A stretch of 64,000 nucleotides of DNA from the NCBI GenBank assembly GCA_021383565.1, contig CP079699.1, positions 620,001 through 684,000 on the forward strand. Direction: 5' to 3'. The notes beneath the pieces are model-generated. The model had not been told where the DNA came from and ran no database searches. It saw nothing but the letters and a program-made list of their open reading frames with translations. The position numbers and the translations under genes are program-made. Shown in pieces: positions 1 through 64,000 of the stretch (position 1 is its first letter; each line of letters opens with the position of its first letter). This DNA comes from Levilactobacillus brevis (GTDB lineage: Bacteria > Bacillota > Bacilli > Lactobacillales > Lactobacillaceae).

Positions 1-1
1 A

Positions 2-301
2 CAGACCTTCTCATTCTTGGGAAAGAAGTGGAATGGTCTCATCATTGACGTGCTCCTGCATGAGGGGCCCCAACGATTTAGAGATCTTGCCCGCAAGGTT
101 CCGCGTTGTAGTGACCGGGTCTTGGTCGAACGACTGAAGGAACTAGAAGTCAACGGCGTCATCGTTCGCCGAACTTTCCCAGATAATTCGTTGATTGAAT
201 ACGAATTAACGACGAAGGGTGAAGAGTTCAAGGATGTCATGGCCGCGGTTCATGCGTGGTCGGACAAGTGGTCATGCCCCACTGAGGCGGACCAGAAGTA
301 G
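2..301 (+). CDS. HxlR-family winged-helix regulator (5'-truncated)
   Basis: The reading frame is open from the left edge to a TAG at 299-301, so the N-terminus lies outside the window. The visible 99 residues follow the HxlR winged-helix pattern: a GKKWNGLIIDVLL helix, a 'GPQRFRDLARKVP' recognition region, 'VLVERLKELE' and a wing ending in 'IEYELTTKGEEF'. HxlR proteins are small DNA-binding dimers that often sense oxidants or electrophiles through a Cys near the N-terminus. That part is missing here, so no ligand can be proposed. The next transcription unit (pheST) starts immediately after the stop codon with its own promoter. The family is clear; the regulatory target is unknown. Confidence 0.85.
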   Translation, partial: QTFSFLGKKWNGLIIDVLLHEGPQRFRDLARKVPRCSDRVLVERLKELEVNGVIVRRTFPDNSLIEYELTTKGEEFKDVMAAVHAWSDKWSCPTEADQK

Positions 302-330
302 TTGACAGTCGGTGAAAAGTCGGCTAGTCT
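302..330 (+). promoter_or_regulatory. Probable promoter of the pheST T-box transcript
   Basis: A perfect TTGACA -35 box lies at 302-307, directly after the upstream stop codon. A weak -10 (TAGTCT, 325-330) is 17 bases downstream, and an alternative TATAAC at 330-335 would need a longer spacer. The position fits initiation just before the T-box. Confidence 0.55.
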
Positions 331-344
331 ATAACATGTAATAA

Positions 345-600
345 TTTAAAAACGATGATAGAAAAGCAGTAGCCGGTGCAATTTGTCAGGAAGAGTTTGC
401 CAAGACTGGAAGCAAACTTCAAATTACTGGGTGAATTCAGTTCTTGAGTTGTAATCGGGAGTCGTGGTCACACGATGAATGATTTTCCGGTGAGTGACCG
501 TTATCACTTCTGAGTGTGGTTGGTGCCTGCGGGGACCGACTGAATCAGGGTGGTACCGCGAAGCTTCGTCCCTAGTTATGGGGACGGAGCCTTTTTTTGT
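345..600 (+). promoter_or_regulatory. T-box leader, phenylalanine specific
   Basis: The hallmark T-box sequence AGGGTGGTACCGCG is at 547-560. It is followed by a terminator hairpin built on CGTCCC/GGGACG and a T-run (561-598). Stem I can be traced upstream: CCGGT/ACTGG, AATTTG/CAAATT and an apical AGTTTGC/GCAAACT pairing. The unpaired segment just 3' of stem I contains TTC at 436-438 followed by A, a Phe codon in the specifier position. Uncharged tRNA-Phe would pair with the specifier and the T-box and favour the antiterminator, so pheST is expressed when charging falls. The Phe specifier agrees with the downstream genes. Confidence 0.92.
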
Positions 601-664
601 GGCCTGAGCGGCGACAAGGGTACCCAGTGGAAGTAGAAAAAGTAGAGAAAATGGAGGATGACGT

Positions 665-1711
665 ATGTCGTTAAAGGATAAACTCAGCGAATTGCGGCAA
701 CGCGGTTTAGCAGATATCAAGAAATCTTCAGACTTAAAAGACGTTAATCAAGTGCGCGTCCAGTTGTTAGGGAAGAAGGGGCCCATCACCGAAGTTTTAC
801 GCGGGATGCGGGACCTCGATGCCGAAGAACGGCCTAAGGTTGGTGCTTTTGCCAACGAGATCCGTGACGATCTGACCAATGCCTTGGCGCAGCGTAAGGA
901 AGAACTCGAACAGGCCGTCTTGAACGCCCAATTAGCCAAGGAAACGTTGGACGTCACTCTGCCCGGGACGCCGGTGGCCAAGGGTGAACCGCACGTGATC
1001 CAACAGATTGTGGATCAGATTGAAGACCTCTTCTTGGGCATGGGCTACCAAGTTCTGAGTGGTCCCGAAGTCGAAGAAGATAAGTACAACTTTGAAATGA
1101 TGAACTTGCCAAAGAATCACCCAGCCCGGGACATGCAGGATACGTTCTACATTACCAAGGAAATTCTGATGCGGACCCAAACCTCACCGATGCAGGCACG
1201 GACACTGGAAAAGCACGACTTCAGCCAAGGTCCCTTGAAGATGATTTCCCCCGGTGTCGTTTACCGGCGGGATACCGATGATCCGACCCACTCCCACCAA
1301 TTCCATCAGGTGGAAGGATTGGTCATCGACAAGCACATCACCATGGCCGACTTAAAGGGGACGCTGCAGGTGCTGGCATACGAATTGTTCGGTGACAAAT
1401 TCGATGTGCGGTTACGCCCCAGCTACTTCCCATTCACCGAACCTTCAGTCGAAGCCGATATTACCTGCTTTAACTGTGGCGGTAAGGGCTGCAAGGTCTG
1501 CAAGAACACCGGCTGGATCGAAGTGTTGGGTGCCGGAATGGTTCACCCGAACGTCTTGAAGATGGCCGGCGTTGATCCCGACGTTTACGGTGGTTTTGCC
1601 TTTGGGGTTGGTCCCGATCGCTTTGCCATGTTGAAGTATGGTGTCGATGATATCCGGAACTTCTACTTAAATGATGTTCGGTTCCTCACCCAATTTACAA
1701 AGAAAGGATAA
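665..1711 (+). CDS. pheS: Phenylalanine-tRNA ligase alpha subunit
   Basis: This is the catalytic alpha subunit of the cytosolic alpha2-beta2 phenylalanyl-tRNA synthetase, which charges tRNA-Phe using ATP. The 348-residue length is normal. An N-terminal coiled-coil arm (about 1-85) precedes the class II catalytic core. Core landmarks are '[10 protein letters not shown]', '[19 protein letters not shown]' (motif 2 region) and '[14 protein letters not shown]' (motif 3). A CFNC...CKVC cysteine cluster near residue 268 is common in Firmicute PheS. GGAGGATG lies five bases before the ATG. pheT follows after 9 bases, and both sit behind the Phe T-box. Confidence 0.97.
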
Positions 1712-1720
1712 TCGCCAACC

Positions 1721-4129
1721 ATGAAGATTTCATACAATTGGATTAAAGAATATTTAGACTTAAACGTAAAACCCGCTGACCTGGCGGAAAAAATCGAACG
1801 GACTTCCGTGGAAGTCGATGGCGTTACCACGCCAAGCGACGGCCTCAAGAAGATCGTGGTTGGTCACGTCCTTTCCATGGTCGCTCATCCGGACTCCGAT
1901 CATCTTCACATCTGCCAAGTTGATGTGGGTGAAGACGATCCCTTACAGATCGTGTGTGGTGCACCGAACGTGGCGGCCGGTCAAAACGTCATCGTGGCCT
2001 TACCAGGTTCCCGGATCGCAGACAACGTCAAGATTAAGAAGTCCAAGATGCGCGGGGTCCCTTCTGCCGGGATGATCTGTGCGCTTCAAGAAATTGGTTT
2101 TAGCGAAGATGTTGTGCCGAAGAAGTATGTCGATGGCATCTACGTCTTACCCGCTGATGCCAAGCCGGGCGATGCGGTTTACGACTATTTAGGCATGAAC
2201 GACAGCCTGATTGACTTGGACGTGACGCCCAACCGGGGAGACATGTTAAGCCTCTACGGGACGCTGCATGACCTGGCCGCAATTTATGACCAACCCGTTA
2301 AGTTAGATCATCCTGATGTTAAGGAAGCGGGTGCCGATATTCAGGACCAATTGGCCGTGCACGTGGATGACCAACTCTCCCCACAATACCGGATGCGGTT
2401 AGTCAAAAACGTCAAGCTGGCCCCAAGTCCAATGTGGCTTCAGATTCGCTTGTGGAACGCCGGTTTACGCCCAATCAACAACGTGGTAGATATTACCAAC
2501 TACATCATGTTGAAGTACGGTCAACCATTACACGCCTTTGACTATGACAAGTTTGCCGGCGAAGACGTTTACGTCCGGACGGCCAAGGCGGGCGAGAAGC
2601 TGACGACCTTGGACGAAAATGACCATGATCTCGATGAAAATGACATCGTGATCGCCGACGAAAAGGCGCCAATCGCCTTAGCCGGCGTTATGGGTGGTCT
2701 GAGCACGTCCATTCAGGACGGCACAACTACGGTTGCTATCGAATCTGCTGTCTTTGAACACGACCACATCCGTAAGGCGGCTCAACGACACAACCTGCAT
2801 ACGGACGCTTCCCAACGCTTCGAACGAGGCGTTAACCAGGCCGGTGTTCAGGAGGCCTTGGATGCAGCGGCCCAAATGATGAATGAATTGGCCGCTGGTG
2901 AGGTCCAAACTGGCACGGTAGTGGGCAGTGACCATATCCCCGAACCCGCCGTGATCGACATCACGTTGACCCACGTCAATGCGATTCTCGGGACGGATTT
3001 GACCATGGACCAAGTCTCCCACATCTTGGAGAGCCTGGGCTTCACGGTCGCAGTGAGCGGCGATACGTTAACGGTCACGGTGGCCGTTCGGCGTAATGAC
3101 ATTCACATTCCAGCTGATCTATTGGAAGAAATTGCCCGGATCTACGGTTATGACCAACTTCCAGCCACGTTGCCAACCGGTCGGATGACCATGGGGACGT
3201 TGACCGACAAGCAACGTCTGATGCGTGCTACGCGGCATTCACTGGAAGGGTTGGGCTTGAACCAGGCCATCTCTTACGCGTTGACGACCGAGGCCAAGGC
3301 GCAGATGTTCATGATGAAGGCTAGCGAACCGACGCACTTGGCTTGGCCAATGACGGTGGATCACGCTGTCTTACGGATGAACGTGATCTCTGGTTTGTTG
3401 GACGACATTGCCTACAACTCCGCACGGAAGGTCAAGGACGTGGCACTCTACGAACAGGGCCGGGTCTTCTACCGTGAGGATGGCAACGAACGACCAAGCG
3501 AAGAGGAACATATCGCCGGTGCCATTACCGGAACACTGATGCCTGAAGCTTGGAATCAACCAGCTAAGGCGGTCGATTTCTATCAAATGAAGGGGATCGT
3601 CGCGGCCTACTTGAAGGACATGGCGGTTAATGGTGAGGTTACCTACGTGCCAAACGCCGACATGCCGGAAATGCATCCGGGTCGGACTGCAGACGTCTTG
3701 GTTCACGGTCACCGGATTGGCTTCTTGGGTCAAATTCACCCGTTGATTGCTAAGCAGTTCAAGATTGCGGCCACATACGTCTTTGAACTGAACTTGCAGG
3801 CCATCATTGACATGCCCAAGCAAGAGAACCAATACGACGTGATCTCTCGTTACCCAGCCATCACGCGGGATATTGCGATGCTGGTAGATGACGATATCAC
3901 GAACGACCAAGTGGTCGCGCTAATCGAACGACGTGGCGGGGCATTCTTACAATCCGTCAAGCTGTTTGACGTTTACGACGGCGTGAAGGTACCGAAGGGC
4001 AAGAAGTCCTTGGCCTACACGTTGACTTACCAAGATAAACATGAAACGTTGGTTGACGATGCCGTCACCCAGGCGTTTGACAAGGTTTCTAAGCGTCTGG
4101 AAGACGACTTAGGCGCCCAGATTCGTTAA
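1721..4129 (+). CDS. pheT: Phenylalanine-tRNA ligase beta subunit
   Basis: This is the beta subunit of phenylalanyl-tRNA synthetase, which provides tRNA binding and editing of misacylated Tyr-tRNA-Phe. The 802 residues match the usual Firmicute length. An OB-fold tRNA-binding domain lies at about 40-150 ('VGHVLSMVAHPDSDHLHICQVD'-like start, shown here only in part by position). The B3/B4 editing region contains 'RPINNVVDITNYIMLKYGQP', a B5 domain lies at about 410-480, and the C-terminal ferredoxin-fold anticodon-binding domain is at about 708-800 ('SRYPAITRDIAMLVDDDI'). It is co-transcribed with pheS, and its ribosome-binding site overlaps the pheS stop. A strong terminator follows. Confidence 0.97.
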   Translation: MKISYNWIKEYLDLNVKPADLAEKIERTSVEVDGVTTPSDGLKKIVVGHVLSMVAHPDSDHLHICQVDVGEDDPLQIVCGAPNVAAGQNVIVALPGSRIADNVKIKKSKMRGVPSAGMICALQEIGFSEDVVPKKYVDGIYVLPADAKPGDAVYDYLGMNDSLIDLDVTPNRGDMLSLYGTLHDLAAIYDQPVKLDHPDVKEAGADIQDQLAVHVDDQLSPQYRMRLVKNVKLAPSPMWLQIRLWNAGLRPINNVVDITNYIMLKYGQPLHAFDYDKFAGEDVYVRTAKAGEKLTTLDENDHDLDENDIVIADEKAPIALAGVMGGLSTSIQDGTTTVAIESAVFEHDHIRKAAQRHNLHTDASQRFERGVNQAGVQEALDAAAQMMNELAAGEVQTGTVVGSDHIPEPAVIDITLTHVNAILGTDLTMDQVSHILESLGFTVAVSGDTLTVTVAVRRNDIHIPADLLEEIARIYGYDQLPATLPTGRMTMGTLTDKQRLMRATRHSLEGLGLNQAISYALTTEAKAQMFMMKASEPTHLAWPMTVDHAVLRMNVISGLLDDIAYNSARKVKDVALYEQGRVFYREDGNERPSEEEHIAGAITGTLMPEAWNQPAKAVDFYQMKGIVAAYLKDMAVNGEVTYVPNADMPEMHPGRTADVLVHGHRIGFLGQIHPLIAKQFKIAATYVFELNLQAIIDMPKQENQYDVISRYPAITRDIAMLVDDDITNDQVVALIERRGGAFLQSVKLFDVYDGVKVPKGKKSLAYTLTYQDKHETLVDDAVTQAFDKVSKRLEDDLGAQIR

Positions 4130-4141
4130 TAATAAGTGAAG

Positions 4142-4185
4142 AGACGCGCTTGATTTCTTAATTGGAAATCGAACGCGTCTTTGCT
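4142..4185 (+). terminator. Terminator of pheST
   Basis: An AGACGCG...CGCGTCT hairpin, extended by GATTTC/GAAATC, is followed by TTTG just after pheT. Confidence 0.85.
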
Positions 4186-4274
4186 AAAGCGGTGATTTAC
4201 GGCCAGCGGTGCTCCTCGACGCGTGGGGGTCAATCGTTGATTTATTACAATTTTGCCAAAGTAGCGCTTTCAGG

Positions 4275-4303
4275 TTTCCGTGCTCCGGGAATTTCTGTAT
4301 AAT
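4275..4303 (+). promoter_or_regulatory. Promoter of mltG-udk
   Basis: A perfect -10 TATAAT lies at 4298-4303, with a weak -35 (TTTCCG, 4275-4280) 17 bases upstream and the mltG start 35 bases downstream. Confidence 0.65.
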
Positions 4304-4337
4304 AGAGAAGACTATGGCATAGAACGGAGGAAATAAG

Positions 4338-5471
4338 TTGGATAATGGCAATACGCCCACACCGTCAAGGCAGGATTCGGGCAAAAAACGATCGTTTGGC
4401 CGACGCATCATGATTGGTGTTGTGAGTCTGCTGGTTTTGCTAGCGGTGGTGATCGGAATCTTCGGGTATCATTACTTCCAGACGGCACTCAAGCCGATGA
4501 ATACGAAGGATAACAACGTGGTTCAAGTCCACGTGCCACTCGGGGCAACGTCCAATAAGATCGGACAGATCTTGCAGGATCAGAAAGTTGTGAAGAGCGG
4601 GATGGTCTTCAACTATTACGTGAAATCAAATAAGTTCACGAATTTTCAGGCGGGGTATTACCAGTTAAAGCCGTCCATGACACTGAAGCAGATTGCCAAG
4701 CAACTGCAGAAGGGTGGGTCGGCGGAACCGATCCAAAGTACGGCCGGAAAGTTGTTGGTCCGTGAGGGCGAGACGGTCGATCAGTTAGCCGCCGAGATTC
4801 CCATCCAGACGGACTTTACCAAGACTGAATTCCTCAACTTGATGAAAGATCAGACTTTCTTTGACCAATTAGCTAAGAAGTATCCGCAACTCCTCAGTTC
4901 GGCGAAGGACGCCAAGCACGTTCGGTATCGATTAGAGGGTTACTTGGCCCCAGCCACGTATCAAGCGGGGAAGAAGATGACCCTGAAAGATATCGTGACG
5001 CAGATGGTGGCCAAGACCAACCAGAACTTGCAGAATAGCTACAGTACCATCAAGAAGCAGAAGCGTAGCGTGCAAGAGGTCATGACGTTAGCGTCCCTGG
5101 TTGAACGTGAAGGGGTATCGCAAACGGACCGGGATAAGATTGCCGGGGTCTTCTTGAACCGTATTGATGCGGGGATGGCACTGCAATCCGACATTTCCGT
5201 CCAGTACGCGTTGAAGACGAACAAGAAGACGCTGACCTACAAGGATCTGAAGGTTAAGTCGCCGTACAACTTGTACGTTCACACGGGGTACGGTCCTGGA
5301 CCATTTGATAACCCGAGTGTCTCGTCCGTTAATGCGGTCTTACACCCGAAGGATCAGAAGAAGGGGTATTACTACTTCATCGCGAACACCAAGACGGGGA
5401 AGGTTTACTTCTCCCAGACTTACGCACAGCATCAAGATAAGACCAGTTCATTAGCAAGTGATAATAAGTAA
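4338..5471 (+). CDS. mltG: Endolytic murein transglycosylase MltG (YceG-like)
   Basis: A membrane-anchored lytic transglycosylase that cleaves nascent peptidoglycan strands near their membrane-bound end. A basic N-terminus is followed by one membrane segment (about 24-47) and an extracellular LysM-like then YceG domain. The catalytic glutamate is E256 in 'ASLVEREG', followed by the family 'FLNRIDAGMALQSD' and 'SPYNLYVHTGYGPGPFDNP' signatures. The TTG start is chosen because GGAGG at 4326-4330 is well spaced and no upstream ATG fits. The 377-residue length is typical. udk follows closely and appears co-transcribed. Confidence 0.95.
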   Translation: MDNGNTPTPSRQDSGKKRSFGRRIMIGVVSLLVLLAVVIGIFGYHYFQTALKPMNTKDNNVVQVHVPLGATSNKIGQILQDQKVVKSGMVFNYYVKSNKFTNFQAGYYQLKPSMTLKQIAKQLQKGGSAEPIQSTAGKLLVREGETVDQLAAEIPIQTDFTKTEFLNLMKDQTFFDQLAKKYPQLLSSAKDAKHVRYRLEGYLAPATYQAGKKMTLKDIVTQMVAKTNQNLQNSYSTIKKQKRSVQEVMTLASLVEREGVSQTDRDKIAGVFLNRIDAGMALQSDISVQYALKTNKKTLTYKDLKVKSPYNLYVHTGYGPGPFDNPSVSSVNAVLHPKDQKKGYYYFIANTKTGKVYFSQTYAQHQDKTSSLASDNK

Positions 5472-5483
5472 AGGATGGCGACA

Positions 5484-6158
5484 ATGTTGGCAGACAAAAA
5501 GCGACCGATTATTATTGGGGTTACCGGGGGTTCCGGGAGCGGTAAAACAACGGTTAGTCGGGCAATTTTTAATCAATTGATTGGACATTCCATCATGATT
5601 TTGCAACAAGATTCGTACTACAACGACCAGTCGGACATGACCATGGAAGAACGGGCAGCCGTGAACTATGACCATCCGTTGGCCTTCGATACGGATTTGC
5701 TGATCTCACAACTCAAGCAGTTGTTGGACCGTAAGCCCATTGAAAAGCCGGTCTACGATTACACGCTTTCCACGCGGAGTAACAAGACCATTCACCAGGA
5801 ACCACGGGACGTCATCATCTTGGAAGGTATTTTGATTTTGGATGACGAACGCTTGCGGAATCTGATGGATATCAAGGTTTTCGTTGATACGGACGATGAT
5901 ATTCGGATTATTCGGCGGATCGAACGGGACATGAATGAGCGGGGACGTTCGCTAGAATCCATCATTCAGCAGTACCTCGCGACCGTTAAGCCAACGTACC
6001 ATCAATTCGTGGAACCAACCAAGCGTTACGCGGATCTGATTGTACCCGAAGGTGGCGAGAATCAGGTTGCCATTGACCTGCTCGTTACGAAGATTCGGGC
6101 GATTCTTGAAGCCAGTGGTAATGAACAAGTTTTTGACAATCCAGATACAACCATATAG
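5484..6158 (+). CDS. udk: Uridine kinase
   Basis: Phosphorylates uridine and cytidine to UMP and CMP in cytosolic pyrimidine salvage. The Walker A motif GGSGSGKT is at residues 15-22. The family features '[13 protein letters not shown]', 'NYDHPLAFD' and '[11 protein letters not shown]' follow, along with the lid segment '[13 protein letters not shown]'. The start at 5484 is preferred over an in-frame ATG at 5475, because that ATG lies inside the AAAGGA ribosome-binding site, which is correctly spaced only for 5484. The gene gives 224 residues, near the family norm. It lies 12 bases after mltG, ends in a terminator, and is probably co-transcribed with mltG. Confidence 0.95.
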
Positions 6159-6166
6159 AATAGGAC

Positions 6167-6196
6167 GGGTTAGCTGGTAAACCGGCTAACCTTTTC
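6167..6196 (+). terminator. Terminator of mltG-udk
   Basis: GGTTAGC...GGCTAACC hairpin followed by TTTTCT. Confidence 0.85.
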
Positions 6197-6264
6197 TACA
6201 AATTAAAAATTTAAGTTAGCGTGCGCGTTAACATTTAAAAAAATAACTTAAAGGGGTGGCCAGT

Positions 6265-6741
6265 GTGGCACAAGATAAAATGTATCCAATGACTGAAGAA
6301 GGTAAGGAAAAGCTCGAAAAGGAGCTGGAAGACTTAAAGATGGTGCAACGGCCAAAAGTAATCGACCGCATCAAGATTGCCCGTTCTTACGGGGACTTAT
6401 CCGAAAACTCAGAATACGAATCAGCTAAGGACGAACAGAGTATGCTGGAAACGCGGATTAGCACCGTTGAACGGATGCTCCAATACGCCCAAATCATTGA
6501 CAACGATGGGACCGACAAGGATGAAATCACGGTCGGTAAGAAGGTCACCTTCAAGGAATTACCCGATGAAGAACCCGAAGAATACACCATCGTGGGGGCT
6601 GCTGAAGCCGATCCAATGTCCGGTAAGATTTCCAATGATTCGCCAATTGCGAAGGGCCTGTTAGGTCACCGTAAGGGTGAAGAAGTCACCTTTGATACGC
6701 CGGGTGGCGACATGTCCGTCAAAGTTTTGGACGTGGAATAA
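6265..6741 (+). CDS. greA: Transcription elongation factor GreA
   Basis: Rescues backtracked RNA polymerase by stimulating cleavage of the 3' end of the transcript. An N-terminal antiparallel coiled coil covers about 1-75, with the acidic tip in '[18 protein letters not shown]', which carries the functional acidic residues. A C-terminal FKBP-like domain ends in '[11 protein letters not shown]'. GTG at 6265 gives the canonical 158 residues and fits AAGGGG at 6251-6256. The in-frame GTG at 6256 overlaps that ribosome-binding site. The gene is monocistronic between two terminators. Confidence 0.95.
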
Positions 6742-6761
6742 GTTCATAATGATTCGGCGGA

Positions 6762-6792
6762 AAGCCTGGGCAGTTTTGCCGAGGCTTTTTTT
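6762..6792 (+). terminator. Terminator of greA
   Basis: AGCCT..GC/GC..AGGCT hairpin followed by seven T. Confidence 0.88.
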
Positions 6793-6819
6793 GCAGTAAT
6801 GAGCCAATGTGTCAGAAAC

Positions 6820-6875
6820 TTGCCAAAAACAACCCTTGCATGTTATAAAGGAGGAGAACATGAAAACGGATTCAT
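6820..6875 (+). promoter_or_regulatory. Promoter with possible catabolite-response (cre-like) palindrome
   Basis: A TTGCCA ... TATAAA pair (-10 at 6844-6849) precedes the palindrome ATGAAAACGGATTCAT at 6860-6875. The palindrome resembles a CcpA cre site with one mismatch and would sit just downstream of the start point, where it would repress. The same bases can be read as a six-codon ORF, ATG to TAG at 6860-6877, behind a strong AAAGGAGG. The cre assignment is inference. Confidence 0.4.
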
Positions 6876-6901
6876 AGTCTGCCTAAGAGGAGTCTTGGAT
6901 A

Positions 6902-7213
6902 ATGAAAATTACGGTGACGGATGCAGCAAGTAAATGGTTTCGAGAAGAAATGGGAATGACCGGTCGTGGCATTCGCTTCTTCGGTAAGGTCTATGGTAAG
7001 ACCCCAGTGCATGAAGGGTTTTCGCTGGGGATGACGCCGGATGACCATCCTCGAGATCCTGTTGTAACGGAGACCAAGGATGATGTGACCTACTACATTA
7101 CTGAAGGGGATCAATGGTTCTTCGTGGGTTACGACCTGACCATTGATTACGATCCCAAGACGGATGGGCCGACCTATATTTACGAGGATAACGGTGAATT
7201 GGATCAGAAGTAG
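6902..7213 (+). CDS. HesB/IscA-like fold protein lacking cysteines
   Basis: This 103-residue protein resembles the HesB/YneR branch of the IscA-like fold: 'MKITVTDAASKWFREEMG', 'GIRFFGKVYG', 'FSLGMTPDD' and a C-terminal 'FFVGYDLTIDYDP'. True A-type Fe-S carriers have three conserved Cys, and this protein has none. It therefore cannot bind a cluster in the usual way and its role is unknown. It is a single gene with its own promoter and a terminator at 7279. The ATG at 6902 is preceded by AAGAGGAG. Fold assignment is fairly secure; the biochemical function is not. Confidence 0.8.
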   Translation: MKITVTDAASKWFREEMGMTGRGIRFFGKVYGKTPVHEGFSLGMTPDDHPRDPVVTETKDDVTYYITEGDQWFFVGYDLTIDYDPKTDGPTYIYEDNGELDQK

Positions 7214-7278
7214 TTTAGATTAGCGCAAAACCAGTTGCCTGGCGGCGGATGTTTTGGCTATCTGGATTTGAAATGCAG

Positions 7279-7310
7279 GAGTTTGGGAAGTTTTGGCCAG
7301 ACTCTTTTTT
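7279..7310 (+). terminator. Terminator downstream of the HesB-like gene
   Basis: GAGTTTGG...CCAGACTC hairpin followed by TTTTTT. Confidence 0.8.
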
Positions 7311-7411
7311 CTTGGTCGATTTGTCACGGGGCTTTTGCTTGTGTTTGGCGGCCGTTTCCGGTAGGATATGAGGCACAGCTAGGCACCTTCAACGTAAAGA
7401 CGTTTACGCCA

Positions 7412-7449
7412 AACAAGCGGTCCACCAATTATCTGGCGGACCGCTTGTT
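7412..7449. terminator. Bidirectional hairpin terminator
   Basis: A perfect 12-bp inverted repeat, AACAAGCGGTCC / GGACCGCTTGTT, has A- and T-rich flanks. It separates the plus-strand HesB-like gene from the reverse-strand YfhO gene. Confidence 0.75.
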
Positions 7450-7511
7450 TTCATTTCATTCATTGAGGTTGATGGCTGTGCGCAGCGGGTTCTTCGGATC
7501 AAGCATCTCTT

Positions 7512-7722
7512 GACAATTTGCCGTTGACTGGTCGCCTTGCCGTTCGCGAAATCTAGGCTGGAACGCTGGGGTAGGCCGGTCCGAGCCATAGAGCGGTCTC
7601 GGACCTTGCTTTGAGCCGAAAAGCCCTCGTCTCAAAGTCACCAATTTATCAGCAAGAATCGCTGATAAATTCCCCGGCTGAGCCTAGATTTCGCTTCACT
7701 CACGGCTACGTTGACGATTGTC
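7512..7722 (-). repeat. Structured intergenic repeat, full copy A (reverse)
   Basis: Read on the reverse strand, the element starts with GACAATCG and ends with CGCGAACGGCAAGGCG. A perfect closing helix pairs CGAAATCTAGGCT with AGCCTAGATTTCG. It encloses three hairpins: AATTTATCAGC/GCTGATAAATT, CTTTGAG/CTCAAAG and GGTCCGAG/CTCGGACC. Copy E at 43882 shares the termini, the helix order and the loop ACCGCTC..TGG, but has different stem bases that still pair. It lies in an intergenic region. I do not recognise it as a named RNA family. Confidence 0.85.
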
Positions 7723-7789
7723 CACTGTGATTGATTAAGTGCAGTCCACCAATTACTAGTGGGGGCCCCGTCTTAAACTTCAGTGAAAA

Positions 7790-7877
7790 TTACAATCGTG
7801 GCAGAGTTCGCCAGGCGTGCAGCCGACCGTTTACCTATTGGTAGGCGGAACGCCTGACTGGCGCGAACGGTAAGGCG
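7790..7877 (+). repeat. Structured intergenic repeat, minimal copy F
   Basis: This short relative begins ACAATCGTGGC and ends GCGAACGGTAAGGCG, like the full copies, but the interior is a single extended stem-loop. The outer helix pairs CGCCAG with CTGGCG and GGCGT with ACGCC. The inner helix pairs CCGTTTACC with GGTAGGCGG using two G-U pairs. It lies between copy A and the 3' end of the YfhO gene. Confidence 0.7.
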
Positions 7878-7889
7878 ATTGGCATGATA

Positions 7890-10520
7890 CTAGCGACGCC
7901 GGTGAACCAACCACCAGCCGCCCGTCAGGATAACGAGGGTTAAGCCACTAATGAGTAGGCCGAGGTTCAGTAGCGGTGGCCAGTAGGACAGGGTCACCGT
8001 GTTCTTCCCCTGCGGTAATTTCACCGCGGTAAACATGCCGACCGTCTTATAGGTCTTGGCGGGCTTGCCATTGACCGTTGCGTGCCAACCTTGGGAGTAC
8101 GGAATCGACGTGTTCAAGACCTCATTGGCCTTGGTCGTCGTGATCGTCCCCCTGAAGTAACGGCTGGAATGTTTGGTGAGATGCCAAGGTTGCGTCTTGA
8201 GCTGGGTGACCGCCGACTTGAACAGGTTGGCATTCAGCCGGTATAATGTGAAGTTTTCCAGCCACAGGGAGCCCTTCTTCAAGGTAATTGTCAGCTTGAT
8301 GGTCTTGCCCTTAGCGTGGTCGGCCGCGCTGACGAGAATGGTGTTGCGGTACGTCTTGTATTGATTCAGCGTCTTGCCATTGAGGACGAAGGTGGCATTA
8401 TCCGGATTAACGGTTGAGCCAAACGTCAGGTAGTACGGATCGTTAGTCGTCGGCTTCATGGTCAACGTGATACTTCCCGGCTTCAATAGATTCTTCTTCT
8501 GAAGCATGGCGCCGGTAATCTTAGTCTGTTGATTAATGTTAGCAAAGGTCACCTGATCGAAGTTCTCCGCAACGTAGAGCTGTCGGTCGGCCGAGTTACC
8601 GGTCAGTGCTGACAACCAGTTGGCCTGGTACTGGGCCGGATCGGCCGTCTTGTTCTTCAACGACAAGATCTGGGCATTGGCCGCATAGCCCAATGGGAGG
8701 GCGTAGGGGTTCTTGTAGGTCGTGGCCCAGTGGTCGGCGCCGATCTTGGTGTAATCGGCCACATCGGCCTTGTTAGACGTTGCTGGTAGCATGCTGGAAC
8801 CACTCAGTGCGCCGGTAAGTTCTTTTTGTTGGAAATAGTATTTCATATTCAACAGAGAATCTGTCACCAGAGTTCCGTTGCTGTAGGCCACAAAACCATC
8901 ACCATCGGGGTTCCCCGTGTTGCCGTAAAAAGCGGGAACAGCTTTGGGGAGGACGGAGGAAAAGACACCACCACCGTTGAATCCGGTCTGGAAGGCATCC
9001 CCCTTGGTCCGCATGAAGGTCTTTCCCATCCGATAGAAGCTCTGATCCTTCTTCTGAACGCGATTAACCAGTCGCTGTAACTCATTGGTGTAGTTGCCAT
9101 ACTCGCTCTGAGAGACGTAGCTAATGTTGTTTAACGAGGTGAAGGCGTTGGCGGCAACTTCGGTGACCCCGATGACGAAGAACATCAGCGGGTAGATCCA
9201 GTAATTCTTGATGGGAAGCGTCGTCAGAATCAGCGCCATCACCACGAAGAACAGCCCCAGTAAGACCTGATTTAGCTGGAGAAACTTAAAGTGTTTCAGA
9301 TTCAGTGCGACGTAGGCCGCCCCGGCCGCCACGATTACCGTGGCAAGCGCGATGGCCAGCCAGCCGGGTTCAAAGTCATCGGTTAACGCCTGGGCTGCCA
9401 ACCAGATCAGCCAGAAGCTGACGATAAAGGAGAATCGGTACGGGTACCAGACGGGGAATTGACCCGCGTGCCACAGAAGATCCAACGGTTGAACACATAG
9501 CGAGAGTGCCAGAAAGACGGTGATTATGGCCGCCGTAATCCGGGTACGGCGCGCAATCTGCCGGCTGCCAAAGTAAAATAAGGCCCCGAGGAGCGCGATC
9601 GCCCCGATGAAGAGGTTGGCCGTGCCATCCGGCATTTGGTCGAAGTTAAAGGCGCCTAAGAAGAACTTGGCCAGCATCTTGGGTGGGAAGAATTCGAATT
9701 TCCACTTAAATGACGTGACCGTGTACTGGGCCTTGCTCTGAGCCAGCGACCACCAAGTCGGCAGTAAGACCACCGCCGAAAGTAATCCGGCGGTGATGGA
9801 GGTCCAGGCAAAGCGGCCAGCCTGCTTCAACGTGCTACGGAAGTCGGTGTACCGATCGACGGCCAGAAAGATAAAGGTCAAAATCATGAATAAGCAAATC
9901 ATGTAGGCCATGTAGTAGTTGACGATCAGTGAAATGGTTAGCCAAATCACGTAGGTTCGCCATTTACCGGTGGTCATCACGAGGTATAGGCCATAGAAGA
10001 CCAGCGGCAACAGGTAGGCCGCGTCCAACCACATGATATTCAGCTGGTTGGCAATCGACCATCCCATCAAGGCGTAAGCCGTGGCGAAGGTGATCGCCTT
10101 GAGGCCAGTCTGTTGCGTCGTCTTTGAGAGGAGCCAGGCGAAGGTCAACCCGGCCAGTCCGTATTTGATGACGGTCAGGAGGAAGACACCGGTCGTCAGT
10201 GAGGCGCCGGGGCACAGCAGTAGAATCCAGTTCAGAGGACTCAGGAGATAGTAAGCCCAGGTGCCCAACATTTCGCCGCCCAAACCATTGGCGAAGGAAT
10301 AGAAGATACTGCTGGGGTCGTGAAGCAGGGCCCGCCGCATGTAAGCAAAGAAGTCGATATATTGTTGCCCTAAATCGACCGTTAACAGGCTACTCGACCC
10401 AAACGGTGCCATTTGACGGTAAATGAAATAGGCCGTCATGAGAATAAAAGGGGTTAAAAAAGCCCCGAGTAGGGTAAGTTGGCGTGGCGAGAGGCGCCAA
10501 CGTCGGTTTCGAACTTGCAA
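7890..10520 (-). CDS. YfhO-family polytopic membrane protein
   Basis: A large integral membrane protein of about 876 residues with many hydrophobic helices in the N-terminal half, an extracytoplasmic soluble region of about 300 residues and one last membrane segment near the C-terminus ('LLNLGLLISGLTLVILTGG'). The N-terminal 'TVDLGQQYIDFFAYMRRALL' and 'GLGGEMLGTWAYYLLSPLNW' are typical of YfhO proteins. Some of these are implicated in glycosylation of cell-wall polymers or lipoteichoic acid. The TTG at 10520 is preferred because GAGG is spaced for it; the in-frame GTG at 10529 abuts GAGG. The gene is monocistronic on the reverse strand. The substrate is unknown. Confidence 0.88.
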   Translation of the reverse strand: MQVRNRRWRLSPRQLTLLGAFLTPFILMTAYFIYRQMAPFGSSSLLTVDLGQQYIDFFAYMRRALLHDPSSIFYSFANGLGGEMLGTWAYYLLSPLNWILLLCPGASLTTGVFLLTVIKYGLAGLTFAWLLSKTTQQTGLKAITFATAYALMGWSIANQLNIMWLDAAYLLPLVFYGLYLVMTTGKWRTYVIWLTISLIVNYYMAYMICLFMILTFIFLAVDRYTDFRSTLKQAGRFAWTSITAGLLSAVVLLPTWWSLAQSKAQYTVTSFKWKFEFFPPKMLAKFFLGAFNFDQMPDGTANLFIGAIALLGALFYFGSRQIARRTRITAAIITVFLALSLCVQPLDLLWHAGQFPVWYPYRFSFIVSFWLIWLAAQALTDDFEPGWLAIALATVIVAAGAAYVALNLKHFKFLQLNQVLLGLFFVVMALILTTLPIKNYWIYPLMFFVIGVTEVAANAFTSLNNISYVSQSEYGNYTNELQRLVNRVQKKDQSFYRMGKTFMRTKGDAFQTGFNGGGVFSSVLPKAVPAFYGNTGNPDGDGFVAYSNGTLVTDSLLNMKYYFQQKELTGALSGSSMLPATSNKADVADYTKIGADHWATTYKNPYALPLGYAANAQILSLKNKTADPAQYQANWLSALTGNSADRQLYVAENFDQVTFANINQQTKITGAMLQKKNLLKPGSITLTMKPTTNDPYYLTFGSTVNPDNATFVLNGKTLNQYKTYRNTILVSAADHAKGKTIKLTITLKKGSLWLENFTLYRLNANLFKSAVTQLKTQPWHLTKHSSRYFRGTITTTKANEVLNTSIPYSQGWHATVNGKPAKTYKTVGMFTAVKLPQGKNTVTLSYWPPLLNLGLLISGLTLVILTGGWWLVHRRR

Positions 10521-10543
10521 GTAAGCCACCTCAATCTTTAGAA

Positions 10544-10572
10544 ATTATAAAAGTTAACTTGGAGCCTGTACA
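10544..10572 (-). promoter_or_regulatory. Promoter of the YfhO gene
   Basis: On the reverse strand, TGTACA (-35) is separated by 17 bases from a perfect TATAAT (-10, plus-strand 10544-10549). Confidence 0.7.
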
Positions 10573-10646
10573 TTTTGCTTTCTGGTCTCTAGAATAGCAT
10601 AGAAACATTAAATTTCGGTAGCGGGATAGTTGTCTCAAGCGAAGTT

Positions 10647-10655
10647 TGGTAAAAT
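10647..10655 (+). promoter_or_regulatory. Extended -10 promoter of the PBP gene
   Basis: TGGTAAAAT is an extended -10 element, 31 bases before the start codon. The nearest -35-like hexamer (TTGTCT, 10630) is too close to be standard. Confidence 0.55.
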
Positions 10656-10685
10656 AGTAGCTGTACAATAAGGAGCAGAGCTGTT

Positions 10686-12752
10686 GTGAAGAATTTTTAT
10701 AATCGAGTTAGCAACCGTAATCGGCGGTCTGGCGGCCCACAAAAGTCGCAGATTCCGTTTCGGTTAAACTTCCTATTCATTATCGTTGCCCTGTTATTTG
10801 CGGCGCTGATTGGTCAGTTGGCGTATTTGCAAGTGATTTACGGGTCAAAATTTAAGGCGGAGGTCAATTCGACCGATACCACCATTGAGACAACCAACGT
10901 TCAACGGGGGATGGTCTATGATTCCACCGGGAAAGTCTTAGTGGGAAACAAGGCCCATCAGGCGATCTCCTACACCAAGGGAGTCAACGTGTTGTCGACC
11001 AGCATGTACGACATTGCCAACAAGCTTGGCCAGTATTTGACGGTCTCAACCAGTAGCCTCACGCCCCGGCAGTCAATCGATTACTATTTGACCGATACGA
11101 AACGGTTGAAGGCGGTTGAAAGCAAGCTCTCCGGGACCAAGGGATTGTCGACGACGGCGCTCTACAACAAGGCCTTGAGTTATTTAGAGAACGATTCTTC
11201 CTTTAAACTAACTAAGACCCAACAGAATGCCGCCGCTATCTTTGCTAAGATGAGTGGGGCTTACGCGTTGTCCACCACCTACATCAAGGATTCCGGTGTC
11301 TCCAGCACTGAAATTGCTGAGATTGGTGAACATTTATCCGAGATGCCTGGGGTTCAAGTGGGGACGAGTTGGTCACGGGATTACCCGAACGGTAAGTCGA
11401 TGAACTCCATCATTGGGACCGTTTCGTCCGAAAAGACCGGGTTACCGAGTGATCGGGTCAACGAACTGCTAGCCCAAGGTTATTCGCGAAACGACAGTGT
11501 GGGGCAATCTTACCTGGAACAAGAGTATGAATCCGTGCTGCGCGGAACCAAGGCCGAAAAGCAGGTCGAAGTGGCCGGGAATAACACCGTCACGAAGGAA
11601 GTTAAGAAGTATGGTGGTCAGAAGGGTGATAACCTGCAATTGACCATCAATTCTAAGTTCCAGAGTCAGCTGCAAAGCCTGGTTAAATCGGCCGAGTCTG
11701 GCGCCGGCGGAAACTCCACCGGGACCTACGCCGTGGTGATGAACCCGAATACAGGGGGCGTCATCGGAATGGCCGGGGTTGATCGGAATCCGTCCACAGG
11801 TAAGATTACCGATAATGCGCTGGGCACCATCAACAGCGATATCGTGATGGGGTCCGTGGTCAAGGGTGCCATGGTATCCGGTGCCTTGATGGACGGCGTG
11901 ATCTCGCCTACCAACAGTACCCTGACCGATATGCCGATTACCGTTGGTGGGGTCAAGAAGGCGTCCTGGTTCAACAAGTCCGGGGGCCAAAACATCGCGG
12001 TCAATGCCGCGGGGGCCCTTGAAGTCTCGTCTAACTCCTACATGATGCAGTTGGCGATGAAGGAAGCCGGATTTAAATACTCATCCGGTGCTGCGTTGAC
12101 CATGAGTACCAAGGCGTTTGACATCGAACGTGGGTACTTCAAGCAGTTCGGTCTGGGCGTGAAGACTGGGATCGATTTGCCGGGTGAAAGCTCGGGTTTG
12201 GAAGGGTCGAGTTCATTTGCCCACATTGGGAATGCCTTGGACTTGTCCTTCGGGAACTACGATGCCTACACCGTCATGCAGGTGGCCCAGTACATGTCGA
12301 CGATTGCCAACGGCGGTACGCGGATCGCACCACACGTGGTACAGTCTATTCGTGGTACGACGTCGTCTGGGAAACTAGGCGCAGTCAAGTCGACGGTGGA
12401 ACCGAAAGTGTTGAACACCATCGACATGACGACGGCACAGAAGAACCTGGTCAAGGAAGGGCTCTACGATGTGGTTCATGGGAGCAATACCTACAAGACC
12501 GGGGGCGCCATGTCCTCAATCACGCCGAAGATCTCGGCCAAGACTGGGACGGCCCAGACGTATTACAAGGGTAACGAAACGGTTACGCTAAGTCTGGCTT
12601 CCTACGCACCATCGACGCATCCACAAGTGGTTGTGGCTTTGGCCATGCCAAACTTGGGGGTTGACGCCGAAAGTAACAACATGACATTGGCTAAGAAAAT
12701 TTACGCCGCCTACTGGAAGACGGTGCAGTCAACCTCAACTATTAATGAATAA
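10686..12752 (+). CDS. Class B penicillin-binding protein (PBP2B-like transpeptidase)
   Basis: A monofunctional D,D-transpeptidase that cross-links peptidoglycan on the outer face of the membrane. A short cytoplasmic tail precedes one membrane anchor (about 27-48) and a dimerisation/pedestal domain starting at 'QRGMVYDSTGKVL'. The transpeptidase domain has S390-V-V-K393 (SxxK), S448-S-N450 (SxN) and K619-T-G621 (KTG). The 688-residue length suits PBP2B. The GTG start follows AAGGAG at 10670-10675. No PASTA domains are seen, which argues against PBP2x. rpmG and folate genes follow, an order seen in lactobacilli. Family is certain; assignment to elongation rather than division is inferred. Confidence 0.93.
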   Translation: MKNFYNRVSNRNRRSGGPQKSQIPFRLNFLFIIVALLFAALIGQLAYLQVIYGSKFKAEVNSTDTTIETTNVQRGMVYDSTGKVLVGNKAHQAISYTKGVNVLSTSMYDIANKLGQYLTVSTSSLTPRQSIDYYLTDTKRLKAVESKLSGTKGLSTTALYNKALSYLENDSSFKLTKTQQNAAAIFAKMSGAYALSTTYIKDSGVSSTEIAEIGEHLSEMPGVQVGTSWSRDYPNGKSMNSIIGTVSSEKTGLPSDRVNELLAQGYSRNDSVGQSYLEQEYESVLRGTKAEKQVEVAGNNTVTKEVKKYGGQKGDNLQLTINSKFQSQLQSLVKSAESGAGGNSTGTYAVVMNPNTGGVIGMAGVDRNPSTGKITDNALGTINSDIVMGSVVKGAMVSGALMDGVISPTNSTLTDMPITVGGVKKASWFNKSGGQNIAVNAAGALEVSSNSYMMQLAMKEAGFKYSSGAALTMSTKAFDIERGYFKQFGLGVKTGIDLPGESSGLEGSSSFAHIGNALDLSFGNYDAYTVMQVAQYMSTIANGGTRIAPHVVQSIRGTTSSGKLGAVKSTVEPKVLNTIDMTTAQKNLVKEGLYDVVHGSNTYKTGGAMSSITPKISAKTGTAQTYYKGNETVTLSLASYAPSTHPQVVVALAMPNLGVDAESNNMTLAKKIYAAYWKTVQSTSTINE

Positions 12753-12760
12753 GTACCGTT

Positions 12761-12805
12761 AAGCAACGTCAACGAGCCCATGGGCTGGTGGGCGTTGCTT
12801 TTTTT
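12761..12805 (+). terminator. Terminator of the PBP gene
   Basis: AAGCAACG...CGTTGCTT hairpin followed by TTTTTTT. Confidence 0.9.
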
Positions 12806-12813
12806 AGCAGAAA

Positions 12814-12996
12814 TAAATTTAGTGTGGCTGAGAAAATGGCGTCTTTGAGATGCGGGCTGACGGCTCAAAGCGAGGAACAAGATCGCCCTTTAGCTAGTCC
12901 CGTCCTGCCCATCGCGATCCAGACCAAATTTGGGGAATGGTAAGGCGGCCAGTCCGCGACTAGCCGATTATCATGGATGGTATCCTTTTCATACTA
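12814..12996 (+). repeat. Structured intergenic repeat, degenerate copy B
   Basis: The 3' half matches other copies closely (GTCCTGCCCATCGCGATCC, then ACCAAATTTGG, then GGTAAGGCGGCCAG). Hairpin 2 is present as CTTTGAG/CTCAAAG at 12843-12870. The 5' half of the closing helix is only partly preserved (AAATTTAGTGTGGCT, imperfect pairing). A tail of about 40 bases (GCGACTAG...ATTATCATGGATGGTATCC) is shared with copy C. Confidence 0.75.
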
Positions 12997-12997
12997 A

Positions 12998-13071
12998 GGG
13001 TTTTAGCTGGTTTCTAGCTTTTAACCTTTGGAACGTTGAATTTCTCCGAATGTTTTGATAGGCTAAAACCC
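12998..13071. repeat. Inverted repeat upstream of rpmG
   Basis: GGGTTTTAGC (12998-13007) pairs perfectly with GCTAAAACCC (13062-13071) across a 54-base loop. The pairing extends outwards as CTA/TAG with one bulge. It lies directly after repeat copy B and before the rpmG promoter. Function is unknown. Confidence 0.6.
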
Positions 13072-13151
13072 TAGCAGTAGCCGTTAATTTAGCTGTTAAG
13101 TATTTTTCCTTAACATATTTGGATTTATAGCTGGTAATTGTCCCGAATTAA

Positions 13152-13160
13152 TGGTAATAT
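13152..13160 (+). promoter_or_regulatory. Extended -10 promoter of rpmG
   Basis: TGGTAATAT extended -10 element about 55 bases before the rpmG start, with no clear -35. Confidence 0.55.
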
Positions 13161-13215
13161 ATTACGAGTTAAGGCTCATGCCTGTAATTCTGAACAAGTT
13201 GGGAGGTTACCCACA

Positions 13216-13365
13216 ATGCGTGTACACATCACTTTAGAATGTACTGAATGTCACGAACGCAACTACTTATCCAGCAAGAACCGGCGTAATAACCCGGACC
13301 GGGTTGAATTTAAGAAGTACTGCCCGCGTGAACGGAAAGTAACTTTGCATCGCGAAACTAAGTAA
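13216..13365 (+). CDS. rpmG: 50S ribosomal protein L33
   Basis: A 49-residue ribosomal protein of the large subunit. '[17 protein letters not shown]' carries the CxxC pair (C9, C12), and a further Cys lies in 'KKYCPRERK', as in other Firmicute L33 proteins that keep the zinc-ribbon cysteines. It ends with the canonical 'VTLHRETK'. The ATG at 13216 is preceded by GGGAGG at 13201-13206. Upstream in-frame codons lack homology and are treated as untranslated. It has its own promoter and terminator. Confidence 0.95.
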
Positions 13366-13396
13366 GGGTACGGGCGAGAGTCCGACCCTTTTTTTA
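13365..13396 (+). terminator. Terminator of rpmG
   Basis: GGGT.CGG/CCG.ACCC hairpin followed by seven T. Confidence 0.85.
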
Positions 13397-13420
13397 TATC
13401 TGAAAGAATCAAGGGGGTAA

Positions 13421-13975
13421 ATGATGCCAAGCAAAGCAGAGATTCGGCAACAAACGATTCAGGCACTGACTCAAATGTCCGTGCTAGACCGGCGGCGAGC
13501 GGCCGATAGTCTTTACCAGCAATTGTGGGCGTCGGCCACCTATCAACAGGCAACGACTATTGCGACCACGATTAGCGGGGGCTTCGAGTTAGCTACGCGT
13601 CCAATTATTGAGCGCGCGCAGGCCGATGGCAAGACCGTCGCGGTGCCACAGACTTTGCCGCACCGACAGATGGCCTTTCACATGATGGATGAGACGACGA
13701 CCCTCTCCCGGACGAAATTCGGGCTGATGGAGCCGCAAGACAATCGCGTGATTGATCCGGCTGACTTCGACCTGCTGATCGTGCCCGGACTGGTCTTTGC
13801 GACGACTGGTGAACGGGTGGGCTTCGGTGGCGGTTATTATGATCGTTATTTACCCAAGACGACCGGCACCAAGGTGGCCTTGGCATTGCCGGCGCAACAG
13901 ATAGACCGGCCGACCTGGCCCGTTGATTCTTTTGACGTATTATTGGACGCGGTACTAGCCGCTAAATTAGAATAG
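13421..13975 (+). CDS. 5-formyltetrahydrofolate cyclo-ligase
   Basis: Converts 5-formyltetrahydrofolate to 5,10-methenyltetrahydrofolate with ATP, in cytosolic one-carbon metabolism. The 184 residues fit the YqgN/FTHFS-cyclase family. The N-terminal 'SKAEIRQQTIQAL' helix and the C-terminal signature 'GFGGGYYDRYL', which forms the substrate and ATP site, are both present. 'DLLIVPGLVFATTGERVG' precedes it. The start has AAGGGGG close upstream; ATG 13424 is an equally possible start. The rhomboid gene follows after 15 bases, and the group rpmG-yqgN-rhomboid-yqgQ-glcK is a conserved neighbourhood. Confidence 0.93.
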   Translation: MMPSKAEIRQQTIQALTQMSVLDRRRAADSLYQQLWASATYQQATTIATTISGGFELATRPIIERAQADGKTVAVPQTLPHRQMAFHMMDETTTLSRTKFGLMEPQDNRVIDPADFDLLIVPGLVFATTGERVGFGGGYYDRYLPKTTGTKVALALPAQQIDRPTWPVDSFDVLLDAVLAAKLE

Positions 13976-13990
13976 AGAGGAAGCGGCAGC

Positions 13991-14671
13991 GTGGCGCAAG
14001 TTAAGTATCGACTGAGCCGACTGAATCAATATCCCTTTATGACCGTGGGCCTAATCGTCATCATGGTGCTGGTCTACGGGGCAATGACCCTTGACGGGGG
14101 GAGTACCAACGTCAATGTCTTGATTACCTTCGGGGCCAAGCTCAACGCCTTGATCCAACAGGGTGAGTGGTGGCGGTTGTTCACCCCGATCTTCCTGCAC
14201 ATTGGCTTTACGCACATCCTCATGAACATGATTACCCTGTATTTTGTGGGGATTCAGATTGAGGCGGCGTTTGGGCACACCCGATTTTTGGCCCTGTTTT
14301 TGGTGGCTGGCATCGGCGGGAACGTCGCGAGTTTTTGTTTCTCGAATAGTTTATCAGCTGGGGCCAGCACGGCCATCTTCGGCCTGTTTGGGGCGTTCAT
14401 GATGCTGGGTGAATCCTTCTGGCAAAATCCCGTGATTCGCCAGCTCACGCAGACCTTCCTGGCCTTCGTGGTGATGAACATTTTGTTCGATTTATTCGCG
14501 CCGGGGATTGATTTAGCGGGGCACATTGGTGGACTGGTTGCCGGGTTTTTGGTAGCGTATTCACTGGGAGTTCCTCGAATTGGTAAGGTTAGTTCAGTTA
14601 AACGAGTTGTAGCAACAGTTGCTTTAATCGTTGGATTGGTATGGTTGTATCTGCACGGTATGGCGCAGTAG
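13991..14671 (+). CDS. Rhomboid-family intramembrane serine protease
   Basis: A polytopic membrane protease that cuts transmembrane segments. Six or seven hydrophobic helices are visible. The catalytic dyad is Ser126 in 'GASTAIFGLFGAF' and His178 in 'LAGHIGGLVAGF'. The conserved loop 'WWRLFTPIFLHIGFTHILMN' is present between helices 1 and 2. The 226 residues fit the short rhomboid core without the extra soluble domain seen in some Firmicute members. The GTG start has GAGAGGAAG upstream. It is probably co-transcribed with yqgQ and glcK; a substrate cannot be named. Confidence 0.93.
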   Translation: MAQVKYRLSRLNQYPFMTVGLIVIMVLVYGAMTLDGGSTNVNVLITFGAKLNALIQQGEWWRLFTPIFLHIGFTHILMNMITLYFVGIQIEAAFGHTRFLALFLVAGIGGNVASFCFSNSLSAGASTAIFGLFGAFMMLGESFWQNPVIRQLTQTFLAFVVMNILFDLFAPGIDLAGHIGGLVAGFLVAYSLGVPRIGKVSSVKRVVATVALIVGLVWLYLHGMAQ

Positions 14672-14713
14672 AAGCGAAAATGTCTCGTGCAATTTCACGG
14701 AGGTTGTGGCACA

Positions 14714-14944
14714 ATGAAAACGTTATATGATGTTCAGCAGCTACTTAAAAAATTTGGTATTTATGTCTACGTGGGCAAGCGTCTTTGGGACATCGAAGTC
14801 ATGGCATTGGAATTGGATCACCTCCATCAAGCACGGGTGGTCGATGACAAGACCTTTGTCGCGGCCAAGGTGGTTCTCACACATGAACACCGCATTGAAG
14901 TACAACATGCAAAAGATCAACACCAATCCATTGGAGGGATTTAG
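14714..14944 (+). CDS. yqgQ: YqgQ-family small protein
   Basis: A 76-residue protein of the YqgQ (DUF910) family, usually encoded just before glucokinase in Firmicutes, as here (3-base gap to glcK). 'MKTLYDVQQLLKKFGIYVYVGKR' is followed by 'WDIEVMALELDHLHQARVVD'. GGAGG lies about ten bases before the ATG. No catalytic motif is visible and the family function is not established. The tight coupling suggests a role linked to glucokinase or to its expression. Confidence 0.88.
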   Translation: MKTLYDVQQLLKKFGIYVYVGKRLWDIEVMALELDHLHQARVVDDKTFVAAKVVLTHEHRIEVQHAKDQHQSIGGI

Positions 14945-14947
14945 AGT

Positions 14948-15919
14948 ATGGCACGGAATTTAATTGGAATCGACTTAGGCGGGACCACGACAAAGATGGC
15001 GTTTCTCTCCACTGCCGGCGAAATTCTCGCAAAGTGGAGCATCCCGACTGACATCTCAGATGAGGGGAGCCACATTGTTCCTAACATCATCGAATCGATC
15101 AACCAACACATTAGCAATTCAGTCTTTAGCAAGAATGACTTTATCGGTATCGGCATGGGGACGCCGGGCTCTGTAGATATTGACAATGGGACCGTGATTG
15201 GCGCCTTCAACTTAAATTGGAAGAAGCGACAACAGGTTCGCGATCAGATCCAAGCCGGCATTGGCCTGCAGTTCATCTTGGATAATGATGCCAACGTGGC
15301 TTCACTGGGTGAATACTGGAAGGGTGCCGGTGAGAAGGATGCCGATGTCGTCTTCGTTACCCTGGGTACGGGTGTCGGCGGTGGGGTCATCGCTGGCGGT
15401 CACTTACTCCACGGGATTAACGGTGGCGCCGGTGAACTCGGTCACGTGACGGTTCAGCCTAACGGTTACCTGTGTACTTGTGGAAAACGTGGTTGCTTAG
15501 AGCAATACGCTTCCGCAACCGGGGTGGTCCACGTGGCTGCTGACATGGCTAAGGACTTCATGGGCACGTCACGGTTGAAGGAAATGGAAGACAATCAGGA
15601 AAGTGTCACGTCCAAGATGGTCTTCTATTTAGCCGACAACGGGGACATCTTGGCCAACCAAGTGGTCGATCGCGTGACCTTCTACTTAGGCTTAGCCTTG
15701 GCTAACGTGGCCAACATCTTGAATCCAGCCAACATCATCATCGGTGGTGGCGTTTCAAATGCCGGCAACACGCTGTTACAACCAACGACACGGTACTTCC
15801 AGGAAAATGCCTTTCCAGCGGTTCGGGATTCAACCAAACTGCGGTTGGCACAACTTGGTAATGACGCCGGGGTCATCGGGGCCGCTTCATTAGCATTGCG
15901 GTTCCAAAAAACAAACTAA
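14948..15919 (+). CDS. glcK: Glucokinase (ROK family)
   Basis: Phosphorylates free cytosolic glucose with ATP. The N-terminal 'IGIDLGGTTTKMAFL' is the ROK ATP-binding signature. 'LGTGVGGGVIAGG' and the zinc-site sequence 'CTCGKRGCLEQYAS' follow, with the ligand His in 'GELGHVTV'. The 323 residues match lactobacillary glucokinases. yqgQ lies immediately upstream and a rhodanese-like gene downstream, all on one likely transcript. Confidence 0.95.
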   Translation: MARNLIGIDLGGTTTKMAFLSTAGEILAKWSIPTDISDEGSHIVPNIIESINQHISNSVFSKNDFIGIGMGTPGSVDIDNGTVIGAFNLNWKKRQQVRDQIQAGIGLQFILDNDANVASLGEYWKGAGEKDADVVFVTLGTGVGGGVIAGGHLLHGINGGAGELGHVTVQPNGYLCTCGKRGCLEQYASATGVVHVAADMAKDFMGTSRLKEMEDNQESVTSKMVFYLADNGDILANQVVDRVTFYLGLALANVANILNPANIIIGGGVSNAGNTLLQPTTRYFQENAFPAVRDSTKLRLAQLGNDAGVIGAASLALRFQKTN

Positions 15920-15951
15920 AGATTTAGAGGATTAGGAAGGAAGATTTCGTT

Positions 15952-16365
15952 TTGGTTATTGGTGCAATCTCAGGATGGACGGTCTACATGATTGTCCTAA
16001 TCATTCTTATTGCCGTGTGGGGCGGCTGGCAGTTGACCACGATTATCCGGCGCAACCGGGTAGCAAAGTTGATCGACGCCGAAACATTTGAAGCTGGTAT
16101 TCGGACGGCTCAAGTCGTCGACGTACGCGAAAAGAAGGACTTTGACGCGGGACACATTTTGGGGGCGCGTAATTTTCCTTATTCCACTTTCAAGGCTTAT
16201 CACAACCAATTGCGTAAGGATCTCCCGGTCTACTTATACGACCAAGGGAAGACCATGAGCACGCGGGCAGCCATTATGTTGGGTAAAGATGGATTCAAGC
16301 AGATCTTTATCCTGAAGAGTGGCTACGTGCGTTGGGAAGGTAAGACGAAGAAGACGAAGTATTAA
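15952..16365 (+). CDS. Membrane-anchored rhodanese-like protein without active-site Cys
   Basis: A 137-residue protein with one N-terminal membrane segment (about 9-29) and a cytoplasmic rhodanese fold: 'AQVVDVREKKDFDAGHILGARNFPY' (shown in parts: VDVRE and GHILGARNFP) and 'IFILKSGYVRWEG'. In active sulfurtransferases the loop after 'VYLY' starts with Cys. Here it reads 'LYDQGKTMSTRA', so no thiol is present and sulfur transfer is unlikely. It resembles YqhL-type proteins. The TTG start is used because AGGAAGGA lies upstream. It follows glcK by 32 bases. Confidence 0.88.
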   Translation: MVIGAISGWTVYMIVLIILIAVWGGWQLTTIIRRNRVAKLIDAETFEAGIRTAQVVDVREKKDFDAGHILGARNFPYSTFKAYHNQLRKDLPVYLYDQGKTMSTRAAIMLGKDGFKQIFILKSGYVRWEGKTKKTKY

Positions 16366-16366
16366 A

Positions 16367-16405
16367 AAATGAGGACGCTCGGCATTGGCCGGGGGTCCTT
16401 CTTTT
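16367..16405 (+). terminator. Terminator of the glcK operon
   Basis: GGAC..CGG/CCG..GTCC hairpin followed by TTCTTTT; moderate strength. Confidence 0.65.
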
Positions 16406-16593
16406 GTGGGGAATTTTAGGTGACATCGCACTAGCTAGTGGGGCGCTAATTGGGTCCGCTAACACAAGATTATTAATTTAATTAACCACATTGACTATAT
16501 ACGATGGGGCAATCATCATTTATACTTAGCTGTAGGAGAGATTCACACAAGTCAGGGGCGTGGGATGTCTCATGATGATCCGGCGCCGAAAAT
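16406..16593. other. Intergenic stretch with no recognised gene
   Basis: AT-rich segment with TTGACT at about 16491 and TATACT further downstream, too far apart for a standard promoter, and a GTAGGAGAG at about 16531. The plus-strand ORF beginning at 16565 mostly overlaps the reverse DUF3042 gene and is not supported. Confidence 0.4.
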
Positions 16594-16622
16594 AAAAAGG
16601 AACCCGGAGAATTCCAGATTCC
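16594..16622 (-). terminator. Terminator of the DUF3042 gene
   Basis: On the reverse strand, GGAATCTGGA pairs with TCCGGGTTCC (two G-U pairs) around ATTC, followed by TTTTTAT. Confidence 0.8.
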
Positions 16623-16630
16623 TGAGGGGC

Positions 16631-16807
16631 TTAACCATGGTGAGCAGAGTGACTCTTCCGGTTGGCCCGTTTCCGGTTTTCTTCAAACCGGGCTTCTTGA
16701 TCTTCAATTGGCTGAACGACTTTTTTTCTGAAAGAGAAGACGGCTCCAGCCACAGCACTAGCAGTTGCGACAACGCCAAAGAGGAATCCCTTTGTGAAAT
16801 GTTTCAT
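16631..16807 (-). CDS. DUF3042-family small membrane-anchored protein
   Basis: A 58-residue protein of the Lactobacillales DUF3042 family. 'MKHFTKGFLFGVVATASAVAG' forms one N-terminal hydrophobic helix. A basic and acidic tail contains 'FRKKVVQPIEDQEARFEENRK'-type sequence, given here in pieces by position (about 29-50). The ATG at 16807 is preceded by GGGAG at a correct distance; earlier in-frame ATGs lack this. It is a single gene on the reverse strand with its own terminator. Function is unknown; the topology suggests a membrane-tethered protein with a short charged tail. Confidence 0.88.
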   Translation of the reverse strand: MKHFTKGFLFGVVATASAVAGAVFSFRKKVVQPIEDQEARFEENRKRANRKSHSAHHG

Positions 16808-16960
16808 CGTATCGACTCCCATCATGTTTAATTAATTGGTTATCCGCTTCCATTATGCTGGTTTTTGTCAGAAATAGCCAGTGATTAGCAGATTCCCGGC
16901 GAAAAAATTGAGTGTTTTGTGGTACGCTAGATTTTGAAGATAGTGAGGGGAGTGGGAACT

Positions 16961-17728
16961 ATGTTTACGCGACAAACGACGCAGATAATTGCCCATCGTG
17001 GCAGTAAGGGTACCCGACCAGAGAATACGCTAGTGGCCTTTCAGACGGCCCTGGATGATGGGGCTGATGGGATTGAGACGGATGTCCAACTGTCACGCGA
17101 CCGGCAGATGATCATTATGCACGATGAGCAGGTGGACCGCACGACTAACGGCACCGGACTGGTCCGTGACCACACACTGGCCCAGCTCAAGGCGTTGGAC
17201 GCGGGCATTCATTTCGATCCGGCCTATGCGGCCACCCGGATTCCAACCTTGGATGAGGTGATTGGTTTGCTACAACGTAACCATTTCACGGGAATCTTCA
17301 ACCTCGAATTAAAAACCAACAAGTTCCCGTATCCCGGCCTCGAACAGCAACTGGCCGCGTACTTTACCCAGCACCCCGTGGGGTTTCGGCTAGTCTTCTC
17401 TAGCTTTCGGGCACAATCGCTGGTGACGTTGCGCCGCCTCTATCCGCAAGCGGAGTACGCCAAGCTCTTTCAGACGGCGAGTCGGCAGGCCAAAAAGATG
17501 GAGCGGTTGCATCAGGTTGCAGACCTTCATCCCGATATTCGCTGGGTGAAAGCTCACCGCTTCTGGTTACCGCACATGCAGTTGCGGCCCTGGACGGTAA
17601 ATTCTACTGCGGACATGACCTACTGCTTCAAACATCATTTTGCGGGGATGATTACCGATTATCCGGCCCGGGCGGTTCGTCTGCGGCAGCAAATACAAGG
17701 AGAATCTGATTCATGGAAAAAGTCTTAG
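16961..17728 (+). CDS. Glycerophosphodiester phosphodiesterase
   Basis: Hydrolyses glycerophosphodiesters to glycerol-3-phosphate and an alcohol. The TIM-barrel GDPD signature is complete: 'IAHRGSKGTRPENT' (catalytic His12 and Arg13), 'GADGIETDVQLSRD' (metal Glu and Asp) and 'MHDEQVDRTTNGTG' (second His). The 255 residues have no signal peptide, so it is probably cytosolic. The ATG at 16961 follows GAGGGGAGTGGG; an in-frame TTG at 16934 is less likely. The last 16 bases overlap miaA, indicating translational coupling. Confidence 0.92.
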   Translation: MFTRQTTQIIAHRGSKGTRPENTLVAFQTALDDGADGIETDVQLSRDRQMIIMHDEQVDRTTNGTGLVRDHTLAQLKALDAGIHFDPAYAATRIPTLDEVIGLLQRNHFTGIFNLELKTNKFPYPGLEQQLAAYFTQHPVGFRLVFSSFRAQSLVTLRRLYPQAEYAKLFQTASRQAKKMERLHQVADLHPDIRWVKAHRFWLPHMQLRPWTVNSTADMTYCFKHHFAGMITDYPARAVRLRQQIQGESDSWKKS

Positions 17729-18630
17729 CAATCGTGGGGCCGACCGCCGTGGGCAAGACCGCGCTGGCCATCACCCTGGCCCAAAAATTTAACGGTGAAA
17801 TTATCTCGGGGGACTCCATGCAAGTTTACCGACACCTAGACATCGGGACGGCCAAGGCCACCCCAGAAGAGCAGGCCCAGGCCACGCACCACTTAATTGA
17901 CGTGCGCGACGTTGACCAGCAGTTTACGGTCGCCCAGTTCGTGGCGGCGGCCCAACGGTTAATTCCGGCGATTATTGCGCGCGGGCATTTACCAATCATT
18001 GCCGGGGGGACGGGCTTTTACCTCCAGGCGTTGTTCGACGGCCTCAAGTTAGGCGCCGACGCCCCCGGCGATCCCGCCATTCGGGATAAATTTAGAGCCA
18101 TCGCAGCGGACAAAGGGGCCGACTACCTGTGGCATCAGCTCAACGACCAGGACCCCCAGGCGGCGGCGAAGATTCCGACCACCAATGTACGGCGAACGGT
18201 ACGGGCCCTCGAAGTGATTGCGGTCACAGGCAAGCCATTCTCCCACCAAGAAGACGATGGCCCCCAGTACGATGACTGTTACGTGGCACTCAACACCGAC
18301 CGTAGCCTACTCTACGACCGAATCAATCAACGGGTCGATCAGATGGTGCAGGCGGGATTGTTGGCTGAGGTGAAGTGGCTGGCCGCTCAGGGTGGTCGTG
18401 ACTTGCCGGCGGCCACGGGAATTGGCTACCGCGAGTTGTTGCCGGTTCTGGATACGCCGGCCAAGCTTCCGGCGGCCATCGAAACGGTCAAACAGGATTC
18501 ACGACACTACGCTAAACGGCAGTTAACCTGGTTCCGTAACCAAACGACGGCCACGTGGTATGATTTGGTCCAGCACCCGGAACAGCTCACAATCATTGAA
18601 AAACGGGTCGCGGCGTGGCTGCAATCCTAA
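17713..18630 (+). CDS. miaA: tRNA dimethylallyltransferase
   Basis: Adds a dimethylallyl group to A37 of tRNAs that read UNN codons. The P-loop is 'GPTAVGKT' (residues 9-16). It is followed by 'GDSMQVYRHLDIGTAK' and 'HHLIDV', then 'IAGGTGFYLQALF' and the tRNA-contacting 'TGIGYRELLP' and 'RHYAKRQLTWFRN'. The 305-residue length is normal. AAGGAGAATC lies before the ATG inside the end of the upstream phosphodiesterase gene, with which it overlaps. Confidence 0.96.
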   Translation: MEKVLAIVGPTAVGKTALAITLAQKFNGEIISGDSMQVYRHLDIGTAKATPEEQAQATHHLIDVRDVDQQFTVAQFVAAAQRLIPAIIARGHLPIIAGGTGFYLQALFDGLKLGADAPGDPAIRDKFRAIAADKGADYLWHQLNDQDPQAAAKIPTTNVRRTVRALEVIAVTGKPFSHQEDDGPQYDDCYVALNTDRSLLYDRINQRVDQMVQAGLLAEVKWLAAQGGRDLPAATGIGYRELLPVLDTPAKLPAAIETVKQDSRHYAKRQLTWFRNQTTATWYDLVQHPEQLTIIEKRVAAWLQS

Positions 18631-18676
18631 TTTGGTATAGAAAATTAACTAAGGTTTCGTTAAAAGTCAGCCCTCA

Positions 18677-18693
18677 TGTCATAAAATCTAACA
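18677..18693 (+). promoter_or_regulatory. GlnR operator
   Basis: TGTCA-N7-TAACA matches the GlnR/TnrA box TGTNAN7TNACA exactly. It ends eight bases before the -35 of glnR. This fits autorepression of glnRA when glutamine is plentiful. Confidence 0.82.
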
Positions 18694-18700
18694 TAAGTTC

Positions 18701-18728
18701 TTGACTCCCTGCCTAGGGGTGGTATGAT
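18701..18728 (+). promoter_or_regulatory. glnRA promoter
   Basis: TTGACT (18701-18706), 16-base spacer, TATGAT (18723-18728), with the GlnR box immediately upstream. Confidence 0.8.
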
Positions 18729-18756
18729 AGCGTCATAGTTAAAGGGGGCCAATCGC

Positions 18757-19140
18757 ATGAAGGAGAAAGAGTTACGACGGTCAATGGCTGTACTGCCAAT
18801 GGGAACCGTGATGAAGTTGACGAGCTTGACGGCCCGGCAGATTCGCTACTACGAGTCTCAAGGCCTGATTTCTCCGGAACGGAGCGACGGGAACCGGCGC
18901 CTCTATTCGCTGAATGATATTGACCGGTTACTTGAGATCCGGGATTATTTAGCGGACGGCGTGAACGTAGCGGGGATCAAAGCCATTTATGATCAGCAAC
19001 AAGCTGCGGCTCAGGCTAAACGTGAAGCGCATGAGCAACCGTTGACCGATGCGGATGTTCGTCGAATCTTGCAGGATGAGTTCATTCGGCAAGCCGGCCT
19101 GGGACATCCGGACCCGGGGCTGCAGCAGCGACCCCTTTAA
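18757..19140 (+). CDS. glnR: MerR-family nitrogen regulator GlnR
   Basis: A repressor of glutamine synthetase and other nitrogen genes, controlled in Firmicutes by feedback-inhibited GlnA. The 127 residues have an N-terminal MerR winged helix ('MKLTSLTARQIRYYESQGLI', 'RLYSLNDIDRLLEIRDYL') and a C-terminal tail of about 45 residues that in relatives mediates GlnA contact. AAAGGGGG precedes the ATG. glnA follows after 44 bases on the same transcript, and a GlnR box lies in the promoter. Confidence 0.95.
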   Translation: MKEKELRRSMAVLPMGTVMKLTSLTARQIRYYESQGLISPERSDGNRRLYSLNDIDRLLEIRDYLADGVNVAGIKAIYDQQQAAAQAKREAHEQPLTDADVRRILQDEFIRQAGLGHPDPGLQQRPL

Positions 19141-19184
19141 CCGACGCATTTGGTAGATACAAAAACTGACAGGGAGCGATTTTA

Positions 19185-20525
19185 ATGGCAAAACGGGATT
19201 ATTCCAAAGATGATATTCGCCAGATGGCAAAGGACGAAAACGTTAAGTTTCTACGGCTAATGTTTACCGATTTATTCGGCACAATCAAGAACGTCGAGGT
19301 ACCCATCAGCCAATTAGGCAAGTTGCTAGACAACAAGTTAATGTTTGACGGCTCCTCCATTGATGGCTTCGTGCGGATCGAAGAAAGTGACATGTACCTG
19401 TACCCTGACCTATCAACTTGGATGATTTTCCCTTGGAGTACGGAACGGGGCAAGATTGCGCGGGTGATCTGTGAAGTTTACACCACAGACGGTAAGCCAT
19501 TTGAAGGCGACCCACGGAACAACCTGATCCGGGTCTTAAGCGATATGCGCAAGGCCGGCTTCACTGATTTCAACATTGGACCAGAACCCGAATTCTTCCT
19601 GTTCAAGATGGATGAAAATGGCAAGCCAACGACGGAACTCAACGATAAGGGGAGCTACTTCGATATGGCGCCAATGGACTTGGGCGAAAATTGTCGGCGT
19701 GAAATCGTCTTAACCCTGGAAGAAATGGGCTTTGACGTCGAAGCGGCCCACCACGAAGTCGCTCCTGGTCAGCACGAAATTGACTTTAAGTATGCGGACG
19801 CCTTGACTGCGGCCGATAACATTCAAACATTTAAGCTGGTCGTGAAGACAATTGCCCGGAAATATGGCCTCTATGCGACCTTCATGCCAAAACCTCTGGC
19901 CGGAATCAACGGCTCGGGGATGCATCTGAACATGTCCTTATTCCATGACAAGGGCAATGCCTTCTACGATGAAAAGGGGAACATGCAACTGTCTGAAGAT
20001 GCCTTCCACTTCTTGGGTGGCCTGTTGAAGCATGCGCGGAGCTTTACCGCCATCTGCAACCCAATCGTCAACAGTTACAAGCGTCTGGTTCCCGGTTACG
20101 AAGCGCCAGTCTACGTTGCTTGGTCCGGGTCTAACCGGTCCCCATTAATTCGGGTACCTAACTCTCGAGGATTATCAACGCGGTTGGAACTACGGAGCGT
20201 GGACCCAGCGGCGAACCCATATCTGGCCATTGCGGCCGTACTGGAAGCCGGTTTGGATGGATTACGGAATCAATTGGCCCCACGCGAGGCGATTGACCGG
20301 AATATCTACCGGATGGATGCCGAGGAACGACAAGAAAATCACATTACCAACTTGCCTGATACCCTGCACAATGCCTTGAAGGACCTGGCCGCCGATGAGG
20401 TCATCCGCAATGCCATGGGGCACCACCTGTTCCAAAGCTTCATGGAAGCCAAGACCTTGGAATACAATTCTTACCGGACGCAAGTTTCCCAGTGGGAACG
20501 CGATCAGTACCTGGAATTGTACTAA
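19185..20525 (+). CDS. glnA: Type I glutamine synthetase
   Basis: Makes glutamine from glutamate, ammonia and ATP in the cytosol; dodecameric. The 446 residues match the GSI-alpha class of Firmicutes. Visible signatures include '[10 protein letters not shown]' near residue 47, 'GPEPEFFLF', '[15 protein letters not shown]', '[20 protein letters not shown]' and '[13 protein letters not shown]'. No adenylylation tyrosine loop is expected in this class. In relatives, feedback-inhibited GlnA activates GlnR, which is encoded just upstream. No classical terminator follows; repeat copy C starts 38 bases after the stop. Confidence 0.97.
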
Positions 20526-20562
20526 ACTGAAGGTTGAAAGCTATAAAATAGTTAGAATCCGT

Positions 20563-20710
20563 GGTATGACAAGGATACCATCCATGATAATATCCTAGTC
20601 GCATACCGGCCGCCTTACCGTTCGCCAAATTTGGTCTGGATCGCGGTGGGCAGGACGGGAAAAGCCAAAGGGCGGTCCCCACAGCGCCGGAATCTCTGGC
20701 AGTCGCAGAT
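20563..20710 (-). repeat. Structured intergenic repeat, 5'-truncated copy C (reverse)
   Basis: Read on the reverse strand, it contains GTCCTGCCCACCGCGATCC, then GACCAAATTTGGCGAACGG and TAAGGCGGCC. A tail hairpin GGTATG..AGGATA/TATCCT..CATACC (plus 20563-20607) follows and is shared with copy B. Hairpin 3 keeps the loop motif ACCGCCC..TGGC. The 5' strand of the closing helix is missing. Confidence 0.75.
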
Positions 20711-20773
20711 GGTGTTGATGGCTAGTTTAATGGCGATAGGCCCTGTCAGCTGGGAATCGGGGAGTATTCACAA

Positions 20774-20964
20774 ACTTTCAATCTTTAGTGCTAAATCTAA
20801 CGCATAAATCGACACGGCCATTGCGGTCGTGTGCGGTTGAAAAGAGAAGTCGTCGACAGCTACAAGCTGTGGGCGGCTTCTTTGTTTGCCGAACGTGGCC
20901 GACGGCTGCCAGTGACCCCCGATTGTCCGTTAGTTGGTTCGGAAGCTGACAAGCCGTTTTTTTT
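20774..20964 (+). other. Structured intergenic segment ending in a terminator-like hairpin
   Basis: Three hairpins follow one another: ACACGGCC/GGTCGTGT (20812-20832), AGAAG..CAGC/GCTG..CTTCT (20845-20881) and ACGGCT..CAG..CCGA/TCGG..CTG..AGCCGT followed by eight T (20902-20964). CTTTCAA at about 20774 can also pair with TTGAAAAG at about 20837. This could be a small RNA or an attenuator leader for the gene at 21092. No known family is recognised. Confidence 0.45.
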
Positions 20965-21091
20965 AAAAATTTCATTGTTTTCCGGCAAATTTTGGGGAAA
21001 CTGCTTTATTCTCCGGCGTTTTTTGGTAACATGAACGTATAACCAAATGTTTTCAGCACAGGCTGGGGAACATGAGAATGAGGGATAATCC

Positions 21092-21970
21092 ATGGAAAAT
21101 CAAGAACAGCAAGCCAATGCGGCCGATGCCCTGACGCAGGTAATCGCCAACAAACTCGATTACTTAAGTACGATGCAGGCAGCGGTTCAGCATGGTGATG
21201 ACCGAAAAATCTACGAACTTCTTGATCAAGTTCGCTATTACCAAGAAGTAAAGAAGACGCGGGCAGACCGCTCTGTGAACCATTTAGCAGAATTGGTCGA
21301 CAACATTCATCCCCAAATTAGCCATTATTTGAGCGATAAATTAATCGATTATTTAGGACACATCTATCCCTTCTTCTACTACGAAGAATTTACCACGGGG
21401 ATGTTCCACATCTACTTTGGTAACTGGTGGGACCGGCGCTTGTTCGGTGACCTAGACGTCATCAACGTTCAGTTCGAGTTCGACAAGACCGAATACCAGA
21501 AGTTGCGGGATTCATTTGCACTGGAAAGCCAGAGCCAACGCCTCAATACCTCTAAGATTGAGTCCATTTCCGCCGAGAGTGAAAAGCTTCAGGAATTGGT
21601 CAACGCCCAACCGAAGCGGGATAACCAGAAGACCCAACTGCGTGAACAACTGAAAGAAAACAGTGGTAAGAGCAGTATGCCTTGGGAATCCGGCAAGGTG
21701 AAGACTGAACGTCAGGAGATTATCGACCAATTGACGGAGTTAGCGGACCAGGACGAAAAGGCCCTGAACGCCCACAAGTTGATTAAGGAAAATGACGATA
21801 AAATTTTGGTATTGTCCAAGGAAGATACCATCTTAAATTACGAAAAGCAGAGCATTCGCGACGCCTTCGATGACTTTGAACATTTCGAAGCACACAATGC
21901 TAGCCTATATGCCGACTACTTGAACAGCCTTTTAGGCAAAAGCGAGGGTGAGGTGACCGTCGATGATTAA
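21092..21970 (+). CDS. Uncharacterised coiled-coil protein, first gene of a three-gene unit
   Basis: A 292-residue, acidic, mostly helical protein I do not recognise. The N-terminal half (about 1-135) contains aromatic-rich sequence such as 'HIYPFFYYEEFTTGMFHIYF'. The rest (about 135-290) has long charged stretches rich in E, K, Q and D that look coiled-coil. There is no signal peptide, membrane segment or Walker motif. The next gene starts 8 bases before its stop, indicating translational coupling. The dUTPase-like third gene hints at nucleotide or DNA metabolism, but no function can be assigned. Confidence 0.85.
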   Translation: MENQEQQANAADALTQVIANKLDYLSTMQAAVQHGDDRKIYELLDQVRYYQEVKKTRADRSVNHLAELVDNIHPQISHYLSDKLIDYLGHIYPFFYYEEFTTGMFHIYFGNWWDRRLFGDLDVINVQFEFDKTEYQKLRDSFALESQSQRLNTSKIESISAESEKLQELVNAQPKRDNQKTQLREQLKENSGKSSMPWESGKVKTERQEIIDQLTELADQDEKALNAHKLIKENDDKILVLSKEDTILNYEKQSIRDAFDDFEHFEAHNASLYADYLNSLLGKSEGEVTVDD

Positions 21971-22904
21971 CGAAAACGATCCGTCTACGCTAACCACCAG
22001 TGGCCGTCTGTTGAACTACAACGAAGCCATTAAGGACGGCCTACAAACGGGGCTGACCTTTACCAAGCTGATGGACCAACTGATCCGAACGACCGACCCC
22101 AACGAATTGGTGGCCGCGGCGACCCAGTTGGCCGACTTTAAGCTTGATTCCGACTACGTGACGTTCCCGCACCAGTACAGCAACGCCGACTACTACCTAC
22201 TCTTTATGTCGCGGATGTTGGAACTACACGATCAGGGCAGTCAGGTTATCGTCCAATCGCGGGACCATCGCGAGGAATTGACGCAGCAATTGACGACGCT
22301 GGGCGACCGGGGGTCTTTTAACTTCCGCGTGGAATCGTCTGAAAATGGCGGTGTGTTCTACCGCGAACGGGCCACGGGACAATCACTATTCTACCTGAAC
22401 CTGGAACGGAAGATGATGCGCTTCAACAGTCATGCGTTGACGCAGTTATTTATCATTGATCTGCACGACACGGTACCTGCAGAAACGGTGAAGACCTCCG
22501 TTCAGGTACTGATCGACTTTGCCCGTTACCTGAAGGAAGATTACGGGTACTCCGTGGACTTCAACATCTTGGATGCAGCGAACCGGCAGAATTACGCGGT
22601 ACGGGCGGCGGATCTACCGGCTGGTATCGTGGATCGGCTGTTCGTGACGGCGGCCAAGAACGACTACATGCTGACCAACGGCGTGAATGGCAACGGTGCC
22701 GAGATTGCGTTGGACAAGGGGATTGTCGTCGATATTTTCAACAATCAGTTAGAGGGTCAACCGGAATGGGTCCTGACCGTTCACGACGATGAACAGAAGA
22801 TTTCCTGGTTCGATGTGCTCTTGAAATACCCGTTTATGCGGGATTGGTACTTAGAAAACCTGACGGATCTGGAAGTCAAGTCAGATCCACTCATCTTCGG
22901 ATAG
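21963..22904 (+). CDS. Uncharacterised protein, second gene of a three-gene unit
   Basis: A 313-residue cytosolic protein with mixed alpha/beta character. It begins 'MINENDPSTLTTSGRLLNYN' and contains 'DSDYVTFPHQYSNADYYLLF', 'GVFYRERATGQSLFYLNLER' and 'WFDVLLKYPFMRDWYLENL'. I recognise no domain, signal peptide or membrane helix. It overlaps the upstream gene by 8 bases and is followed 12 bases later by the dUTPase-like gene. It is probably translated in concert with its neighbours. No function is proposed. Confidence 0.85.
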   Translation: MINENDPSTLTTSGRLLNYNEAIKDGLQTGLTFTKLMDQLIRTTDPNELVAAATQLADFKLDSDYVTFPHQYSNADYYLLFMSRMLELHDQGSQVIVQSRDHREELTQQLTTLGDRGSFNFRVESSENGGVFYRERATGQSLFYLNLERKMMRFNSHALTQLFIIDLHDTVPAETVKTSVQVLIDFARYLKEDYGYSVDFNILDAANRQNYAVRAADLPAGIVDRLFVTAAKNDYMLTNGVNGNGAEIALDKGIVVDIFNNQLEGQPEWVLTVHDDEQKISWFDVLLKYPFMRDWYLENLTDLEVKSDPLIFG

Positions 22905-22916
22905 GAGGCTTAGTCG

Positions 22917-23459
22917 GTGTTAGAGTTAGCAAAATTAGTGCAGCAGTCCATTGCGTTGGACGAGCAGATTACCCGGGACAGAGACATCGAGTTGCCGCGC
23001 AAGGTGCAGATTGAAAATGCCTACGTGGCGCTGGATGTTGAGTTGGCCGAAACGGCGAATACGTCCGAGTGGTTCAAGGTGTGGAAGACGCACCGCGGTA
23101 AGGCCGATGAGGGCCAGACACCACGACAGACCCTGCTGACGGAATATACAGATGCCATGGACTTCTTCTTCTTGGTGGCTGCGAAGAAGACCTGGACGCA
23201 TCTGATTATGATCACCGAAGAAGACTTGACGGGTTTAGAGAAGAGTCGGCCCGCTAAGGATTTGGACCAACAATACTTAATTTTAAAACGCATGTTGTTT
23301 AACAGTCATTTCGACCATCGGCAAGAGGACTTTCGCCACGCTTGGCGGCTCTTCTTGAAGTGGGGATTCGTCGATCTGGGCTTCAAACAAGATGAGATTC
23401 AAGCCGCCTATGAGGCCAAACGCCAGGTCAACCTGGATCGTCAGGCCAATGATTATTAG
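22917..23459 (+). CDS. Probable all-alpha dUTPase-like NTP pyrophosphohydrolase
   Basis: A 180-residue all-helical protein resembling dimeric dUTPases of the MazG-like all-alpha NTP-PPase superfamily. Helix 1 carries 'ALDVELAETANTSEWFKVWK', whose acidic pair corresponds to the ExxE metal site. 'LLTEYTDAMDFFFLVAAKK' provides the ExxD-type second acidic motif. These enzymes hydrolyse dUTP or dCTP/dUDP to the monophosphate. The GTG start has AGGAGG upstream. It is the last of three coupled genes, and a terminator follows. Superfamily is likely; the exact substrate is inferred. Confidence 0.75.
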   Translation: MLELAKLVQQSIALDEQITRDRDIELPRKVQIENAYVALDVELAETANTSEWFKVWKTHRGKADEGQTPRQTLLTEYTDAMDFFFLVAAKKTWTHLIMITEEDLTGLEKSRPAKDLDQQYLILKRMLFNSHFDHRQEDFRHAWRLFLKWGFVDLGFKQDEIQAAYEAKRQVNLDRQANDY

Positions 23460-23469
23460 TATTTACAAC

Positions 23470-23503
23470 TAAAAGGGGTCGTCTTCTACGTCGGCCCTTT
23501 TCG
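23470..23503 (+). terminator. Terminator of the three-gene unit
   Basis: AAAAGGG...CCCTTTT hairpin followed by CGCAT; also workable in reverse. Confidence 0.8.
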
Positions 23504-23727
23504 CATATCAAGATGCCGGCATCAGTTTATAGTCGGTTGCCAGCAGTGATTCGGTTAAGTAACTCGGTGGATTTTGCTGGTATTTTCACGATGAGACTGG
23601 TAAAATTCAAGGACTTGTCCAAGTCGTCAACCAGACGTTGGCTGATCTGACGATAATGTCGACCGCCGTAAAAAGTATTAGCCGTAAACAATCATTTGCA
23701 CAATGATTATCGGCAAAGTCCAACAAC
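23504..23727. other. Intergenic stretch, possible coding remnant
   Basis: There is no intact gene. A plus-strand frame at about 23577-23655 reads like protein (YFHDETGKIQGLVQVV, then NQTLADL) but has an in-frame stop just upstream and no start or ribosome-binding site. It may be a decayed fragment. Confidence 0.3.
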
Positions 23728-23778
23728 TTGATAAAAATAATAATCCTTAAACTTTGTCTCAAGAGGGAGGAGACTACC

Positions 23779-24408
23779 ATTAGTCATATCGATCCACGGG
23801 TCATTCGCACCAATGAACGACTCCGCCAAGCGCTCAGCACGTTACTTGAGGACCACCCACTAAAGGAAGTTTCCGTGCAGTCTTTGACCAAGACGGCACA
23901 GATTACACGGGGAACTTTTTATTTACACTACAAAGACAAGGCTGACTTTCTGCTACAAACGGAGAAGCAGCTCATCACGGAATGGTTTGAATACGCCGAG
24001 ATGGTCACGACGATTACCGACCCCGCATCCGCAGGAGATGTGATTCGCGTGGTCGGGTTTGACGTGAACGCTGGCTTACAGTTCGCTGACCGGCACCACC
24101 AGATTCTAACCACGTTGTTTGACCCCCAATTTCCGCAGTTCCGACGACTTTTCTTGGACACGTTGATGGGAAAACTCTTTCAATTCGGTCTGCGTTTTGA
24201 GGGGGACCAGCAGAACTTCCATCTAACGGAAAATGAAATTCCGGCCAGCTATCTGGCGTCCGCCTTCATGGGGATGGTCATGCAGTGGCTGGCTGATGAC
24301 CGGCGTTTTGGCTACGAGCATCTAGGCCGCACCTTTGCCAAGCTGTTGCCTAGCCCCCAGGCGTCCCGACTGAGTCAGTGGTTTCTCACGGCCAGTCCGA
24401 AAGGGTAA
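23779..24408 (+). CDS. TetR/AcrR-family transcriptional regulator (probable ATT start)
   Basis: The N-terminal TetR helix-turn-helix is clear: 'RTNERLRQALSTLLEDHPLK', 'VSVQSLTKTAQITRGTFYLHY' (in overlapping parts) and 'KDKADFLLQ'. The C-terminal ligand domain (about 60-209) resembles the TetR_C group found in Firmicutes. GGGAGGAG at 23765-23772 is perfectly placed only for an ATT codon at 23779. The nearest conventional in-frame start is a TTG at 23728 without a good ribosome-binding site; it would add 17 residues of low-complexity sequence. It is monocistronic and its target is unknown. Confidence 0.87.
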   Translation: MSHIDPRVIRTNERLRQALSTLLEDHPLKEVSVQSLTKTAQITRGTFYLHYKDKADFLLQTEKQLITEWFEYAEMVTTITDPASAGDVIRVVGFDVNAGLQFADRHHQILTTLFDPQFPQFRRLFLDTLMGKLFQFGLRFEGDQQNFHLTENEIPASYLASAFMGMVMQWLADDRRFGYEHLGRTFAKLLPSPQASRLSQWFLTASPKG

Positions 24409-24441
24409 ATCGGCTATTTTCAGCGGGATTGAAAATAAAGC

Positions 24442-24470
24442 TTGACGTGAGATAGCCCATCAAGTATAAT
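24442..24470 (+). promoter_or_regulatory. rplU operon promoter
   Basis: TTGACG (24442-24447), 17-base spacer, TATAAT (24465-24470). Confidence 0.88.
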
Positions 24471-24477
24471 TTTCATG

Positions 24478-24590
24478 TTGTATTTGTGGACTTCCACAGC
24501 TGCAACCGCTCGGGACGAGTCATTAAGTTTTCCGCTTGCGGAGCACTTGTTTTCGGCGAGTCTAAGTCTTAAATTATAAGGAGGTGCACA
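24478..24590 (+). promoter_or_regulatory. Probable L21 leader RNA
   Basis: About 120 bases lie between the promoter and rplU and contain short hairpins (for example GTGGA..TCCAC and TCCGC..GCGGA). In Firmicutes a structured L21 leader occupies this place and is thought to mediate feedback by a ribosomal protein. The assignment rests on position and local pairing. Confidence 0.55.
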
Positions 24591-24593
24591 CAC

Positions 24594-24902
24594 ATGTACG
24601 CAATTATCGTAACTGGCGGCAAGCAGTACAAGGTCGAAGCAGGCCAAGCTGTTTACGTCGAAAAGTTGAACGTTGAAGCTGGTGAAAAGGTTACTTTTGA
24701 CCAAGTTGTCTTTGTCGGCGGCGACACGCCTAAGATCGGGACGCCAACTGTTGCAGGTGCAACCGTTACTGGAACTGTTGAAAAGCAGGGTCTGGAAAAG
24801 AAGGTTGTTACTTTCAAGTACAAGGCCAAGAAGGGCCAACATACGAAGAAGGGTCACCGTCAACCATACACCAAGGTTGTCGTTGATGCTATCAACGCTT
24901 AA
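24594..24902 (+). CDS. rplU: 50S ribosomal protein L21
   Basis: A large-subunit protein that binds 23S rRNA. '[18 protein letters not shown]' and '[13 protein letters not shown]' are canonical, and the 102 residues are of normal length. AAGGAGGTG lies before the ATG. First gene of rplU-prp-rpmA, behind a strong promoter and a structured leader. Confidence 0.97.
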
Positions 24903-24928
24903 GCCTAAAGATTAGAGAGGCGATCTCG

Positions 24929-25267
24929 ATGATTCACGCGACGTTCCATCACGGAGCCAACCGAATCGATTCATTCCAAATCACTGGCCACGCTGACTCA
25001 GGTGAGTATGGTCAAGACATCGTTTGTGCCGCAGTCTCGGTGCTTGCGATCACGACGGTCAATAGCCTGCAACGAATCGCTGAGATTCCGGTGCAGGTTG
25101 ACAATCGCGATCAGGAAGGTGGCTTTCTGGAAGTCCACCTCCCACCAAAGCTGGAAGCAACGGCTGAACTTAAGGGACAAACGCTCCTCCAGAGTTTTGA
25201 GGATGGGTTAAGAGATGTCGCCACAAATTACGCGGATTTTGTTAAATTCGCAGAGACCAAAGATTAA
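24929..25267 (+). CDS. prp: Ribosomal-processing cysteine protease Prp
   Basis: Removes the N-terminal extension of ribosomal protein L27, a step needed for ribosome assembly in many Firmicutes. The catalytic His21 and Cys33 are in 'GHADSGEYGQDIVCAAVS'. The 112-residue length is typical of the YsxB/Prp family. It lies between rplU and rpmA, the gene for its substrate, which carries a matching cleavage motif. GAGAGG precedes the ATG. Confidence 0.95.
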   Translation: MIHATFHHGANRIDSFQITGHADSGEYGQDIVCAAVSVLAITTVNSLQRIAEIPVQVDNRDQEGGFLEVHLPPKLEATAELKGQTLLQSFEDGLRDVATNYADFVKFAETKD

Positions 25268-25285
25268 TTTGCGGAGGTGAAACTT

Positions 25286-25585
25286 ATGCTGATGAACATG
25301 AACTTACAATTCTTCTCTCACCATAAAGGTGGTGGGTCTACTGCTAACGGTCGTGACTCTGCTGGTCGTCGTCTTGGGACGAAGGCTGCTGATGGCTCTA
25401 CTGTTACCGGTGGTTCTATCCTTTACCGTCAACGTGGGACGCACATCTACCCTGGCTTAAACGTAGGCCGCGGTGGTGACGATACGTTGTTTGCTAAGGT
25501 TGCTGGCGTCGTTAAATTCGAACGTCTGGGCCGTGACAAGCGCCAAGTATCCGTATACCCAGTTGCAGAAGAAGCAGCTAAATAA
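25286..25585 (+). CDS. rpmA: 50S ribosomal protein L27 with Prp-cleaved N-terminus
   Basis: A large-subunit protein whose mature N-terminus reaches the peptidyl-transferase centre. The open reading frame begins '[10 protein letters not shown]' followed by '[15 protein letters not shown]'. The NLQFF motif is the Prp recognition site, so cleavage after Phe10 should expose Ser11. The ATG at 25286 is eight bases after GGAGG; an in-frame GTG at 25277 lies within that site. The precursor has 99 residues. A strong terminator follows. Confidence 0.96.
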
Positions 25586-25608
25586 CACGAGGTTTTCCTC
25601 GTAACGAC

Positions 25609-25657
25609 TGAAGAGCTTGAGGCGAGACCAATTCGCTTTGAGCTCTTCTTTCTTCTC
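25609..25657 (+). terminator. Terminator of rplU-prp-rpmA
   Basis: GAAGAGCT..GCG/CGC..AGCTCTTC hairpin followed by a pyrimidine-rich T tract. Confidence 0.9.
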
Positions 25658-25730
25658 TCTAAGTGTCTGGATCATAGCTGATGAAGCTGGCCGACTGGCC
25701 GGTTACATAACTTTAATCGTGACGCGATGA

Positions 25731-25752
25731 AGATAAGGCGGCCGGTCTGCTG
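25731..25752 (+). repeat. Remnant of the structured repeat tail
   Basis: GATAAGGCGGCCGGTCTGC matches the 3' end of the repeat family (GGTAAGGCGGCCRGT). No other part of the element is visible here. Confidence 0.4.
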
Positions 25753-25862
25753 GAACGGTTCTCGCATTTGGGGGCAGTTTTCAGCGGCAACGGCCAGAAA
25801 TAAACAGGTTATGATTTTCGCAACAATCAATTCATCTCTATCATGGCAAAGGAGTTGGGTGT

Positions 25863-26927
25863 ATGGCGACTAGAATCGAACGTTTACAAGCACAATTTGA
25901 CCGACTGAGTATTGACAGTTTTCTGGTATCCAGTGCCAGCAATCAACAGTATCTAGCGGGTGCTAGTGTTGAGGGCGGCGATGGCTACCTGCTGGTGACG
26001 GCCAAAGATGCCGTGTTTATCACGGATGCGCGTTACCAGACGGAATTGAAGACGACCATTCCGGCGATGCCGCTGGCAATCACCCGAGATTATCTGCAAG
26101 CCGCTAACGACCATTTACAGGCCGTGGGAGCCACCGTCTTGGGTATTGAGGATAGTTTATCCTTAAACGAATATCAGTGGTTAGACGAGCATCTGTGGAC
26201 GGACATCGTGCCGTTGGCCGGAGTGGTCGACAATTTGCGGCAGGTCAAGGAACCGGCCGAGATTGCCGCGATTCGGCGGGCCACGGCGCTCACCAGTAAA
26301 GGGGTGACGGCACTCTTCGATCAACTCCACGTGGGAATGACCGAACGTCAAGCTGCGCAGTGGCTAGAACACTGGATGGCTGACCATGGGGCGACTGGAA
26401 CCAGTTTTGAGACCATCGTGGCCAGTGGGACGCGTTCGGCTTGGCCGCATGGTTCGGCCAGCGACAAACCGTTGGCTAACCATGAGATGGTGACCGTCGA
26501 CTGTGGGTTTTACGTAGACGGTTATACGTCTGATGTGACCCGGACGGTAGCGTTAGGCGATCCCGGTGAGCAGTTGAAAGCCGCGTATCAGGCTGTGCAA
26601 ACGACGCAAGAGAAGATTATGGCCGCCGTCAAACCCGGCATCACGGGTGGCGAACTGGACCGGATTGGGCGTGATTACCTGACTGAACAGGGATTGGGTG
26701 ACGCCTTTATTCACGGTACCGGTCACGGTATCGGCTTAGATATCCATGAAGGGCCGAACATCGGTCGCGGCTGGCCAGACGTCATGCAAGCCAACGAAGT
26801 GATCACGGTGGAACCCGGGGTCTACTTCGCGGGTAAGGGTGGCCTCCGAATTGAGGATGATTTGTTAGTCACCCCAACCGGCCACGAAACGCTGACGACG
26901 GCGCCGCGGAATTTAATTATTCTGTAA
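25863..26927 (+). CDS. M24-family Xaa-Pro aminopeptidase
   Basis: A cytosolic dimetal aminopeptidase that removes N-terminal residues before proline. An N-terminal creatinase-like domain (about 1-125) precedes the pita-bread domain. Metal ligands are visible: Asp in 'VDCGFYVDGYTSDVTRT' (two Asp), His in 'HGTGHGIGLDIHEGPNIG', Glu in 'ITVEPGVYF' and Glu in 'RIEDDLLVT'. The 354 residues match YqhT/PepP-type enzymes, and it precedes efp as in Bacillus. AAAGGAG lies upstream of the ATG. Confidence 0.94.
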   Translation: MATRIERLQAQFDRLSIDSFLVSSASNQQYLAGASVEGGDGYLLVTAKDAVFITDARYQTELKTTIPAMPLAITRDYLQAANDHLQAVGATVLGIEDSLSLNEYQWLDEHLWTDIVPLAGVVDNLRQVKEPAEIAAIRRATALTSKGVTALFDQLHVGMTERQAAQWLEHWMADHGATGTSFETIVASGTRSAWPHGSASDKPLANHEMVTVDCGFYVDGYTSDVTRTVALGDPGEQLKAAYQAVQTTQEKIMAAVKPGITGGELDRIGRDYLTEQGLGDAFIHGTGHGIGLDIHEGPNIGRGWPDVMQANEVITVEPGVYFAGKGGLRIEDDLLVTPTGHETLTTAPRNLIIL

Positions 26928-27004
26928 GTCGCGCGCCCATCTTGCTTTTTATGGGTAAGAATTGATATTATAAAGAGGACATATTTTAGGAGGCTGAACA
27001 CATT

Positions 27005-27565
27005 ATGGCAATTTCTACTGCTGATTTTAAAAACGGTTTAACTATTGAAGTCGATCACGCAATCTGGCGGATTATTGAATTCCAACACGTTAAGCCAGGT
27101 AAGGGTGGCGCTTTCGTTCGTTCAAAGCTGAAGAACTTACGGACGGGTGCCGTTCAAGAAAAGACTTTCCGTGCCGGTGCTAAGATGGAACGGGCGGATA
27201 TCCAAACGCGTTCGATGCAATACCTGTACGAAGATGCCGACAACCGGGTCTTCATGGACACCGACAACTTCGAACAAATCGAAGTGCCTGACGAACAAAT
27301 CAAGGATCAACTCCCATATTTGCAAGAAAACATGAACGTTGACCTGGTTCAATTCGGTAACGAAGTCTTGGGTATCGAAGTACCAAACACCGTCGTCTTA
27401 GAAGTTACGGCAACGGAACCTGGTATCAAGGGGAACACCGCTTCTGGTGGTTCAAAGCCAGCAACGATGAACACCGGCTTAGTCGTTCAAGTGCCATTCT
27501 TCGTTAACGAAGGCGACAAGCTCTCCATTAACACGACGGACGGAACCTACATTTCTCGTGCCTAA
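27005..27565 (+). CDS. efp: Elongation factor P
   Basis: Relieves ribosome stalling at polyproline stretches by binding between the P and E sites. Three domains occupy 186 residues. Lys33 in the loop '[10 protein letters not shown]' is the tip residue that other bacteria modify. The second and third OB domains carry '[20 protein letters not shown]' and '[20 protein letters not shown]'. AGGAGG precedes the ATG. The order peptidase-efp-asp23-nusB is conserved in Firmicutes. Confidence 0.96.
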
Positions 27566-27602
27566 GTTTTCAAACGTTTAAACAGTAAGGGAGGGTCAAC
27601 GA

Positions 27603-28043
27603 ATGGCAGAAGATACTAATATCATTTTAGAATCAAAGGAACCCGCACTGGGTAAGATCGAAGTGGCGCCACAAGTCCTCGAAATCATCGTCGGCATTGC
27701 GGCTAGCCAAACTGAAGGCGTTGCGCGGATGCGTGGTTCATTGGCAAACAGCGTCACGGAGCTTTTGGGTCGCAAGGAACAACACGGTAAGGGCGTTAAG
27801 CTCGTGTTTGACGGCGACGAATTAGCGGTTGATGTTTACGTTTACTTGAATTACGGGGTAGCGGTTCCCAAGGTTGCCTTGGCCATTCAGGATAGCGTGA
27901 AGCAACAATTGTTGTTCATGACCGACCTCGATTTACGTGAAGTAAACGTTCACGTGGAAGGCGTCATTCCCGAAAAGACGGCGCAACAGGTAGATCCTGA
28001 TAACCTGTTTAACCAGACCGATGAAGGAGACAGTGACCAATAG
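27603..28043 (+). CDS. Asp23/Gls24-family protein (YqhY-like)
   Basis: A 146-residue member of the Asp23/Gls24 envelope-stress family: 'GKIEVAPQVLEIIVGIAASQTEGVARM' (in parts) and 'LNYGVAVPKVALAIQDSVKQQL', ending in an acidic tail. YqhY relatives sit between efp and nusB and are linked to control of fatty-acid synthesis and membrane homeostasis. GGGAGG precedes the ATG. The stop overlaps the GTG of nusB by one base. Confidence 0.93.
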   Translation: MAEDTNIILESKEPALGKIEVAPQVLEIIVGIAASQTEGVARMRGSLANSVTELLGRKEQHGKGVKLVFDGDELAVDVYVYLNYGVAVPKVALAIQDSVKQQLLFMTDLDLREVNVHVEGVIPEKTAQQVDPDNLFNQTDEGDSDQ

Positions 28044-28474
28044 TGACACTTACACGACATCAGATTCGGGAACGCGCATTTCAAATGCTGTTTGCATTGA
28101 ATGCCAATCCTGAAGCCGATCAGGACGCGTTGTACCAACGTGTCTTGACCGATGACCCGAACCAAACCGTTCCCGTGCCCGCTTATCTGACAACGTTAGT
28201 TCAGGGTGTCTTGGCTAACCAAGCCGAACTGGACGCGCAGATCGACCAGTACCTAAGTACCGGTTGGCAATTAAAGCGAATCGCTAAGACCGACCTGGTC
28301 ATTATGCGGATAGCTTTCTTTGAAGTCGAACACGTGGAAGAAGTGCCGAATCGTGTGGCGGTCAACGAAGCCTTGGAATTAGCCAAGAACTTCAGTGACG
28401 ACCGTTCTCGACGGTTTATTAACGGTGTGCTGGCCCATACATTGGCCGGCGACTCCGCGGACTCACAAGCTTAA
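28043..28474 (+). CDS. nusB: Transcription antitermination factor NusB
   Basis: Binds the boxA site of rRNA transcripts with NusE (S10) in the antitermination complex. The 143-residue all-helical protein starts 'RHQIRERAFQMLFALN' and ends with 'VNEALELAKNFSDDRSRRFI' and 'NGVLAHTL'. The GTG start overlaps the stop of the Asp23 gene and GAAGGAGA is upstream, giving translational coupling. A terminator follows. Confidence 0.95.
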   Translation: MTLTRHQIRERAFQMLFALNANPEADQDALYQRVLTDDPNQTVPVPAYLTTLVQGVLANQAELDAQIDQYLSTGWQLKRIAKTDLVIMRIAFFEVEHVEEVPNRVAVNEALELAKNFSDDRSRRFINGVLAHTLAGDSADSQA

Positions 28475-28480
28475 ATTCAG

Positions 28481-28513
28481 GACCGACTGCCGATGAGGTG
28501 GCCGGTCTTTTAT
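28481..28513 (+). terminator. Terminator of efp-asp23-nusB region
   Basis: GACCG..CC/GG..CGGTC hairpin followed by TTTTATTT. Confidence 0.8.
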
Positions 28514-28620
28514 TTACGGGTTTTGTGGGGATGAATGGCTCTTGGATAGTTAGCGAGGGAACGTGATTCGTTTTTTAGCGGGTCTGAAAACAGCAATTAA
28601 GTATTGCTACGGTGCAATGA

Positions 28621-28730
28621 CTAGTTGGGAAGGGTGAAGACCCAAGGCGAGGAAAAGAGCGGGGTTTTGGCCTCTTTCCGTCCTGCCCACGGCGTTCTCG
28701 CCCAAACTTGGCGAACGGTAAGGCGGCTAG
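28621..28730 (+). repeat. Structured intergenic repeat, 5'-truncated copy D
   Basis: The 3' half is well kept: CGTCCTGCCCACGGCGTTC, CCCAAACTTGGCGAACGG and TAAGGCGGCTAG. Hairpin 2 is TTGGG/CCCAA and hairpin 3 is GGAAA.GAG/CTC.TTTCC, again with sequences differing from other copies. The 5' strand of the closing helix is absent. Confidence 0.72.
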
Positions 28731-28805
28731 TTTTGAACGTTAAACCCCGGGTAAATATAGTTTTCGTTATGGGAACGGATACCTTGCCCGTTTTCAGAAG
28801 AGGTA

Positions 28806-28814
28806 TGCTAAAAT
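28806..28814 (+). promoter_or_regulatory. Extended -10 promoter of folD
   Basis: TGCTAAAAT extended -10, with TTGCCC at 28784 at a rather long 19-base spacing; folD starts 39 bases downstream. Confidence 0.6.
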
Positions 28815-28852
28815 GGAAAGTAACTTGAATTTTATGGGGAGGACGAGTCTCA

Positions 28853-29704
28853 ATGGCAATCATCATTGACGGTAAACAGATCGCAAAGGACCTCAACGCG
28901 CAGACCCAGCAACGGGTTGCGGCGTTGGCACAACAGGGGGGTGTTCCCGGCCTCGCCGTGATTATCGTGGGCGACGACCCCGCCAGTGCCATTTACGTGC
29001 GGAATAAGCACCGTAAGGCCGTTAAATTGGGGATTAAGTCCGTGGTGCGGGAACTTCCGGCCACGATTAGCCAGGCAGAACTCCTCGCCATCGTTGGACA
29101 GTATAATCAAGATGACAGCATTCACGGCATTCTGGTTCAATCGCCTTTACCCGTAGGCCTGGACGAACAGGCCGTGGTGGCGGCGATCGACCCGGCTAAG
29201 GATGTGGATGGCTTCCATCCCTTGAATGTGGGGCGACTATTCGCTAACTTGCCGGGACACTACCCGGTGTCGTGCACCCCTCGGGGCATCATGACCATGC
29301 TGGGGATTCTGAATGAGCATCTCCGTGGTAAGCAGGCCGTGGTCGTCGGGCGCAGTATGATCGTGGGTCGGCCGATGGCAGCAATGTTGCTGAATGCCGA
29401 TATGACGGTGACGGTGGCTCACGTGCACACCAAGCACCTGAGTGAGTTGACGCGCACGGCCGATGTGTTGGTGGTTGCGACGGGCGTGACGCACCTGATT
29501 AAGGGGCCGGATATCAAGCGCGGCGCCATCGTCATTGATGTGGGGATGGACCGTGATGAAAACGGTAAGCTGACGGGCGACGTGGACTTTGACGCCGCCG
29601 TCGACCGGGCTGGGGCCATCACGCCGGTTCCCGGTGGGGTGGGTCCTATGACCATTGCCACGTTAATGCAGCAAACGGTAGACTTATGTGAGTGGAGTGA
29701 GTAA
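28853..29704 (+). CDS. folD: Methylenetetrahydrofolate dehydrogenase/cyclohydrolase
   Basis: A bifunctional cytosolic enzyme interconverting 5,10-methylene-, methenyl- and 10-formyl-tetrahydrofolate with NADP. Signatures include 'ASAIYVRNKHRKAVKLGI' (catalytic Tyr/Lys), 'GILVQSPLP', 'KDVDGFHPLNVGRL', 'VVVGRSMIVGRPMA' (dinucleotide site) and 'TPVPGGVGPMTIATLM'. The 283 residues are normal. GGGGAGGA precedes the ATG. xseA starts within two bases of its stop, so the genes form one operon. Confidence 0.97.
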   Translation: MAIIIDGKQIAKDLNAQTQQRVAALAQQGGVPGLAVIIVGDDPASAIYVRNKHRKAVKLGIKSVVRELPATISQAELLAIVGQYNQDDSIHGILVQSPLPVGLDEQAVVAAIDPAKDVDGFHPLNVGRLFANLPGHYPVSCTPRGIMTMLGILNEHLRGKQAVVVGRSMIVGRPMAAMLLNADMTVTVAHVHTKHLSELTRTADVLVVATGVTHLIKGPDIKRGAIVIDVGMDRDENGKLTGDVDFDAAVDRAGAITPVPGGVGPMTIATLMQQTVDLCEWSE

Positions 29705-29705
29705 C

Positions 29706-31058
29706 TTGGCAGCAACTGATTACTTAACGGTTACGGCGCTGACCCAGTATTTGAAGCGCAAGTTTGATGTTGACCCGTACCTGGGAAAGGTGTATCTGAC
29801 GGGGGAAATCTCCAACTTTCGGTTGCGTCCCCACGCCCACCAATACTTTAGTCTCAAGGATGACCACGCGAAGATCAGTGCGATTATGTTCCGGTCGGCC
29901 TTTGAGAAGTTAAAGTTCACGCCGGAAACGGGAATGAAGGTGCTGGTCACCGGGCGAATCTCGCTGTATGAACCCACGGGCCAGTACCAGATCTACGTAG
30001 AGCGCATGGAGCCAGACGGCATCGGCCAGCTCTATCAGGCGTATGAACAGTTAAAGAAGAAGCTGGCCGACGAAGGCTTATTCTCGGCGCCTAAGCGGCC
30101 ATTACCCCGGTTTCCCAAACGGATTGCCGTGATTACCAGTCCCAGTGGCGCCGTCATTCGAGACATTATCACGACGACCCGGCGCCGGTACCCCATCGCC
30201 CAGATTGTCCTGTATCCCGCGGTGGTTCAGGGGGACGGTGCGGCCCCGGACTTGGTACGCCAGCTAGAACGTGTCAACGCGGCGGGCACCTATGACACGC
30301 TTATTATTGGTCGTGGTGGGGGCTCGATCGAAGACCTCTGGCCCTTTAACGAGGAGAGCGTCGCCCGAGCCATCGCAGCCAGCCGGATTCCGATTATTTC
30401 GTCGGTTGGTCACGAAACGGACACGACGATTGCCGATCTGGTAGCGGACGTGCGCGCAGCCACCCCGACGGCAGCGGCCGAACTGGCCGTGCCGGTCTTG
30501 ACGGATGAAGTTTTAAAATTACAACAGCAACGCACGCGGCTTTTTAACGCAATGACCAACCGCATCAATTTCCAACAAGAACGGTTGAACAAGTTAATGG
30601 CGGCCTATGTCTTTCGGCAGCCCCAGCGCTTGTATGAGACCTACGTGCAACGACTCGACCACGCCCAACAAGGGTTGGCCCGCAACATGCAGCAACAGGT
30701 TCGCCAACGGCAACAGCGCTATCAGTTGGCACGGCAGGGTTTACAGAGTCGCAACCCGTTGGCCCGCGTTCAACGTGACCAGACGACGGTCGATCAGTTG
30801 ACGGCCCGGCTGAATGCGGAGGCGAAGCGCTATCTGGCGGATCGCCAAGAACGGGTCGGCAAGTTGATGAGTGGTCTGGACTATTTGAGTCCACTGAAGA
30901 TTATGAGCCGTGGCTACAGCTACGTGACGCAAGACGACCACGTGGTGCGGCAGACGGCCGATTTGAAGACCGGCTCCGCGATGATTCATTTGAGCGATGG
31001 GACGGCCACCGCAGAGATTACCAACATTCAACCAGCATCGGAGGATCAACATGAGTGA
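29706..31058 (+). CDS. xseA: Exodeoxyribonuclease VII large subunit
   Basis: Catalytic subunit of the single-strand DNA exonuclease ExoVII. An N-terminal OB fold ('[20 protein letters not shown]') precedes the catalytic domain ('[19 protein letters not shown]', '[18 protein letters not shown]', '[19 protein letters not shown]') and a long helical C-terminus. The TTG at 29706 is preferred: GGAGTGAG is well placed and the protein then begins as relatives do ([11 protein letters not shown]). An in-frame GTG at 29688 would overlap folD without a good site. It overlaps xseB by 8 bases. Confidence 0.95.
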
Positions 31059-31299
31059 AGAACAAAAACCAACTTTTGAAGAGAATTTAACCACTTTGGA
31101 AAATATTGTTGCTCAACTTGAACAGGGGGATATTCCATTGGAACAGGCCCTGTCACAGTTCCAAAAGGGTGTCGCCTTGAGCAAGGAGCTTCAGGGAACG
31201 TTGCAAGGCGCCGAGAAGACGCTGGCGACGATGATGAATGATAATGATCAGGAACAGGCTTTTGAGACGCCACAAGGGGGCACGGGTGATGCCGATTGA
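31051..31299 (+). CDS. xseB: Exodeoxyribonuclease VII small subunit
   Basis: The 82-residue helical small subunit of ExoVII, which coats the large subunit coil. '[20 protein letters not shown]' and '[20 protein letters not shown]' are typical. CGGAGGATC lies before the ATG within the end of xseA. It overlaps the following ispA gene by 11 bases. Confidence 0.94.
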
Positions 31300-32194
31300 A
31301 ACACGGCTAACAGAATTTGAGACGACGTGGGTCCCACAGCTCAATGCACCATTAAACGCAGCCATTGCGCAAGATACTGGTGATGACCGCTTGGCCGAAG
31401 CCATGGCGTACTCCGTGATGGCAGGGGGCAAACGACTGCGGCCGCTACTGACCGTCGCCACGCTTCAGGCGCTGGGTCGGCCCTTCGATGCGCGGCGGCA
31501 TTGGCGTCCCGTGATGGCCTTGGAGTTGCTTCACACATATTCGCTGATCCACGACGATTTACCCGCCATGGACAATGACGATTTGCGTCGGGGCGAACCC
31601 ACCAACCACGTCAAATTTGGCGCGGGGATGGCGACGTTGGCCGGCGACGGCCTGTTGACGCTGGCCTTTCAGTGGCTGACGGCGACGGATCTCCCCGCCA
31701 CGACGCAAGCGCAACTCGTTCAGGCGTTGGCCGTGGCGGCCGGTCCTCACGGTATGGTGGCCGGTCAGGCGAAGGACATTCAGTCCGAACACGTCGACCT
31801 CCCCCTTGCGCGTTTACGGGTTTTACACCGCGAAAAGACGGGGGCGCTGCTACATTACGCCGTGCAGGCGGGCTTAATTATGGGTGACGCGCCCCGAGAT
31901 CAGTGGGACCCGTACTTGGATTTCGCCGACGCCTTTGGGCTGGCCTTTCAGATTTACGACGACATCTTGGACGTGGTGGGTACGGCCGCCGAGCTCGGTA
32001 AGGCCACGCAGAAGGATGCCGGTGAGGCGAAGAATACCTATCCCGGTAAGTTGGGCCTGCAGGGCGCCAATCAGGCGTTGATTGCGACCATCCAGACGGG
32101 AAAACAGGCATTGGCTCAGTTACCGGCCGGCGACGGTCGTGACCTGCTAGCGGCGTTCTTCAGTTATTTTGATACGAAACGGGTGAAACCATGA
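31289..32194 (+). CDS. ispA: Farnesyl diphosphate synthase-type prenyltransferase
   Basis: Condenses isopentenyl diphosphate with allylic diphosphates to make farnesyl diphosphate, feeding undecaprenyl and quinone-type lipids. The first aspartate-rich motif is '[21 protein letters not shown]' (DDxxxxD form, given with flanks) and the second is '[11 protein letters not shown]'. '[10 protein letters not shown]' and 'HREKTGALL' also match. The ATG at 31289 follows AAGGGGG; earlier in-frame codons lie inside xseB. The 301 residues are normal. The stop overlaps the tlyA start. Confidence 0.94.
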
Positions 32195-33006
32195 AAAAGA
32201 AACGCGTTGCGGATTTGTTAGTTGAACAGGGACTCTTTACGTCGCTGGATGAAGCCAAGCGGGCAGTCATGGCCGGCGAGATTCTGGGCACCAACGAGGA
32301 ACGTCTTGATAAGCCGGGCTCGATGATTCCTGCCGATACGGAGCTTCACTTAAAGGGCCATCCTCTGCCGTACGTGTCTCGTGGTGGCTTTAAACTGGCT
32401 AAGGCACTCGAGGTCTTTCACATCGACGTGACCGACCGGGTGGTATTAGACATTGGTTCGTCGACCGGTGGCTTTACCGACGTCATGCTCCAGCACGGCG
32501 CCAAGTTGAGTTACGCCTTGGATGTCGGCAGTAATCAACTGGTGTGGAAGTTGCGGCAAGATCCGCGGGTCGTGGTCATGGAACACACGAATTTCCGGTA
32601 CAGTAAGTTAGCCGACTTTACCAGGGGCCAACCGACGTTTAGTTCGATTGACGTGTCCTTTATTTCCTTGAAAATGATCCTGCCACCGCTTAAGGCGATT
32701 ATCGCCGAGGGCGGGGACGTGGTGGCCCTGATTAAACCCCAGTTTGAAGCAGATCGTGAGGATGTGGGCCGGCACGGAATCGTCCGGGAACGGTCGGTTC
32801 ACGAGGCCGTGGTTCAAGGCATCATCGACTTTGCGGTCGCGACTGGATTCAGCGTTTTGGGCCTAGATTTCTCACCCATTAAGGGTGGTGAAGGAAATAT
32901 TGAATTTCTCGTTCACTTACGCGCAGTTGATAAACATGCAGTTTGTGCAAGTTCAGTTTCCGTCGATCAGACGATTGATGCCGCCTATAAGAGGCTAAAT
33001 CACTAG
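32191..33006 (+). CDS. TlyA-family rRNA methyltransferase / hemolysin-like protein
   Basis: An S4-domain plus FtsJ-like methyltransferase, predicted to 2'-O-methylate rRNA cytidines. The S4 RNA-binding domain (about 3-65) starts 'KRVADLLVEQGLFTSLDEAK'. The SAM motif is 'VLDIGSSTGGFTDVMLQHGA', and 'FSSIDVSFISLKMILPPL' and 'ALIKPQFEA' complete the catalytic core. The 271 residues fit. The ATGA overlap with ispA gives coupling. In Firmicutes tlyA, argR and recN are usual neighbours, as here. Confidence 0.94.
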   Translation: MKKKRVADLLVEQGLFTSLDEAKRAVMAGEILGTNEERLDKPGSMIPADTELHLKGHPLPYVSRGGFKLAKALEVFHIDVTDRVVLDIGSSTGGFTDVMLQHGAKLSYALDVGSNQLVWKLRQDPRVVVMEHTNFRYSKLADFTRGQPTFSSIDVSFISLKMILPPLKAIIAEGGDVVALIKPQFEADREDVGRHGIVRERSVHEAVVQGIIDFAVATGFSVLGLDFSPIKGGEGNIEFLVHLRAVDKHAVCASSVSVDQTIDAAYKRLNH

Positions 33007-33050
33007 TTTATGAGAAAATTATGAGAATTTGCTTTCCAAATACTTAGGTC

Positions 33051-33084
33051 TGGTATATGATAAGATTATGCATTTTTTATCAGA
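33051..33084 (+). promoter_or_regulatory. argR promoter with possible ARG box
   Basis: TGGTATATG at 33051-33059 is an extended -10. Immediately downstream, 33067-33084 resembles an ARG box (TNTGAATWWWWATTCA-type) with about three mismatches, which would allow autorepression. The operator assignment is tentative. Confidence 0.4.
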
Positions 33085-33101
33085 GAAAGAGGGGGCCAAG
33101 T

Positions 33102-33557
33102 ATGAAGAAGCAAGAACGCCAGCAATTACTCAAACGTCTCTTGACGTCACGCGAGATTGAACGTCAGGAAGATTTTGTCCATCTCCTAGAAGCGGATGGC
33201 ATTCACGTCACCCAAGCGACAATTTCACGGGACATCAAAGAGATGCAGCTGGTGAAGTTGCCGGCCGAATCGGGGGGCTACCGTTACAGCCTGCCGGTTC
33301 AAAAGAAGATTGACACCCAGAAGAAATTACAGCGCACGCTTCAAAACGCCTACGTGTCCTTTGCCGTTCAGGGGGAGTTTACGATCCTGAAGGTCTTGCC
33401 GGGCAATGGGCCAGTAATTGCGTCGCTATTGGACCAGATGCGCTATGAGTTTGTGTTTGGGACGGTTGGCGACGATAGTTCCGTGTTGACCGTTTGTGTT
33501 TCCCACAAGGGTGCTTTACAATTAGAAGAGACGATTGACCGCATGATTGCGGACTAG
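33102..33557 (+). CDS. argR: Arginine repressor ArgR
   Basis: A hexameric regulator that senses L-arginine. The N-terminal winged helix (about 1-70) includes 'VTQATISRDIKEMQLVKLP'. The C-terminal oligomerisation and arginine-binding domain includes 'GEFTILKVLPGNGPVIASLLD' (in parts) and the GDD triad in 'TVGDDSSVLTVC'. The 151 residues are canonical. GAGGGGGCC precedes the ATG at 33102; upstream in-frame codons overlap the promoter region. recN follows after a terminator-like hairpin. Confidence 0.95.
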   Translation: MKKQERQQLLKRLLTSREIERQEDFVHLLEADGIHVTQATISRDIKEMQLVKLPAESGGYRYSLPVQKKIDTQKKLQRTLQNAYVSFAVQGEFTILKVLPGNGPVIASLLDQMRYEFVFGTVGDDSSVLTVCVSHKGALQLEETIDRMIAD

Positions 33558-33560
33558 AAC

Positions 33561-33613
33561 CGACCACGACTGACCGACCAGCGCAGCGCTGACGAAGCAG
33601 CTGTGGTCGTTTT
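33561..33613 (+). terminator. Terminator-like hairpin after argR
   Basis: CGACCAC...GTGGTCG stem with an inner CAGCG/CGCTG, followed by a short TTTT. Confidence 0.65.
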
Positions 33614-33700
33614 GCGCTAGTTCTGCGAGAGATATTCAGGATAAGCGTATAAAGATAACGAAAACGAATAAATTTGCTTCATTTTTGGGAGGCCAGAACG

Positions 33701-35422
33701 TTGTTACAGGAGCTGTCTATTAAAAATTTTGCCATTATTGACCAGTTGGACGTTGCGTTTAAAAATGGCATGACGGTCTTGACCGGGGAAACCGGGGCCG
33801 GGAAGTCCATCATTATCGACGCCGTGGGATTGCTGGCGGGAGGCCGGGGCTCGGCTAACTTTGTGCGGACCGGCACCGACAAGGCGATTATTCAGGGAAG
33901 CTTTGTCTTTCCGACCGGTGGGACGACCTACCGGGTGCTCGACGATCTGGGGATTGACCACGACGATGGTAGCGTGATTCTTCAGCGCGAGATTCACGCC
34001 AATGGCCGCAACACCTGTCGGGTCAATGGCATGCTGGTCAATACGAGCACGCTGAAGCGGATTGGCGAGACGGCGGTAGATATTCACGGCCAAAACGAGC
34101 ATCAAGAGCTGATGCAACCCGAAAAACATCTGGGGATGCTCGACGAATTCGCCGGCAGTCAGGTGGCTAAGCTATCGGCGACCTATACGCAAAAGTATGC
34201 GGCCTATACGCAATTGAAGGCGACACTGGAAAGTCGGCGGGCCAATGAAAAGGAATGGGCCCAACACCTTGATATGCTGAAGTTTCAGGTCGACGAGATT
34301 GAGACGGCCCAGTTGCGCGCCGGTGAGGAAGACGAACTGGTGGCGGAACGGGATCGTTTGGATAATTTTCAAAAGATTAACGATGCCCTGCAACGGACGC
34401 AAGTCATTCTGACCGGTGAGGAGACCAGTGCCGGTGCAAACGATCAGATTGGTAGTGCCATGCAGGCCATGCAGGCGATTGCCGATTTTGACCCAGCCTT
34501 TAAGCAGATTGCCGCTAGTTTGGAAACGGCCTACTATGCCTTAAGTGATGCCGTGGGTGACGTGTCTTCCCAGCTCGATCTGCTCGAGTGGGACGAGGGC
34601 CGGCTGGACGAGATTGAACGCCGGCTGGATGTGATCAACCAGTTGAAGCGTAAGTATGGTGACTCCGAAGAACAGGTCTTAAGCTACTACGACAAGATTG
34701 CCGCGGAGTTGAAGCAGATGCAGGCGACCGATGAGACGGCGGATGACCTGGAAGAACGGGTGACCCACCAAGAATCGGATTTGTTGAAGCTGGCGGAGAA
34801 GCTCAGCAAGGCCCGGCAGCAGGCGGCTAAACGGCTGGAAAAGGCGATTCACGGGGAACTGGCTGACTTGTACATGGACAAGACCGTTTTTGCGGTGCAT
34901 TTTACCCGGTCAAAGTCACAGGCCTTGATGAGTACGGGGCTCGATCACGTGGAGTTCTACCTACGAACCAATCCCGGTGAGGCCATGCGTCCGTTGGCCA
35001 AGATTGCCTCTGGTGGGGAATTGTCTCGTATTATGTTGGCCCTAAAGACCATCTTTTCCGAGTCACAGGGGATTACCTCGATTATCTTTGACGAGGTGGA
35101 CACTGGGGTCAGCGGTCGAGTGGCGCAGGCCATTGCTGAAAAGATTAGCGGGATTGCGCAGGCCTCGCAGGTGCTGTGCATTACCCATCTGCCGCAAGTG
35201 GCGGCGATGGCCGATCATCACTACTTCATTGCGAAGCGAGTGGTGGCCGATCGGACCGAAACGTCATTGACCCGTTTGGACGAAAACAGCCGAGTGGATG
35301 AACTCGCACGGATGTCGGCCGGCACTCAGGTCACCAAACTGGCGTTGGAACACGCGCACGAGCTACTAAAATTAGCCAATGAAGCCAAGGTGGCTCATGC
35401 TTCTAGCCCAAATAAAGCGTAA
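33701..35422 (+). CDS. recN: DNA repair protein RecN
   Basis: An SMC-like ATPase acting early in double-strand break repair. The N-terminal head has 'LTGETGAGKSIIIDAVGLL' (Walker A). A central coiled coil spans about 155-365. The C-terminal head has the signature 'ASGGELSRIMLALK' and Walker B 'SIIFDEVDTGVSG'. The TTG at 33701 has GGGAGG seven bases upstream and gives the canonical 'LQELSIKNFAIIDQ' start; the length is 573 residues. I see no LexA box in its promoter region. A terminator follows. Confidence 0.96.
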   Translation: MLQELSIKNFAIIDQLDVAFKNGMTVLTGETGAGKSIIIDAVGLLAGGRGSANFVRTGTDKAIIQGSFVFPTGGTTYRVLDDLGIDHDDGSVILQREIHANGRNTCRVNGMLVNTSTLKRIGETAVDIHGQNEHQELMQPEKHLGMLDEFAGSQVAKLSATYTQKYAAYTQLKATLESRRANEKEWAQHLDMLKFQVDEIETAQLRAGEEDELVAERDRLDNFQKINDALQRTQVILTGEETSAGANDQIGSAMQAMQAIADFDPAFKQIAASLETAYYALSDAVGDVSSQLDLLEWDEGRLDEIERRLDVINQLKRKYGDSEEQVLSYYDKIAAELKQMQATDETADDLEERVTHQESDLLKLAEKLSKARQQAAKRLEKAIHGELADLYMDKTVFAVHFTRSKSQALMSTGLDHVEFYLRTNPGEAMRPLAKIASGGELSRIMLALKTIFSESQGITSIIFDEVDTGVSGRVAQAIAEKISGIAQASQVLCITHLPQVAAMADHHYFIAKRVVADRTETSLTRLDENSRVDELARMSAGTQVTKLALEHAHELLKLANEAKVAHASSPNKA

Positions 35423-35430
35423 TTTAACAA

Positions 35431-35463
35431 GGCGATTATCACGTGATTGGTAATCGTCTTTAA
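35431..35463 (+). terminator. Terminator of recN
   Basis: GCGATTA..TAATCGTC hairpin followed by TTTAAT. Confidence 0.75.
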
Positions 35464-35527
35464 TATTGCCAACAAATTAGTTTAGTGGACATATAAATTC
35501 ACCCTTAAATTAACCCAATAGTTAGAC

Positions 35528-35533
35528 TATAAT
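35528..35533 (+). promoter_or_regulatory. -10 element of the surface-protein gene
   Basis: TATAAT 35 bases before the start; the -35 region is AT-rich without a clear hexamer. Confidence 0.5.
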
Positions 35534-35567
35534 TAAGTCAATCAGCAAATACGGTGTAGGGGTGAAT

Positions 35568-37598
35568 ATGATGTGGAAAAAGTTGAGCTTCTGGATTCTG
35601 GGCCTCATGCTAGGGCTGTTGGTCCTGATGAGTGGGGGCTGGTTGACGGCGCGAGCGGCGGATTTAACGTCTCAAGCTTCTGGAGTTGAGACGCCGAGTA
35701 CAATTACGGAAGATGGTGTGACGGATTCTATTGATGCCAACGCGGATTTGATGAGCGGCCAAGGTTACGTTCTAACGTATGATTGGGGAATTAATGATGG
35801 TCAGGCGATTCACGCCGGTGATACGGTAACAGTGACGCTACCGAAGACGGCTAGTTATTCCAATTTCTTGTCGACACCCATCGACGTTCAACTTCAGGGG
35901 AGTGATAAGCCTGCTGGGAGCATGTTACCTAACCCGGACAATTCGCAGCAATTAATCATAACGTTTAATGATAACTTGGCCAATACCAACACCGGTCGTA
36001 CGGGAACCATTCAGATTCACGTGCAAGGAACTAAAGCGGATGGTTCGGGATCGGGTGGCGGTTCCAGTGTTGACTTGATCAGAAAGAATGGGTGGCCACT
36101 TAAGTATGACTATGATGAACATGGTTATCCAACGCATATTGCTTGGCAGATTACGTTGAATCCCGATAATAAAAATTTGGGTGATGTTACCTTGACCGAT
36201 CAGATTGGGCCACATATGACTTTTCATCAGGCGCAACAGGAGACCGATCCCTATAAGATAACGACTAACCCTATCTTACCTGCGGCTGACTTTAGTGCCA
36301 CCGATTCCGGATCGACCCTCGTCATGAAATTAAAAAACGTGACGAAAAAGGTGGATATTTTCTACTATGCGGATATCGATCCCCAGTACTTCATGACCCA
36401 TCAACAAGGGAATTTCAGTAATGCAGTTGGCCTAGTCAGTACTTCTGGTGGCGGAGATGCCACGACCGACCCAGGGACTCCCGATGGTGTTCCGGCAACT
36501 CAAAACATTGTTAAAAACTATAGTTGGGGTGCCAGTGCGACTATCGATGGCTGGTACCTGGGTGGTTTTGAATTAACGAAATCGGCTGCTGACCAGACGG
36601 CAACTAAACTGGCCGGTGCGACTTACACGTTACAAAAGAAAAACAGCGAGGGCAGCTATTCAGATTATCAAACGGGTCTCATTACGGATGGCCAAGGAGT
36701 CTTAAGGGACGTTAGTTTGGAAGCTGGAGAGTACCAGTTGACCGAAACTTCTGCTCCAGACGGTTATTTGCGTGGAACTAGTTCCATTCAATTTACAGTC
36801 TCGGCCAAGGACACGCCAACGGTTCACAACCTAACCCAGAGTGACCAGCCCAACGGCGCCACGCTGACCAAGACCAATGCCAAGACAAAAGCAGCTGTCC
36901 CGGATGCGACCTATCGCTTGGTTAAGGGAACTGCGGGCGGTCCAGATGATACGGCGGTGGTGAAAGACAATCTCGTTACCGATAACAAGGGACAAGTGAC
37001 CGTTAGCAAGCTCGCACCGGGAACGTATTATTTTGAGGAAACTCATGCACCTAGTGGTTACCAGCCGAATTCGGAGCCGGTTAAGGTCACCATTACCAAT
37101 GAGGATACTAGCGTTCAAACGGTCAGTCAGAGTGATCAGCCAACCGAAAATAGTAGCAGTAGTAATAACAGTAGTAGCGGTAGTGAAACCCCGTCTTCTT
37201 CATCTTCATCCGATGCCAGTTCCAGTGCACCAACAGCGGATAATTCAAAGACCCCGTCGTCTTCTACCACTGACGACACGCAATCTGGAACTGAGCCAGA
37301 CACCAGTAGTACTAAGACGACTAGTTCCAGTTCGACCTCCACGAAGACCCAGCATCAGGTTGTGGCTAACGTGGGGACGAGTTCTAGCTCGTCAACGTTA
37401 CCTTATCGTCATGGGGCAGCGGCCGCCGATAATGGAGCAAGCCAGTCTCAACGGTCGTCGAAGCCAGACACCGGCGTACAACGGCTGTTACCTAAGACGA
37501 ATGGTCAACGTAGCCTAATTGCCATGCTGATTGGTTTCCTAATCTTAGGTTTGAGCGTTGCCGGTTGGCGGTGGCATGAGTCACGGTCAACCCGATAA
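35568..37598 (+). CDS. LPXTG-type cell-surface adhesin with Cna-B domains
   Basis: A secreted, wall-anchored protein of about 676 residues. The signal peptide (about 1-30) has a 'WILGLMLGLLVLMSG' core and an ARA cleavage region. A Cna-like adhesin region (about 35-320) precedes two Cna-B/SpaA-type domains: one around 'GGFELTKSAADQTATKLAGA' with 'AGEYQLTETSAPDGYL', the other around 'ATLTKTNAKTKAAVPDATYR' with 'PGTYYFEETHAPSGY'. Their Lys/Glu/Asn pattern suggests internal isopeptide bonds. A Ser/Thr-rich spacer follows, then the sorting signal LPKTN, a hydrophobic helix and a basic tail. LPKTN is a variant of LPXTG. The base composition seems more AT-rich than its neighbours. Confidence 0.92.
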   Translation: MMWKKLSFWILGLMLGLLVLMSGGWLTARAADLTSQASGVETPSTITEDGVTDSIDANADLMSGQGYVLTYDWGINDGQAIHAGDTVTVTLPKTASYSNFLSTPIDVQLQGSDKPAGSMLPNPDNSQQLIITFNDNLANTNTGRTGTIQIHVQGTKADGSGSGGGSSVDLIRKNGWPLKYDYDEHGYPTHIAWQITLNPDNKNLGDVTLTDQIGPHMTFHQAQQETDPYKITTNPILPAADFSATDSGSTLVMKLKNVTKKVDIFYYADIDPQYFMTHQQGNFSNAVGLVSTSGGGDATTDPGTPDGVPATQNIVKNYSWGASATIDGWYLGGFELTKSAADQTATKLAGATYTLQKKNSEGSYSDYQTGLITDGQGVLRDVSLEAGEYQLTETSAPDGYLRGTSSIQFTVSAKDTPTVHNLTQSDQPNGATLTKTNAKTKAAVPDATYRLVKGTAGGPDDTAVVKDNLVTDNKGQVTVSKLAPGTYYFEETHAPSGYQPNSEPVKVTITNEDTSVQTVSQSDQPTENSSSSNNSSSGSETPSSSSSSDASSSAPTADNSKTPSSSTTDDTQSGTEPDTSSTKTTSSSSTSTKTQHQVVANVGTSSSSSTLPYRHGAAAADNGASQSQRSSKPDTGVQRLLPKTNGQRSLIAMLIGFLILGLSVAGWRWHESRSTR

Positions 37599-37610
37599 TG
37601 GTTAAAATGA

Positions 37611-37647
37611 ACGGACAGCATGCCTTGCCGCATGGTGCCCGTTTTTT
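37611..37647 (+). terminator. Terminator of the surface-protein gene
   Basis: ACGG.CA.CATG/CATG.TG.CCGT stem followed by TTTTTT. Confidence 0.8.
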
Positions 37648-37793
37648 GGACAAAGTAGTTAACAAGTTAACTGAACAAATCAAGCCCATCACAGGGCCGC
37701 TTTAGCCGCCGTTCGGGTGGGCGTTTTACTGGGGAGCAACGATGAATCAGCCTATAATTGATGTTAACAAATAACCATTTGGGGGATGCCATT

Positions 37794-38255
37794 ATGAAGG
37801 TTGGATTGTTTGTCGGGTTAGCCGTCGTTTCGTTAGGACTTTCGCTCGGTGTCAGCAACGCACAACCACAGCCGATTCGCGCCGTGGCAACGGTGAAGAC
37901 CACGCCGAAGGCCATTCGTGGTAGTTGGTTCCAGTATCAGGATTTGCAGTATCGGGTGAAAGTTACCAAGTCGGCTTTCATCTTCGGTGGGGGCTACTAT
38001 GCCCATCAAAAGTGGCATCCCGTGGACCAACACACCTATCGTATTAGTCGAAATGTTAAGGCTGGCACGTGTACCTGGGGTAAACGGGCCGACGCCCAGG
38101 GTTATCAAACCATCAAGGTCAAGAATGGAAAGTTCTTGGTTAAAGTCAAAGCTGGGATTTTAACGGTTAAGCAGTACCAGCACGGCCAAGACGTCAACGG
38201 CTACCCGCTGTATTTCCATCAGGTCAAGCACCCAGCTACTGTTTTCTCTAAGTAA
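37794..38255 (+). CDS. Small secreted protein of unknown function
   Basis: A 153-residue protein with a clear signal peptide: 'MKVGLFVGLAVVSLGLSLGV' followed by SNAQ, with likely cleavage near residue 24. The mature part is basic and rich in Tyr, His, Lys and Val ('GSWFQYQDLQYRVKVTKSAF', 'YYAHQKWHPVDQHTYRI'). This is reminiscent of small exported lactobacillary proteins with a beta-rich fold. No catalytic motif is recognised. The ATG at 37794 follows GGGGGATG. TATAAT at 37753-37758 may be its -10. A strong bidirectional terminator follows. Confidence 0.82.
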   Translation: MKVGLFVGLAVVSLGLSLGVSNAQPQPIRAVATVKTTPKAIRGSWFQYQDLQYRVKVTKSAFIFGGGYYAHQKWHPVDQHTYRISRNVKAGTCTWGKRADAQGYQTIKVKNGKFLVKVKAGILTVKQYQHGQDVNGYPLYFHQVKHPATVFSK

Positions 38256-38302
38256 AAAACGTCCCCTGGAATAGCGATTGGGCAATTTCAGGGGACGTTT
38301 TG
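38256..38302. terminator. Bidirectional terminator
   Basis: AAAACGTCCCCTG pairs with CAGGGGACGTTTT. A and T tracts on both sides serve the secreted-protein gene (+) and the YolD-like gene (-). Confidence 0.92.
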
Positions 38303-38305
38303 TGG

Positions 38306-38635
38306 TTAATGTGCACGTTGAATAGAGCGTAAGCGTTCGGGAGTCACAATAGTGGTGAGCGACCGGCTCTGTTTTAAGATGAGGTGACCAGCGGTGTCTG
38401 CCTTCAAATGACCAACGACCGTTGCGGGGGCAACGTCCACGGCGGCCTTGAACTGAAGTTGCACCAAGTAGTGCCGCTCAAGGGCCTGCTGAATAAAGTA
38501 GGTTAATTGAAAATCGGGCATTTGGGGGTAAACAACTTGACCATTAATGACGGGAAGCTCGCTAAAAAGTTCTTTATACGCCGTTACTACCCGATCAGAC
38601 AGGGCAGTTGTACCATTCGTAATTAAGTTTTGCAT
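38306..38635 (-). CDS. YolD-like small protein under LexA control
   Basis: A 109-residue protein without signal peptide or membrane helix. The C-terminal half ('VVGHLKADTAGHLILKQSRS' then 'TTIVTPERLRSI') resembles the small beta domain of YolD-like proteins, which often accompany Y-family DNA polymerases; the similarity is judged by eye. The ATG at 38635 is preceded by GAGGTGA; an in-frame GTG at 38644 lies inside that site. Its promoter carries two LexA boxes, so SOS induction is likely. No polymerase gene is adjacent in this window. Confidence 0.75.
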   Translation of the reverse strand: MQNLITNGTTALSDRVVTAYKELFSELPVINGQVVYPQMPDFQLTYFIQQALERHYLVQLQFKAAVDVAPATVVGHLKADTAGHLILKQSRSLTTIVTPERLRSIQRAH

Positions 38636-38646
38636 GCTGATCACCT

Positions 38647-38660
38647 CGAACGTTTGTTTG
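38647..38660 (-). promoter_or_regulatory. LexA (SOS) box 2
   Basis: CGAACGTTTGTTTG fits CGAACNNNNGTTYG. It lies between the -10 and the ribosome-binding site of the YolD-like gene. Confidence 0.75.
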
Positions 38661-38667
38661 TATTTTT

Positions 38668-38696
38668 ATTATACGAACACGTGTTTGATATTGCAA
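38668..38696 (-). promoter_or_regulatory. SOS promoter with LexA box 1 in the spacer
   Basis: On the reverse strand, TTGCAA (-35), 17 bases and TATAAT (-10). The spacer holds CGAACACGTGTTTG (plus 38674-38687), a close match to the Gram-positive LexA site. LexA binding here would block RNA polymerase directly. Confidence 0.82.
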
Positions 38697-38704
38697 GCCT
38701 TTTT

Positions 38705-38950
38705 TGTGATTTGGCCGAATTATCTAGGCCTTGATTCGTGGAAAAACTGTCATACCGCGGATGTCGGGCGCTTCCGTTGCACGCTGGTTCGGAAAATGGT
38801 GGGGTGGTTCCGAGTGGGAAAAGGTGCGCCGTCCCGAATGGCTGTTCTCCCTGAGGTGTAACCTATCTGTGGCGCAAACAGGCCACCGGCGCGGCTATAA
38901 CCGGGGCGTTTCGAATTTTTTTCCCGTTTTCAGCGTTAAAGGCAGTATTT
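38705..38950. other. Unexplained GC-rich intergenic segment
   Basis: About 250 bases between the SOS promoter and the gmk promoter have no supported gene. They are G/C-rich compared with the flanks, contain short hairpins (CCTAT.CTGT..ACAG and CCGG..CCGG) and end in a seven-T run at about 38919. It could hold a small RNA. A plus-strand ORF rich in Trp and Arg (38731-38958) has no ribosome-binding site. Confidence 0.35.
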
Positions 38951-38962
38951 CATCCTAAATAG

Positions 38963-38971
38963 TGGTAATAT
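38963..38971 (+). promoter_or_regulatory. Extended -10 promoter of gmk-rpoZ
   Basis: TGGTAATAT extended -10, identical to that of rpmG. The leader of about 100 bases contains a GACAC..GTGTC hairpin at about 39018-39047. Confidence 0.6.
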
Positions 38972-39079
38972 AGTAACCTATAGATTATAGCTGAAGCCAA
39001 CGATGATTGGTTTTAAACGACACGGTACCTTAGGGTGACGGTGTCATAATTAAATTTTTAGTGAAGGGATTTTTAAACG

Positions 39080-39694
39080 ATGGCTAAACGTGGAATGCTC
39101 ATTGTGCTTTCAGGCCCATCCGGCGTCGGTAAAGGAACGGTGCGTAAGGCGCTGTTTGACACCGGCGAGACCGACTTTTCTTACTCCATTTCGATGACGA
39201 CGCGGAAACCGCGTGAGGGCGAAGTCAACGGTGTTGATTACTACTTCGTCTCCAAGGAAGAATTCGAGGAGAATATTCGGACCGGACAGATGCTGGAATA
39301 CGCCAAGTATGTTGACAACTACTATGGCACCCCGTTAAAATATGTTAATGAGACCTTGGATCAAGGCAAGGATGTTTTCTTGGAAATTGAGGTCAATGGT
39401 GCCATGCAGGTTCGGGCAAATTGTCCGGATGCAGTCTTTGTTTTCCTGACACCACCTGATTTGATGGAATTGAAGCACCGCTTGATTGGTCGGGGCACTG
39501 ACGCCATGGACGTTATTAACAAACGAATCAAGAAGGCCGTCGGTGAAATTCAGATGATGCGCAACTATGATTACGCCGTGGTCAACGACGAAGTTAGCAA
39601 GGCGGTTGACCGGATTCAGATGATTATTCGCAGTGAACGGTTACGGGTAACCCGGGTGATGCCGGATTACGAACAAATGATTGGAGACGAATAA
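39080..39694 (+). CDS. gmk: Guanylate kinase
   Basis: Phosphorylates GMP to GDP with ATP. The P-loop is '[16 protein letters not shown]'. The GMP-binding residues follow in '[20 protein letters not shown]' and '[13 protein letters not shown]', and the lid is '[17 protein letters not shown]'. The 204 residues are normal. AAGGGATTTTTAAACG precedes the ATG. rpoZ follows after 3 bases, a conserved Firmicute arrangement. Confidence 0.97.
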
Positions 39695-39697
39695 ATA

Positions 39698-39913
39698 ATG
39701 CTACTTTATCCCTCAGTTGATGATTTATTAGCACAAGTGGATTCACGGTATTCTTTGATTATGCTGGCTAGCAAGCGGGCACATGAATTAGATGCTGGTG
39801 CCAAGCCACTGTTGACCGACTACAAGTCCCCAAAGACGATTGGTCGCGCCCTCGAAGAAATTGCAGCCGGCGCTTTAATGATCGATCCGGACGAAAAAGA
39901 TTTGAACGCCTAA
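39698..39913 (+). CDS. rpoZ: RNA polymerase omega subunit
   Basis: A 71-residue subunit that helps fold beta-prime in RNA polymerase. '[20 protein letters not shown]' and '[11 protein letters not shown]' are canonical, with '[15 protein letters not shown]' at the C-terminus. GGAGACG precedes the ATG in the end of gmk. A terminator follows. Confidence 0.95.
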
Positions 39914-39931
39914 CACGGGTATTTCAGAAAA

Positions 39932-39966
39932 GACCAGGTTGCCGTTGGGTAATCTGGCTTTTTTTA
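39932..39966 (+). terminator. Terminator of gmk-rpoZ
   Basis: CCAGGTT.CC/GG..AATCTGG hairpin followed by seven T. Confidence 0.88.
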
Positions 39967-40021
39967 TCAACACTTGATTGGTGAAATCGTCAATCAGGGT
40001 AATTGTGAACGGAGGGACAGT

Positions 40022-41233
40022 ATGTTTGAAGGAAAACACGTGACGTTAACCATTAGCGGGAGTGTTGCGGCCTACAAGGCAGCCACGTTAGCGCGGGCCT
40101 TACAGCGCGCGGGCGCAACGGTTCGAGTGGTGTTAACTCCTGCAGCTGCACGGTTTGTGACGCCAGCCACTTTTGCGGCGTTGACCAAGCAGCCAGTGCT
40201 GACTGATGATACCTGGTGGCGGGAGGACGGTCAGATTGCACACGTCGAGCTTGCCGATTGGACGGATCTAGCGCTAGCGGCACCGGCGTCTGCCAACCTC
40301 ATGGCCCAGTTTGCCAATGGTCTAGCCGATGATGTGGCGAGTGCAACCTGGCTGGCCACCACGGCGCCTAAGGTTGTGGTACCGGCCATGAACAGCCACA
40401 TGTGGCAGGCCGCGGCTACCCAGCGGAATCGCCAGCAATTACTCGCCGATGGGACCACGGTGCTCCAACCGGCCACTGGGGCGTTGGCTGAAGGCTATAC
40501 CGGCACGGGACGGTTCTTAGAACCCGCCGAGATTGTGCGGCAGTTGGGTCAGTTCCCCTTGTTTGCGCCCCAGACCTTACGGGGGAAGTCGGTGATTGTG
40601 ACCGCCGGGGGCACCCGAGAACGGCTCGATCCCGTGCGCTTCCTGACCAACGATTCCTCCGGTAAAATGGGGTACGCGGTGGCTGCCGCGGCCCAGGCGG
40701 CTGGGGCGACGGTGACCCTGATCACGGCACCAACTCGCCTGACGCCGCCCGTGGGGGTCAAGGTTGTTCCCATTCAGAGCACGCGCGACCTGGCTAGCGC
40801 TGTTTTGACCCAGTTTCCGCACGCGGATGCGCTGGTCATGGCTGCCGCCGTCGCTGATTTTCAACCGCTGACGACCGCCGATCAAAAGATCAAGAAGACC
40901 AAAGACAATGACGAATTAATTCTTAAACTCAAGAAGACACCGGATATTCTGGCCGAAGTGGCGAAGATCAAGCGTCCCGACCAAGTGACGGTGGGCTTTG
41001 CCGCTGAAACACAAAATTTGTTGGCTAACGCGCAGCACAAGCTCGCCAGCAAGTCGCTAGACCTGCTGGCTGCCAACGACGTTTCTCGCACGGATATCGG
41101 CTTTAATAGCGATGAGAATCAGGTGACCTTTATTCAGGCCAACGGGGTTAGCGACCAGACGCCCAAGACTAGCAAACGGCAGATTGCCACGGCATTGGTC
41201 GAGCGACTTGCAGATATTTTAAAGACGAAATAA
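40022..41233 (+). CDS. coaBC: CoaBC: phosphopantothenoylcysteine synthetase/decarboxylase, cysteine-free
   Basis: A bifunctional coenzyme A enzyme. The N-terminal FMN domain (about 1-185) decarboxylates phosphopantothenoylcysteine: 'TLTISGSVAAYKAATLARAL', 'APASANLMAQFANGLADD' and 'VVPAMNSHMW'. The C-terminal half ligates cysteine to phosphopantothenate: 'IVTAGGTRERLDPVRFLTND', 'AAAVADFQP' and 'KKTPDIL'. The decarboxylase flap, which usually has a catalytic Cys (LACGD-type), reads 'GALAEGYTGTGRF' with Glu at 157, and the 403-residue protein has no Cys at all. GGAGGGAC precedes the ATG at 40022. priA follows after 27 bases. Confidence 0.94.
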   Translation: MFEGKHVTLTISGSVAAYKAATLARALQRAGATVRVVLTPAAARFVTPATFAALTKQPVLTDDTWWREDGQIAHVELADWTDLALAAPASANLMAQFANGLADDVASATWLATTAPKVVVPAMNSHMWQAAATQRNRQQLLADGTTVLQPATGALAEGYTGTGRFLEPAEIVRQLGQFPLFAPQTLRGKSVIVTAGGTRERLDPVRFLTNDSSGKMGYAVAAAAQAAGATVTLITAPTRLTPPVGVKVVPIQSTRDLASAVLTQFPHADALVMAAAVADFQPLTTADQKIKKTKDNDELILKLKKTPDILAEVAKIKRPDQVTVGFAAETQNLLANAQHKLASKSLDLLAANDVSRTDIGFNSDENQVTFIQANGVSDQTPKTSKRQIATALVERLADILKTK

Positions 41234-41260
41234 TTTTAGGAACGAAATGAGGTGACCGCA

Positions 41261-43678
41261 ATGGCCCAGATTGGCCAAATTCTAGTGGACGTGCCGACGA
41301 TGCAGACTAATGATCCTTATTCTTACGCGATTCCTACTGAACTGGAACACCAAGTTCAGGTGGGGATGCGCGTGATTGTCCCGTTTGGCCGTGGGCATCG
41401 CTTGGTCTCCGGCGTGGTCGTGGGACTGAGTGACGTGACCAGCTTTGATGGTCAGCTCAAGCCTATTCAGACCGTACTGGATCTCGCACCGGTCTTGAAC
41501 GCCGAGCTGCGTCAGTTGGCCGATTGGCTGGCGAAGACCACCTATGCCTTTCGGATCACCTGCATCCAAACCATGCTCCCAAACCTCTTGAAGACGCAAC
41601 CCAAGCGGCAGATCCAACCCACCACCACGTTGACGGCGGCCGAAATGGCCACGTATTTTCCCGACGGTGCACCGCGCGACTTTGACGCGGCGAAGCTAGA
41701 CGACACCACGGTGGCGGGACTCCTGAGGCTTCAACGGGCCGGTAAGGTGGAGGTCGTCTACGAAGTGAAGAACAAGGCCGCCGCGAAGACCACGACGGGA
41801 GTTACCCCAGCGCTGACGCCGGCAAAATTACGCGAGATTGCTGGCGAAGTGAGCAAGCGCGCACCGAAACAGGCGCAGCTCCTGACTTACTTGGCTCAAA
41901 TGACGCCGGATGACGTCGTGGCCCAAGCCACCGTTAGCAAGCGTGCTGGCGTGTCACCAGCCGTGATGGCGACGGCGGCCGACAAGGGCTGGCTGACGAA
42001 GTCTCAGTTGGAGGTCTATCGCGACCCCTTCCACCAACCCGTCAAGCCCACCCAGCCGCTTCAGCTAAATGCTGAACAGCAGGTCGCTGTGCAGGCCATT
42101 ACCCGCGCGATTGACGATCAGCAGACCCAGAACTTTCTGGTCGAAGGGGTGACTGGAAGCGGCAAGACCGAGGTTTACCTGCAAAGCATTGCCCAAGCCC
42201 TTCAACAGGGGCGAACGGCCCTAATGCTGGTGCCCGAAATTGCTCTGACACCGCAGATGGTGAACCGGGTCAAGGCTCGATTTGGACAGCGCGTGGCCGT
42301 ACTCCACAGTGGTCTGTCGAAAGGCGAACAGTACGATGAGTGGCGGCGAATCGACCGTGGCGAGGCGACGGTAGTCGTCGGGGCACGGTCAGCGGTATTT
42401 GCCCCCGTCGAGAACCTAGGCATCATCATTATGGATGAGGAACACGAGAGTAGCTATAAGCAGGATGAAAATCCGCGGTACCACGCCCGCGACGTCGCGC
42501 TGTGGCGAGGAAAGTATCACCACTGTCCGGTAGTCCTCGGGAGTGCCACACCATCACTGGAGACGCGGGCACGAGCGGCCAAGGGGCTCTACACGCGACT
42601 GGTCCTATCGAAGCGGGCTAAGGCGCAACCCATGCCGACCGTGCACATCGTGGACATGCGTGAACAATTGAAGCAGCAAGGAGACAGCGATTTTTCCGCG
42701 CCATTGATGGCCGCGATTCAGGAACGTTTGGACCGGCACGAGCAGATCGTGCTGATGTTGAACCGCCGGGGCTATTCGTCGTTTGTGATGTGTCGGGACT
42801 GCGGGTTTGTGTTGAAATGCCCGAATTGCGATATTTCGCTGACCTTGCACATGGACACCCACAGCATGAAATGCCACTACTGCGGGCATGAAGAAGCCAT
42901 TCCCCACGTTTGCCCGAACTGTCACAGCAAGAAGATTCGTTACTACGGGACCGGGACGCAGAAGGTTCAACAGGCGTTGGAGAAGCTCCTGCCCACCGCC
43001 AAGATTTTGCGGATGGACGTGGATTCCACGCGGCGCAAGGGTGCTCACGAGCGAATCCTCCGACAATTTGGCGAACACAAGGCAGATATTCTCCTGGGCA
43101 CGCAGATGATTGCCAAGGGCCTAGATTTTCCCAACGTCACGTTGGTGGGGGTGTTAAATGCCGACACGGCGCTGGGATTGCCAGACTTTCGGGCTAGCGA
43201 ACGGACCTTCCAGCTGTTGACGCAGGTCAGCGGTCGTGCGGGGCGTGCAACCAAGCCCGGAGAGGTTTACATTCAGACGTTTAACCCCGACCACTATGCC
43301 ATTCAGTTGGCTCAACGTCAGGACTACGAGCGCTTCTTCGTGACGGAAATGCACATGCGCCATCAGGGAAATTACCCGCCGTATTATTTTGCGGTCCAGC
43401 TGACGGCAAGTCACGAGGAGGAGGCCGTGGCGGCTAAGGCCATGTACCAGATCGTAGCGGCCTTAAAGCAAGGATTGAGTTCACATGCAATTATCCTCGG
43501 ACCGACACCCAAGGCGATTGCCCGGGTAAAGCGCAAGTACTACTACCAAGTCGTGATTAAATACAAGCAGGAGCCACAATTACGGCCGGTGCTGGAACAG
43601 ATCCGGCAGGCGGCCCAAGTGCCAGCACGCCACGGCTTATCGGTCACGATTGACTCGGAACCGATGAATTTCATGTAA
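41261..43678 (+). CDS. priA: Primosomal protein N' (replication restart helicase)
   Basis: A 3'-5' helicase that reloads the replisome at stalled forks. An N-terminal DNA-binding domain spans about 1-110. The helicase core has Walker A 'VTGSGKTEVYL', Walker B-type 'IIMDEEHESSYKQDENPRYH', and the motifs 'VVLGSATPSLET' and 'LGTQMIAKGLDFPNVTLVG'. Zinc-binding cysteines are in 'CRDCGFVLKCPNCDISL' and 'CHYCGHEEAIPHVCPNC'. The ATG at 41261 gives 805 residues and follows GAGGTGA. It lies between coaBC and fmt as in other Firmicutes. Confidence 0.96.
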   Translation: MAQIGQILVDVPTMQTNDPYSYAIPTELEHQVQVGMRVIVPFGRGHRLVSGVVVGLSDVTSFDGQLKPIQTVLDLAPVLNAELRQLADWLAKTTYAFRITCIQTMLPNLLKTQPKRQIQPTTTLTAAEMATYFPDGAPRDFDAAKLDDTTVAGLLRLQRAGKVEVVYEVKNKAAAKTTTGVTPALTPAKLREIAGEVSKRAPKQAQLLTYLAQMTPDDVVAQATVSKRAGVSPAVMATAADKGWLTKSQLEVYRDPFHQPVKPTQPLQLNAEQQVAVQAITRAIDDQQTQNFLVEGVTGSGKTEVYLQSIAQALQQGRTALMLVPEIALTPQMVNRVKARFGQRVAVLHSGLSKGEQYDEWRRIDRGEATVVVGARSAVFAPVENLGIIIMDEEHESSYKQDENPRYHARDVALWRGKYHHCPVVLGSATPSLETRARAAKGLYTRLVLSKRAKAQPMPTVHIVDMREQLKQQGDSDFSAPLMAAIQERLDRHEQIVLMLNRRGYSSFVMCRDCGFVLKCPNCDISLTLHMDTHSMKCHYCGHEEAIPHVCPNCHSKKIRYYGTGTQKVQQALEKLLPTAKILRMDVDSTRRKGAHERILRQFGEHKADILLGTQMIAKGLDFPNVTLVGVLNADTALGLPDFRASERTFQLLTQVSGRAGRATKPGEVYIQTFNPDHYAIQLAQRQDYERFFVTEMHMRHQGNYPPYYFAVQLTASHEEEAVAAKAMYQIVAALKQGLSSHAIILGPTPKAIARVKRKYYYQVVIKYKQEPQLRPVLEQIRQAAQVPARHGLSVTIDSEPMNFM

Positions 43679-43749
43679 GGACAGCTGTTTTGTGGTCGAC
43701 CAGCCAGCAGATTTCGAAAAAATCAAGTGAAATTGGCGAAGACGATAGG

Positions 43750-43765
43750 GATTGGGCGCCCAATC
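43750..43765. promoter_or_regulatory. 16-bp perfect palindrome
   Basis: GATTGGGCGCCCAATC lies 71 bases after priA. It has no loop, so it resembles an operator half-site pair more than a terminator. The binding protein is unknown. Confidence 0.35.
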
Positions 43766-43881
43766 TGCTATGATTAGGATGTGTCCGGTTTTTTTAGGTC
43801 TCTGGCGTTTATGCTGATTGGATGAATATCGACTGAGACACTATATTTATGATGAGGTGTCGACGGGCATTGACGGTAAAA

Positions 43882-44074
43882 GACAATCGTAGCCGTGAGT
43901 GAGTCAAATCTGGGCTCAGCCGGGGGCATGATGTCTGGTGGGTTACCAGACATCATGCGGCGACTTGGAAACGCCGATTCTTGGCGGTTTCAAGCGAGGT
44001 GCGAGACCGCTCCTTGGCTCGCACCGGTCCTTCCCCGCGTTCCAGCCCAGATTTGGCGAACGGTAAGGCGGGCA
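43882..44074 (+). repeat. Structured intergenic repeat, full copy E
   Basis: It runs from GACAATCGTAGCCGTGAGTG to GGCGAACGGTAAGGCG. The closing helix CAAATCTGGGCT (43905-43916) pairs perfectly with AGCCCAGATTTG (44044-44055), and outer GCCGT pairs with ACGGT. It encloses three hairpins: 13 bp GCATGATGTCTGG/CCAGACATCATGC (43926-43958), CTTGGAAACGCC/GGCGGTTTCAAG (43964-43994, one mismatch) and GGTGCGAG/CTCGCACC (43998-44025). It lies between priA and fmt and contains no ORF. Confidence 0.88.
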
Positions 44075-44169
44075 GACCCCTGGTACTGCCGGCGGAATCC
44101 CTGGCAACCGGAGACAGAGCGACTTAATAACAAAATCAAGAAGATAAAACCAAGAAAGTATGGTGTACG

Positions 44170-45114
44170 ATGACTTCAGTAATTTTTATGGGCACGCCCG
44201 AATTTTCGGCGCCCATTCTGAGCAGTTTAATTGAAAAGGGCTACGACGTTTTAGCCGTTGTGACCCAGCCCGATCGGCGGGTTGGCCGCAAGCACGTCTT
44301 GACCGCGTCACCCGTTAAGCAGGTGGCGGTGGCGCACGACATCGAGGTGCTTCAACCCCAAAAGATTTCCGGAAGTGACGAGATGGTTCGGGCCATTGAG
44401 TTGGCGCCCGATCTGATCGTGACGGCGGCGTTCGGCCAATTCTTACCAACCAAGCTCTTGAAGGCGGCCAAGGTGGCTGCCGTGAACGTTCACGCGTCGC
44501 TACTGCCTAAGTACCGTGGCGGTGCCCCCGTGCACTACGCCATCATGAATGGGGATAAGGAGACCGGCGTATCCATCATGTTCATGGAAAAGAAGATGGA
44601 TGCCGGTGCCGTGTTGGCACAACGCGCCATTCCGATTACCGAACAAGACGACGTGGGTTCCATGTTTGATAAGCTTAGCCTGGTAGGCCGGGACTTGTTG
44701 CTGGAGACGTTGCCTAAATTGCTGGCTGGTGAGATTACGCCGGTACCGCAGGATGAGTCAAAAGTCACCTTCTCACCGACCATCAAGTCCGATGAAGAAC
44801 GGATTGACTTGAACCTAAGTGCCCATCTGATTGACTGCAAGGTTCGCGCATTACGGCCAGCCCCCATCGCCCACATTTACCTCAACGGCGTGCGGACCAA
44901 GCTCTGGGACGTGACCGTCTTGGATCAGACGACTGACTTGCAGCCGGGGGCGCTGGTCAGTCACGACAAGCACCACCTGGCCATTGCGACCGGGGAACAC
45001 GGCGTCTTGGCCTTAAACGAGATTCAACCGGCCGGTAAGCCGAAATTGAGCATTACCGACTTTCTGAACGGAACGAGCGACGCACTGACAATAGGCGAAC
45101 AGGTGGCTGAATAA
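44170..45114 (+). CDS. fmt: Methionyl-tRNA formyltransferase
   Basis: Formylates initiator Met-tRNA using 10-formyl-tetrahydrofolate. 'VIFMGTPEFSAPILSSLIEK' opens the hydrolase-fold domain. The catalytic 'VNVHASLLPKYRGGAPVHYA' and 'IMNGDKETGVSIMFMEKKMD' follow, and an OB-fold C-terminal domain begins near residue 205. The 314 residues are canonical. Its stop overlaps the ATG of rsmB. It starts a long chain of closely spaced genes (fmt-rsmB-stp-prkC). Confidence 0.97.
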   Translation: MTSVIFMGTPEFSAPILSSLIEKGYDVLAVVTQPDRRVGRKHVLTASPVKQVAVAHDIEVLQPQKISGSDEMVRAIELAPDLIVTAAFGQFLPTKLLKAAKVAAVNVHASLLPKYRGGAPVHYAIMNGDKETGVSIMFMEKKMDAGAVLAQRAIPITEQDDVGSMFDKLSLVGRDLLLETLPKLLAGEITPVPQDESKVTFSPTIKSDEERIDLNLSAHLIDCKVRALRPAPIAHIYLNGVRTKLWDVTVLDQTTDLQPGALVSHDKHHLAIATGEHGVLALNEIQPAGKPKLSITDFLNGTSDALTIGEQVAE

Positions 45115-46457
45115 TGACAAAGAATACAACACCCCGGGCATTAGCGGTTGAAGCATTAACGCGCGTGGCCAATGGGGCTTACTCAAATTTACAGTTGGAA
45201 CAGACCTTAGAGAGTCACAACTTAAGCGACGTTGACCGGCGTTTCGTGACCAACTTGGTGTACGGCACCATCCAACATCAATTAACCTTGGAATACTATC
45301 TGGATGGGTTCATCAAGCCCAATCAAAAGGTCTTGCCGTGGGTCAAGATGACGCTGTTAGTCGCCCTGTACCAAGAACTTTACTTGGACCGGGTTCCCAA
45401 GCGCGCTATCTTTAACGAAGCCATTCAATTGGCCAAGGATCGTGGTCACGAAGGGATTCGCCGCTTCGTGACCGGCGTCTTACACGCCATCGATCGCCAA
45501 GGCCTACCCGATATCAGCCAGATTAAAGACCCCGTTCAACGGCTGAGTCTGCAATACTCCGTTCCGGAATGGCTGGTCGTGGCGATTCAAAAGCAAGTTG
45601 GCGAGGACAAGGCCGTCAGCATTTTAGCGACCATTAACCAACCTGCAGCGCAGTCCGTGCGGGTTAATACGGCGGTGGCGACGGTCGAAGAGGTTGAACA
45701 ATCTCTCACCGACCAAGGCTACACGGTGACGCCGAGTGAGGTGGCCGGCAACGCCTTTCGCTTGGATGACAAGGCGGCCAATCAGAGCAACGTCTTCGAG
45801 ACCGGTGAATTGACGATTCAAGACGAGAGTGCCATGCTTCCCGTCGAAGCCCTGCAAGTTCGGCCCGGTGACCAGGTCTTAGATGCCTGTGCCGCACCAG
45901 GGGGCAAGACCACCCAGATTGCGGCGTTGCTCGACGCCCATTCCGGTGGGAAAGTCACGGCGCTTGACCTGCATCCTAAGAAGGTTAACTTGATTGAAAA
46001 GAACGCGGAACGGTTGCATGTGGCCGATCGCGTGGACGCCGTGGCCTTAGATGCCCGGAAGATTAATGACCAATTTCCCAAGAAGCAGTTCGACCGTATC
46101 TTGGTGGACGCCCCGTGTTCTGGGCTAGGTCTGATTCGGCGGAAACCGGAGATTCGTTATGAAAAGACGCCCCAAGACATTCAACAGCTCCAGCGGGTTC
46201 AGCTGGGAATTTTGGATGCCGTGAGTGAGAAGCTAAAGCCAAATGGCATTCTGGTCTACAGCACCTGCACCATCTTGGATACGGAAAACGCCGATGTGGC
46301 AGCCAAGTTCTTGGCGGACCATCCGGACTTCGAATCCATGCGCGTGGAGACGCAGCTGAAGGTCAAGGATGACCGGAGCACGGACACGTTGGCCATCTAT
46401 CCGGACGACTTTGATTCGGACGGCTTCTTCGTGAGTGCGTTTCGTAAGAAAAAATAG
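45114..46457 (+). CDS. rsmB: 16S rRNA (cytosine-967-C5)-methyltransferase
   Basis: Methylates C967 of 16S rRNA. An N-terminal NusB-like RNA-binding domain (about 1-150; 'NTTPRALAVEALTRVANGAY') precedes the SAM-dependent catalytic domain: 'VLDACAAPGGKTTQIAALL', 'RILVDAPCSGLGLIRRKPEI' (catalytic Cys in APCSGLG) and 'YSTCTILDTENADVAAKFL'. The 447 residues are typical. The start overlaps the fmt stop, giving coupling, and the stp gene follows after 12 bases. Confidence 0.96.
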   Translation: MTKNTTPRALAVEALTRVANGAYSNLQLEQTLESHNLSDVDRRFVTNLVYGTIQHQLTLEYYLDGFIKPNQKVLPWVKMTLLVALYQELYLDRVPKRAIFNEAIQLAKDRGHEGIRRFVTGVLHAIDRQGLPDISQIKDPVQRLSLQYSVPEWLVVAIQKQVGEDKAVSILATINQPAAQSVRVNTAVATVEEVEQSLTDQGYTVTPSEVAGNAFRLDDKAANQSNVFETGELTIQDESAMLPVEALQVRPGDQVLDACAAPGGKTTQIAALLDAHSGGKVTALDLHPKKVNLIEKNAERLHVADRVDAVALDARKINDQFPKKQFDRILVDAPCSGLGLIRRKPEIRYEKTPQDIQQLQRVQLGILDAVSEKLKPNGILVYSTCTILDTENADVAAKFLADHPDFESMRVETQLKVKDDRSTDTLAIYPDDFDSDGFFVSAFRKKK

Positions 46458-46469
46458 GGGTGACGGGCA

Positions 46470-47213
46470 ATGAAAGTGGCATACCGAACGTCGATTGGCA
46501 AGCAACGCGCGGACAATGAAGACTACGTGGATGTTTTCACAAATCAAGCGGGGCAACACCTCGCGATTATCGCCGATGGGATTGGTGGTCATCAGGGGGG
46601 AGACGTGGCCAGCGCCATGGCGGTTTCCCACCTCGGTCATGAGTTCGAACAGACGAAGCTGACCACGCCGAGTGCGGCCCGGACTTGGATTACCGGTGAA
46701 ATTACGGCGGAGAACCAGTCGATCATTGACAAGTCAAATGAATTTGCCGACCTCAACGGGATGGGGACGACCCTAGTGGCTGCACTCTACTTTACCGAAG
46801 AGGTAGTTATTGCCAGTATCGGGGACTCGCGGGCCTACCTCCTGCGTGACCGTCAATTTCGACAGCTGACCGAGGATCATTCGCTGGTCAACGAGCTGGT
46901 TAAGCGCGGCGAGATCAGTAAGCAGGCCGCGCGCCATCACCCGCAAAAAAACGTGATTATTCGCTCATTAGGCATTTCCACGGACGCCCGCTTTGACCTG
47001 AACACCTATCCACTGGTGCCGGAGGATCAACTGCTACTGTGCACCGATGGCCTGACCAACATGGTGACCGATGCCGAGATTCAGCAGGTGCTCCTCAGTG
47101 ACCACACGCCCGCCGAGAAGTGCGATCGGCTGATTGAGATGGCTAACGCTGCCGGTGGACTGGATAACATTACGGTCCTGATCATCGCCAATGACGATGG
47201 GGAGGTGAGCTGA
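46470..47213 (+). CDS. stp: PP2C-type serine/threonine phosphatase
   Basis: The manganese-dependent phosphatase partner of the PASTA kinase encoded next. PP2C motifs are present: 'YRTSIGKQRADNEDYVDVF', 'IADGIGGHQGGDVAS' (metal Asp), 'MGTTLVAALYF', 'ASIGDSRAYLLRD' and 'GLDNITVLI'. The 247 residues match Stp/PrpC enzymes. GGGGTGAC precedes the ATG. The stop overlaps the kinase start by one base, so the two are translationally coupled. Confidence 0.96.
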   Translation: MKVAYRTSIGKQRADNEDYVDVFTNQAGQHLAIIADGIGGHQGGDVASAMAVSHLGHEFEQTKLTTPSAARTWITGEITAENQSIIDKSNEFADLNGMGTTLVAALYFTEEVVIASIGDSRAYLLRDRQFRQLTEDHSLVNELVKRGEISKQAARHHPQKNVIIRSLGISTDARFDLNTYPLVPEDQLLLCTDGLTNMVTDAEIQQVLLSDHTPAEKCDRLIEMANAAGGLDNITVLIIANDDGEVS

Positions 47214-49252
47214 TGCGCACGGGTTACACGTTAAATGGCCGTTACCGCATCATCCGTTCCTTGGGTGAAGGGGGCATGGCCAACGTTTACTTGGCACATG
47301 ACTTGATCCTGGACCGTGACGTGTCCGTCAAGCTACTCCGGTTGGATCTCCGTGATGATCCGGCAACGGTGCGGCGCTTCCAGCGAGAGGCACTCGCCGC
47401 CACGGAATTAGTCAACGACAACATTGTCCAGGTCTACGATGTCGGTGAGGAAAATGGCATGCAGTACCTGGTCATGGAATACGTCGAGGGGACCGACCTC
47501 AAGGCGTTTATCAAGCAACATTTCCCGATTCCCTACCAAGAAGTCATTCAGATCATGGCGCAGATCTTAAACGCCGTGAAGACGGCCCATGAACATAACA
47601 TTATTCACCGCGACCTTAAGCCCCAGAACATCTTGATCGACGAGCATCAGGTCGCCAAGATTACCGACTTCGGGATTGCGGTGGCCCTGTCCGAACATAG
47701 TCTGACTCAGACCAATACTGTGTTGGGATCGGTACATTATCTCTCGCCGGAACAGGCACGCGGGGGGATGGCGACCAAGCAGTCCGACATCTACTCGTTG
47801 GGGATTATTCTCTACGAGATGCTGACCGGCACCGTGCCCTTTGAGGGCGAAACGGCCGTGTCCATTGCCTTGAAACACTTCCAATCGGAGATTCCTTCCG
47901 TGCGGGACATCGACCCCCGGATTCCGCAGGCACTGGAGAATGTGGTCTTGAAGGCCACGTCCAAGCGTCCGGCCGACCGGTACACCGATGTCGGGAGTAT
48001 GGCGGAGGATCTCAAGACCTCGCTGTCCCCGAAACGGGCGGGTGAGGTCCGCTTTACCCCCGCGGAGAACGACGACGGGGAGACCAAGGTCTTGCCGGCC
48101 AGTGCGCTCAGCACGACGCCGGTGCCACACGCCATCGCACAGGCAACGGGAGAGTCGACCACGGCGTCTGCTAAGGCCGACCCGAAGACTGCTGATCAGA
48201 CGACTACGGGTAAGAAGAAACGAAAGAAGTACCGTCATCCGCGCCGCCGCAAGTTTTTAATTGCCGGCGGGATCATCCTCTTATTGATTCTGGGGATTTT
48301 CATCGGAATGGCGCTCTTCAGACCGCAGATGACCAATGTTCCTGATGTGATTGGGAATAAGGAAGACGCCGCGCGTAGTGCTCTGGTGTCGGCGAAGCTG
48401 AAGACAGGAACGGTGCACAAGACCTCGAGTGATAAGGTCAAATTGAACCGGGTGGTGCGGACAGAACCGCGCCCGGGAACCCAGCTCAAGCAAGAAACGG
48501 CGGTCGATCTGTGGATCAGCACCGGGCCGAAACGCTATAAGTTGGCGAACTACCAGGGTGATTCGTACGCCAGTACCGCTGCCAAACTTGAGGCGCTAGG
48601 CTTCAACGTTCATCGTGAGTCGGTTCATTCAACCAGTGTGGCTGCTGGAAAGATCATGCAGCAGAGCGTGGCCGCCGGTAGCAACGTGGTCCCCAGTAAG
48701 ACCGACCTGACCTTCACGGTATCGACCGGGTCAGAGACGGTGACCTTGGCCGATCTGAGCAATAAGACCAAGAGTCAGGCGCAAAGCTACGCCACGAGTC
48801 ACAACCTCAACTTGGCCTTCCAGTACGCCTATTCTAGCGACGTTGCCAAGGGTCGGGTGATCCGGCAGTCGCCGGGTGAAGGCGCCGTCGTTCAGGAGGG
48901 TGACGAGATTACGCTAACCATGTCTCGCGGTGATCAGAGCGACAGTAGCTCCAGCGTGGATGAGTTCAGTGTGAACGTCAAGATTCCGTTTGACAGTGGC
49001 TCGACCGATGACGATAGCGACGACGATGACAGTGACAGTAGCTCGTCGTCCAGCAGTAGTGATAGCAACCTGGTTCAGATTTATTTGCGTGATCAGGACC
49101 ACGCGTTAAGCTCGATTTACAAACAAATGACGATTACTGCGGACACGACCGTGACGCTACCGTTTACGGTGGCTTCGGGCAAGTCTGGGGCTTACAAGGT
49201 CGTTCGTGATGGCCACGTCATTGCTTCGGATAATCACGTCACGAAAAATTAA
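47213..49252 (+). CDS. prkC: PASTA-domain serine/threonine protein kinase
   Basis: A membrane kinase that couples the state of the cell wall to phosphorylation inside the cell. The kinase domain spans about 1-275: 'IIRSLGEGGMANVYLAHD', 'IIHRDLKPQNILID', 'ITDFGIAVAL' and 'GSVHYLSPEQARGG'. A juxtamembrane linker and a basic stretch lead to one membrane helix (about 346-367). Three extracellular PASTA repeats follow, starting at 'MTNVPDVIGNKEDAARSALV', 'YKLANYQGDSYASTAAKLEA' and 'VTLADLSNKTKSQAQSYATS'. A C-terminal beta-rich module is interrupted by a Ser/Asp-only tract of about 25 residues. The length is 679 residues. Confidence 0.96.
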   Translation: MRTGYTLNGRYRIIRSLGEGGMANVYLAHDLILDRDVSVKLLRLDLRDDPATVRRFQREALAATELVNDNIVQVYDVGEENGMQYLVMEYVEGTDLKAFIKQHFPIPYQEVIQIMAQILNAVKTAHEHNIIHRDLKPQNILIDEHQVAKITDFGIAVALSEHSLTQTNTVLGSVHYLSPEQARGGMATKQSDIYSLGIILYEMLTGTVPFEGETAVSIALKHFQSEIPSVRDIDPRIPQALENVVLKATSKRPADRYTDVGSMAEDLKTSLSPKRAGEVRFTPAENDDGETKVLPASALSTTPVPHAIAQATGESTTASAKADPKTADQTTTGKKKRKKYRHPRRRKFLIAGGIILLLILGIFIGMALFRPQMTNVPDVIGNKEDAARSALVSAKLKTGTVHKTSSDKVKLNRVVRTEPRPGTQLKQETAVDLWISTGPKRYKLANYQGDSYASTAAKLEALGFNVHRESVHSTSVAAGKIMQQSVAAGSNVVPSKTDLTFTVSTGSETVTLADLSNKTKSQAQSYATSHNLNLAFQYAYSSDVAKGRVIRQSPGEGAVVQEGDEITLTMSRGDQSDSSSSVDEFSVNVKIPFDSGSTDDDSDDDDSDSSSSSSSSDSNLVQIYLRDQDHALSSIYKQMTITADTTVTLPFTVASGKSGAYKVVRDGHVIASDNHVTKN

Positions 49253-49272
49253 GGAAAAAACCTGCATTTATA

Positions 49273-49310
49273 GCTCAGTTCTTTTATAATGATAGAGGAC
49301 TGAGTTTTTT
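49273..49310 (+). terminator. Terminator of fmt-rsmB-stp-prkC
   Basis: CTCAGTTC...GGACTGAG hairpin followed by TTTTTT. The loop contains TATAAT (49285-49290), which may double as a -10 for rsgA. Confidence 0.8.
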
Positions 49311-49376
49311 GATGGGTTTGGGATGAAGCGTCTCATGCTCATGGATTGTTGAGAACCAGGAAGAAGGTGGTGCTGC

Positions 49377-50273
49377 ATGTCAGAGGGACAAATTCGCCAA
49401 TCGTTGAGCGGTTTTTATGACGTTTTCAGCGATGGTGAGCTGTATCGTACGCGGGCCCGGGGAAACTTTCGTAAACGGCGAATTACGCCGCTTGTCGGCG
49501 ACCGGGTGCGTTTCGAGAGCTCAACCCCTAAAGAGGGGTACATTCTAGAAATCTTACCACGGGATAACGCGTTGACCCGACCGCCCGTGGCGAACGTCGA
49601 TCAGGGCGTGGTCGTGACGGCGGTAGCGTCGCCCGAATTTTCCACGAACTTGTTGGATCGGCAGTTAGTGGCCTTAGAGGTCAGCCACATCGCCCCAGTG
49701 ATCTACTTCACCAAGACCGACTTAATCTCGGATGACCGTTATCGGGAATTCGAGACGTTGGCGGCGGGGTATCGTGAGATCGGTTACGACGTATGTTTGA
49801 CGCGCGAACCCTTTGCGGCCAGTGGCCTTGACGAACTACGCGACTTGTTAGCGAACAAGGTGACGGTCATCATGGGGCAGACCGGGGCCGGGAAGTCCAC
49901 GTTACTCAACCACATCTCACCCGAGCTAACGCTGGCGACTGGTGAAATCTCGACGGCGCTGAATCGGGGGAAACATACCACCCGGAAGGTTAGCCTGATG
50001 CCCGTTGCGGACGGCCTCGTTGCTGATACGCCGGGCTTCTCGTCCTACGACACCTTGACGATTGACTACCGCGAGCTGGGACAGTATTTCCCCGAGTTCG
50101 CGCTGGCTTCGCGAGACTGCCGGTTCAGAGGGTGTGTACACGTCAACGAGCCCGGTTGTGCGGTCAAGGACGGCATTGCCGCTGGAAAATTCATGCAGAG
50201 TCGTTACGATAACTACCTGCTCTTACTTACGTTGTTAAAGAATCAAAAACCTGTTTACAATAAAAAGAAATGA
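49377..50273 (+). CDS. rsgA: Ribosome small-subunit GTPase RsgA
   Basis: A circularly permuted GTPase that checks late 30S assembly. An N-terminal OB fold covers about 1-70. The G motifs occur in permuted order: 'YFTKTDLI' (G4), 'VIMGQTGAGKSTLLNHI' (G1) and 'VADTPGFSSYD' (G3). A zinc finger 'CRFRGCVHVNEPGCAVK' follows. The 298 residues fit. AAGAAGGTGGTG precedes the ATG. rpe and thiN follow in the standard Firmicute order. Confidence 0.96.
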   Translation: MSEGQIRQSLSGFYDVFSDGELYRTRARGNFRKRRITPLVGDRVRFESSTPKEGYILEILPRDNALTRPPVANVDQGVVVTAVASPEFSTNLLDRQLVALEVSHIAPVIYFTKTDLISDDRYREFETLAAGYREIGYDVCLTREPFAASGLDELRDLLANKVTVIMGQTGAGKSTLLNHISPELTLATGEISTALNRGKHTTRKVSLMPVADGLVADTPGFSSYDTLTIDYRELGQYFPEFALASRDCRFRGCVHVNEPGCAVKDGIAAGKFMQSRYDNYLLLLTLLKNQKPVYNKKK

Positions 50274-50285
50274 GGAAGAAAATTT

Positions 50286-50939
50286 ATGATTAAAGTAGCG
50301 CCATCAATTTTAAGTGCGGATTACGTCAATTTACAACCAGACATCGAAAAGGTCGACAAGGGCGGTGCCGAAGTCTTACACATCGACATCATGGACGGTA
50401 ACTTCGTGCCAGCATTGTCTTACGGTCCCGGTTGGGTCAAGGCAATTCGCCCAATCACCAAGATGGTCTTGGACGTGCACATGATGGTCCAAAACCCAGA
50501 ACGTTACGTGGATGACTTTGCCAAGGCCGGCGCCGACATCATCGGGGTTCACGTCGAAGCCACGCCACACATTCACCGGGCCTTACAGATGATTCAAAAC
50601 GCTGGCGTGACGCCAGAAGTTGTTATCAACCCAGGGACGCCGGTCTCAGCCATCGAACCTGTCTTAGACATGGTTGGCCAAGTGTTGGTTATGACGGTTA
50701 ACCCTGGTTTTGGTGGTCAGAAGTTCTTACACAGTACCGTCGAAAAGATTGCGCAACTCGACGCCATCAAGAAGGCCAAGGGCTACGACTTTGATATCGA
50801 AGTTGATGGTGGAGTTAACGACAAGACGGTCGTTGACTGTGCCAACGCGGGGGCAACGGTTGCCGTCGCTGGGTCGTATGTTTTCAACGCCGATGACCCG
50901 GTTGCCCGCATCAACGCCTTGAAGGCCGCAACGAAATAA
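50286..50939 (+). CDS. rpe: Ribulose-phosphate 3-epimerase
   Basis: Interconverts ribulose-5-phosphate and xylulose-5-phosphate in the pentose phosphate and phosphoketolase routes. TIM-barrel signatures: 'VAPSILSADYVNLQPDIEKV', 'LHIDIMDGNFVPALSYGP', 'LDVHMMVQNPERYVDDFAKA', 'MTVNPGFGGQKFL' and 'EVDGGVNDKTV'. The 217 residues are normal. GAGGAAG precedes the ATG. The stop overlaps the thiN start. Confidence 0.97.
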   Translation: MIKVAPSILSADYVNLQPDIEKVDKGGAEVLHIDIMDGNFVPALSYGPGWVKAIRPITKMVLDVHMMVQNPERYVDDFAKAGADIIGVHVEATPHIHRALQMIQNAGVTPEVVINPGTPVSAIEPVLDMVGQVLVMTVNPGFGGQKFLHSTVEKIAQLDAIKKAKGYDFDIEVDGGVNDKTVVDCANAGATVAVAGSYVFNADDPVARINALKAATK

Positions 50940-51616
50940 TGCCACGGGGCGGAACGTTCAATCTCCTCGTGGGTGGGCCCAAGGCTGAATGGCCGGACGA
51001 CCTGCGTTCACGGAAAATTGACGGCTCCTGGATTGGCGTTGATCGGGGGACGTTACGGTTAATCGATCACAATATTCAGCCGGTGGCAGCGATCGGGGAC
51101 TTTGATTCTCTCCAGCCAGTTGAACTGCAACGGGTGCGACGTAATGTCAAAGATATCCGCCAGTCGCAGCCGGAGAAGGACTTCACCGATACGCAGATGG
51201 CGGTGTCGGTCGCGTTAAACGACTACGGGGCCGAACACGTCGACATTTACGGCGCCACGGGCGGTCGGTTGGACCATTTCTTGGCGAATCTCTTTATCGT
51301 GCTCCAGCCGGAGTTTAAACGGTATGCCAACCGGATTCGCTTGATTGATAAGCAAAATACAATTTCGTTTTATCTGCCGGGCCACTATCACGTGACCAAG
51401 GAGCCGGATAAAAATTATCTGGCGTTTATTCCGCTCACGTCCATCGACCACTTGAGTCTGACTAATGAAAAATACCAACTCCACAACGAGCCAATTCCGT
51501 ACCCCATTTCCCTCGCCAGCAACGAATTTGTCGGGAATACCGGCGAATTTCAGTTCGATACAGGCTTGCTGTGCGTGATTCAGAGTTGCGATACCTATGA
51601 GGCTCGTCACGAATAA
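50939..51616 (+). CDS. thiN: Thiamine pyrophosphokinase
   Basis: Transfers pyrophosphate from ATP to thiamine, giving thiamine diphosphate directly. 'GVDRGTLRLIDHNIQPVAAI' leads into 'GDFDSL', and 'SQPEKDFTDTQMA' and 'DIYGATGGRLDHFLANLFIV' form the catalytic site. The C-terminal beta domain includes 'FIPLTSIDHLSL'. The 225 residues fit the YloS/ThiN family. It overlaps rpe by one base, and a very strong terminator follows. Confidence 0.95.
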   Translation: MPRGGTFNLLVGGPKAEWPDDLRSRKIDGSWIGVDRGTLRLIDHNIQPVAAIGDFDSLQPVELQRVRRNVKDIRQSQPEKDFTDTQMAVSVALNDYGAEHVDIYGATGGRLDHFLANLFIVLQPEFKRYANRIRLIDKQNTISFYLPGHYHVTKEPDKNYLAFIPLTSIDHLSLTNEKYQLHNEPIPYPISLASNEFVGNTGEFQFDTGLLCVIQSCDTYEARHE

Positions 51617-51640
51617 CGTGATGATGCCATAAAAGCTGAT

Positions 51641-51687
51641 AAAAAATCGTCCTTCACTGGAATTTTCCGGTGAGGGACGATTTTTTT
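51641..51687. terminator. Terminator of rsgA-rpe-thiN
   Basis: AAAAAATCGTCC..TCAC/GTGA..GGACGATTTTTTT hairpin; strong and usable in both directions. Confidence 0.93.
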
Positions 51688-51880
51688 GAGACATGGGCGT
51701 GTAACCGCCGATTACTTTGAAGGCTTTAGTGCTGGTTATATTTTTGCCAAGGGAGTGGTCAAGGCCTATCGTCATTAAACGAGTTATTCACCTGCGGCTG
51801 CCAGAGATGCTGGTTGAAAACCATTGAACGCGCAGCGACATCGCTGGCGTGGCCACGTTCGGCCAACCCGAAGACGAGCA
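51688..51880. other. Intergenic stretch with no recognised gene
   Basis: About 190 bases lie between two strong terminators. The only notable item is CTGCGGCTGCCAGAGAT at 51792-51808, the reverse complement of a short motif found in three other intergenic regions. Confidence 0.4.
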
Positions 51881-51928
51881 CGAAAAAAGCGAGGGGCACA
51901 GGTGGACCTGCACTCCTCGCTTTTTTCG
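51881..51928. terminator. Terminator of rpmB
   Basis: CGAAAAAAGCGAGG pairs with CCTCGCTTTTTTCG; bidirectional in form, and it ends the reverse-strand rpmB transcript. Confidence 0.93.
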
Positions 51929-51947
51929 TTTAACCGTGTCCGTTTAA

Positions 51948-52133
51948 CTAGACGCGGGTTACCTTACCTGATTTCAAAGTCCGAGCAGAAACCCAAACCT
52001 TCTTCGGCTTACCGTCCACTAAGATGCGAACCTTTTGTAAGTTCGGCTTCCAAGCGCGACGACTTGAATTCAAAGCGTGAGAACGCTTGTTACCGAAGCG
52101 CGTCCGCTTGCCGTTGATAAAATCCTTTGCCAT
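51948..52133 (-). CDS. rpmB: 50S ribosomal protein L28
   Basis: A 61-residue large-subunit protein: '[20 protein letters not shown]' and '[20 protein letters not shown]'. It lacks the zinc-binding Cys found in some L28 paralogues. The ATG at 52133 follows GGAGGGTTTACGCC. It is transcribed away from the Gls24-fakA unit, an arrangement common in Firmicutes. Confidence 0.96.
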
Positions 52134-52203
52134 GGCGTAAACCCTCCTTTGTTGATTCATTCATTACTTTTTTTTAAAAGCAGTGCTTTTTGCTCACCTG
52201 ACT

Positions 52204-52232
52204 AATTTACCATACTCTTTTGCGGAACGCAA
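52204..52232 (-). promoter_or_regulatory. rpmB promoter
   Basis: On the reverse strand, TTGCGT, 17 bases, then an extended -10 TGGTAAATT. Confidence 0.65.
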
Positions 52233-52319
52233 CGTTTTCTTTCAAGGAAATCTACTTGACACCTATTTCCCCTTAGAACGTGGTTTTCGGTCTTCCCATT
52301 TCTATTTTTGGCGTGGTTG

Positions 52320-52328
52320 TGGTAAGAT
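52320..52328 (+). promoter_or_regulatory. Extended -10 promoter of the Gls24-fakA unit
   Basis: TGGTAAGAT extended -10 about 45 bases before the start, diverging from the rpmB promoter. Confidence 0.5.
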
Positions 52329-52372
52329 TAATTTCTGTTAAGATTGTATATCCAGATAAGGAGGCTATTTCC

Positions 52373-52735
52373 ATGGCCGTAAAGATTAAGACTCAGTACG
52401 GAACAATTGATATTACAAATGAAGTGATTGCGACCGTAGTTGGGGGTGCCGCGACTGATAATTATGGTGTCGTGGGCATGGCAAGCAAAAATCAGATTCG
52501 TGATAATGTAAATGATATCTTACGGCGGGAGAATTATGCCCGCGGGGTGGTTGTCCGTCAGGAAGAAAATGGCGTGGCCATCGATGTCTATGTGATTGTG
52601 AGCTACGGAACCAAGATTTCCGAAGTCTCACGTAACGTTCAATCTAAAGTCAAATATAACCTGGAAACGATGTTAGGCGTAACGGCTAATTCCGTTAACG
52701 TCATTGTTCAAGGGGTGCGGGTGTTGGCTGATTAG
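52373..52735 (+). CDS. Asp23/Gls24-family protein (YloU-like)
   Basis: A 120-residue Asp23/Gls24 protein: 'VKIKTQYGTIDITNEVIATV' and 'VGGAATDNYGVVGMASKNQI' near the N-terminus, 'VAIDVYVIVSYGTKISEVSR' in the middle. YloU-type genes always seem to precede the DhaL/FakA-type gene, as here. The ATG at 52373 follows AAGGAGG; upstream in-frame sequence is promoter DNA. It is the second such paralogue in the window. Confidence 0.93.
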   Translation: MAVKIKTQYGTIDITNEVIATVVGGAATDNYGVVGMASKNQIRDNVNDILRRENYARGVVVRQEENGVAIDVYVIVSYGTKISEVSRNVQSKVKYNLETMLGVTANSVNVIVQGVRVLAD

Positions 52736-52767
52736 CCAGACGTACTGAAATCAAGGAGGATACTTAG

Positions 52768-54459
52768 TTGAAAGTAACAGAAATTACTAATCTTGAGTTT
52801 GGTAAGATGGTCCAAGCCGCCTCGCAAAAGCTAAACCAGAATGCCGATTTTATTAATTCATTGAATGTTTTCCCCGTTCCTGATGGGGATACGGGAACCA
52901 ACATGAGCCTGTCCCTGCAGAGTGGGGCCAAGTACGAACGCGACGCCGATACCGACGCCGTGGGAGCCTTGGCAACAGCACTGGCTAAGGGATTACTGAT
53001 GGGTGCGCGGGGAAATTCCGGCGTGATCCTGTCACAAATCTTCCGGGGCTTCTCCCGGAAGTTGGCCGATAAGCAAACCTTAACGGCCCAAGACTTGGCC
53101 GACGGGTTCGCTGCCGGTGCAGAAACGGCTTATAAGGCCGTTATGAAGCCTACCGAGGGAACTATCCTCACGGTGGTTCGCGAGGGCGCTCAGGCCGGTT
53201 TAAACACCGCCAAGAAGTCCGACGATATTTTAGCCGTGATGGATGCCGTCTACGAAGCCGCCAAGGCCGCTCTGGCAACGACGCCCGATCTCTTGCCTGT
53301 CTTGAAGCAGGTGGGGGTCGTTGATTCCGGTGGTCAAGGGTTGACGTTTGTACTTGAAGCCTTTAACGATTCACTCAATGGGCGGGTCGCTGAAGAGGGC
53401 GACTACAAGCCCGACGATGCCGAAATGGACGAAATGATTGACGCTGCTCACCACCAGAGTGTGCAAGGGAAACTCGATCCTGACAGCATCAAGTACGGTT
53501 ACTGTACGGAAATCATGGTCCGGATTGGTCGCGGGAAGCAAGTGCAACACGACTTCGATTACGACACCTTCTACAAGTATCTGGCGGGGTTAGGTGACTC
53601 CTTGCTGGTCGTCAACGACGAAGAGATTGTGAAGGTCCACGTCCACACCGAGCACCCAGGCAAGGTCATTGCTTGGGGTCAAGAATTTGGTGATCTGGCT
53701 AAGGTTAAGGTCGACAACATGCGGATGCAGCAAGAAACCATCATGGAACATGATGAAGAAACTGCTGAAGCGGCGGCTCCGGTTGCTGAAGAAGAAGCAC
53801 CAGCCGATACGGCCATCATTGCGATTGCCGCCGGTGATGGTTTAGCCACGCTCTTCAAGAGTCTGGGCGTCACGCACGTGGTCAACGGTGGTCAAACCAT
53901 GAATCCAAGTACACAGGATATCGTGGACGCCATCAATGACAGCAAGGCCAAACGTGCCATTGTGTTGCCTAACAACAAGAATATCTTCTTAGCCGCCGAA
54001 CAGGCAGCCAAGGTAGCGGATATTCCGGCCGTGATCGTCCACTCCAAGACGGTTTCACAAGGGATGACGGCCATGTTGGGCTACAACCCAGACGCCGAAT
54101 TGGCGGATAACCAGTCTGCGATGGAAGAAAACTTGACGGCCGTGAAGAGTGGGCAAGTGACCCATGCTATTCGCGATACCGAACTGGATGGTTTTGACAT
54201 CAAGGAAGGCAACTTCATGGGTATCGTTGACGGGACGATCAAGGTCACCGATGCCGATCTGCTGAAGACGGCGGTCGCCACGGTTAAGGCCATGCTGGAT
54301 GATGACAGTGAGATTGTCACGATTATTTACGGTGCCGATACGACGGAAGACGTTGCGGATCAACTGCAATCAGCCGTTGAGGACTTAGATGATGAATTAG
54401 AGACGGAAGTTCACAGTGGGGGCCAACCGGTCTACCCATTCCTGATTTCTGTGGAATAA
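52768..54459 (+). CDS. fakA: Fatty-acid kinase catalytic subunit FakA (YloV/DhaL-type)
   Basis: The ATP-binding subunit of the two-part fatty-acid kinase that phosphorylates FakB-bound fatty acids for phospholipid synthesis. The N-terminal DhaL domain (about 1-200) has 'LNVFPVPDGDTGTNMSLSL', 'LMGARGNSGVILSQIFRG' and 'VDSGGQGLTFVLEAF'. A middle FakA domain and a C-terminal EDD-like domain follow ('VLPNNKNIFLAAEQAA'). An acidic Ala/Glu linker is near residue 330-350. The TTG start has AAGGAGGATAC at correct spacing; the length is 563 residues. Confidence 0.94.
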   Translation: MKVTEITNLEFGKMVQAASQKLNQNADFINSLNVFPVPDGDTGTNMSLSLQSGAKYERDADTDAVGALATALAKGLLMGARGNSGVILSQIFRGFSRKLADKQTLTAQDLADGFAAGAETAYKAVMKPTEGTILTVVREGAQAGLNTAKKSDDILAVMDAVYEAAKAALATTPDLLPVLKQVGVVDSGGQGLTFVLEAFNDSLNGRVAEEGDYKPDDAEMDEMIDAAHHQSVQGKLDPDSIKYGYCTEIMVRIGRGKQVQHDFDYDTFYKYLAGLGDSLLVVNDEEIVKVHVHTEHPGKVIAWGQEFGDLAKVKVDNMRMQQETIMEHDEETAEAAAPVAEEEAPADTAIIAIAAGDGLATLFKSLGVTHVVNGGQTMNPSTQDIVDAINDSKAKRAIVLPNNKNIFLAAEQAAKVADIPAVIVHSKTVSQGMTAMLGYNPDAELADNQSAMEENLTAVKSGQVTHAIRDTELDGFDIKEGNFMGIVDGTIKVTDADLLKTAVATVKAMLDDDSEIVTIIYGADTTEDVADQLQSAVEDLDDELETEVHSGGQPVYPFLISVE

Positions 54460-54469
54460 TCGCTCGATA

Positions 54470-54508
54470 CGAAAGGGGTCCAGGACAGTTGTCCCGGTCC
54501 TCTTTCGT
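54470..54508 (+). terminator. Terminator of the Gls24-fakA unit
   Basis: ACGAAAGGG.GTCC..GGAC/GTCC..GGTCC.CTTTCGT hairpin; the T-run is short. Confidence 0.75.
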
Positions 54509-54610
54509 GTTATGACGGCGTATTTGCCCGATGTTCGGCCTAGTCGGATAGGCGGGAAAGTCGTAAAATGAATGTAAATAGCGTTGAACGATGAAGTGTA
54601 GGTGTCAATT

Positions 54611-54679
54611 GGTTTAGCGCACTTCGTTAGTGGCTAAATCTTATATTTTTGACGGGGTTAGTCGTTTGTCGTCAAAAGA
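54611..54679 (+). other. Tandem hairpins in the recG leader
   Basis: TTTAGC.CACT/AGTG.GCTAAA (54613-54638) is followed by TTTTGACG/CGTCAAAA (54647-54677), both just upstream of recG. Each is followed by a short T tract. They could act as an attenuator or as processing sites; no known family is recognised. Confidence 0.4.
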
Positions 54680-54736
54680 TGATTTTATTTTTAGAGAACA
54701 ATGGTAACCAAGAAAAATGATGGGAGGGGTGTTAAC

Positions 54737-56770
54737 GTGGTCAGTTTAAATGATTCGGTCAGCGCATTAGCCGGCGTCGGGCCTAAGCGGGCTCAGGCGT
54801 TGAAGTCGTTGGATATTGAAAACGTCAATGACTTACTGACATATTTTCCTTTTCGCTACGAAGACTTGCAGGCCAAGGACCCCGCCGAACTGACCGATCA
54901 GGCGAAGGTCACGCTGAAAGGTACCGTGGCCGCCGCTCCCGTCATTTCACGGTTCGGTCGGCGGAAGACGCGTCTGAACTTTCGCCTGTTATTAGACGAA
55001 CACACCATTATTCCGGTGACCTTTTTCAACCAGCCCTGGCTGAAAGACAAGCTGGAAGTGGGCAATGAGTTGGCCGTGTACGGCCGCTTCGATGCTAAGC
55101 GTCAGAGCCTGGCTGGGATGAAGATTATTGCCAGTGCCGATGGCGGGATGGGATCGATCTATCCGGCGAATAAGGAAGTGCGGCAGGGAACGATTCAGAA
55201 GTTGGTGGAGAGCGCCTACGCCACCTACGCGCCGGTCATTGTTGATCTGATTCCTGAGCCGTTGCGGGTGCAGTACCGGCTGTTACACCGGCGGCAAATG
55301 ATTCATGACATGCACTTCCCGGATGGGGATGCCGCCGCACAGGCCGCACGCCGGACCGCCAAGTTTGAGGAATTTTATCTGTTTGAGACGCGCCTCCAGA
55401 TAGTGAAGCAACAGGATCACACGCTTCACGGTCAGGCGCTGACGTATGATTTAACTAAGCTCAAGGCCTTCATCTCGGCGTTGCCCTATGAATTGACGAC
55501 CGCGCAGAAACGCGTGGTCAACGAGATTTGTTTTGATTTAAAACGTCCCGTGCACATGAATCGGCTGCTTCAGGGGGACGTGGGGAGTGGCAAGACCGTG
55601 GTGGCGGCGATTGCCATGTACGCCGCCATTACGGCCGGGGCCCAAGCGGCATTGATGGCCCCCACGGAAATTTTGGCGGAGCAGCACGCCAATAACCTGG
55701 CGAAGTTGTTCGCCGACTTTCCGGTGAACGTCGCATTGCTGACCGGGGCCACTAAACCAGCGGCTCGCAAGACGCTGCTGCCGCAGATTGCCAACGGGAC
55801 GGTAAACTTGATCGTCGGGACGCACGCGTTGATTCAGCCCGAAGTGACGTATCACCATCTCGGGTTAGCCGTCGTCGATGAGCAACACCGGTTCGGCGTG
55901 AACCAGCGGCAGGCCTTGCGTGAGAAGGGTCAGCAACCCGACGTACTGGCCATGACGGCGACTCCCATTCCCCGGACGCTGGCCATTACGGCCTACGGGG
56001 AGATGGACGTGTCGGTGATTAACGAGCTGCCGGCCGGTCGGCAACCGATTAAGACGTCGTGGATCCGCAGTAATCAGGTGGACGCCACGTTGCGGCAGGT
56101 TAAAGCCGAGTTGAGCAGTGGCTCGCAGGCCTACGTGGTGACGCCGTTGATCGAAGAGTCGGAGGCCGTCGACATGAAGAATGCCGAGGCCATCTATGCC
56201 CGCTTCAAAGAGGAGTTTGAGCCCACGTACAAGGTCGGCCTGCTCCACGGGCGGATGAAAAATGACGAGAAGAATGCGGTCATGGACGCCTTTAAGGCCA
56301 ATGAATTTCAAGTGCTGGTGGCGACCACGGTAATTGAAGTGGGGGTCGACGTGCCCAACGCTACGGTCATGTTGATCTACGATGCCGATCACTTTGGCTT
56401 GGCCCAACTACATCAGTTGCGTGGCCGGGTTGGTCGGGGGAAGAAGGCCTCGGCCTGCATCTTGATTGCCGATCCTAAGAATGAATTGGCTGTGGAACGC
56501 ATGACGACCATGACCAGTACGAACGATGGGTTTGTTTTATCGCAAAAGGATTTGGAATTACGGGGTCCGGGTGATATTCTGGGTAAAAAGCAGTCCGGGG
56601 TGCCCGACTTTAAGGTCGGTGATCCCGTGGCCGACCTGAACATCTTGAGTGTTGCGCAGCAGGCCGCTAAGGAAACGGTGGCATCTGCCGATTGGGCGGA
56701 CAAAGACGCCAATCTGGCGTTAGCCGCTTTTCTCAGCACGACGGCCCATCAGAATACAACCATGGATTAA
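54737..56770 (+). CDS. recG: ATP-dependent DNA helicase RecG
   Basis: Regresses stalled replication forks and acts on branched DNA. The N-terminal wedge domain (about 1-240) contains 'LAGVGPKRAQALKSLDIENV' and an OB fold. The SF2 core has Walker A 'LLQGDVGSGKTVVAAIAM', 'LMAPTEILAEQHA', 'VVDEQHRFGVNQR' (DEQH), 'AMTATPIPRTLAI' and 'QLRGRVGRGKKAS'. The GTG at 54737 follows GGGAGGGG and gives 677 residues; an in-frame ATG at 54701 lacks a ribosome-binding site. plsX follows after 13 bases. Confidence 0.96.
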   Translation: MVSLNDSVSALAGVGPKRAQALKSLDIENVNDLLTYFPFRYEDLQAKDPAELTDQAKVTLKGTVAAAPVISRFGRRKTRLNFRLLLDEHTIIPVTFFNQPWLKDKLEVGNELAVYGRFDAKRQSLAGMKIIASADGGMGSIYPANKEVRQGTIQKLVESAYATYAPVIVDLIPEPLRVQYRLLHRRQMIHDMHFPDGDAAAQAARRTAKFEEFYLFETRLQIVKQQDHTLHGQALTYDLTKLKAFISALPYELTTAQKRVVNEICFDLKRPVHMNRLLQGDVGSGKTVVAAIAMYAAITAGAQAALMAPTEILAEQHANNLAKLFADFPVNVALLTGATKPAARKTLLPQIANGTVNLIVGTHALIQPEVTYHHLGLAVVDEQHRFGVNQRQALREKGQQPDVLAMTATPIPRTLAITAYGEMDVSVINELPAGRQPIKTSWIRSNQVDATLRQVKAELSSGSQAYVVTPLIEESEAVDMKNAEAIYARFKEEFEPTYKVGLLHGRMKNDEKNAVMDAFKANEFQVLVATTVIEVGVDVPNATVMLIYDADHFGLAQLHQLRGRVGRGKKASACILIADPKNELAVERMTTMTSTNDGFVLSQKDLELRGPGDILGKKQSGVPDFKVGDPVADLNILSVAQQAAKETVASADWADKDANLALAAFLSTTAHQNTTMD

Positions 56771-56783
56771 AAGGAGACGAATT

Positions 56784-57818
56784 ATGAAAATTGCCGTTGA
56801 CGCAATGGGTGGCGACTACGCCCCCGCCGAGATTATCAAAGGGGTTGAGCAAGCCCGCGACGCCTACTCAGACGTTGAGTTTTTGGTGTATGGCCAGGAG
56901 GAACAGGTTAAGCCGCTGATTCAAGACGACACGCGAATCACGCTGATGCCAGCCGCCGAAGTCATCACAATGGAGGATGAACCGGTACGGGCCATTCGCC
57001 GCAAGAAGCAATCAAGCATTGTCCTGGCCGCAACGGCCGTGAAGGAAGGGGCCGCGGATGCCTTCTTCTCCGCCGGAAATTCCGGTGCTGTTCTGGCCGC
57101 GGGCCTGCTGATTGTGGGGCGGATCAAGGGGATTGACCGACCGGGGCTGACCACGACGCTGCCCGTACTACGCAAGCCGGACCAATCCAGCTTTGTTATG
57201 CTGGACGTGGGGGCAAATGCCGATACAAAGCCATTTAACGTGGTCCAGTACGCCGTGATGGGGCAATACTATGCGCAGTCGATCATGCACGTGAAGCAAC
57301 CGCGGATTGGCCTCTTGAACAACGGGACCGAGGCTGACAAGGGAGACATGGCTCACCAGGCCATCTATCAGGCGTTGGCCAGCATTGACAGCCTGAACTT
57401 CATCGGTAACGTGGAATCGCGAGAACTGTTGAACGGTGCGGCGGACGTCGTGGTGACCGATGGCTTTACCGGTAATGCGACGCTCAAGGCTATTGAAGGT
57501 ACCGCATTGTCCATGCTCAAGCTGATTAAGGGCGAGATCATGAGCGGCGGCCTGGGCGGCAAGATCGGCGCCGGACTATTGAAGCCGGTCTTCAAGAACG
57601 TCCAGAGTGCCATGGACTATTCCCAATATGGCGGGGCGGTCTTGTTGGGCCTCAAGGCGCCGGTTGTGAAGACGCACGGCTCCAGCAAGGCACCAACCGT
57701 TAAGAATACGATTGGTCAAATCCGTGAGCTGGTCGAAACCAAGAGTGCCGACCAACTCGTCACGTATTTCGCGGACCACACCGACGAGATGGCGGCGCTG
57801 AAGGAATCTTTGAAGTAG
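56784..57818 (+). CDS. plsX: Phosphate acyltransferase PlsX
   Basis: Makes acyl-phosphate from acyl-ACP for phospholipid synthesis, acting at the membrane surface. 'IAVDAMGGDYAPAEIIKGVE', 'SGNSGAVLAAGLLIVGRIKG' (given in part) and 'GLLNNGTEADKGD' are conserved. The 344 residues are normal. AAGGAGACG precedes the ATG. It lies between recG and acpP, the typical Firmicute lipid cluster. Confidence 0.96.
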   Translation: MKIAVDAMGGDYAPAEIIKGVEQARDAYSDVEFLVYGQEEQVKPLIQDDTRITLMPAAEVITMEDEPVRAIRRKKQSSIVLAATAVKEGAADAFFSAGNSGAVLAAGLLIVGRIKGIDRPGLTTTLPVLRKPDQSSFVMLDVGANADTKPFNVVQYAVMGQYYAQSIMHVKQPRIGLLNNGTEADKGDMAHQAIYQALASIDSLNFIGNVESRELLNGAADVVVTDGFTGNATLKAIEGTALSMLKLIKGEIMSGGLGGKIGAGLLKPVFKNVQSAMDYSQYGGAVLLGLKAPVVKTHGSSKAPTVKNTIGQIRELVETKSADQLVTYFADHTDEMAALKESLK

Positions 57819-57842
57819 GCTGTGGGTTGAGTTTGCTGACAA

Positions 57843-57873
57843 ATGCGGCAGACAGAATCCCTGACAGCCGCAG
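57843..57873 (+). repeat. Hairpin with short shared intergenic motif
   Basis: TGCGGC...GCCGCA encloses AATCCCTGACAG. The 18-base pattern AATCYCTGGCAGYCGCAG recurs, with changes, at 20690-20707, 44096-44113 and in reverse at 51792-51810. Confidence 0.45.
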
Positions 57874-57935
57874 GCAAAGTGGCCAGGTGGAACGAAGGTC
57901 ATACGGGAAACGACTAAAGGTGCAATATTAATTTG

Positions 57936-57964
57936 CTAGACAAGGTCTGCCAAAACGGTTAGAC
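57936..57964 (+). promoter_or_regulatory. Possible acpP promoter
   Basis: TAGACA, 17 bases, TAGACT, located about 35 bases before the acpP start. Both boxes are imperfect. Confidence 0.4.
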
Positions 57965-57997
57965 TACTTATTGAATACTGTGAGCGAGGGATTAGAT

Positions 57998-58249
57998 ATG
58001 ACAAGAGCAGAAATTTTTAACAAGATTGCAGACATTATTGCCGATCGCTTTGAAACTGATCGGGATCAGATCAACGAGCAGTTGAACTTCAAGAAGGACT
58101 TGGACGCCGATTCGATCGACTTCGTGGAATTTGTCTTGGAATTGGAAGACACTTTTAACGCGGAGATTTCCGATGAGGATGCCGAGAAATTGACGACCAT
58201 TGGTGAAGTGGTTGACTACATCGTCGCCCACCAAGCTGAAGCAAAATAA
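57998..58249 (+). CDS. acpP: Acyl carrier protein
   Basis: An 83-residue acidic four-helix protein that carries acyl chains on 4'-phosphopantetheine. The attachment serine is Ser39 in 'LDADSIDFVEFVLELED'; the usual DSLD is DSID here, a conservative change also seen in other Lactobacillales. The ATG at 57998 follows GAGGGATTAG; the upstream in-frame TTG at 57971 is not needed. A terminator follows. Confidence 0.95.
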   Translation: MTRAEIFNKIADIIADRFETDRDQINEQLNFKKDLDADSIDFVEFVLELEDTFNAEISDEDAEKLTTIGEVVDYIVAHQAEAK

Positions 58250-58258
58250 GTACTGAGC

Positions 58259-58294
58259 GAGTCCGGGCCGCACCTCTTTGTCCCGGGCTTTTTC
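58259..58294 (+). terminator. Terminator of acpP
   Basis: AGTCCGGG...CCCGGGCT hairpin followed by TTTTTC. Confidence 0.88.
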
Positions 58295-58312
58295 AATCAA
58301 ATGGGAAATGGA

Positions 58313-58339
58313 TGACCGGCTAAATGATTTAGCCGGCCA
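58313..58339 (+). promoter_or_regulatory. Hairpin upstream of rnc
   Basis: CCGGCTAAAT/ATTTAGCCGG stem with a very small loop and no T-run lies 32 bases before rnc. It could be an RNase III target for self-control; inference only. Confidence 0.4.
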
Positions 58340-58370
58340 TAAAAGCAAATAGAAATGAGGGAATTAGCGC

Positions 58371-59066
58371 GTGATTGTTGGATTAAATCAAGAATTAAAA
58401 GATAAGTTCAATATTCATTTTAAAGATCAATCTCTATTAGATGAAGCGTTTACGCAGGCTTCCTACGTCAACGAACACCCTAATCAGGGACTTAAATTCT
58501 ATGAACGGATTGAGTTCTTAGGGGATGCCGTGATGCAGTTGGTGGTTTCCAACTATATTTTCCGGCGGTATCCGAACATGCCCCAAGGTCGTTTGACGCG
58601 GCTACGGGCGGCGATGGTCAATGAACAGAGCTTTGCTAGTTTTGCGCGTGAGTGTCACTTTGACCAATATATTCGGTTGGGTCGGGGTGAAGAGAAGGCG
58701 CAAGCCCGGCAACGTGACTCCCTGTTGTGTGATATTTTCGAATCCTTTATCGGGGCACTGTACATGGACCAAGGCTTGGATCAGGTTGTGACGTTTGTGA
58801 CCGCGGTGGTCTTTCCTAAGCTAGACGAGGGCCGGTTCGATGAATTCTTCGATCATAAGACCGAGCTACAGGAGTTGGTTCAGAAGAATGGGTCGGTCGA
58901 TATTGACTACCGTCTGCTGGACGAAGAGGGTCCCGACAACGACCGGGCCTTCGAGGTTGCGGTCTACGTGGACAATCAGAAATTGGGTGAGGGTCACGGC
59001 CACTCGAAGAAGCATGCCGAACAGAATGCGGCGCGCCACGCCCTGGATAATTTGAAGACAGAGTAA
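58371..59066 (+). CDS. rnc: Ribonuclease III
   Basis: Cleaves double-stranded RNA, including rRNA precursors. The endonuclease domain (about 1-155) has the signature 'ERIEFLGDAVMQLVVSNYIF' with catalytic Glu/Asp, and 'LLCDIFESFIGALYMDQGLD'. The C-terminal dsRNA-binding domain (about 160-230) ends 'GHGHSKKHAEQNAARHALDN'. The GTG start follows GAGGGAATTAGC; the length is 231 residues. smc starts 12 bases downstream and ftsY follows: the conserved rnc-smc-ftsY cluster. Confidence 0.96.
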   Translation: MIVGLNQELKDKFNIHFKDQSLLDEAFTQASYVNEHPNQGLKFYERIEFLGDAVMQLVVSNYIFRRYPNMPQGRLTRLRAAMVNEQSFASFARECHFDQYIRLGRGEEKAQARQRDSLLCDIFESFIGALYMDQGLDQVVTFVTAVVFPKLDEGRFDEFFDHKTELQELVQKNGSVDIDYRLLDEEGPDNDRAFEVAVYVDNQKLGEGHGHSKKHAEQNAARHALDNLKTE

Positions 59067-59078
59067 GGATGACTAACG

Positions 59079-62000
59079 ATGCGGTTGAAGACATTAGAAA
59101 TTAGCGGGTTCAAATCCTTTGCAGATAAAACCCGAATTGACTTTTTGCCGGGAATGACCGGCATCGTCGGCCCCAACGGTAGTGGCAAGAGTAATATCTC
59201 CGAAGCCGTCCGTTGGGTTTTGGGGGAACAATCCGCGAAGAGTTTACGGGGCAGTAAGATGCCCGACGTTATCTTTGCGGGGTCGGCGGATCGGCATCCG
59301 CTGAACAGAGCGGCCGTGTCGATTACGCTAGACAATAGCGATCACTATCTAAAGAGTGACTATACGGAACTAACCATTAGTCGGATTCTCTACCGGTCCG
59401 GCGACAGTGAGTACCAACTGAATGGTCAAAATTGCCGGCTGCGTGACATCACGGAACTGTTGATGGATTCGGGGATGGGGCAGGACTCCTTCTCGATCAT
59501 TTCGCAGGGCCGAGTGGAGGCCATCTTCAACAGCAAGCCGGAAGACCGCCGAAACATCATTGAAGAGGTTGCGGGGGTTTATAAATACCGGAAGCACAAG
59601 GAAAAGGCGCAGCGAGAACTCGAAGAAACGATGACCTACCTGCACCGGGTGGAAGACATCATTGCGGAGTTGGAAGGTCGACTGGAGCCGCTTGAGGAAC
59701 AGAGTAGCCTGGCGGAAGACTATCTGGACCAGCAGAAGAAGTACGCACTGTTAGAAAAGACCCAGTTGGTCCGGCAGTTGCATACGGAGCTGGCACAGAA
59801 AGGGACGGCCGATGAGGCGGTCACCGAGAAACAACAGCAGGTGGCCGATCACCAGTCCGCCGAACGCAAACAAACGGCGGCCGTACAAGCGTTGAAGCAA
59901 CAACAAGCCGACCTGCTCACCCAAAAGGATGACTTGCAGGCCAAGCTTGTGGCGGCCACGCAACAGGTTGAACAGTGTCAGGGTCAGGTGAACTTGTCTG
60001 GTGAGCAGCAACGCCATCAAGACGAGCAACGGCAGGCGGCGGCCGAACAGGTCAAGCAACTCACGGCGAATGCCGAGCGTAGCCGCCAGCAGTTGGCCAC
60101 CACGGAACAGGCCTTACACGATTTGACGGCGCAACTGAAGACCGCTAAGCAGGAGATTCAGACGTTGGTCAAGGCCACCGCCCCCCAGACGCTGACCGAT
60201 CTGCGCGCGAAGTTAGAAGAGCTGCGGACGACCTATTTCGATCAGAAACAAGCGGTCGCCAACTGGCGTAACCAACGCCAGTATATCCAGCAGAATCAGG
60301 AACGGTTATTGCAACAGGGCGAACGGGTTGCCCGGCGGATCGCCGATTTACGCGCGGCCGAGCAACAGGCACGAGCTAAGGTTGAAACGGCGACCCAGGC
60401 GGCGACCAGTCATAAGACGGCGCTCAATGAGGCCGAACAGGCGCTGGATCAGGAAGCCGGACGCTACCAGCACCAGCAACAGACCTACCGTCAGCTTCAA
60501 CACAACTGGCAGGCGGCACTCGAAGTCTACCAACGCGCGCAGACCAAGGCGGCCAGTCAACAGGCGTCTTCGGCCGAGTACGGTGGATTTTATCAGGGTG
60601 TCCGGGCAATTTTGAAACAACGCCAACGGTTCACTGGCCTGTTAGGCGCCGTGTCGGAGCTTCTCGACGTACCGGAGCGTTACACGGTGGCCGTGGAATA
60701 CGCCTTGGGAGGCCAGCTCCAGCAGGTGGTGGTCGACAATGAGACTACGGCCAAACAAGCCGTGAGTTATTTGCGTCAACAACGGGCCGGACGCGCCACC
60801 TTTCTGCCGTTAACGGCCATTCGGGGGCGGCAGATTGATCACGCCACGCGCCAGCAGGTCACCCAGCTAACGGGTTTTCTCGGTATCGGGAGTGACCTAG
60901 TCAAGATTGATGCGCGTGCGCAGAGTATCCTAGGCCATCTGTTGGGGACCACCATTTTTGCGGCAGACTTAGACACTGCAGTGGCCATCAGTCAGCAGAT
61001 TCATCACCGCTACCGGGTCGTGAGCCTGGCGGGGGATGTCGTGAGTGCCAGTGGCGCGATTACCGGTGGTCAAAACCGGCAGACCCACAGCAGTGTGCTC
61101 CGGCAGCAACAGGAATTGCAACAGCTCCAGGCGTCAATCGCCAAGATGAAGCCGCAACTCCAGGCACAGGAAGCCAAGATTAAGGCCGCTCGTGAAGACC
61201 TGGTCGCCAGTGAGCAGCGAAGCCAGACGCTCCAAGTCAAGATCAATCAGCTCCAGCCGCAGTGTCGGCAATTGGACGATGCCTTGGCGAGCGCACAGAC
61301 GACGCTGGCTCAAGCCAGTCGGCAGGTGCAGGCAGCCCAGTTAGACATTGACCAGGCGAAGAATGCCGGGGATGACCAACAAGATGCCCATCTCGCCGAG
61401 CAGATTTTGACCGGCGAGAAGCAGATTACGACGACTGAGACGCAGGTTCAGACCGTACAGAAGCAGATTGAAACGGTCACGGCCGAACAGGCAACCAAGC
61501 AGAAACAATTAACTGAAAAGCAAGCTTGGCAGGCCGCTGCGAAGGAACGCCAGCAACAGCAACGGACGGCTTGTACCGATTTACGCCAACAGGTTGAATC
61601 TGCTCAGAACCAGATCACGCAACTAAACACCCAACTACAACAGCTGGCGCAGCGTGAGGCGCTGACTCCGGCGGCCGCTAAGCAGCAGTTGGCTCAGGCC
61701 CAGACCGATCGTCAACAGATTGAAGCCCAGCTCAAGGCCGCTGATGGGCAGTTGACCACGGTTAACGACCAGCTCGAAACGGCCGAGACCGCCAATCAAC
61801 GTACCAGTGGCTTGCTGCAATTGGCCAACGATGACTTGCAGAAGGCCCAGGTACAGCAGACCCGGTTGGCCGCGTTGATCGACCAACAGCAGAATCAGTT
61901 GTCCGAGAAGTATCAGCTGAGTCTGGCGGGGGCCGAGCAGGAAGTTAGTGACTTGCCGGATAACGAGCTTGCCGTCCAACTGAAATTGCTCAAGAAGGGC

Positions 62001-62633
62001 CTCGACGAGATCGGGACGGTCAACGTGAATGCGATTGCCGAATACCGTGAGGTGCGGGAACGCTACGATTTTCTGACCAAACAACGTGACGATCTCCTGA
62101 CGGCGCGCGATCAGTTGACGGCGACCATGGACGAACTCGACGGTCAGGTCAAGCGGCGCTTCAAACAAAGCTTCGATCAGATTGCCGCTAAGTTCGCCGC
62201 CACCTTTCAACAGATGTTTGGCGGGGGAAAGGCCGAGCTGGTCCTCACCGATCCGCACGACCTTCTGACCACCGGTATCGACATCATGGCACAGCCACCA
62301 GGCAAGAAGTTCCAGAACATGGGGCTCCTCTCCGGGGGCGAACGGGCGTTGACCGCAATTACGCTATTATTTGCTATTTTACAAGTTCAACCCGTGCCAT
62401 TCTGTATTTTGGACGAAGTGGAGGCGGCCCTTGATCCGGCCAACGTGACCCGCTTCGCCCGTTATATTCACCAATTCCAAGATCAGACTCAGTTCATCGT
62501 GATTACCCACCGTCAAGAAACGATGGTGCAGGCCGATATTTTATACGGGGTAACCATGCAAGAGTCCGGCGTTTCCAAGATGGTCGCCGTGGATCTGGAT
62601 CACGAAACCACTACGGAAGGGAAGCAATCCTAA
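59079..62633 (+). CDS. smc: Chromosome segregation ATPase SMC
   Basis: Core of the SMC-ScpAB condensin that organises and separates chromosomes. The N-terminal head has 'GIVGPNGSGKSNISEAVRWV'. Coiled-coil arms span about 170-500 and 670-1010, a hinge lies near 515-660 ('AVEYALGGQLQQVVVDNETT'), and the C-terminal head has 'NMGLLSGGERALTAITLLFA' and 'FCILDEVEAALD'. The arms are unusually rich in Gln and Ala. The 1184 residues are normal. GTAAGGATGACTAACG precedes the ATG. The stop overlaps the ftsY start by one base. Confidence 0.97.
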   Translation: MRLKTLEISGFKSFADKTRIDFLPGMTGIVGPNGSGKSNISEAVRWVLGEQSAKSLRGSKMPDVIFAGSADRHPLNRAAVSITLDNSDHYLKSDYTELTISRILYRSGDSEYQLNGQNCRLRDITELLMDSGMGQDSFSIISQGRVEAIFNSKPEDRRNIIEEVAGVYKYRKHKEKAQRELEETMTYLHRVEDIIAELEGRLEPLEEQSSLAEDYLDQQKKYALLEKTQLVRQLHTELAQKGTADEAVTEKQQQVADHQSAERKQTAAVQALKQQQADLLTQKDDLQAKLVAATQQVEQCQGQVNLSGEQQRHQDEQRQAAAEQVKQLTANAERSRQQLATTEQALHDLTAQLKTAKQEIQTLVKATAPQTLTDLRAKLEELRTTYFDQKQAVANWRNQRQYIQQNQERLLQQGERVARRIADLRAAEQQARAKVETATQAATSHKTALNEAEQALDQEAGRYQHQQQTYRQLQHNWQAALEVYQRAQTKAASQQASSAEYGGFYQGVRAILKQRQRFTGLLGAVSELLDVPERYTVAVEYALGGQLQQVVVDNETTAKQAVSYLRQQRAGRATFLPLTAIRGRQIDHATRQQVTQLTGFLGIGSDLVKIDARAQSILGHLLGTTIFAADLDTAVAISQQIHHRYRVVSLAGDVVSASGAITGGQNRQTHSSVLRQQQELQQLQASIAKMKPQLQAQEAKIKAAREDLVASEQRSQTLQVKINQLQPQCRQLDDALASAQTTLAQASRQVQAAQLDIDQAKNAGDDQQDAHLAEQILTGEKQITTTETQVQTVQKQIETVTAEQATKQKQLTEKQAWQAAAKERQQQQRTACTDLRQQVESAQNQITQLNTQLQQLAQREALTPAAAKQQLAQAQTDRQQIEAQLKAADGQLTTVNDQLETAETANQRTSGLLQLANDDLQKAQVQQTRLAALIDQQQNQLSEKYQLSLAGAEQEVSDLPDNELAVQLKLLKKGLDEIGTVNVNAIAEYREVRERYDFLTKQRDDLLTARDQLTATMDELDGQVKRRFKQSFDQIAAKFAATFQQMFGGGKAELVLTDPHDLLTTGIDIMAQPPGKKFQNMGLLSGGERALTAITLLFAILQVQPVPFCILDEVEAALDPANVTRFARYIHQFQDQTQFIVITHRQETMVQADILYGVTMQESGVSKMVAVDLDHETTTEGKQS

Positions 62634-64000
62634 TGGGATTATTTGATATTTTTCGGCGCCGGGCGAAGAAAGAACCCGCCAGCGAAGCGCCAGAATCAGT
62701 TGCTAGTAGCGCGGCACCGGCAGCCACAAGTGCCGCCGCTGCAGAAAGTACGGCCTCGGTAGCACCAAGTAGCGCCAGTGAAGCGACTAGTCACGCGGCG
62801 GAAACGGCGACGCCAGAGTCTACCGCAACTTCGACCGAGAGCAGTGCCGCTGCGCCATCAACACCAGCTAGTGCGGCACCGTCATCAGTGGCCGTTGCGG
62901 AACAGTCCGCAGCGGTGTCGATGACGACCGACTCCAGTGCGGCCGTTGAACCGGCGACAACGCCAACTAGCGAGGCGTCAGTGGCCTCGGTAGCACCAGC
63001 ACAATCGAGCACCGCGTCAACCGCCAGTGAAGCGTCTGGCGCAACGACTGAATCGGAGGTAGCCGGGGCATCGTCTGCCGCGACGCCTGTCGAATCGGCA
63101 CCAGCGACGACGCCGGCCGACCAGAACGTCGAAAATGACCAGCCCGTCAGTGATGAACAGCTCTACGATAAAGGGTTAGAGAAGACTCGGCACACCTTTG
63201 GCGAACGGTTGAACGCCTTATTGGCGAACTTCCGGCACGTGGATGAGAGCTTCTTCGATGATTTGGAAGAAACGCTGATTGGCGCCGATGTCGGGTTCGA
63301 CATGGCCGTTAAGCTCAGCGACGAATTGCGTGACGAAGTGAAGCTACAGAACGCCAAGAAGTCCGCGGATGTCCAAAACGTCGTGGTCGAGAAGTTGGTT
63401 GAAATCTATGACGCGGCCGGTAACGACGAGAGTACCGCGTTGAACATGGCTAAGGAAGGCCCAACCGTCATCCTCTTTGTCGGGGTCAACGGTGTCGGTA
63501 AGACCACGACTATTGGTAAGATGGCCAACCGGTATCACCAGGCGGGCAAGAAGGTTCTCTTGGCCGCGGCCGATACGTTTAGAGCCGGTGCCACGGAACA
63601 ACTGGACGTCTGGGCCAAGCGCGCGGACGTCGATATCGTGACGGGCAAGCCGCAATCGGATCCCGCCGCTGTGGTCTTTGACGCCGTGCAGAAGGCTAAA
63701 CGCGAAGACTACGATATTCTCTTTGTTGATACGGCTGGTCGGCTGCAGAACAAGGTAAACTTGATGAACGAGTTGGCCAAAATGAAGCGGATCATTACGC
63801 GTGAAATCCCGACGGCACCGCACGAAGTCCTTTTGGTGCTGGATGCCACGACTGGGCAAAACGCGTTGACGCAGGCCAAGTTGTTCAAGGAATCCACGGA
63901 CGTGACGGGCATCGTATTAACCAAGCTCGACGGCACGGCCCGTGGGGGAATTGTTTTGGCCATTCGTAATGAACTGCATGTTCCCGTGAAGTTCATCGGC
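62633..64000 (+). CDS. ftsY: Signal recognition particle receptor FtsY (3'-truncated by window)
   Basis: The SRP receptor GTPase that docks ribosomes at the membrane. 456 codons are visible and the frame is still open at the right edge. 'MGLFDIFRRR' is followed by a low-complexity segment (about 15-160) made almost only of Ala, Ser, Thr, Pro, Val and Glu. The N domain follows ('LYDKGLEKTRHTFGERLNAL'), then the G domain with G1 'GVNGVGKTT' at 284-292, 'AADTFRAGATEQL', 'DTAGRLQNK' and 'TKLDGTARGG'. The start overlaps the smc stop. Confidence 0.96.
   Translation, partial: MGLFDIFRRRAKKEPASEAPESVASSAAPAATSAAAAESTASVAPSSASEATSHAAETATPESTATSTESSAAAPSTPASAAPSSVAVAEQSAAVSMTTDSSAAVEPATTPTSEASVASVAPAQSSTASTASEASGATTESEVAGASSAATPVESAPATTPADQNVENDQPVSDEQLYDKGLEKTRHTFGERLNALLANFRHVDESFFDDLEETLIGADVGFDMAVKLSDELRDEVKLQNAKKSADVQNVVVEKLVEIYDAAGNDESTALNMAKEGPTVILFVGVNGVGKTTTIGKMANRYHQAGKKVLLAAADTFRAGATEQLDVWAKRADVDIVTGKPQSDPAAVVFDAVQKAKREDYDILFVDTAGRLQNKVNLMNELAKMKRIITREIPTAPHEVLLVLDATTGQNALTQAKLFKESTDVTGIVLTKLDGTARGGIVLAIRNELHVPVKFIG

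Follow-up and report, generated by a model that had tools for sequence, protein, structure and literature searches.

Described small repeats and the present locus

The BOX elements of Streptococcus pneumoniae, which are present as more than 100 intergenic copies, are modular and strongly folded, carry terminal inverted repeats (TIRs) and target-site duplications (TSDs), are over-represented between convergent genes and are treated as non-autonomous mobile parasites (PMC3049150). Bacterial MITEs are short, non-coding and intergenic, with TIRs, direct repeats and stable folded transcripts (PMC10969869), and Efa-1 of Enterococcus faecalis is a 163-nt intergenic repeat with 65 copies and paired stem-loops (PMC2267715). 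Here we analysed a 64,000-nt stretch of the Levilactobacillus brevis genome (contig CP079699.1, positions 620,001 to 684,000; hereafter the window), in which the focal site is probably a copy of a non-autonomous MITE/BOX-like interspersed repeat of the Lactobacillales whose branched fold is kept for spreading.

The Levilactobacillus repeat behaves like BOX elements and MITEs in its copy number, modularity, fold, TIRs and TSDs and in its siting between convergent genes. Unlike BOX, it has a closed multi-branch fold, forms head-to-head dimers, is not AT-rich and occurs in two bacterial families, and its modules presumably differ from boxA, boxB and boxC in sequence. The long TIR units of the family resemble MITEs in possessing both terminal inverted repeats and target-site duplications, whereas the repeat departs from MITEs in general in being GC-rich, in an internal fold that covariation shows to be conserved between genera, in solo modules without TIRs or TSDs and in that no parent IS was found for it in the L. 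brevis genome. Compared by description, Efa-1 is similar in size, copy number and stem-loops, and a diverged relative of the present repeat reaches at least 40 copies in genomes of another Lactobacillales family (f2, see below); Efa-1 is described, however, as two adjacent stem-loops rather than as a closed branched fold. Efa-1 may be related to the present repeat. The EFAR repeats of E. faecalis may be the same as Efa-1.

Repeat copies in the window and their predicted fold

A covariance model built from 28 copies of the L. brevis genome (R1) has five matches in the window. The focal copy, copy A, is a type-A core of ~177 nt on the reverse strand (GTAGCCGTGAGTG to GCGAACGGCAAGGCG, 7533-7709; 178.2 bits, E = 5.7e-44), and this conserved unit is smaller than the interval 7512-7722 given in the sequence-only reading of the DNA. 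BLAST and R1 together bound the repeat core of ~175 nt at GTAGCCGTGAGTG and GCGAACGGYAAGGCG, and the flanks of solo copies cease to match within ~14 nt of the core ends. Copy E belongs to the same repeat family and is found on the forward strand at 43889-44070 (150.4 bits), where its stems are at 43906/44044 (closing helix), 43998/44018 (hairpin 3) and 43926/43946 (hairpin 1) and the arms quoted earlier span 43906-44054. The other matches are a partial type-A copy (12804-12947, forward strand, 81.8 bits), a diverged copy (28550-28725, forward strand, 33.0 bits) and a diverged core (20611-20737) within a small TIR-bounded unit of 264 nt on the reverse strand (20526-20789, ACTGAAGGTTGAAAG..CTTTCAATCTTTAGT), whose ACTGAAGGTTGAAAG ends are near-perfect. 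Genome-wide (2.68 Mb), R1 has 137 matches at E<=0.1 and ~125 at E<1e-3. The sole Rfam match in the window is a ribosomal protein L21 leader at 24494-24573 on the forward strand (RF00559, 61.2 bits).

The core is predicted to fold, in order, into a closing helix P1 of 14 bp, a conserved internal loop (CA / GUUCC), an inner stem P2 and hairpins 1, 2 and 3. In copy A, all on the reverse strand, the 5' arm of P1 (GCGAAATCTAGGCT) is at 7681-7694 and its 3' arm (AGCCTAGATTTCGC) at 7546-7559; the arms quoted earlier, at forward-strand positions 7549-7559 and 7681-7691, are extended by this to the full 14 bp. P2 consists of GCCGGGG (7672-7678) and CCCCAGC (7565-7571), whose pairs are 94-99% Watson-Crick in 224 copies. 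Hairpin 1 (AATTTATCAGC/GCTGATAAATT, 7643-7671), predicted from the fold and from a copy-by-copy check of its stem, is the most variable arm; hairpin 2 (GACTTTGAGACG..CGGCTCAAAGC, 7608-7639), with the conserved motif GAGAC/GGCUC and its A.G mismatch, is present in all genera examined; and hairpin 3 (GGTCCGAG..CTCGGACC, 7578-7605), with a conserved ACCG/TGGC loop base, is missing from several other genera. The predicted fold of the focal strand has a minimum free energy of -92.1 kcal/mol (z = -6.2), which none of 200 shuffled sequences equalled.

Copy A is accompanied by a reduced head-to-head partner arm on the forward strand (7805-7877), whose outward-facing end GCGAACGGTAAGGCG (7863-7877) has 0 mismatches to the inverted type-A end, and the core and this arm together form a palindrome-like unit of ~345 nt. 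Adjoining the element, and also between the convergent genes, is a bidirectional terminator-like stem (AACAAGCGGTCC..GGACCGCTTGTT, 7411-7451) that is common to relatives.

Covariation and the folded strand

That copies A and E share one architecture with differing stems was claimed in the sequence-only reading, and all twelve arms that it quoted were located exactly. It was right, too, about the loop of hairpin 3, where the AGACCG..GGCT columns vary little or not at all across 28 copies. Absence of covariation above the phylogenetic background, which it had named as the outcome that would speak against it, was not what we found. An R-scape-like script, which is not R-scape itself, was run with an APC-corrected G statistic, a FastTree tree and a null in which each column retains its number of changes while these are redistributed over branches; its input was 207 non-redundant cores, whose subfamily structure limits power. 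Five pairs were significant at E<=0.05: 27-153 in the closing helix and 107-130, 108-129, 109-128 and 110-127 in hairpin 3. No significantly covarying pair was found outside the predicted structure among the 207 cores under this tree-aware null.

In a MAFFT alignment of 224 cores that was not fitted to the structure, Watson-Crick pairing reaches 90% or more at most positions of P1, P2, hairpin 2 and hairpin 3, and a pair takes several types, such as 106 GC, 68 UA and 39 AU at 27-153 and 87 CG, 81 AU, 26 GC and 21 UA at 109-128. As hairpin 1 aligns poorly, it was scored copy by copy; its stem reaches at least 7 bp in 197 of the 214 copies, and the 5' arm has 92 distinct versions, which bears out for the family what had been noticed in two copies, a hairpin that differs and yet pairs. 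Across genera, changes on both sides were observed in 48 of 49 pairs (56 sequences, structure-fitted alignment A3), where 95.1% of the cells are paired, compared with 66.0% when shuffled and no more than 50% when slid.

The distribution of pair changes over the tree differs between internal branches (136 compensatory, 40 G-U and 26 broken) and terminal branches (104 compensatory, 108 G-U and 146 broken). With moderate confidence, we interpret this as a fold that is kept in multiplying lineages and erodes in resident copies, as one would expect of a fold that serves spreading. A similar branch pattern would arise if mildly harmful changes were purged, and ordinary structured RNAs, too, show some excess of decay on terminal branches.

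Template switching in quasi-palindromes, a known process for inverted repeats with short loops, copies one arm onto the other and could produce paired changes by mutation, without structural selection. The high variability and short loop of hairpin 1 fit this process, which is a partial rival chiefly for the short hairpins. Against it, pair 27-153 covaries in the closing helix too, across 126 nt, conservation across genera extends to specific loops and junctions, and the propagating branches are enriched in compensatory over broken pairs. We regard it as an unlikely account of the paired changes.

The changes also bear on which strand folds. By parsimony, changes away from Watson-Crick pairing led to G-U in 142 cases and to A-C in 78 (p = 2e-5), and returns to Watson-Crick came 41 times from G-U and 5 times from A-C; moreover, the forward strand of the repeat outfolds the reverse strand in 91% of copies. 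These results suggest that one strand is the selected form. The G-U excess sits in few pairs, and where Watson-Crick pairing is 90% or higher the hand-summed counts are near even (93 G-U and 77 A-C). Because a G.T wobble favours single-stranded DNA too, an RNA form is not proven.

Distribution across the Lactobacillales

R1 matches were found in 33 of 35 genomes of the genus, most of which has tens of copies; two genomes, G011 and G024, have no significant match. In an exact pattern scan, all matches were from Levilactobacillus species apart from one Lactobacillus sp. Searched with a covariance model built across genera (R2), 90 of 301 Lactobacillaceae genomes, representing 14 of 40 genera, contain the family. 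Weak matches led to a repeat in a second bacterial family of the Lactobacillales, f2, with at least 40 copies in each of two genomes (G321 and G384) and ~10 in a third (G377); this repeat has the same P2/UUUCC/GAGAC-GGCUC layout and the ends GAAATTTC. With the reciprocal model built from f2 (R3), the Lactobacillaceae copies match weakly (E 0.004-0.03), and the best four matches are all on known cores; homology of the f2 and Lactobacillaceae repeats is thus likely, although not proven. In one genome of another genus (G071, genus g38), copies such as those at C4:115736-116219 and C18:28667-29149 form direct head-to-tail dimers ~327 nt apart rather than head-to-head ones.

At gathering thresholds and at E<=1, no Rfam family was found on the cores at loci of L. 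brevis and other genera, and a snoTBR5 match on the core was dismissed as far below its threshold. We also found no description of this repeat in the literature searched. Plasmid, phage and viral collections gave no match when queried with Levilactobacillus copies. A query from another genus matched only two diverged, unannotated copies on plasmids of Lacticaseibacillus paracasei (3012-3157 of NZ_CP044366.1 and 3012-3181 of NZ_CP064306.1), which adjoin a sugar ABC transporter operon and a GH13 gene at their 3' ends. In two genera, T-box leaders scoring just under the gathering threshold are near repeat copies (L004, 1808-2007, forward strand; L097, 1204-1397, reverse strand), an arrangement that recalls the pneumococcal BOX/T-box composite.

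Mobility, siting and the likely beneficiary of the fold

The repeat occurs in three forms: type-A cores on their own (solo), type-A cores paired head-to-head with a diverged type-B core, and TIR units with one or two cores. All 17 close core pairs are head-to-head, and an inverted type-A 3' end is found upstream of 35 of the 210 type-A copies, the focal copy included, compared with 4 in the control orientation. Many copies are within units of ~600 nt bounded by 15-bp TIRs (ACTGAAGGTTGAAAG..CTTTCAACCTTCAGT), and the L. brevis genome contains 57 TIR ends with at most one mismatch, compared with 2 control matches, and 20 paired units. Six of these 20 are flanked by identical target duplications of 5 bp (e.g., TGCTA, AAATA and TGATA) and five more by duplications matching at 4 of 5 bp, while further TIR units show 6-bp duplications at a 1-bp offset. 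Neither an autonomous element nor a cognate enzyme was found between the TIRs examined in the L. brevis genome, nor was a parent IS seen there between lone TIR ends. Lone ACTGAAGGTTGAAAG-type ends with no recognizable core are found in short intergenic spaces (e.g., G000, contig C1, 37889, 586832, 873717, 949143 and 1179242) and are possible tiny derivatives of the TIR units.

Solo copies of the focal type end sharply, with no target duplication. An 11/15 match upstream raised the possibility that the focal copy arose by decay of a ACTGAAGG-TIR unit; this was rejected, as the solo/dimer subfamily to which the focal copy belongs has no enrichment of the ACTGAAGG TIR. No solo copy yielded a precise empty site; among the L. 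paracasei plasmids, the flanks were too diverged or the search was swamped by IS matches. At the focal locus, the element is absent from three relatives (G009, G010 and G019), whose intergenic region is short, and four others (G022, G028, G030 and G003) differ in the copies, orientations or units that they carry. As the right-hand end GCGAACGGTAAGGCGAYTGG is common to G022 and the focal locus, part of the focal insertion may predate the G022 split. In G018 and G158, cores are nearly identical but their flanks are unrelated, which suggests that they spread recently.

Intergenic copies, classified by a simple ORF heuristic, are found 34 times between convergent genes, 14 times between divergent genes and 49 times between genes on the same strand, compared with a baseline of 84, 77 and 278, respectively. 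At the same-strand sites, 21 copies are oriented with the genes and 28 against them, without strand bias. Both the siting and the orientation speak against a cis-acting mRNA element. Siting between convergent genes has also been reported for BOX, RUP and SPRITE (PMC3049150).

These results also bear on whether the repeat is a structured RNA, regulatory or trans-acting, that benefits the host, was multiplied and is under selection at each resident copy. Unpaired motifs conserved across genera (the CUCAG..GUUCCAG internal loop and the GAGAC..GGCUC hairpin), the overall preference for G-U over A-C intermediates and the better folding of the forward strand would all fit such an RNA. Against it are the unbiased orientation at same-strand sites, the lineage-specific insertions, the many broken pairs on terminal branches, the two genomes of the genus that have no match and the near-even G-U and A-C counts at the best-conserved pairs, and we think it improbable. 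The sequence-only reading had concluded that structure, not sequence, is selected. The covariation behind that conclusion is real and beyond chance; a functional cellular RNA, if that was implied, does not follow, as the copies are mobile, lineage-specific and without consistent orientation to genes, and as broken pairs gather in resident copies and not in propagating lineages. For the same reasons, selection more likely favours spreading than a function at each individual site, and the likely beneficiary of the kept structure is the mobile element.

As to what may move the repeat, its core shares a GTAG start and the formation of inverted dimers with REPs and REPINs (PMC3733652), so that a Y1 (RAYT) transposase acting on single-stranded DNA was considered. 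The GTAG ends point inward in the dimers, however, the module is 175 nt and branched rather than 20-40 nt, no Y1_Tnp is found in several high-copy genomes (e.g., G002, G003, G018 and G029), and the single Y1_Tnp of the L. brevis genome is on a small contig (C3). A REP/REPIN-type element is highly improbable. For the MITE/BOX-like repeat that we favour, we propose that a folded single strand, either RNA or DNA exposed in replication or transposition, would be recognized by a trans-acting enzyme of transposition or integration, so that fold-keeping lineages would spread while inserted copies would slowly decay. More tentatively, the repeats of the two bacterial families may belong to an undescribed mobile superfamily found throughout the Lactobacillales, whose spreading unit could be a specifically folded single strand (RNA, as in a SINE-like element, or single-stranded DNA), whose branched fold and conserved junction could be the substrate of the putative enzyme, with compensatory upkeep across at least two bacterial families, and whose vehicles could be the solo core, the head-to-head dimer and the TIR unit; we consider this broader proposal possible rather than probable.

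Significance

The best reading of the repeat is that it represents a new family of non-autonomous MITE/BOX-like repeats with no Rfam entry and no description in the literature searched. MITE-like bacterial repeats are usually viewed as defined by their ends, with folding as a by-product; the interior of the present repeat shows covariation above background and junction motifs shared across genera, at tens to more than 100 copies per genome in food-relevant bacteria. As a family of structured elements that has gone unannotated, it bears on the annotation and comparative genomics of lactic-acid bacteria. It also opens a long-standing question to experiment, namely whether small bacterial repeats can spread by way of a nucleic-acid fold that is itself the selected substrate, and which enzyme reads that fold.

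Follow-up and report, generated by a model that had tools for sequence, protein, structure and literature searches.

The closest described counterparts of the element reported here are BOX, RUP and SPRITE of Streptococcus pneumoniae, interspersed intergenic repeats that fold as RNA when co-transcribed and are enriched between convergent genes (PMC3049150). BOX and RUP have terminal repeats and target duplications, and RUP is linked to IS630-Spn1 (PMC3049150). Correia/NEMIS elements of Neisseria and ERIC are structured MITEs too, with effects on the transcripts in which they lie; RNase III cleaves Correia transcripts right at the terminal repeats (reviewed in PMC10969869).

The Lactobacillaceae element resembles these systems in its intergenic position and structure but differs from each of them. 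BOX, RUP and SPRITE are much shorter or differently modular, have no two paralogous multi-helix modules lying on opposite strands and occur mostly in S. pneumoniae and S. mitis; we found no sequence relationship to the Lactobacillaceae modules. Unlike in Correia elements, the terminal repeats (TIRs) sit outside two separate cloverleaf-like folds. The TIR CTAAAGGTTGAAAG and an 8-bp duplication are held in common with a 1,559-bp member of the IS4-family ISs (NF049925), but the MITE interior shows no transposase-derived sequence, its cargo being the two structured modules. A conserved multi-helix junction and strong covariation recall the multi-helix cis-regulatory RNAs of Rfam; by contrast, the modules are mobile, high-copy and show no gene association. 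What distinguishes the element from BOX, RUP, Correia and ERIC is its inverted pair of complex RNA modules, an arrangement studied in detail in three genera and observed at loci of several others.

A folded module between priA and fmt

The copy under study, copy E, is a real and well-bounded fold of 180 bases at positions 43890–44070 (plus strand) of the window, the whole 64,000-nucleotide stretch of Levilactobacillus brevis DNA analysed here. Across an alignment of 25 copies from the same genome, family similarity extends from TAGCC (43890) to AAGGCG (44070). Copy E is a complete module A with a four-way-junction fold (cmsearch with covariance model R1, 178 bits, E = 6.3e-44; nhmmer positions 1–181 of 182). 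Its stability has a z-score of −6.2, and none of 200 dinucleotide shuffles was equally stable.

The perfect 12-bp closing helix of the preliminary description is borne out by the sequence and the MFE fold: CAAATCTGGGCT at 43905–43916 is exactly complementary to AGCCCAGATTTG at 44044–44055, both on the plus strand. Three hairpins had also been described, of 13, about 11 and 8 bp; their number stands, and their lengths here are 14 bp, 12 positions and 8 bp. All are on the plus strand. Hairpin 1 (43926–43958; 43926–43939 with 43945–43958) is the most variable in sequence and length. Hairpin 2 (43964–43994; 43964–43975 with 43983–43994) includes a G-U and an A-G mismatch and carries a conserved unpaired A after GAA/GAG. 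Hairpin 3 (43998–44025) has inner pairs in addition to its 8 bp (43998–44005 with 44018–44025) and contains a conserved bulged-A motif, GAG-A-CCG...GGCUC. The outer internal loop was considered as a candidate k-turn. Downstream of the fold, the 19-nt stub GGCGGAATCCCTGGCAACC (44091–44109, plus strand) resembles the 3′ end of module B on visual comparison with the module B alignment; confidence in this assignment is low because module B lies on the other side and strand in intact elements.

Both termini had been said to recur elsewhere in the window. For the 3′ motif GGCGAACGGTAAGGCG this holds, with 8 occurrences at up to 3 mismatches (3 of them exact) against 0.7 expected. The proposed 5′ terminus GACAATCG was rejected, since it is not common to the 25 aligned genomic copies and lies outside the family. 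Among the further copies that had been listed, only 7533–7708 (minus strand; R1, 177.9 bits, E = 7e-44) is a second complete module A. The remainder are remnants: two partial modules with an intact 3′ part, at 12774–12947 (plus; R1, 70.7 bits; nhmmer 53–182) and 28618–28725 (plus; R1, 19.3 bits; nhmmer 69–182); a weak, degenerate module A remnant at 7820–7877 (plus; R1, 16.4 bits, E = 0.006); and 20611–20677 (minus), which belongs to a 264-bp MITE with an internal deletion (20526–20789). This MITE keeps both terminal repeats, at 20526 (plus) and 20789 (minus), together with the 3′ ends of module A (minus; matching positions 114–182) and of module B (plus; matching positions 143–176; locus L244). 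A weak, possible module B remnant lies at 57810–57869 (plus; R2, 20.4 bits, E = 1.6e-4). At 24494–24573 the window also contains the leader of ribosomal protein L21 (Rfam RF00559, L21_leader).

Copy E lies between priA (41252–43678) and fmt (44170–45114) and is codirectional with both genes. It is an orphan module left behind in the priA–fmt operon: module A is complete, with neither a TIR nearby nor a module B upstream, so that copy E itself shows no terminal repeats. In 12 of 29 species the priA–fmt gap measures 27–56 nt. In the remaining species it spans 155–946 nt, and these wider gaps are mostly occupied, in either orientation, by family members or elements of the same style. Across species, this gap (43679–44169 in the window; L160–L189) has been the target of repeated invasion, the sequence families involved being alike in style but different from one Levilactobacillus species to the next. 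More module-like sequences (for example, GTAAGCCGAGAGGTCGGCAGATATGGGCT...AGCCCATATCTGCCGGCCGGTAAGGCG) occur at five of these loci (L161, L163, L164, L168 and L169), where divergence puts them beyond the reach of plain blastn.

An IS4-type MITE with two inverted modules

In a contiguous 400-kb stretch of the host genome taken together with the window, module B repeatedly lies about 80–90 nt upstream of module A on the opposite strand. The two modules are homologous (paralogous), and the model of each detects the other. An intact element reads TIR, arm of about 70 nt, module B (minus), spacer of about 80 nt, module A (plus), arm of about 80 nt, TIR. The Levilactobacillus data contain 140 adjacent head-to-head pairs, with spacers mostly of 78–85 nt; the same arrangement holds for every one of the 26 adjacent pairs in two other genera (17 of 17 and 9 of 9), and several elements of other genera have spacers of 20–57 nt. 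The sequence of the A–B spacer, at about 48% GC, is unconserved even inside one genus.

The TIR CTAAAGGTTGAAAG forms both ends of dozens of elements, the arms outside the modules measuring about 70–80 nt, and in copies from the host's own genome the modules stand at a fixed distance of about 84 nt from it. The TIR pattern occurs in 23 of the 36 genomes of the genus, and its reversed control in none. TIR-bounded elements are mostly 450–700 bp long, chiefly about 600 bp, within an overall MITE range of about 200–700 bp. With the TIR start set at CTAAAG and the flanking 8 bp compared, the target duplication is perfect in 14 of 66 TIR pairs; when one mismatch is allowed the count is 19 of 66, compared with 0.65% in shuffled comparisons. 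Another genus has the same arrangement, with TIRs and the 8-bp duplication TTAAAAAG (L331/L323), and a TIR-bounded insertion in a relative (L157) corresponds to an empty orthologous site in the host genome.

A sister species provides a partner: an intact IS of 1,559 bp (L312:211–1769; G019 contig 114) that has CTAAAGGTTGAAAG at both ends, is flanked by the 8-bp duplication CTGATTAA and encodes a 488-residue DDE transposase of the IS4 family (NCBIfam NF049925, E = 7.5e-141). Because its ends and duplication are those of the module-bearing elements, the carrier of the modules is identified as an IS4-type MITE. A 224-bp TIR element without modules is likewise flanked by a perfect 8-bp duplication, TAAGTGAA (L260/L286; G008, contig 17:27923), and the duplications of the IS and of this element together indicate that the TIR moves without the modules. 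The ends of the 224-bp element are like those of the IS, and it contains a terminator-like hairpin. An intact, transposase-bearing copy between TIRs was not found in the host genome; one TIR locus there has an IS-like end. Contigs of two draft genomes (G024 and G027) break just inside an identical TIR, which suggests recent activity of a high-copy element.

Given TIRs, target-site duplications, the ends of an autonomous IS without its transposase, and occupied as well as empty sites, we assign copy E, with high confidence, to an IS4-type MITE family as its module A. The preliminary description had suggested both a MITE-like mobile element and an RNA family absent from Rfam. Both suggestions are supported and are two layers of one thing, the mobile unit being a larger MITE of about 600 bp with an IS4-family partner and the fold its cargo module. 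Neither of two outcomes that it had named as refuting, a lack of covariation and a match in Rfam, occurred. Two other mobile origins were entertained and abandoned. Copies consisting of the 3′ part only had raised the idea of SINE-like retrotransposition, which we rejected given the head-to-head pairs and internal deletions that remove the central 5′ ends: the 264-bp element in the window retains both TIRs, so internal deletion can explain 3′-only copies and their apparent 5′ truncation, the mark expected of target-primed reverse transcription. Duplications and TIRs fit a DDE transposon. An IS200/IS605 or REP-like origin, considered because of a 5′ GTAG, was dropped when the TIRs and 8-bp duplications were found.

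The repeat had been described as never lying inside a gene. This is broadly right, with 167 clusters intergenic; another 23 overlap a crude ORF call, and some of these ORFs are probably spurious calls over the element itself. By gap type, 66 clusters are tandem, 57 convergent and 15 divergent, and enrichment between convergent genes is a pattern of the pneumococcal repeats too (PMC3049150). Paired units show no orientation bias relative to the downstream gene, nor do lone A modules (14 sense, 11 antisense); there is hence no sign of hosts keeping the sense orientation.

Strand-specific constraint and its possible meaning

A covariation analysis, which the preliminary description had proposed as a check, gave a positive outcome. 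Of 41 model pairs, 27 have changes on both sides, and 96.9% of cells pair. The covariation score is 0.400 compared with 0.160 after shuffling, no shuffle out of 500 scored as high, and a shift of the partner by a single column cut pairing to less than half. Hairpin 1, hairpin 3 and the outer helix can differ greatly in sequence among copies while pairing is kept. In close pairs, the rate of change in stems is about half that in loops, and the modules diverge 2–3 times more slowly than the spacer and the arms do. A helix interrupted by an unpaired A, which follows GAG and faces GGCUC, is common to hairpins 2 and 3 across genera, and CCCACAGC is a conserved stretch.

The constraint is also specific to one strand of each module. 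Leaving out one mostly-GU pair per module, G-U outnumbers A-C on the own strand by 151 to 74 in module A (one-sided p = 1.6e-7) and by 119 to 27 in module B (one-sided p = 2.8e-15); as the sequences share descent and are not independent, both p values are indicative only. The ratio is 46 to 17 among changes between recently separated copies and weaker, 118 to 77, in two other genera. Since A and B lie on opposite strands, folding of just one strand of the complete element cannot account for both excesses. Judged from such sequence comparisons, the excess points to selection on an outward-reading folded RNA or on one exposed DNA strand; with covariation and RNA-strand-specific constraint both present in the alignments, the modules form a candidate structured RNA family. 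We infer RNA function from these pairing statistics.

How might a mobile element profit from two such modules? We propose that inverted duplication of one structured RNA module would make the element orientation-proof. A transcript reading through from either side would contain one module in antisense and then, at the exit from the element and directly upstream of whichever gene comes next, the other in sense; this second module would form the four-way junction and act in cis on that transcript. It might shield the downstream mRNA from 5′–3′ decay after cleavage in an unstructured part or, alternatively, set a processing point. Insertion would then be cheap for the host, allowing the family to reach very high copy number. 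That the modules give protection or defined processing of downstream mRNA is a tentative proposal, which we hold at somewhat less than even confidence, and confidence in the exact biochemical step is low. The more specific idea, that the inverted pair supplies every read-through transcript in either direction with one working copy of a folded RNA device, is held with slightly lower confidence. For the combined account, IS4-type MITE identity together with the read-through mechanism, we regard the case as evenly balanced, and it is the best overall explanation at hand. Many copies lie between convergent genes, where a downstream gene gains nothing, and this speaks against the account, as do the unbiased orientation of paired units and lone A modules, the G-U/A-C asymmetry, which also fits folding of one exposed DNA strand, the lack of a transposase in the host's own elements with this TIR, and copy E itself, in which module A is complete and the surrounding MITE incomplete.

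Other readings of the same data fare less well. Modules A and B could be small RNA genes that are transcribed from divergent promoters in the central spacer and act in trans, as the constraint on each module's own outward strand and the invariant head-to-head layout would allow. However, the spacer is unconserved and without an obvious promoter, in several elements of other genera it is only 20–57 nt long, hardly enough for two internal promoters, and the module 3′ ends lack a terminator-like U run; we consider such genes unlikely. Internal promoters being unlikely, and suppression of Rho-dependent polarity as well, protection or processing of the downstream mRNA is favoured. Rho antitermination was judged unlikely because Rho (TIGR00767) was above cut-off in none of six Levilactobacillus genomes tested, the host included, and in only 5 of 21 genomes tested overall. 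Rho was present in the tested genomes of genera g5, g56 and g61 and missing from the Levilactobacillus genomes G000, G004, G012, G016, G024 and G032.

The fold might instead work as single-stranded DNA, the 3′-outward (transferred) strand folding at each end and aiding transposition or replication-coupled activation. The constrained strand is indeed the 3′-outward one at both ends, the fixed spacing to the TIR would suit such a role, and DNA also tolerates G-T over A-C. Against this, the IS partner and the module-less 224-bp element carry 8-bp duplications, so the TIR transposes without modules, and IS4-type transposition is not known to expose so long a single strand; a DNA role therefore seems improbable. 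Hairpin-templated correction is known for quasipalindromes, and a functionless, degenerate inverted repeat could keep its stems by such correction or by recombination between copies, given that copies are many and the modules are inverted paralogues. Templated correction, however, restores Watson–Crick pairs without strand preference and would leave no excess of G-U over A-C, the arms and spacer are not preserved, and specific unpaired bases are conserved across genera, all of which makes absence of function very improbable. That the fold began as a host riboswitch or leader and was then spread by copying is hardly credible. Such an origin would account for the complex multi-helix fold and for copy E standing upstream of fmt, but Rfam gave no match at E values up to 10 bar one at chance level, no downstream gene is consistent, orientation is random, and the element is absent at priA–fmt in 12 of the 29 species.

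Were paired RNA devices to make insertion tolerable, they would explain more than 150 copies per genome and represent a new way for a transposon to manage host transcripts. In this family, mobility through the ends, strand-specific selection on the cargo RNA and host tolerance can be told apart, three ideas that for bacterial repeats are usually treated as one.

Abundance and distribution

Copies in the host genome were counted by search and in one contiguous 400-kb stretch. Plain blastn gave 45 matches to the repeat, and a covariance model built from 30 copies gave 115, including at least 70 strong full-length modules. By plain DNA similarity the repeat occurs in 28 of 36 Levilactobacillus genomes searched (host included) and in none of 63 genomes outside the genus. 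An exact-pattern scan of named genomes likewise returned, among the matches listed, Levilactobacillus only: L. tujiorum, L. tongjiangensis, L. yonginensis, L. hammesii, L. brevis, L. suantsaiihabitans and a strain filed as ‘Lactobacillus sp.’. The covariance-model search that had been called for at the outset recovered the fold from 80 of the 301 Lactobacillaceae genomes, spread over 11 of 40 genera. The limit to one genus seen by DNA similarity thus reflects sequence divergence only.

Copy number ranges from tens to more than 150 per genome across at least 11 genera of lactic acid bacteria; with the module-B model, several genomes of two other genera hold at least 150 candidates or close to that. 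Plasmids, phages and IMG/VR yielded no DNA-level match in searches insensitive to diverged copies, and TIR-arm queries gave chance matches only. No Rfam 15 family matched the modules of the window or of other genera at the gathering threshold, and we found no description of the repeat in the open-access literature. What appears to be a very abundant and widespread structured sequence of a major food and gut bacterial group is missing from Rfam. Its hundreds of copies constitute a natural experiment on folded RNA inside operons and its relation to downstream genes, and recognizing the repeats would prevent spurious ORF annotation inside them.

At five loci of genera g56, g5 and g21 (L342–L346) we observed a shorter module variant of about 140 nt that lacks one of the hairpins and keeps the core with its outer-stem internal loops, which are symmetric and purine-rich.
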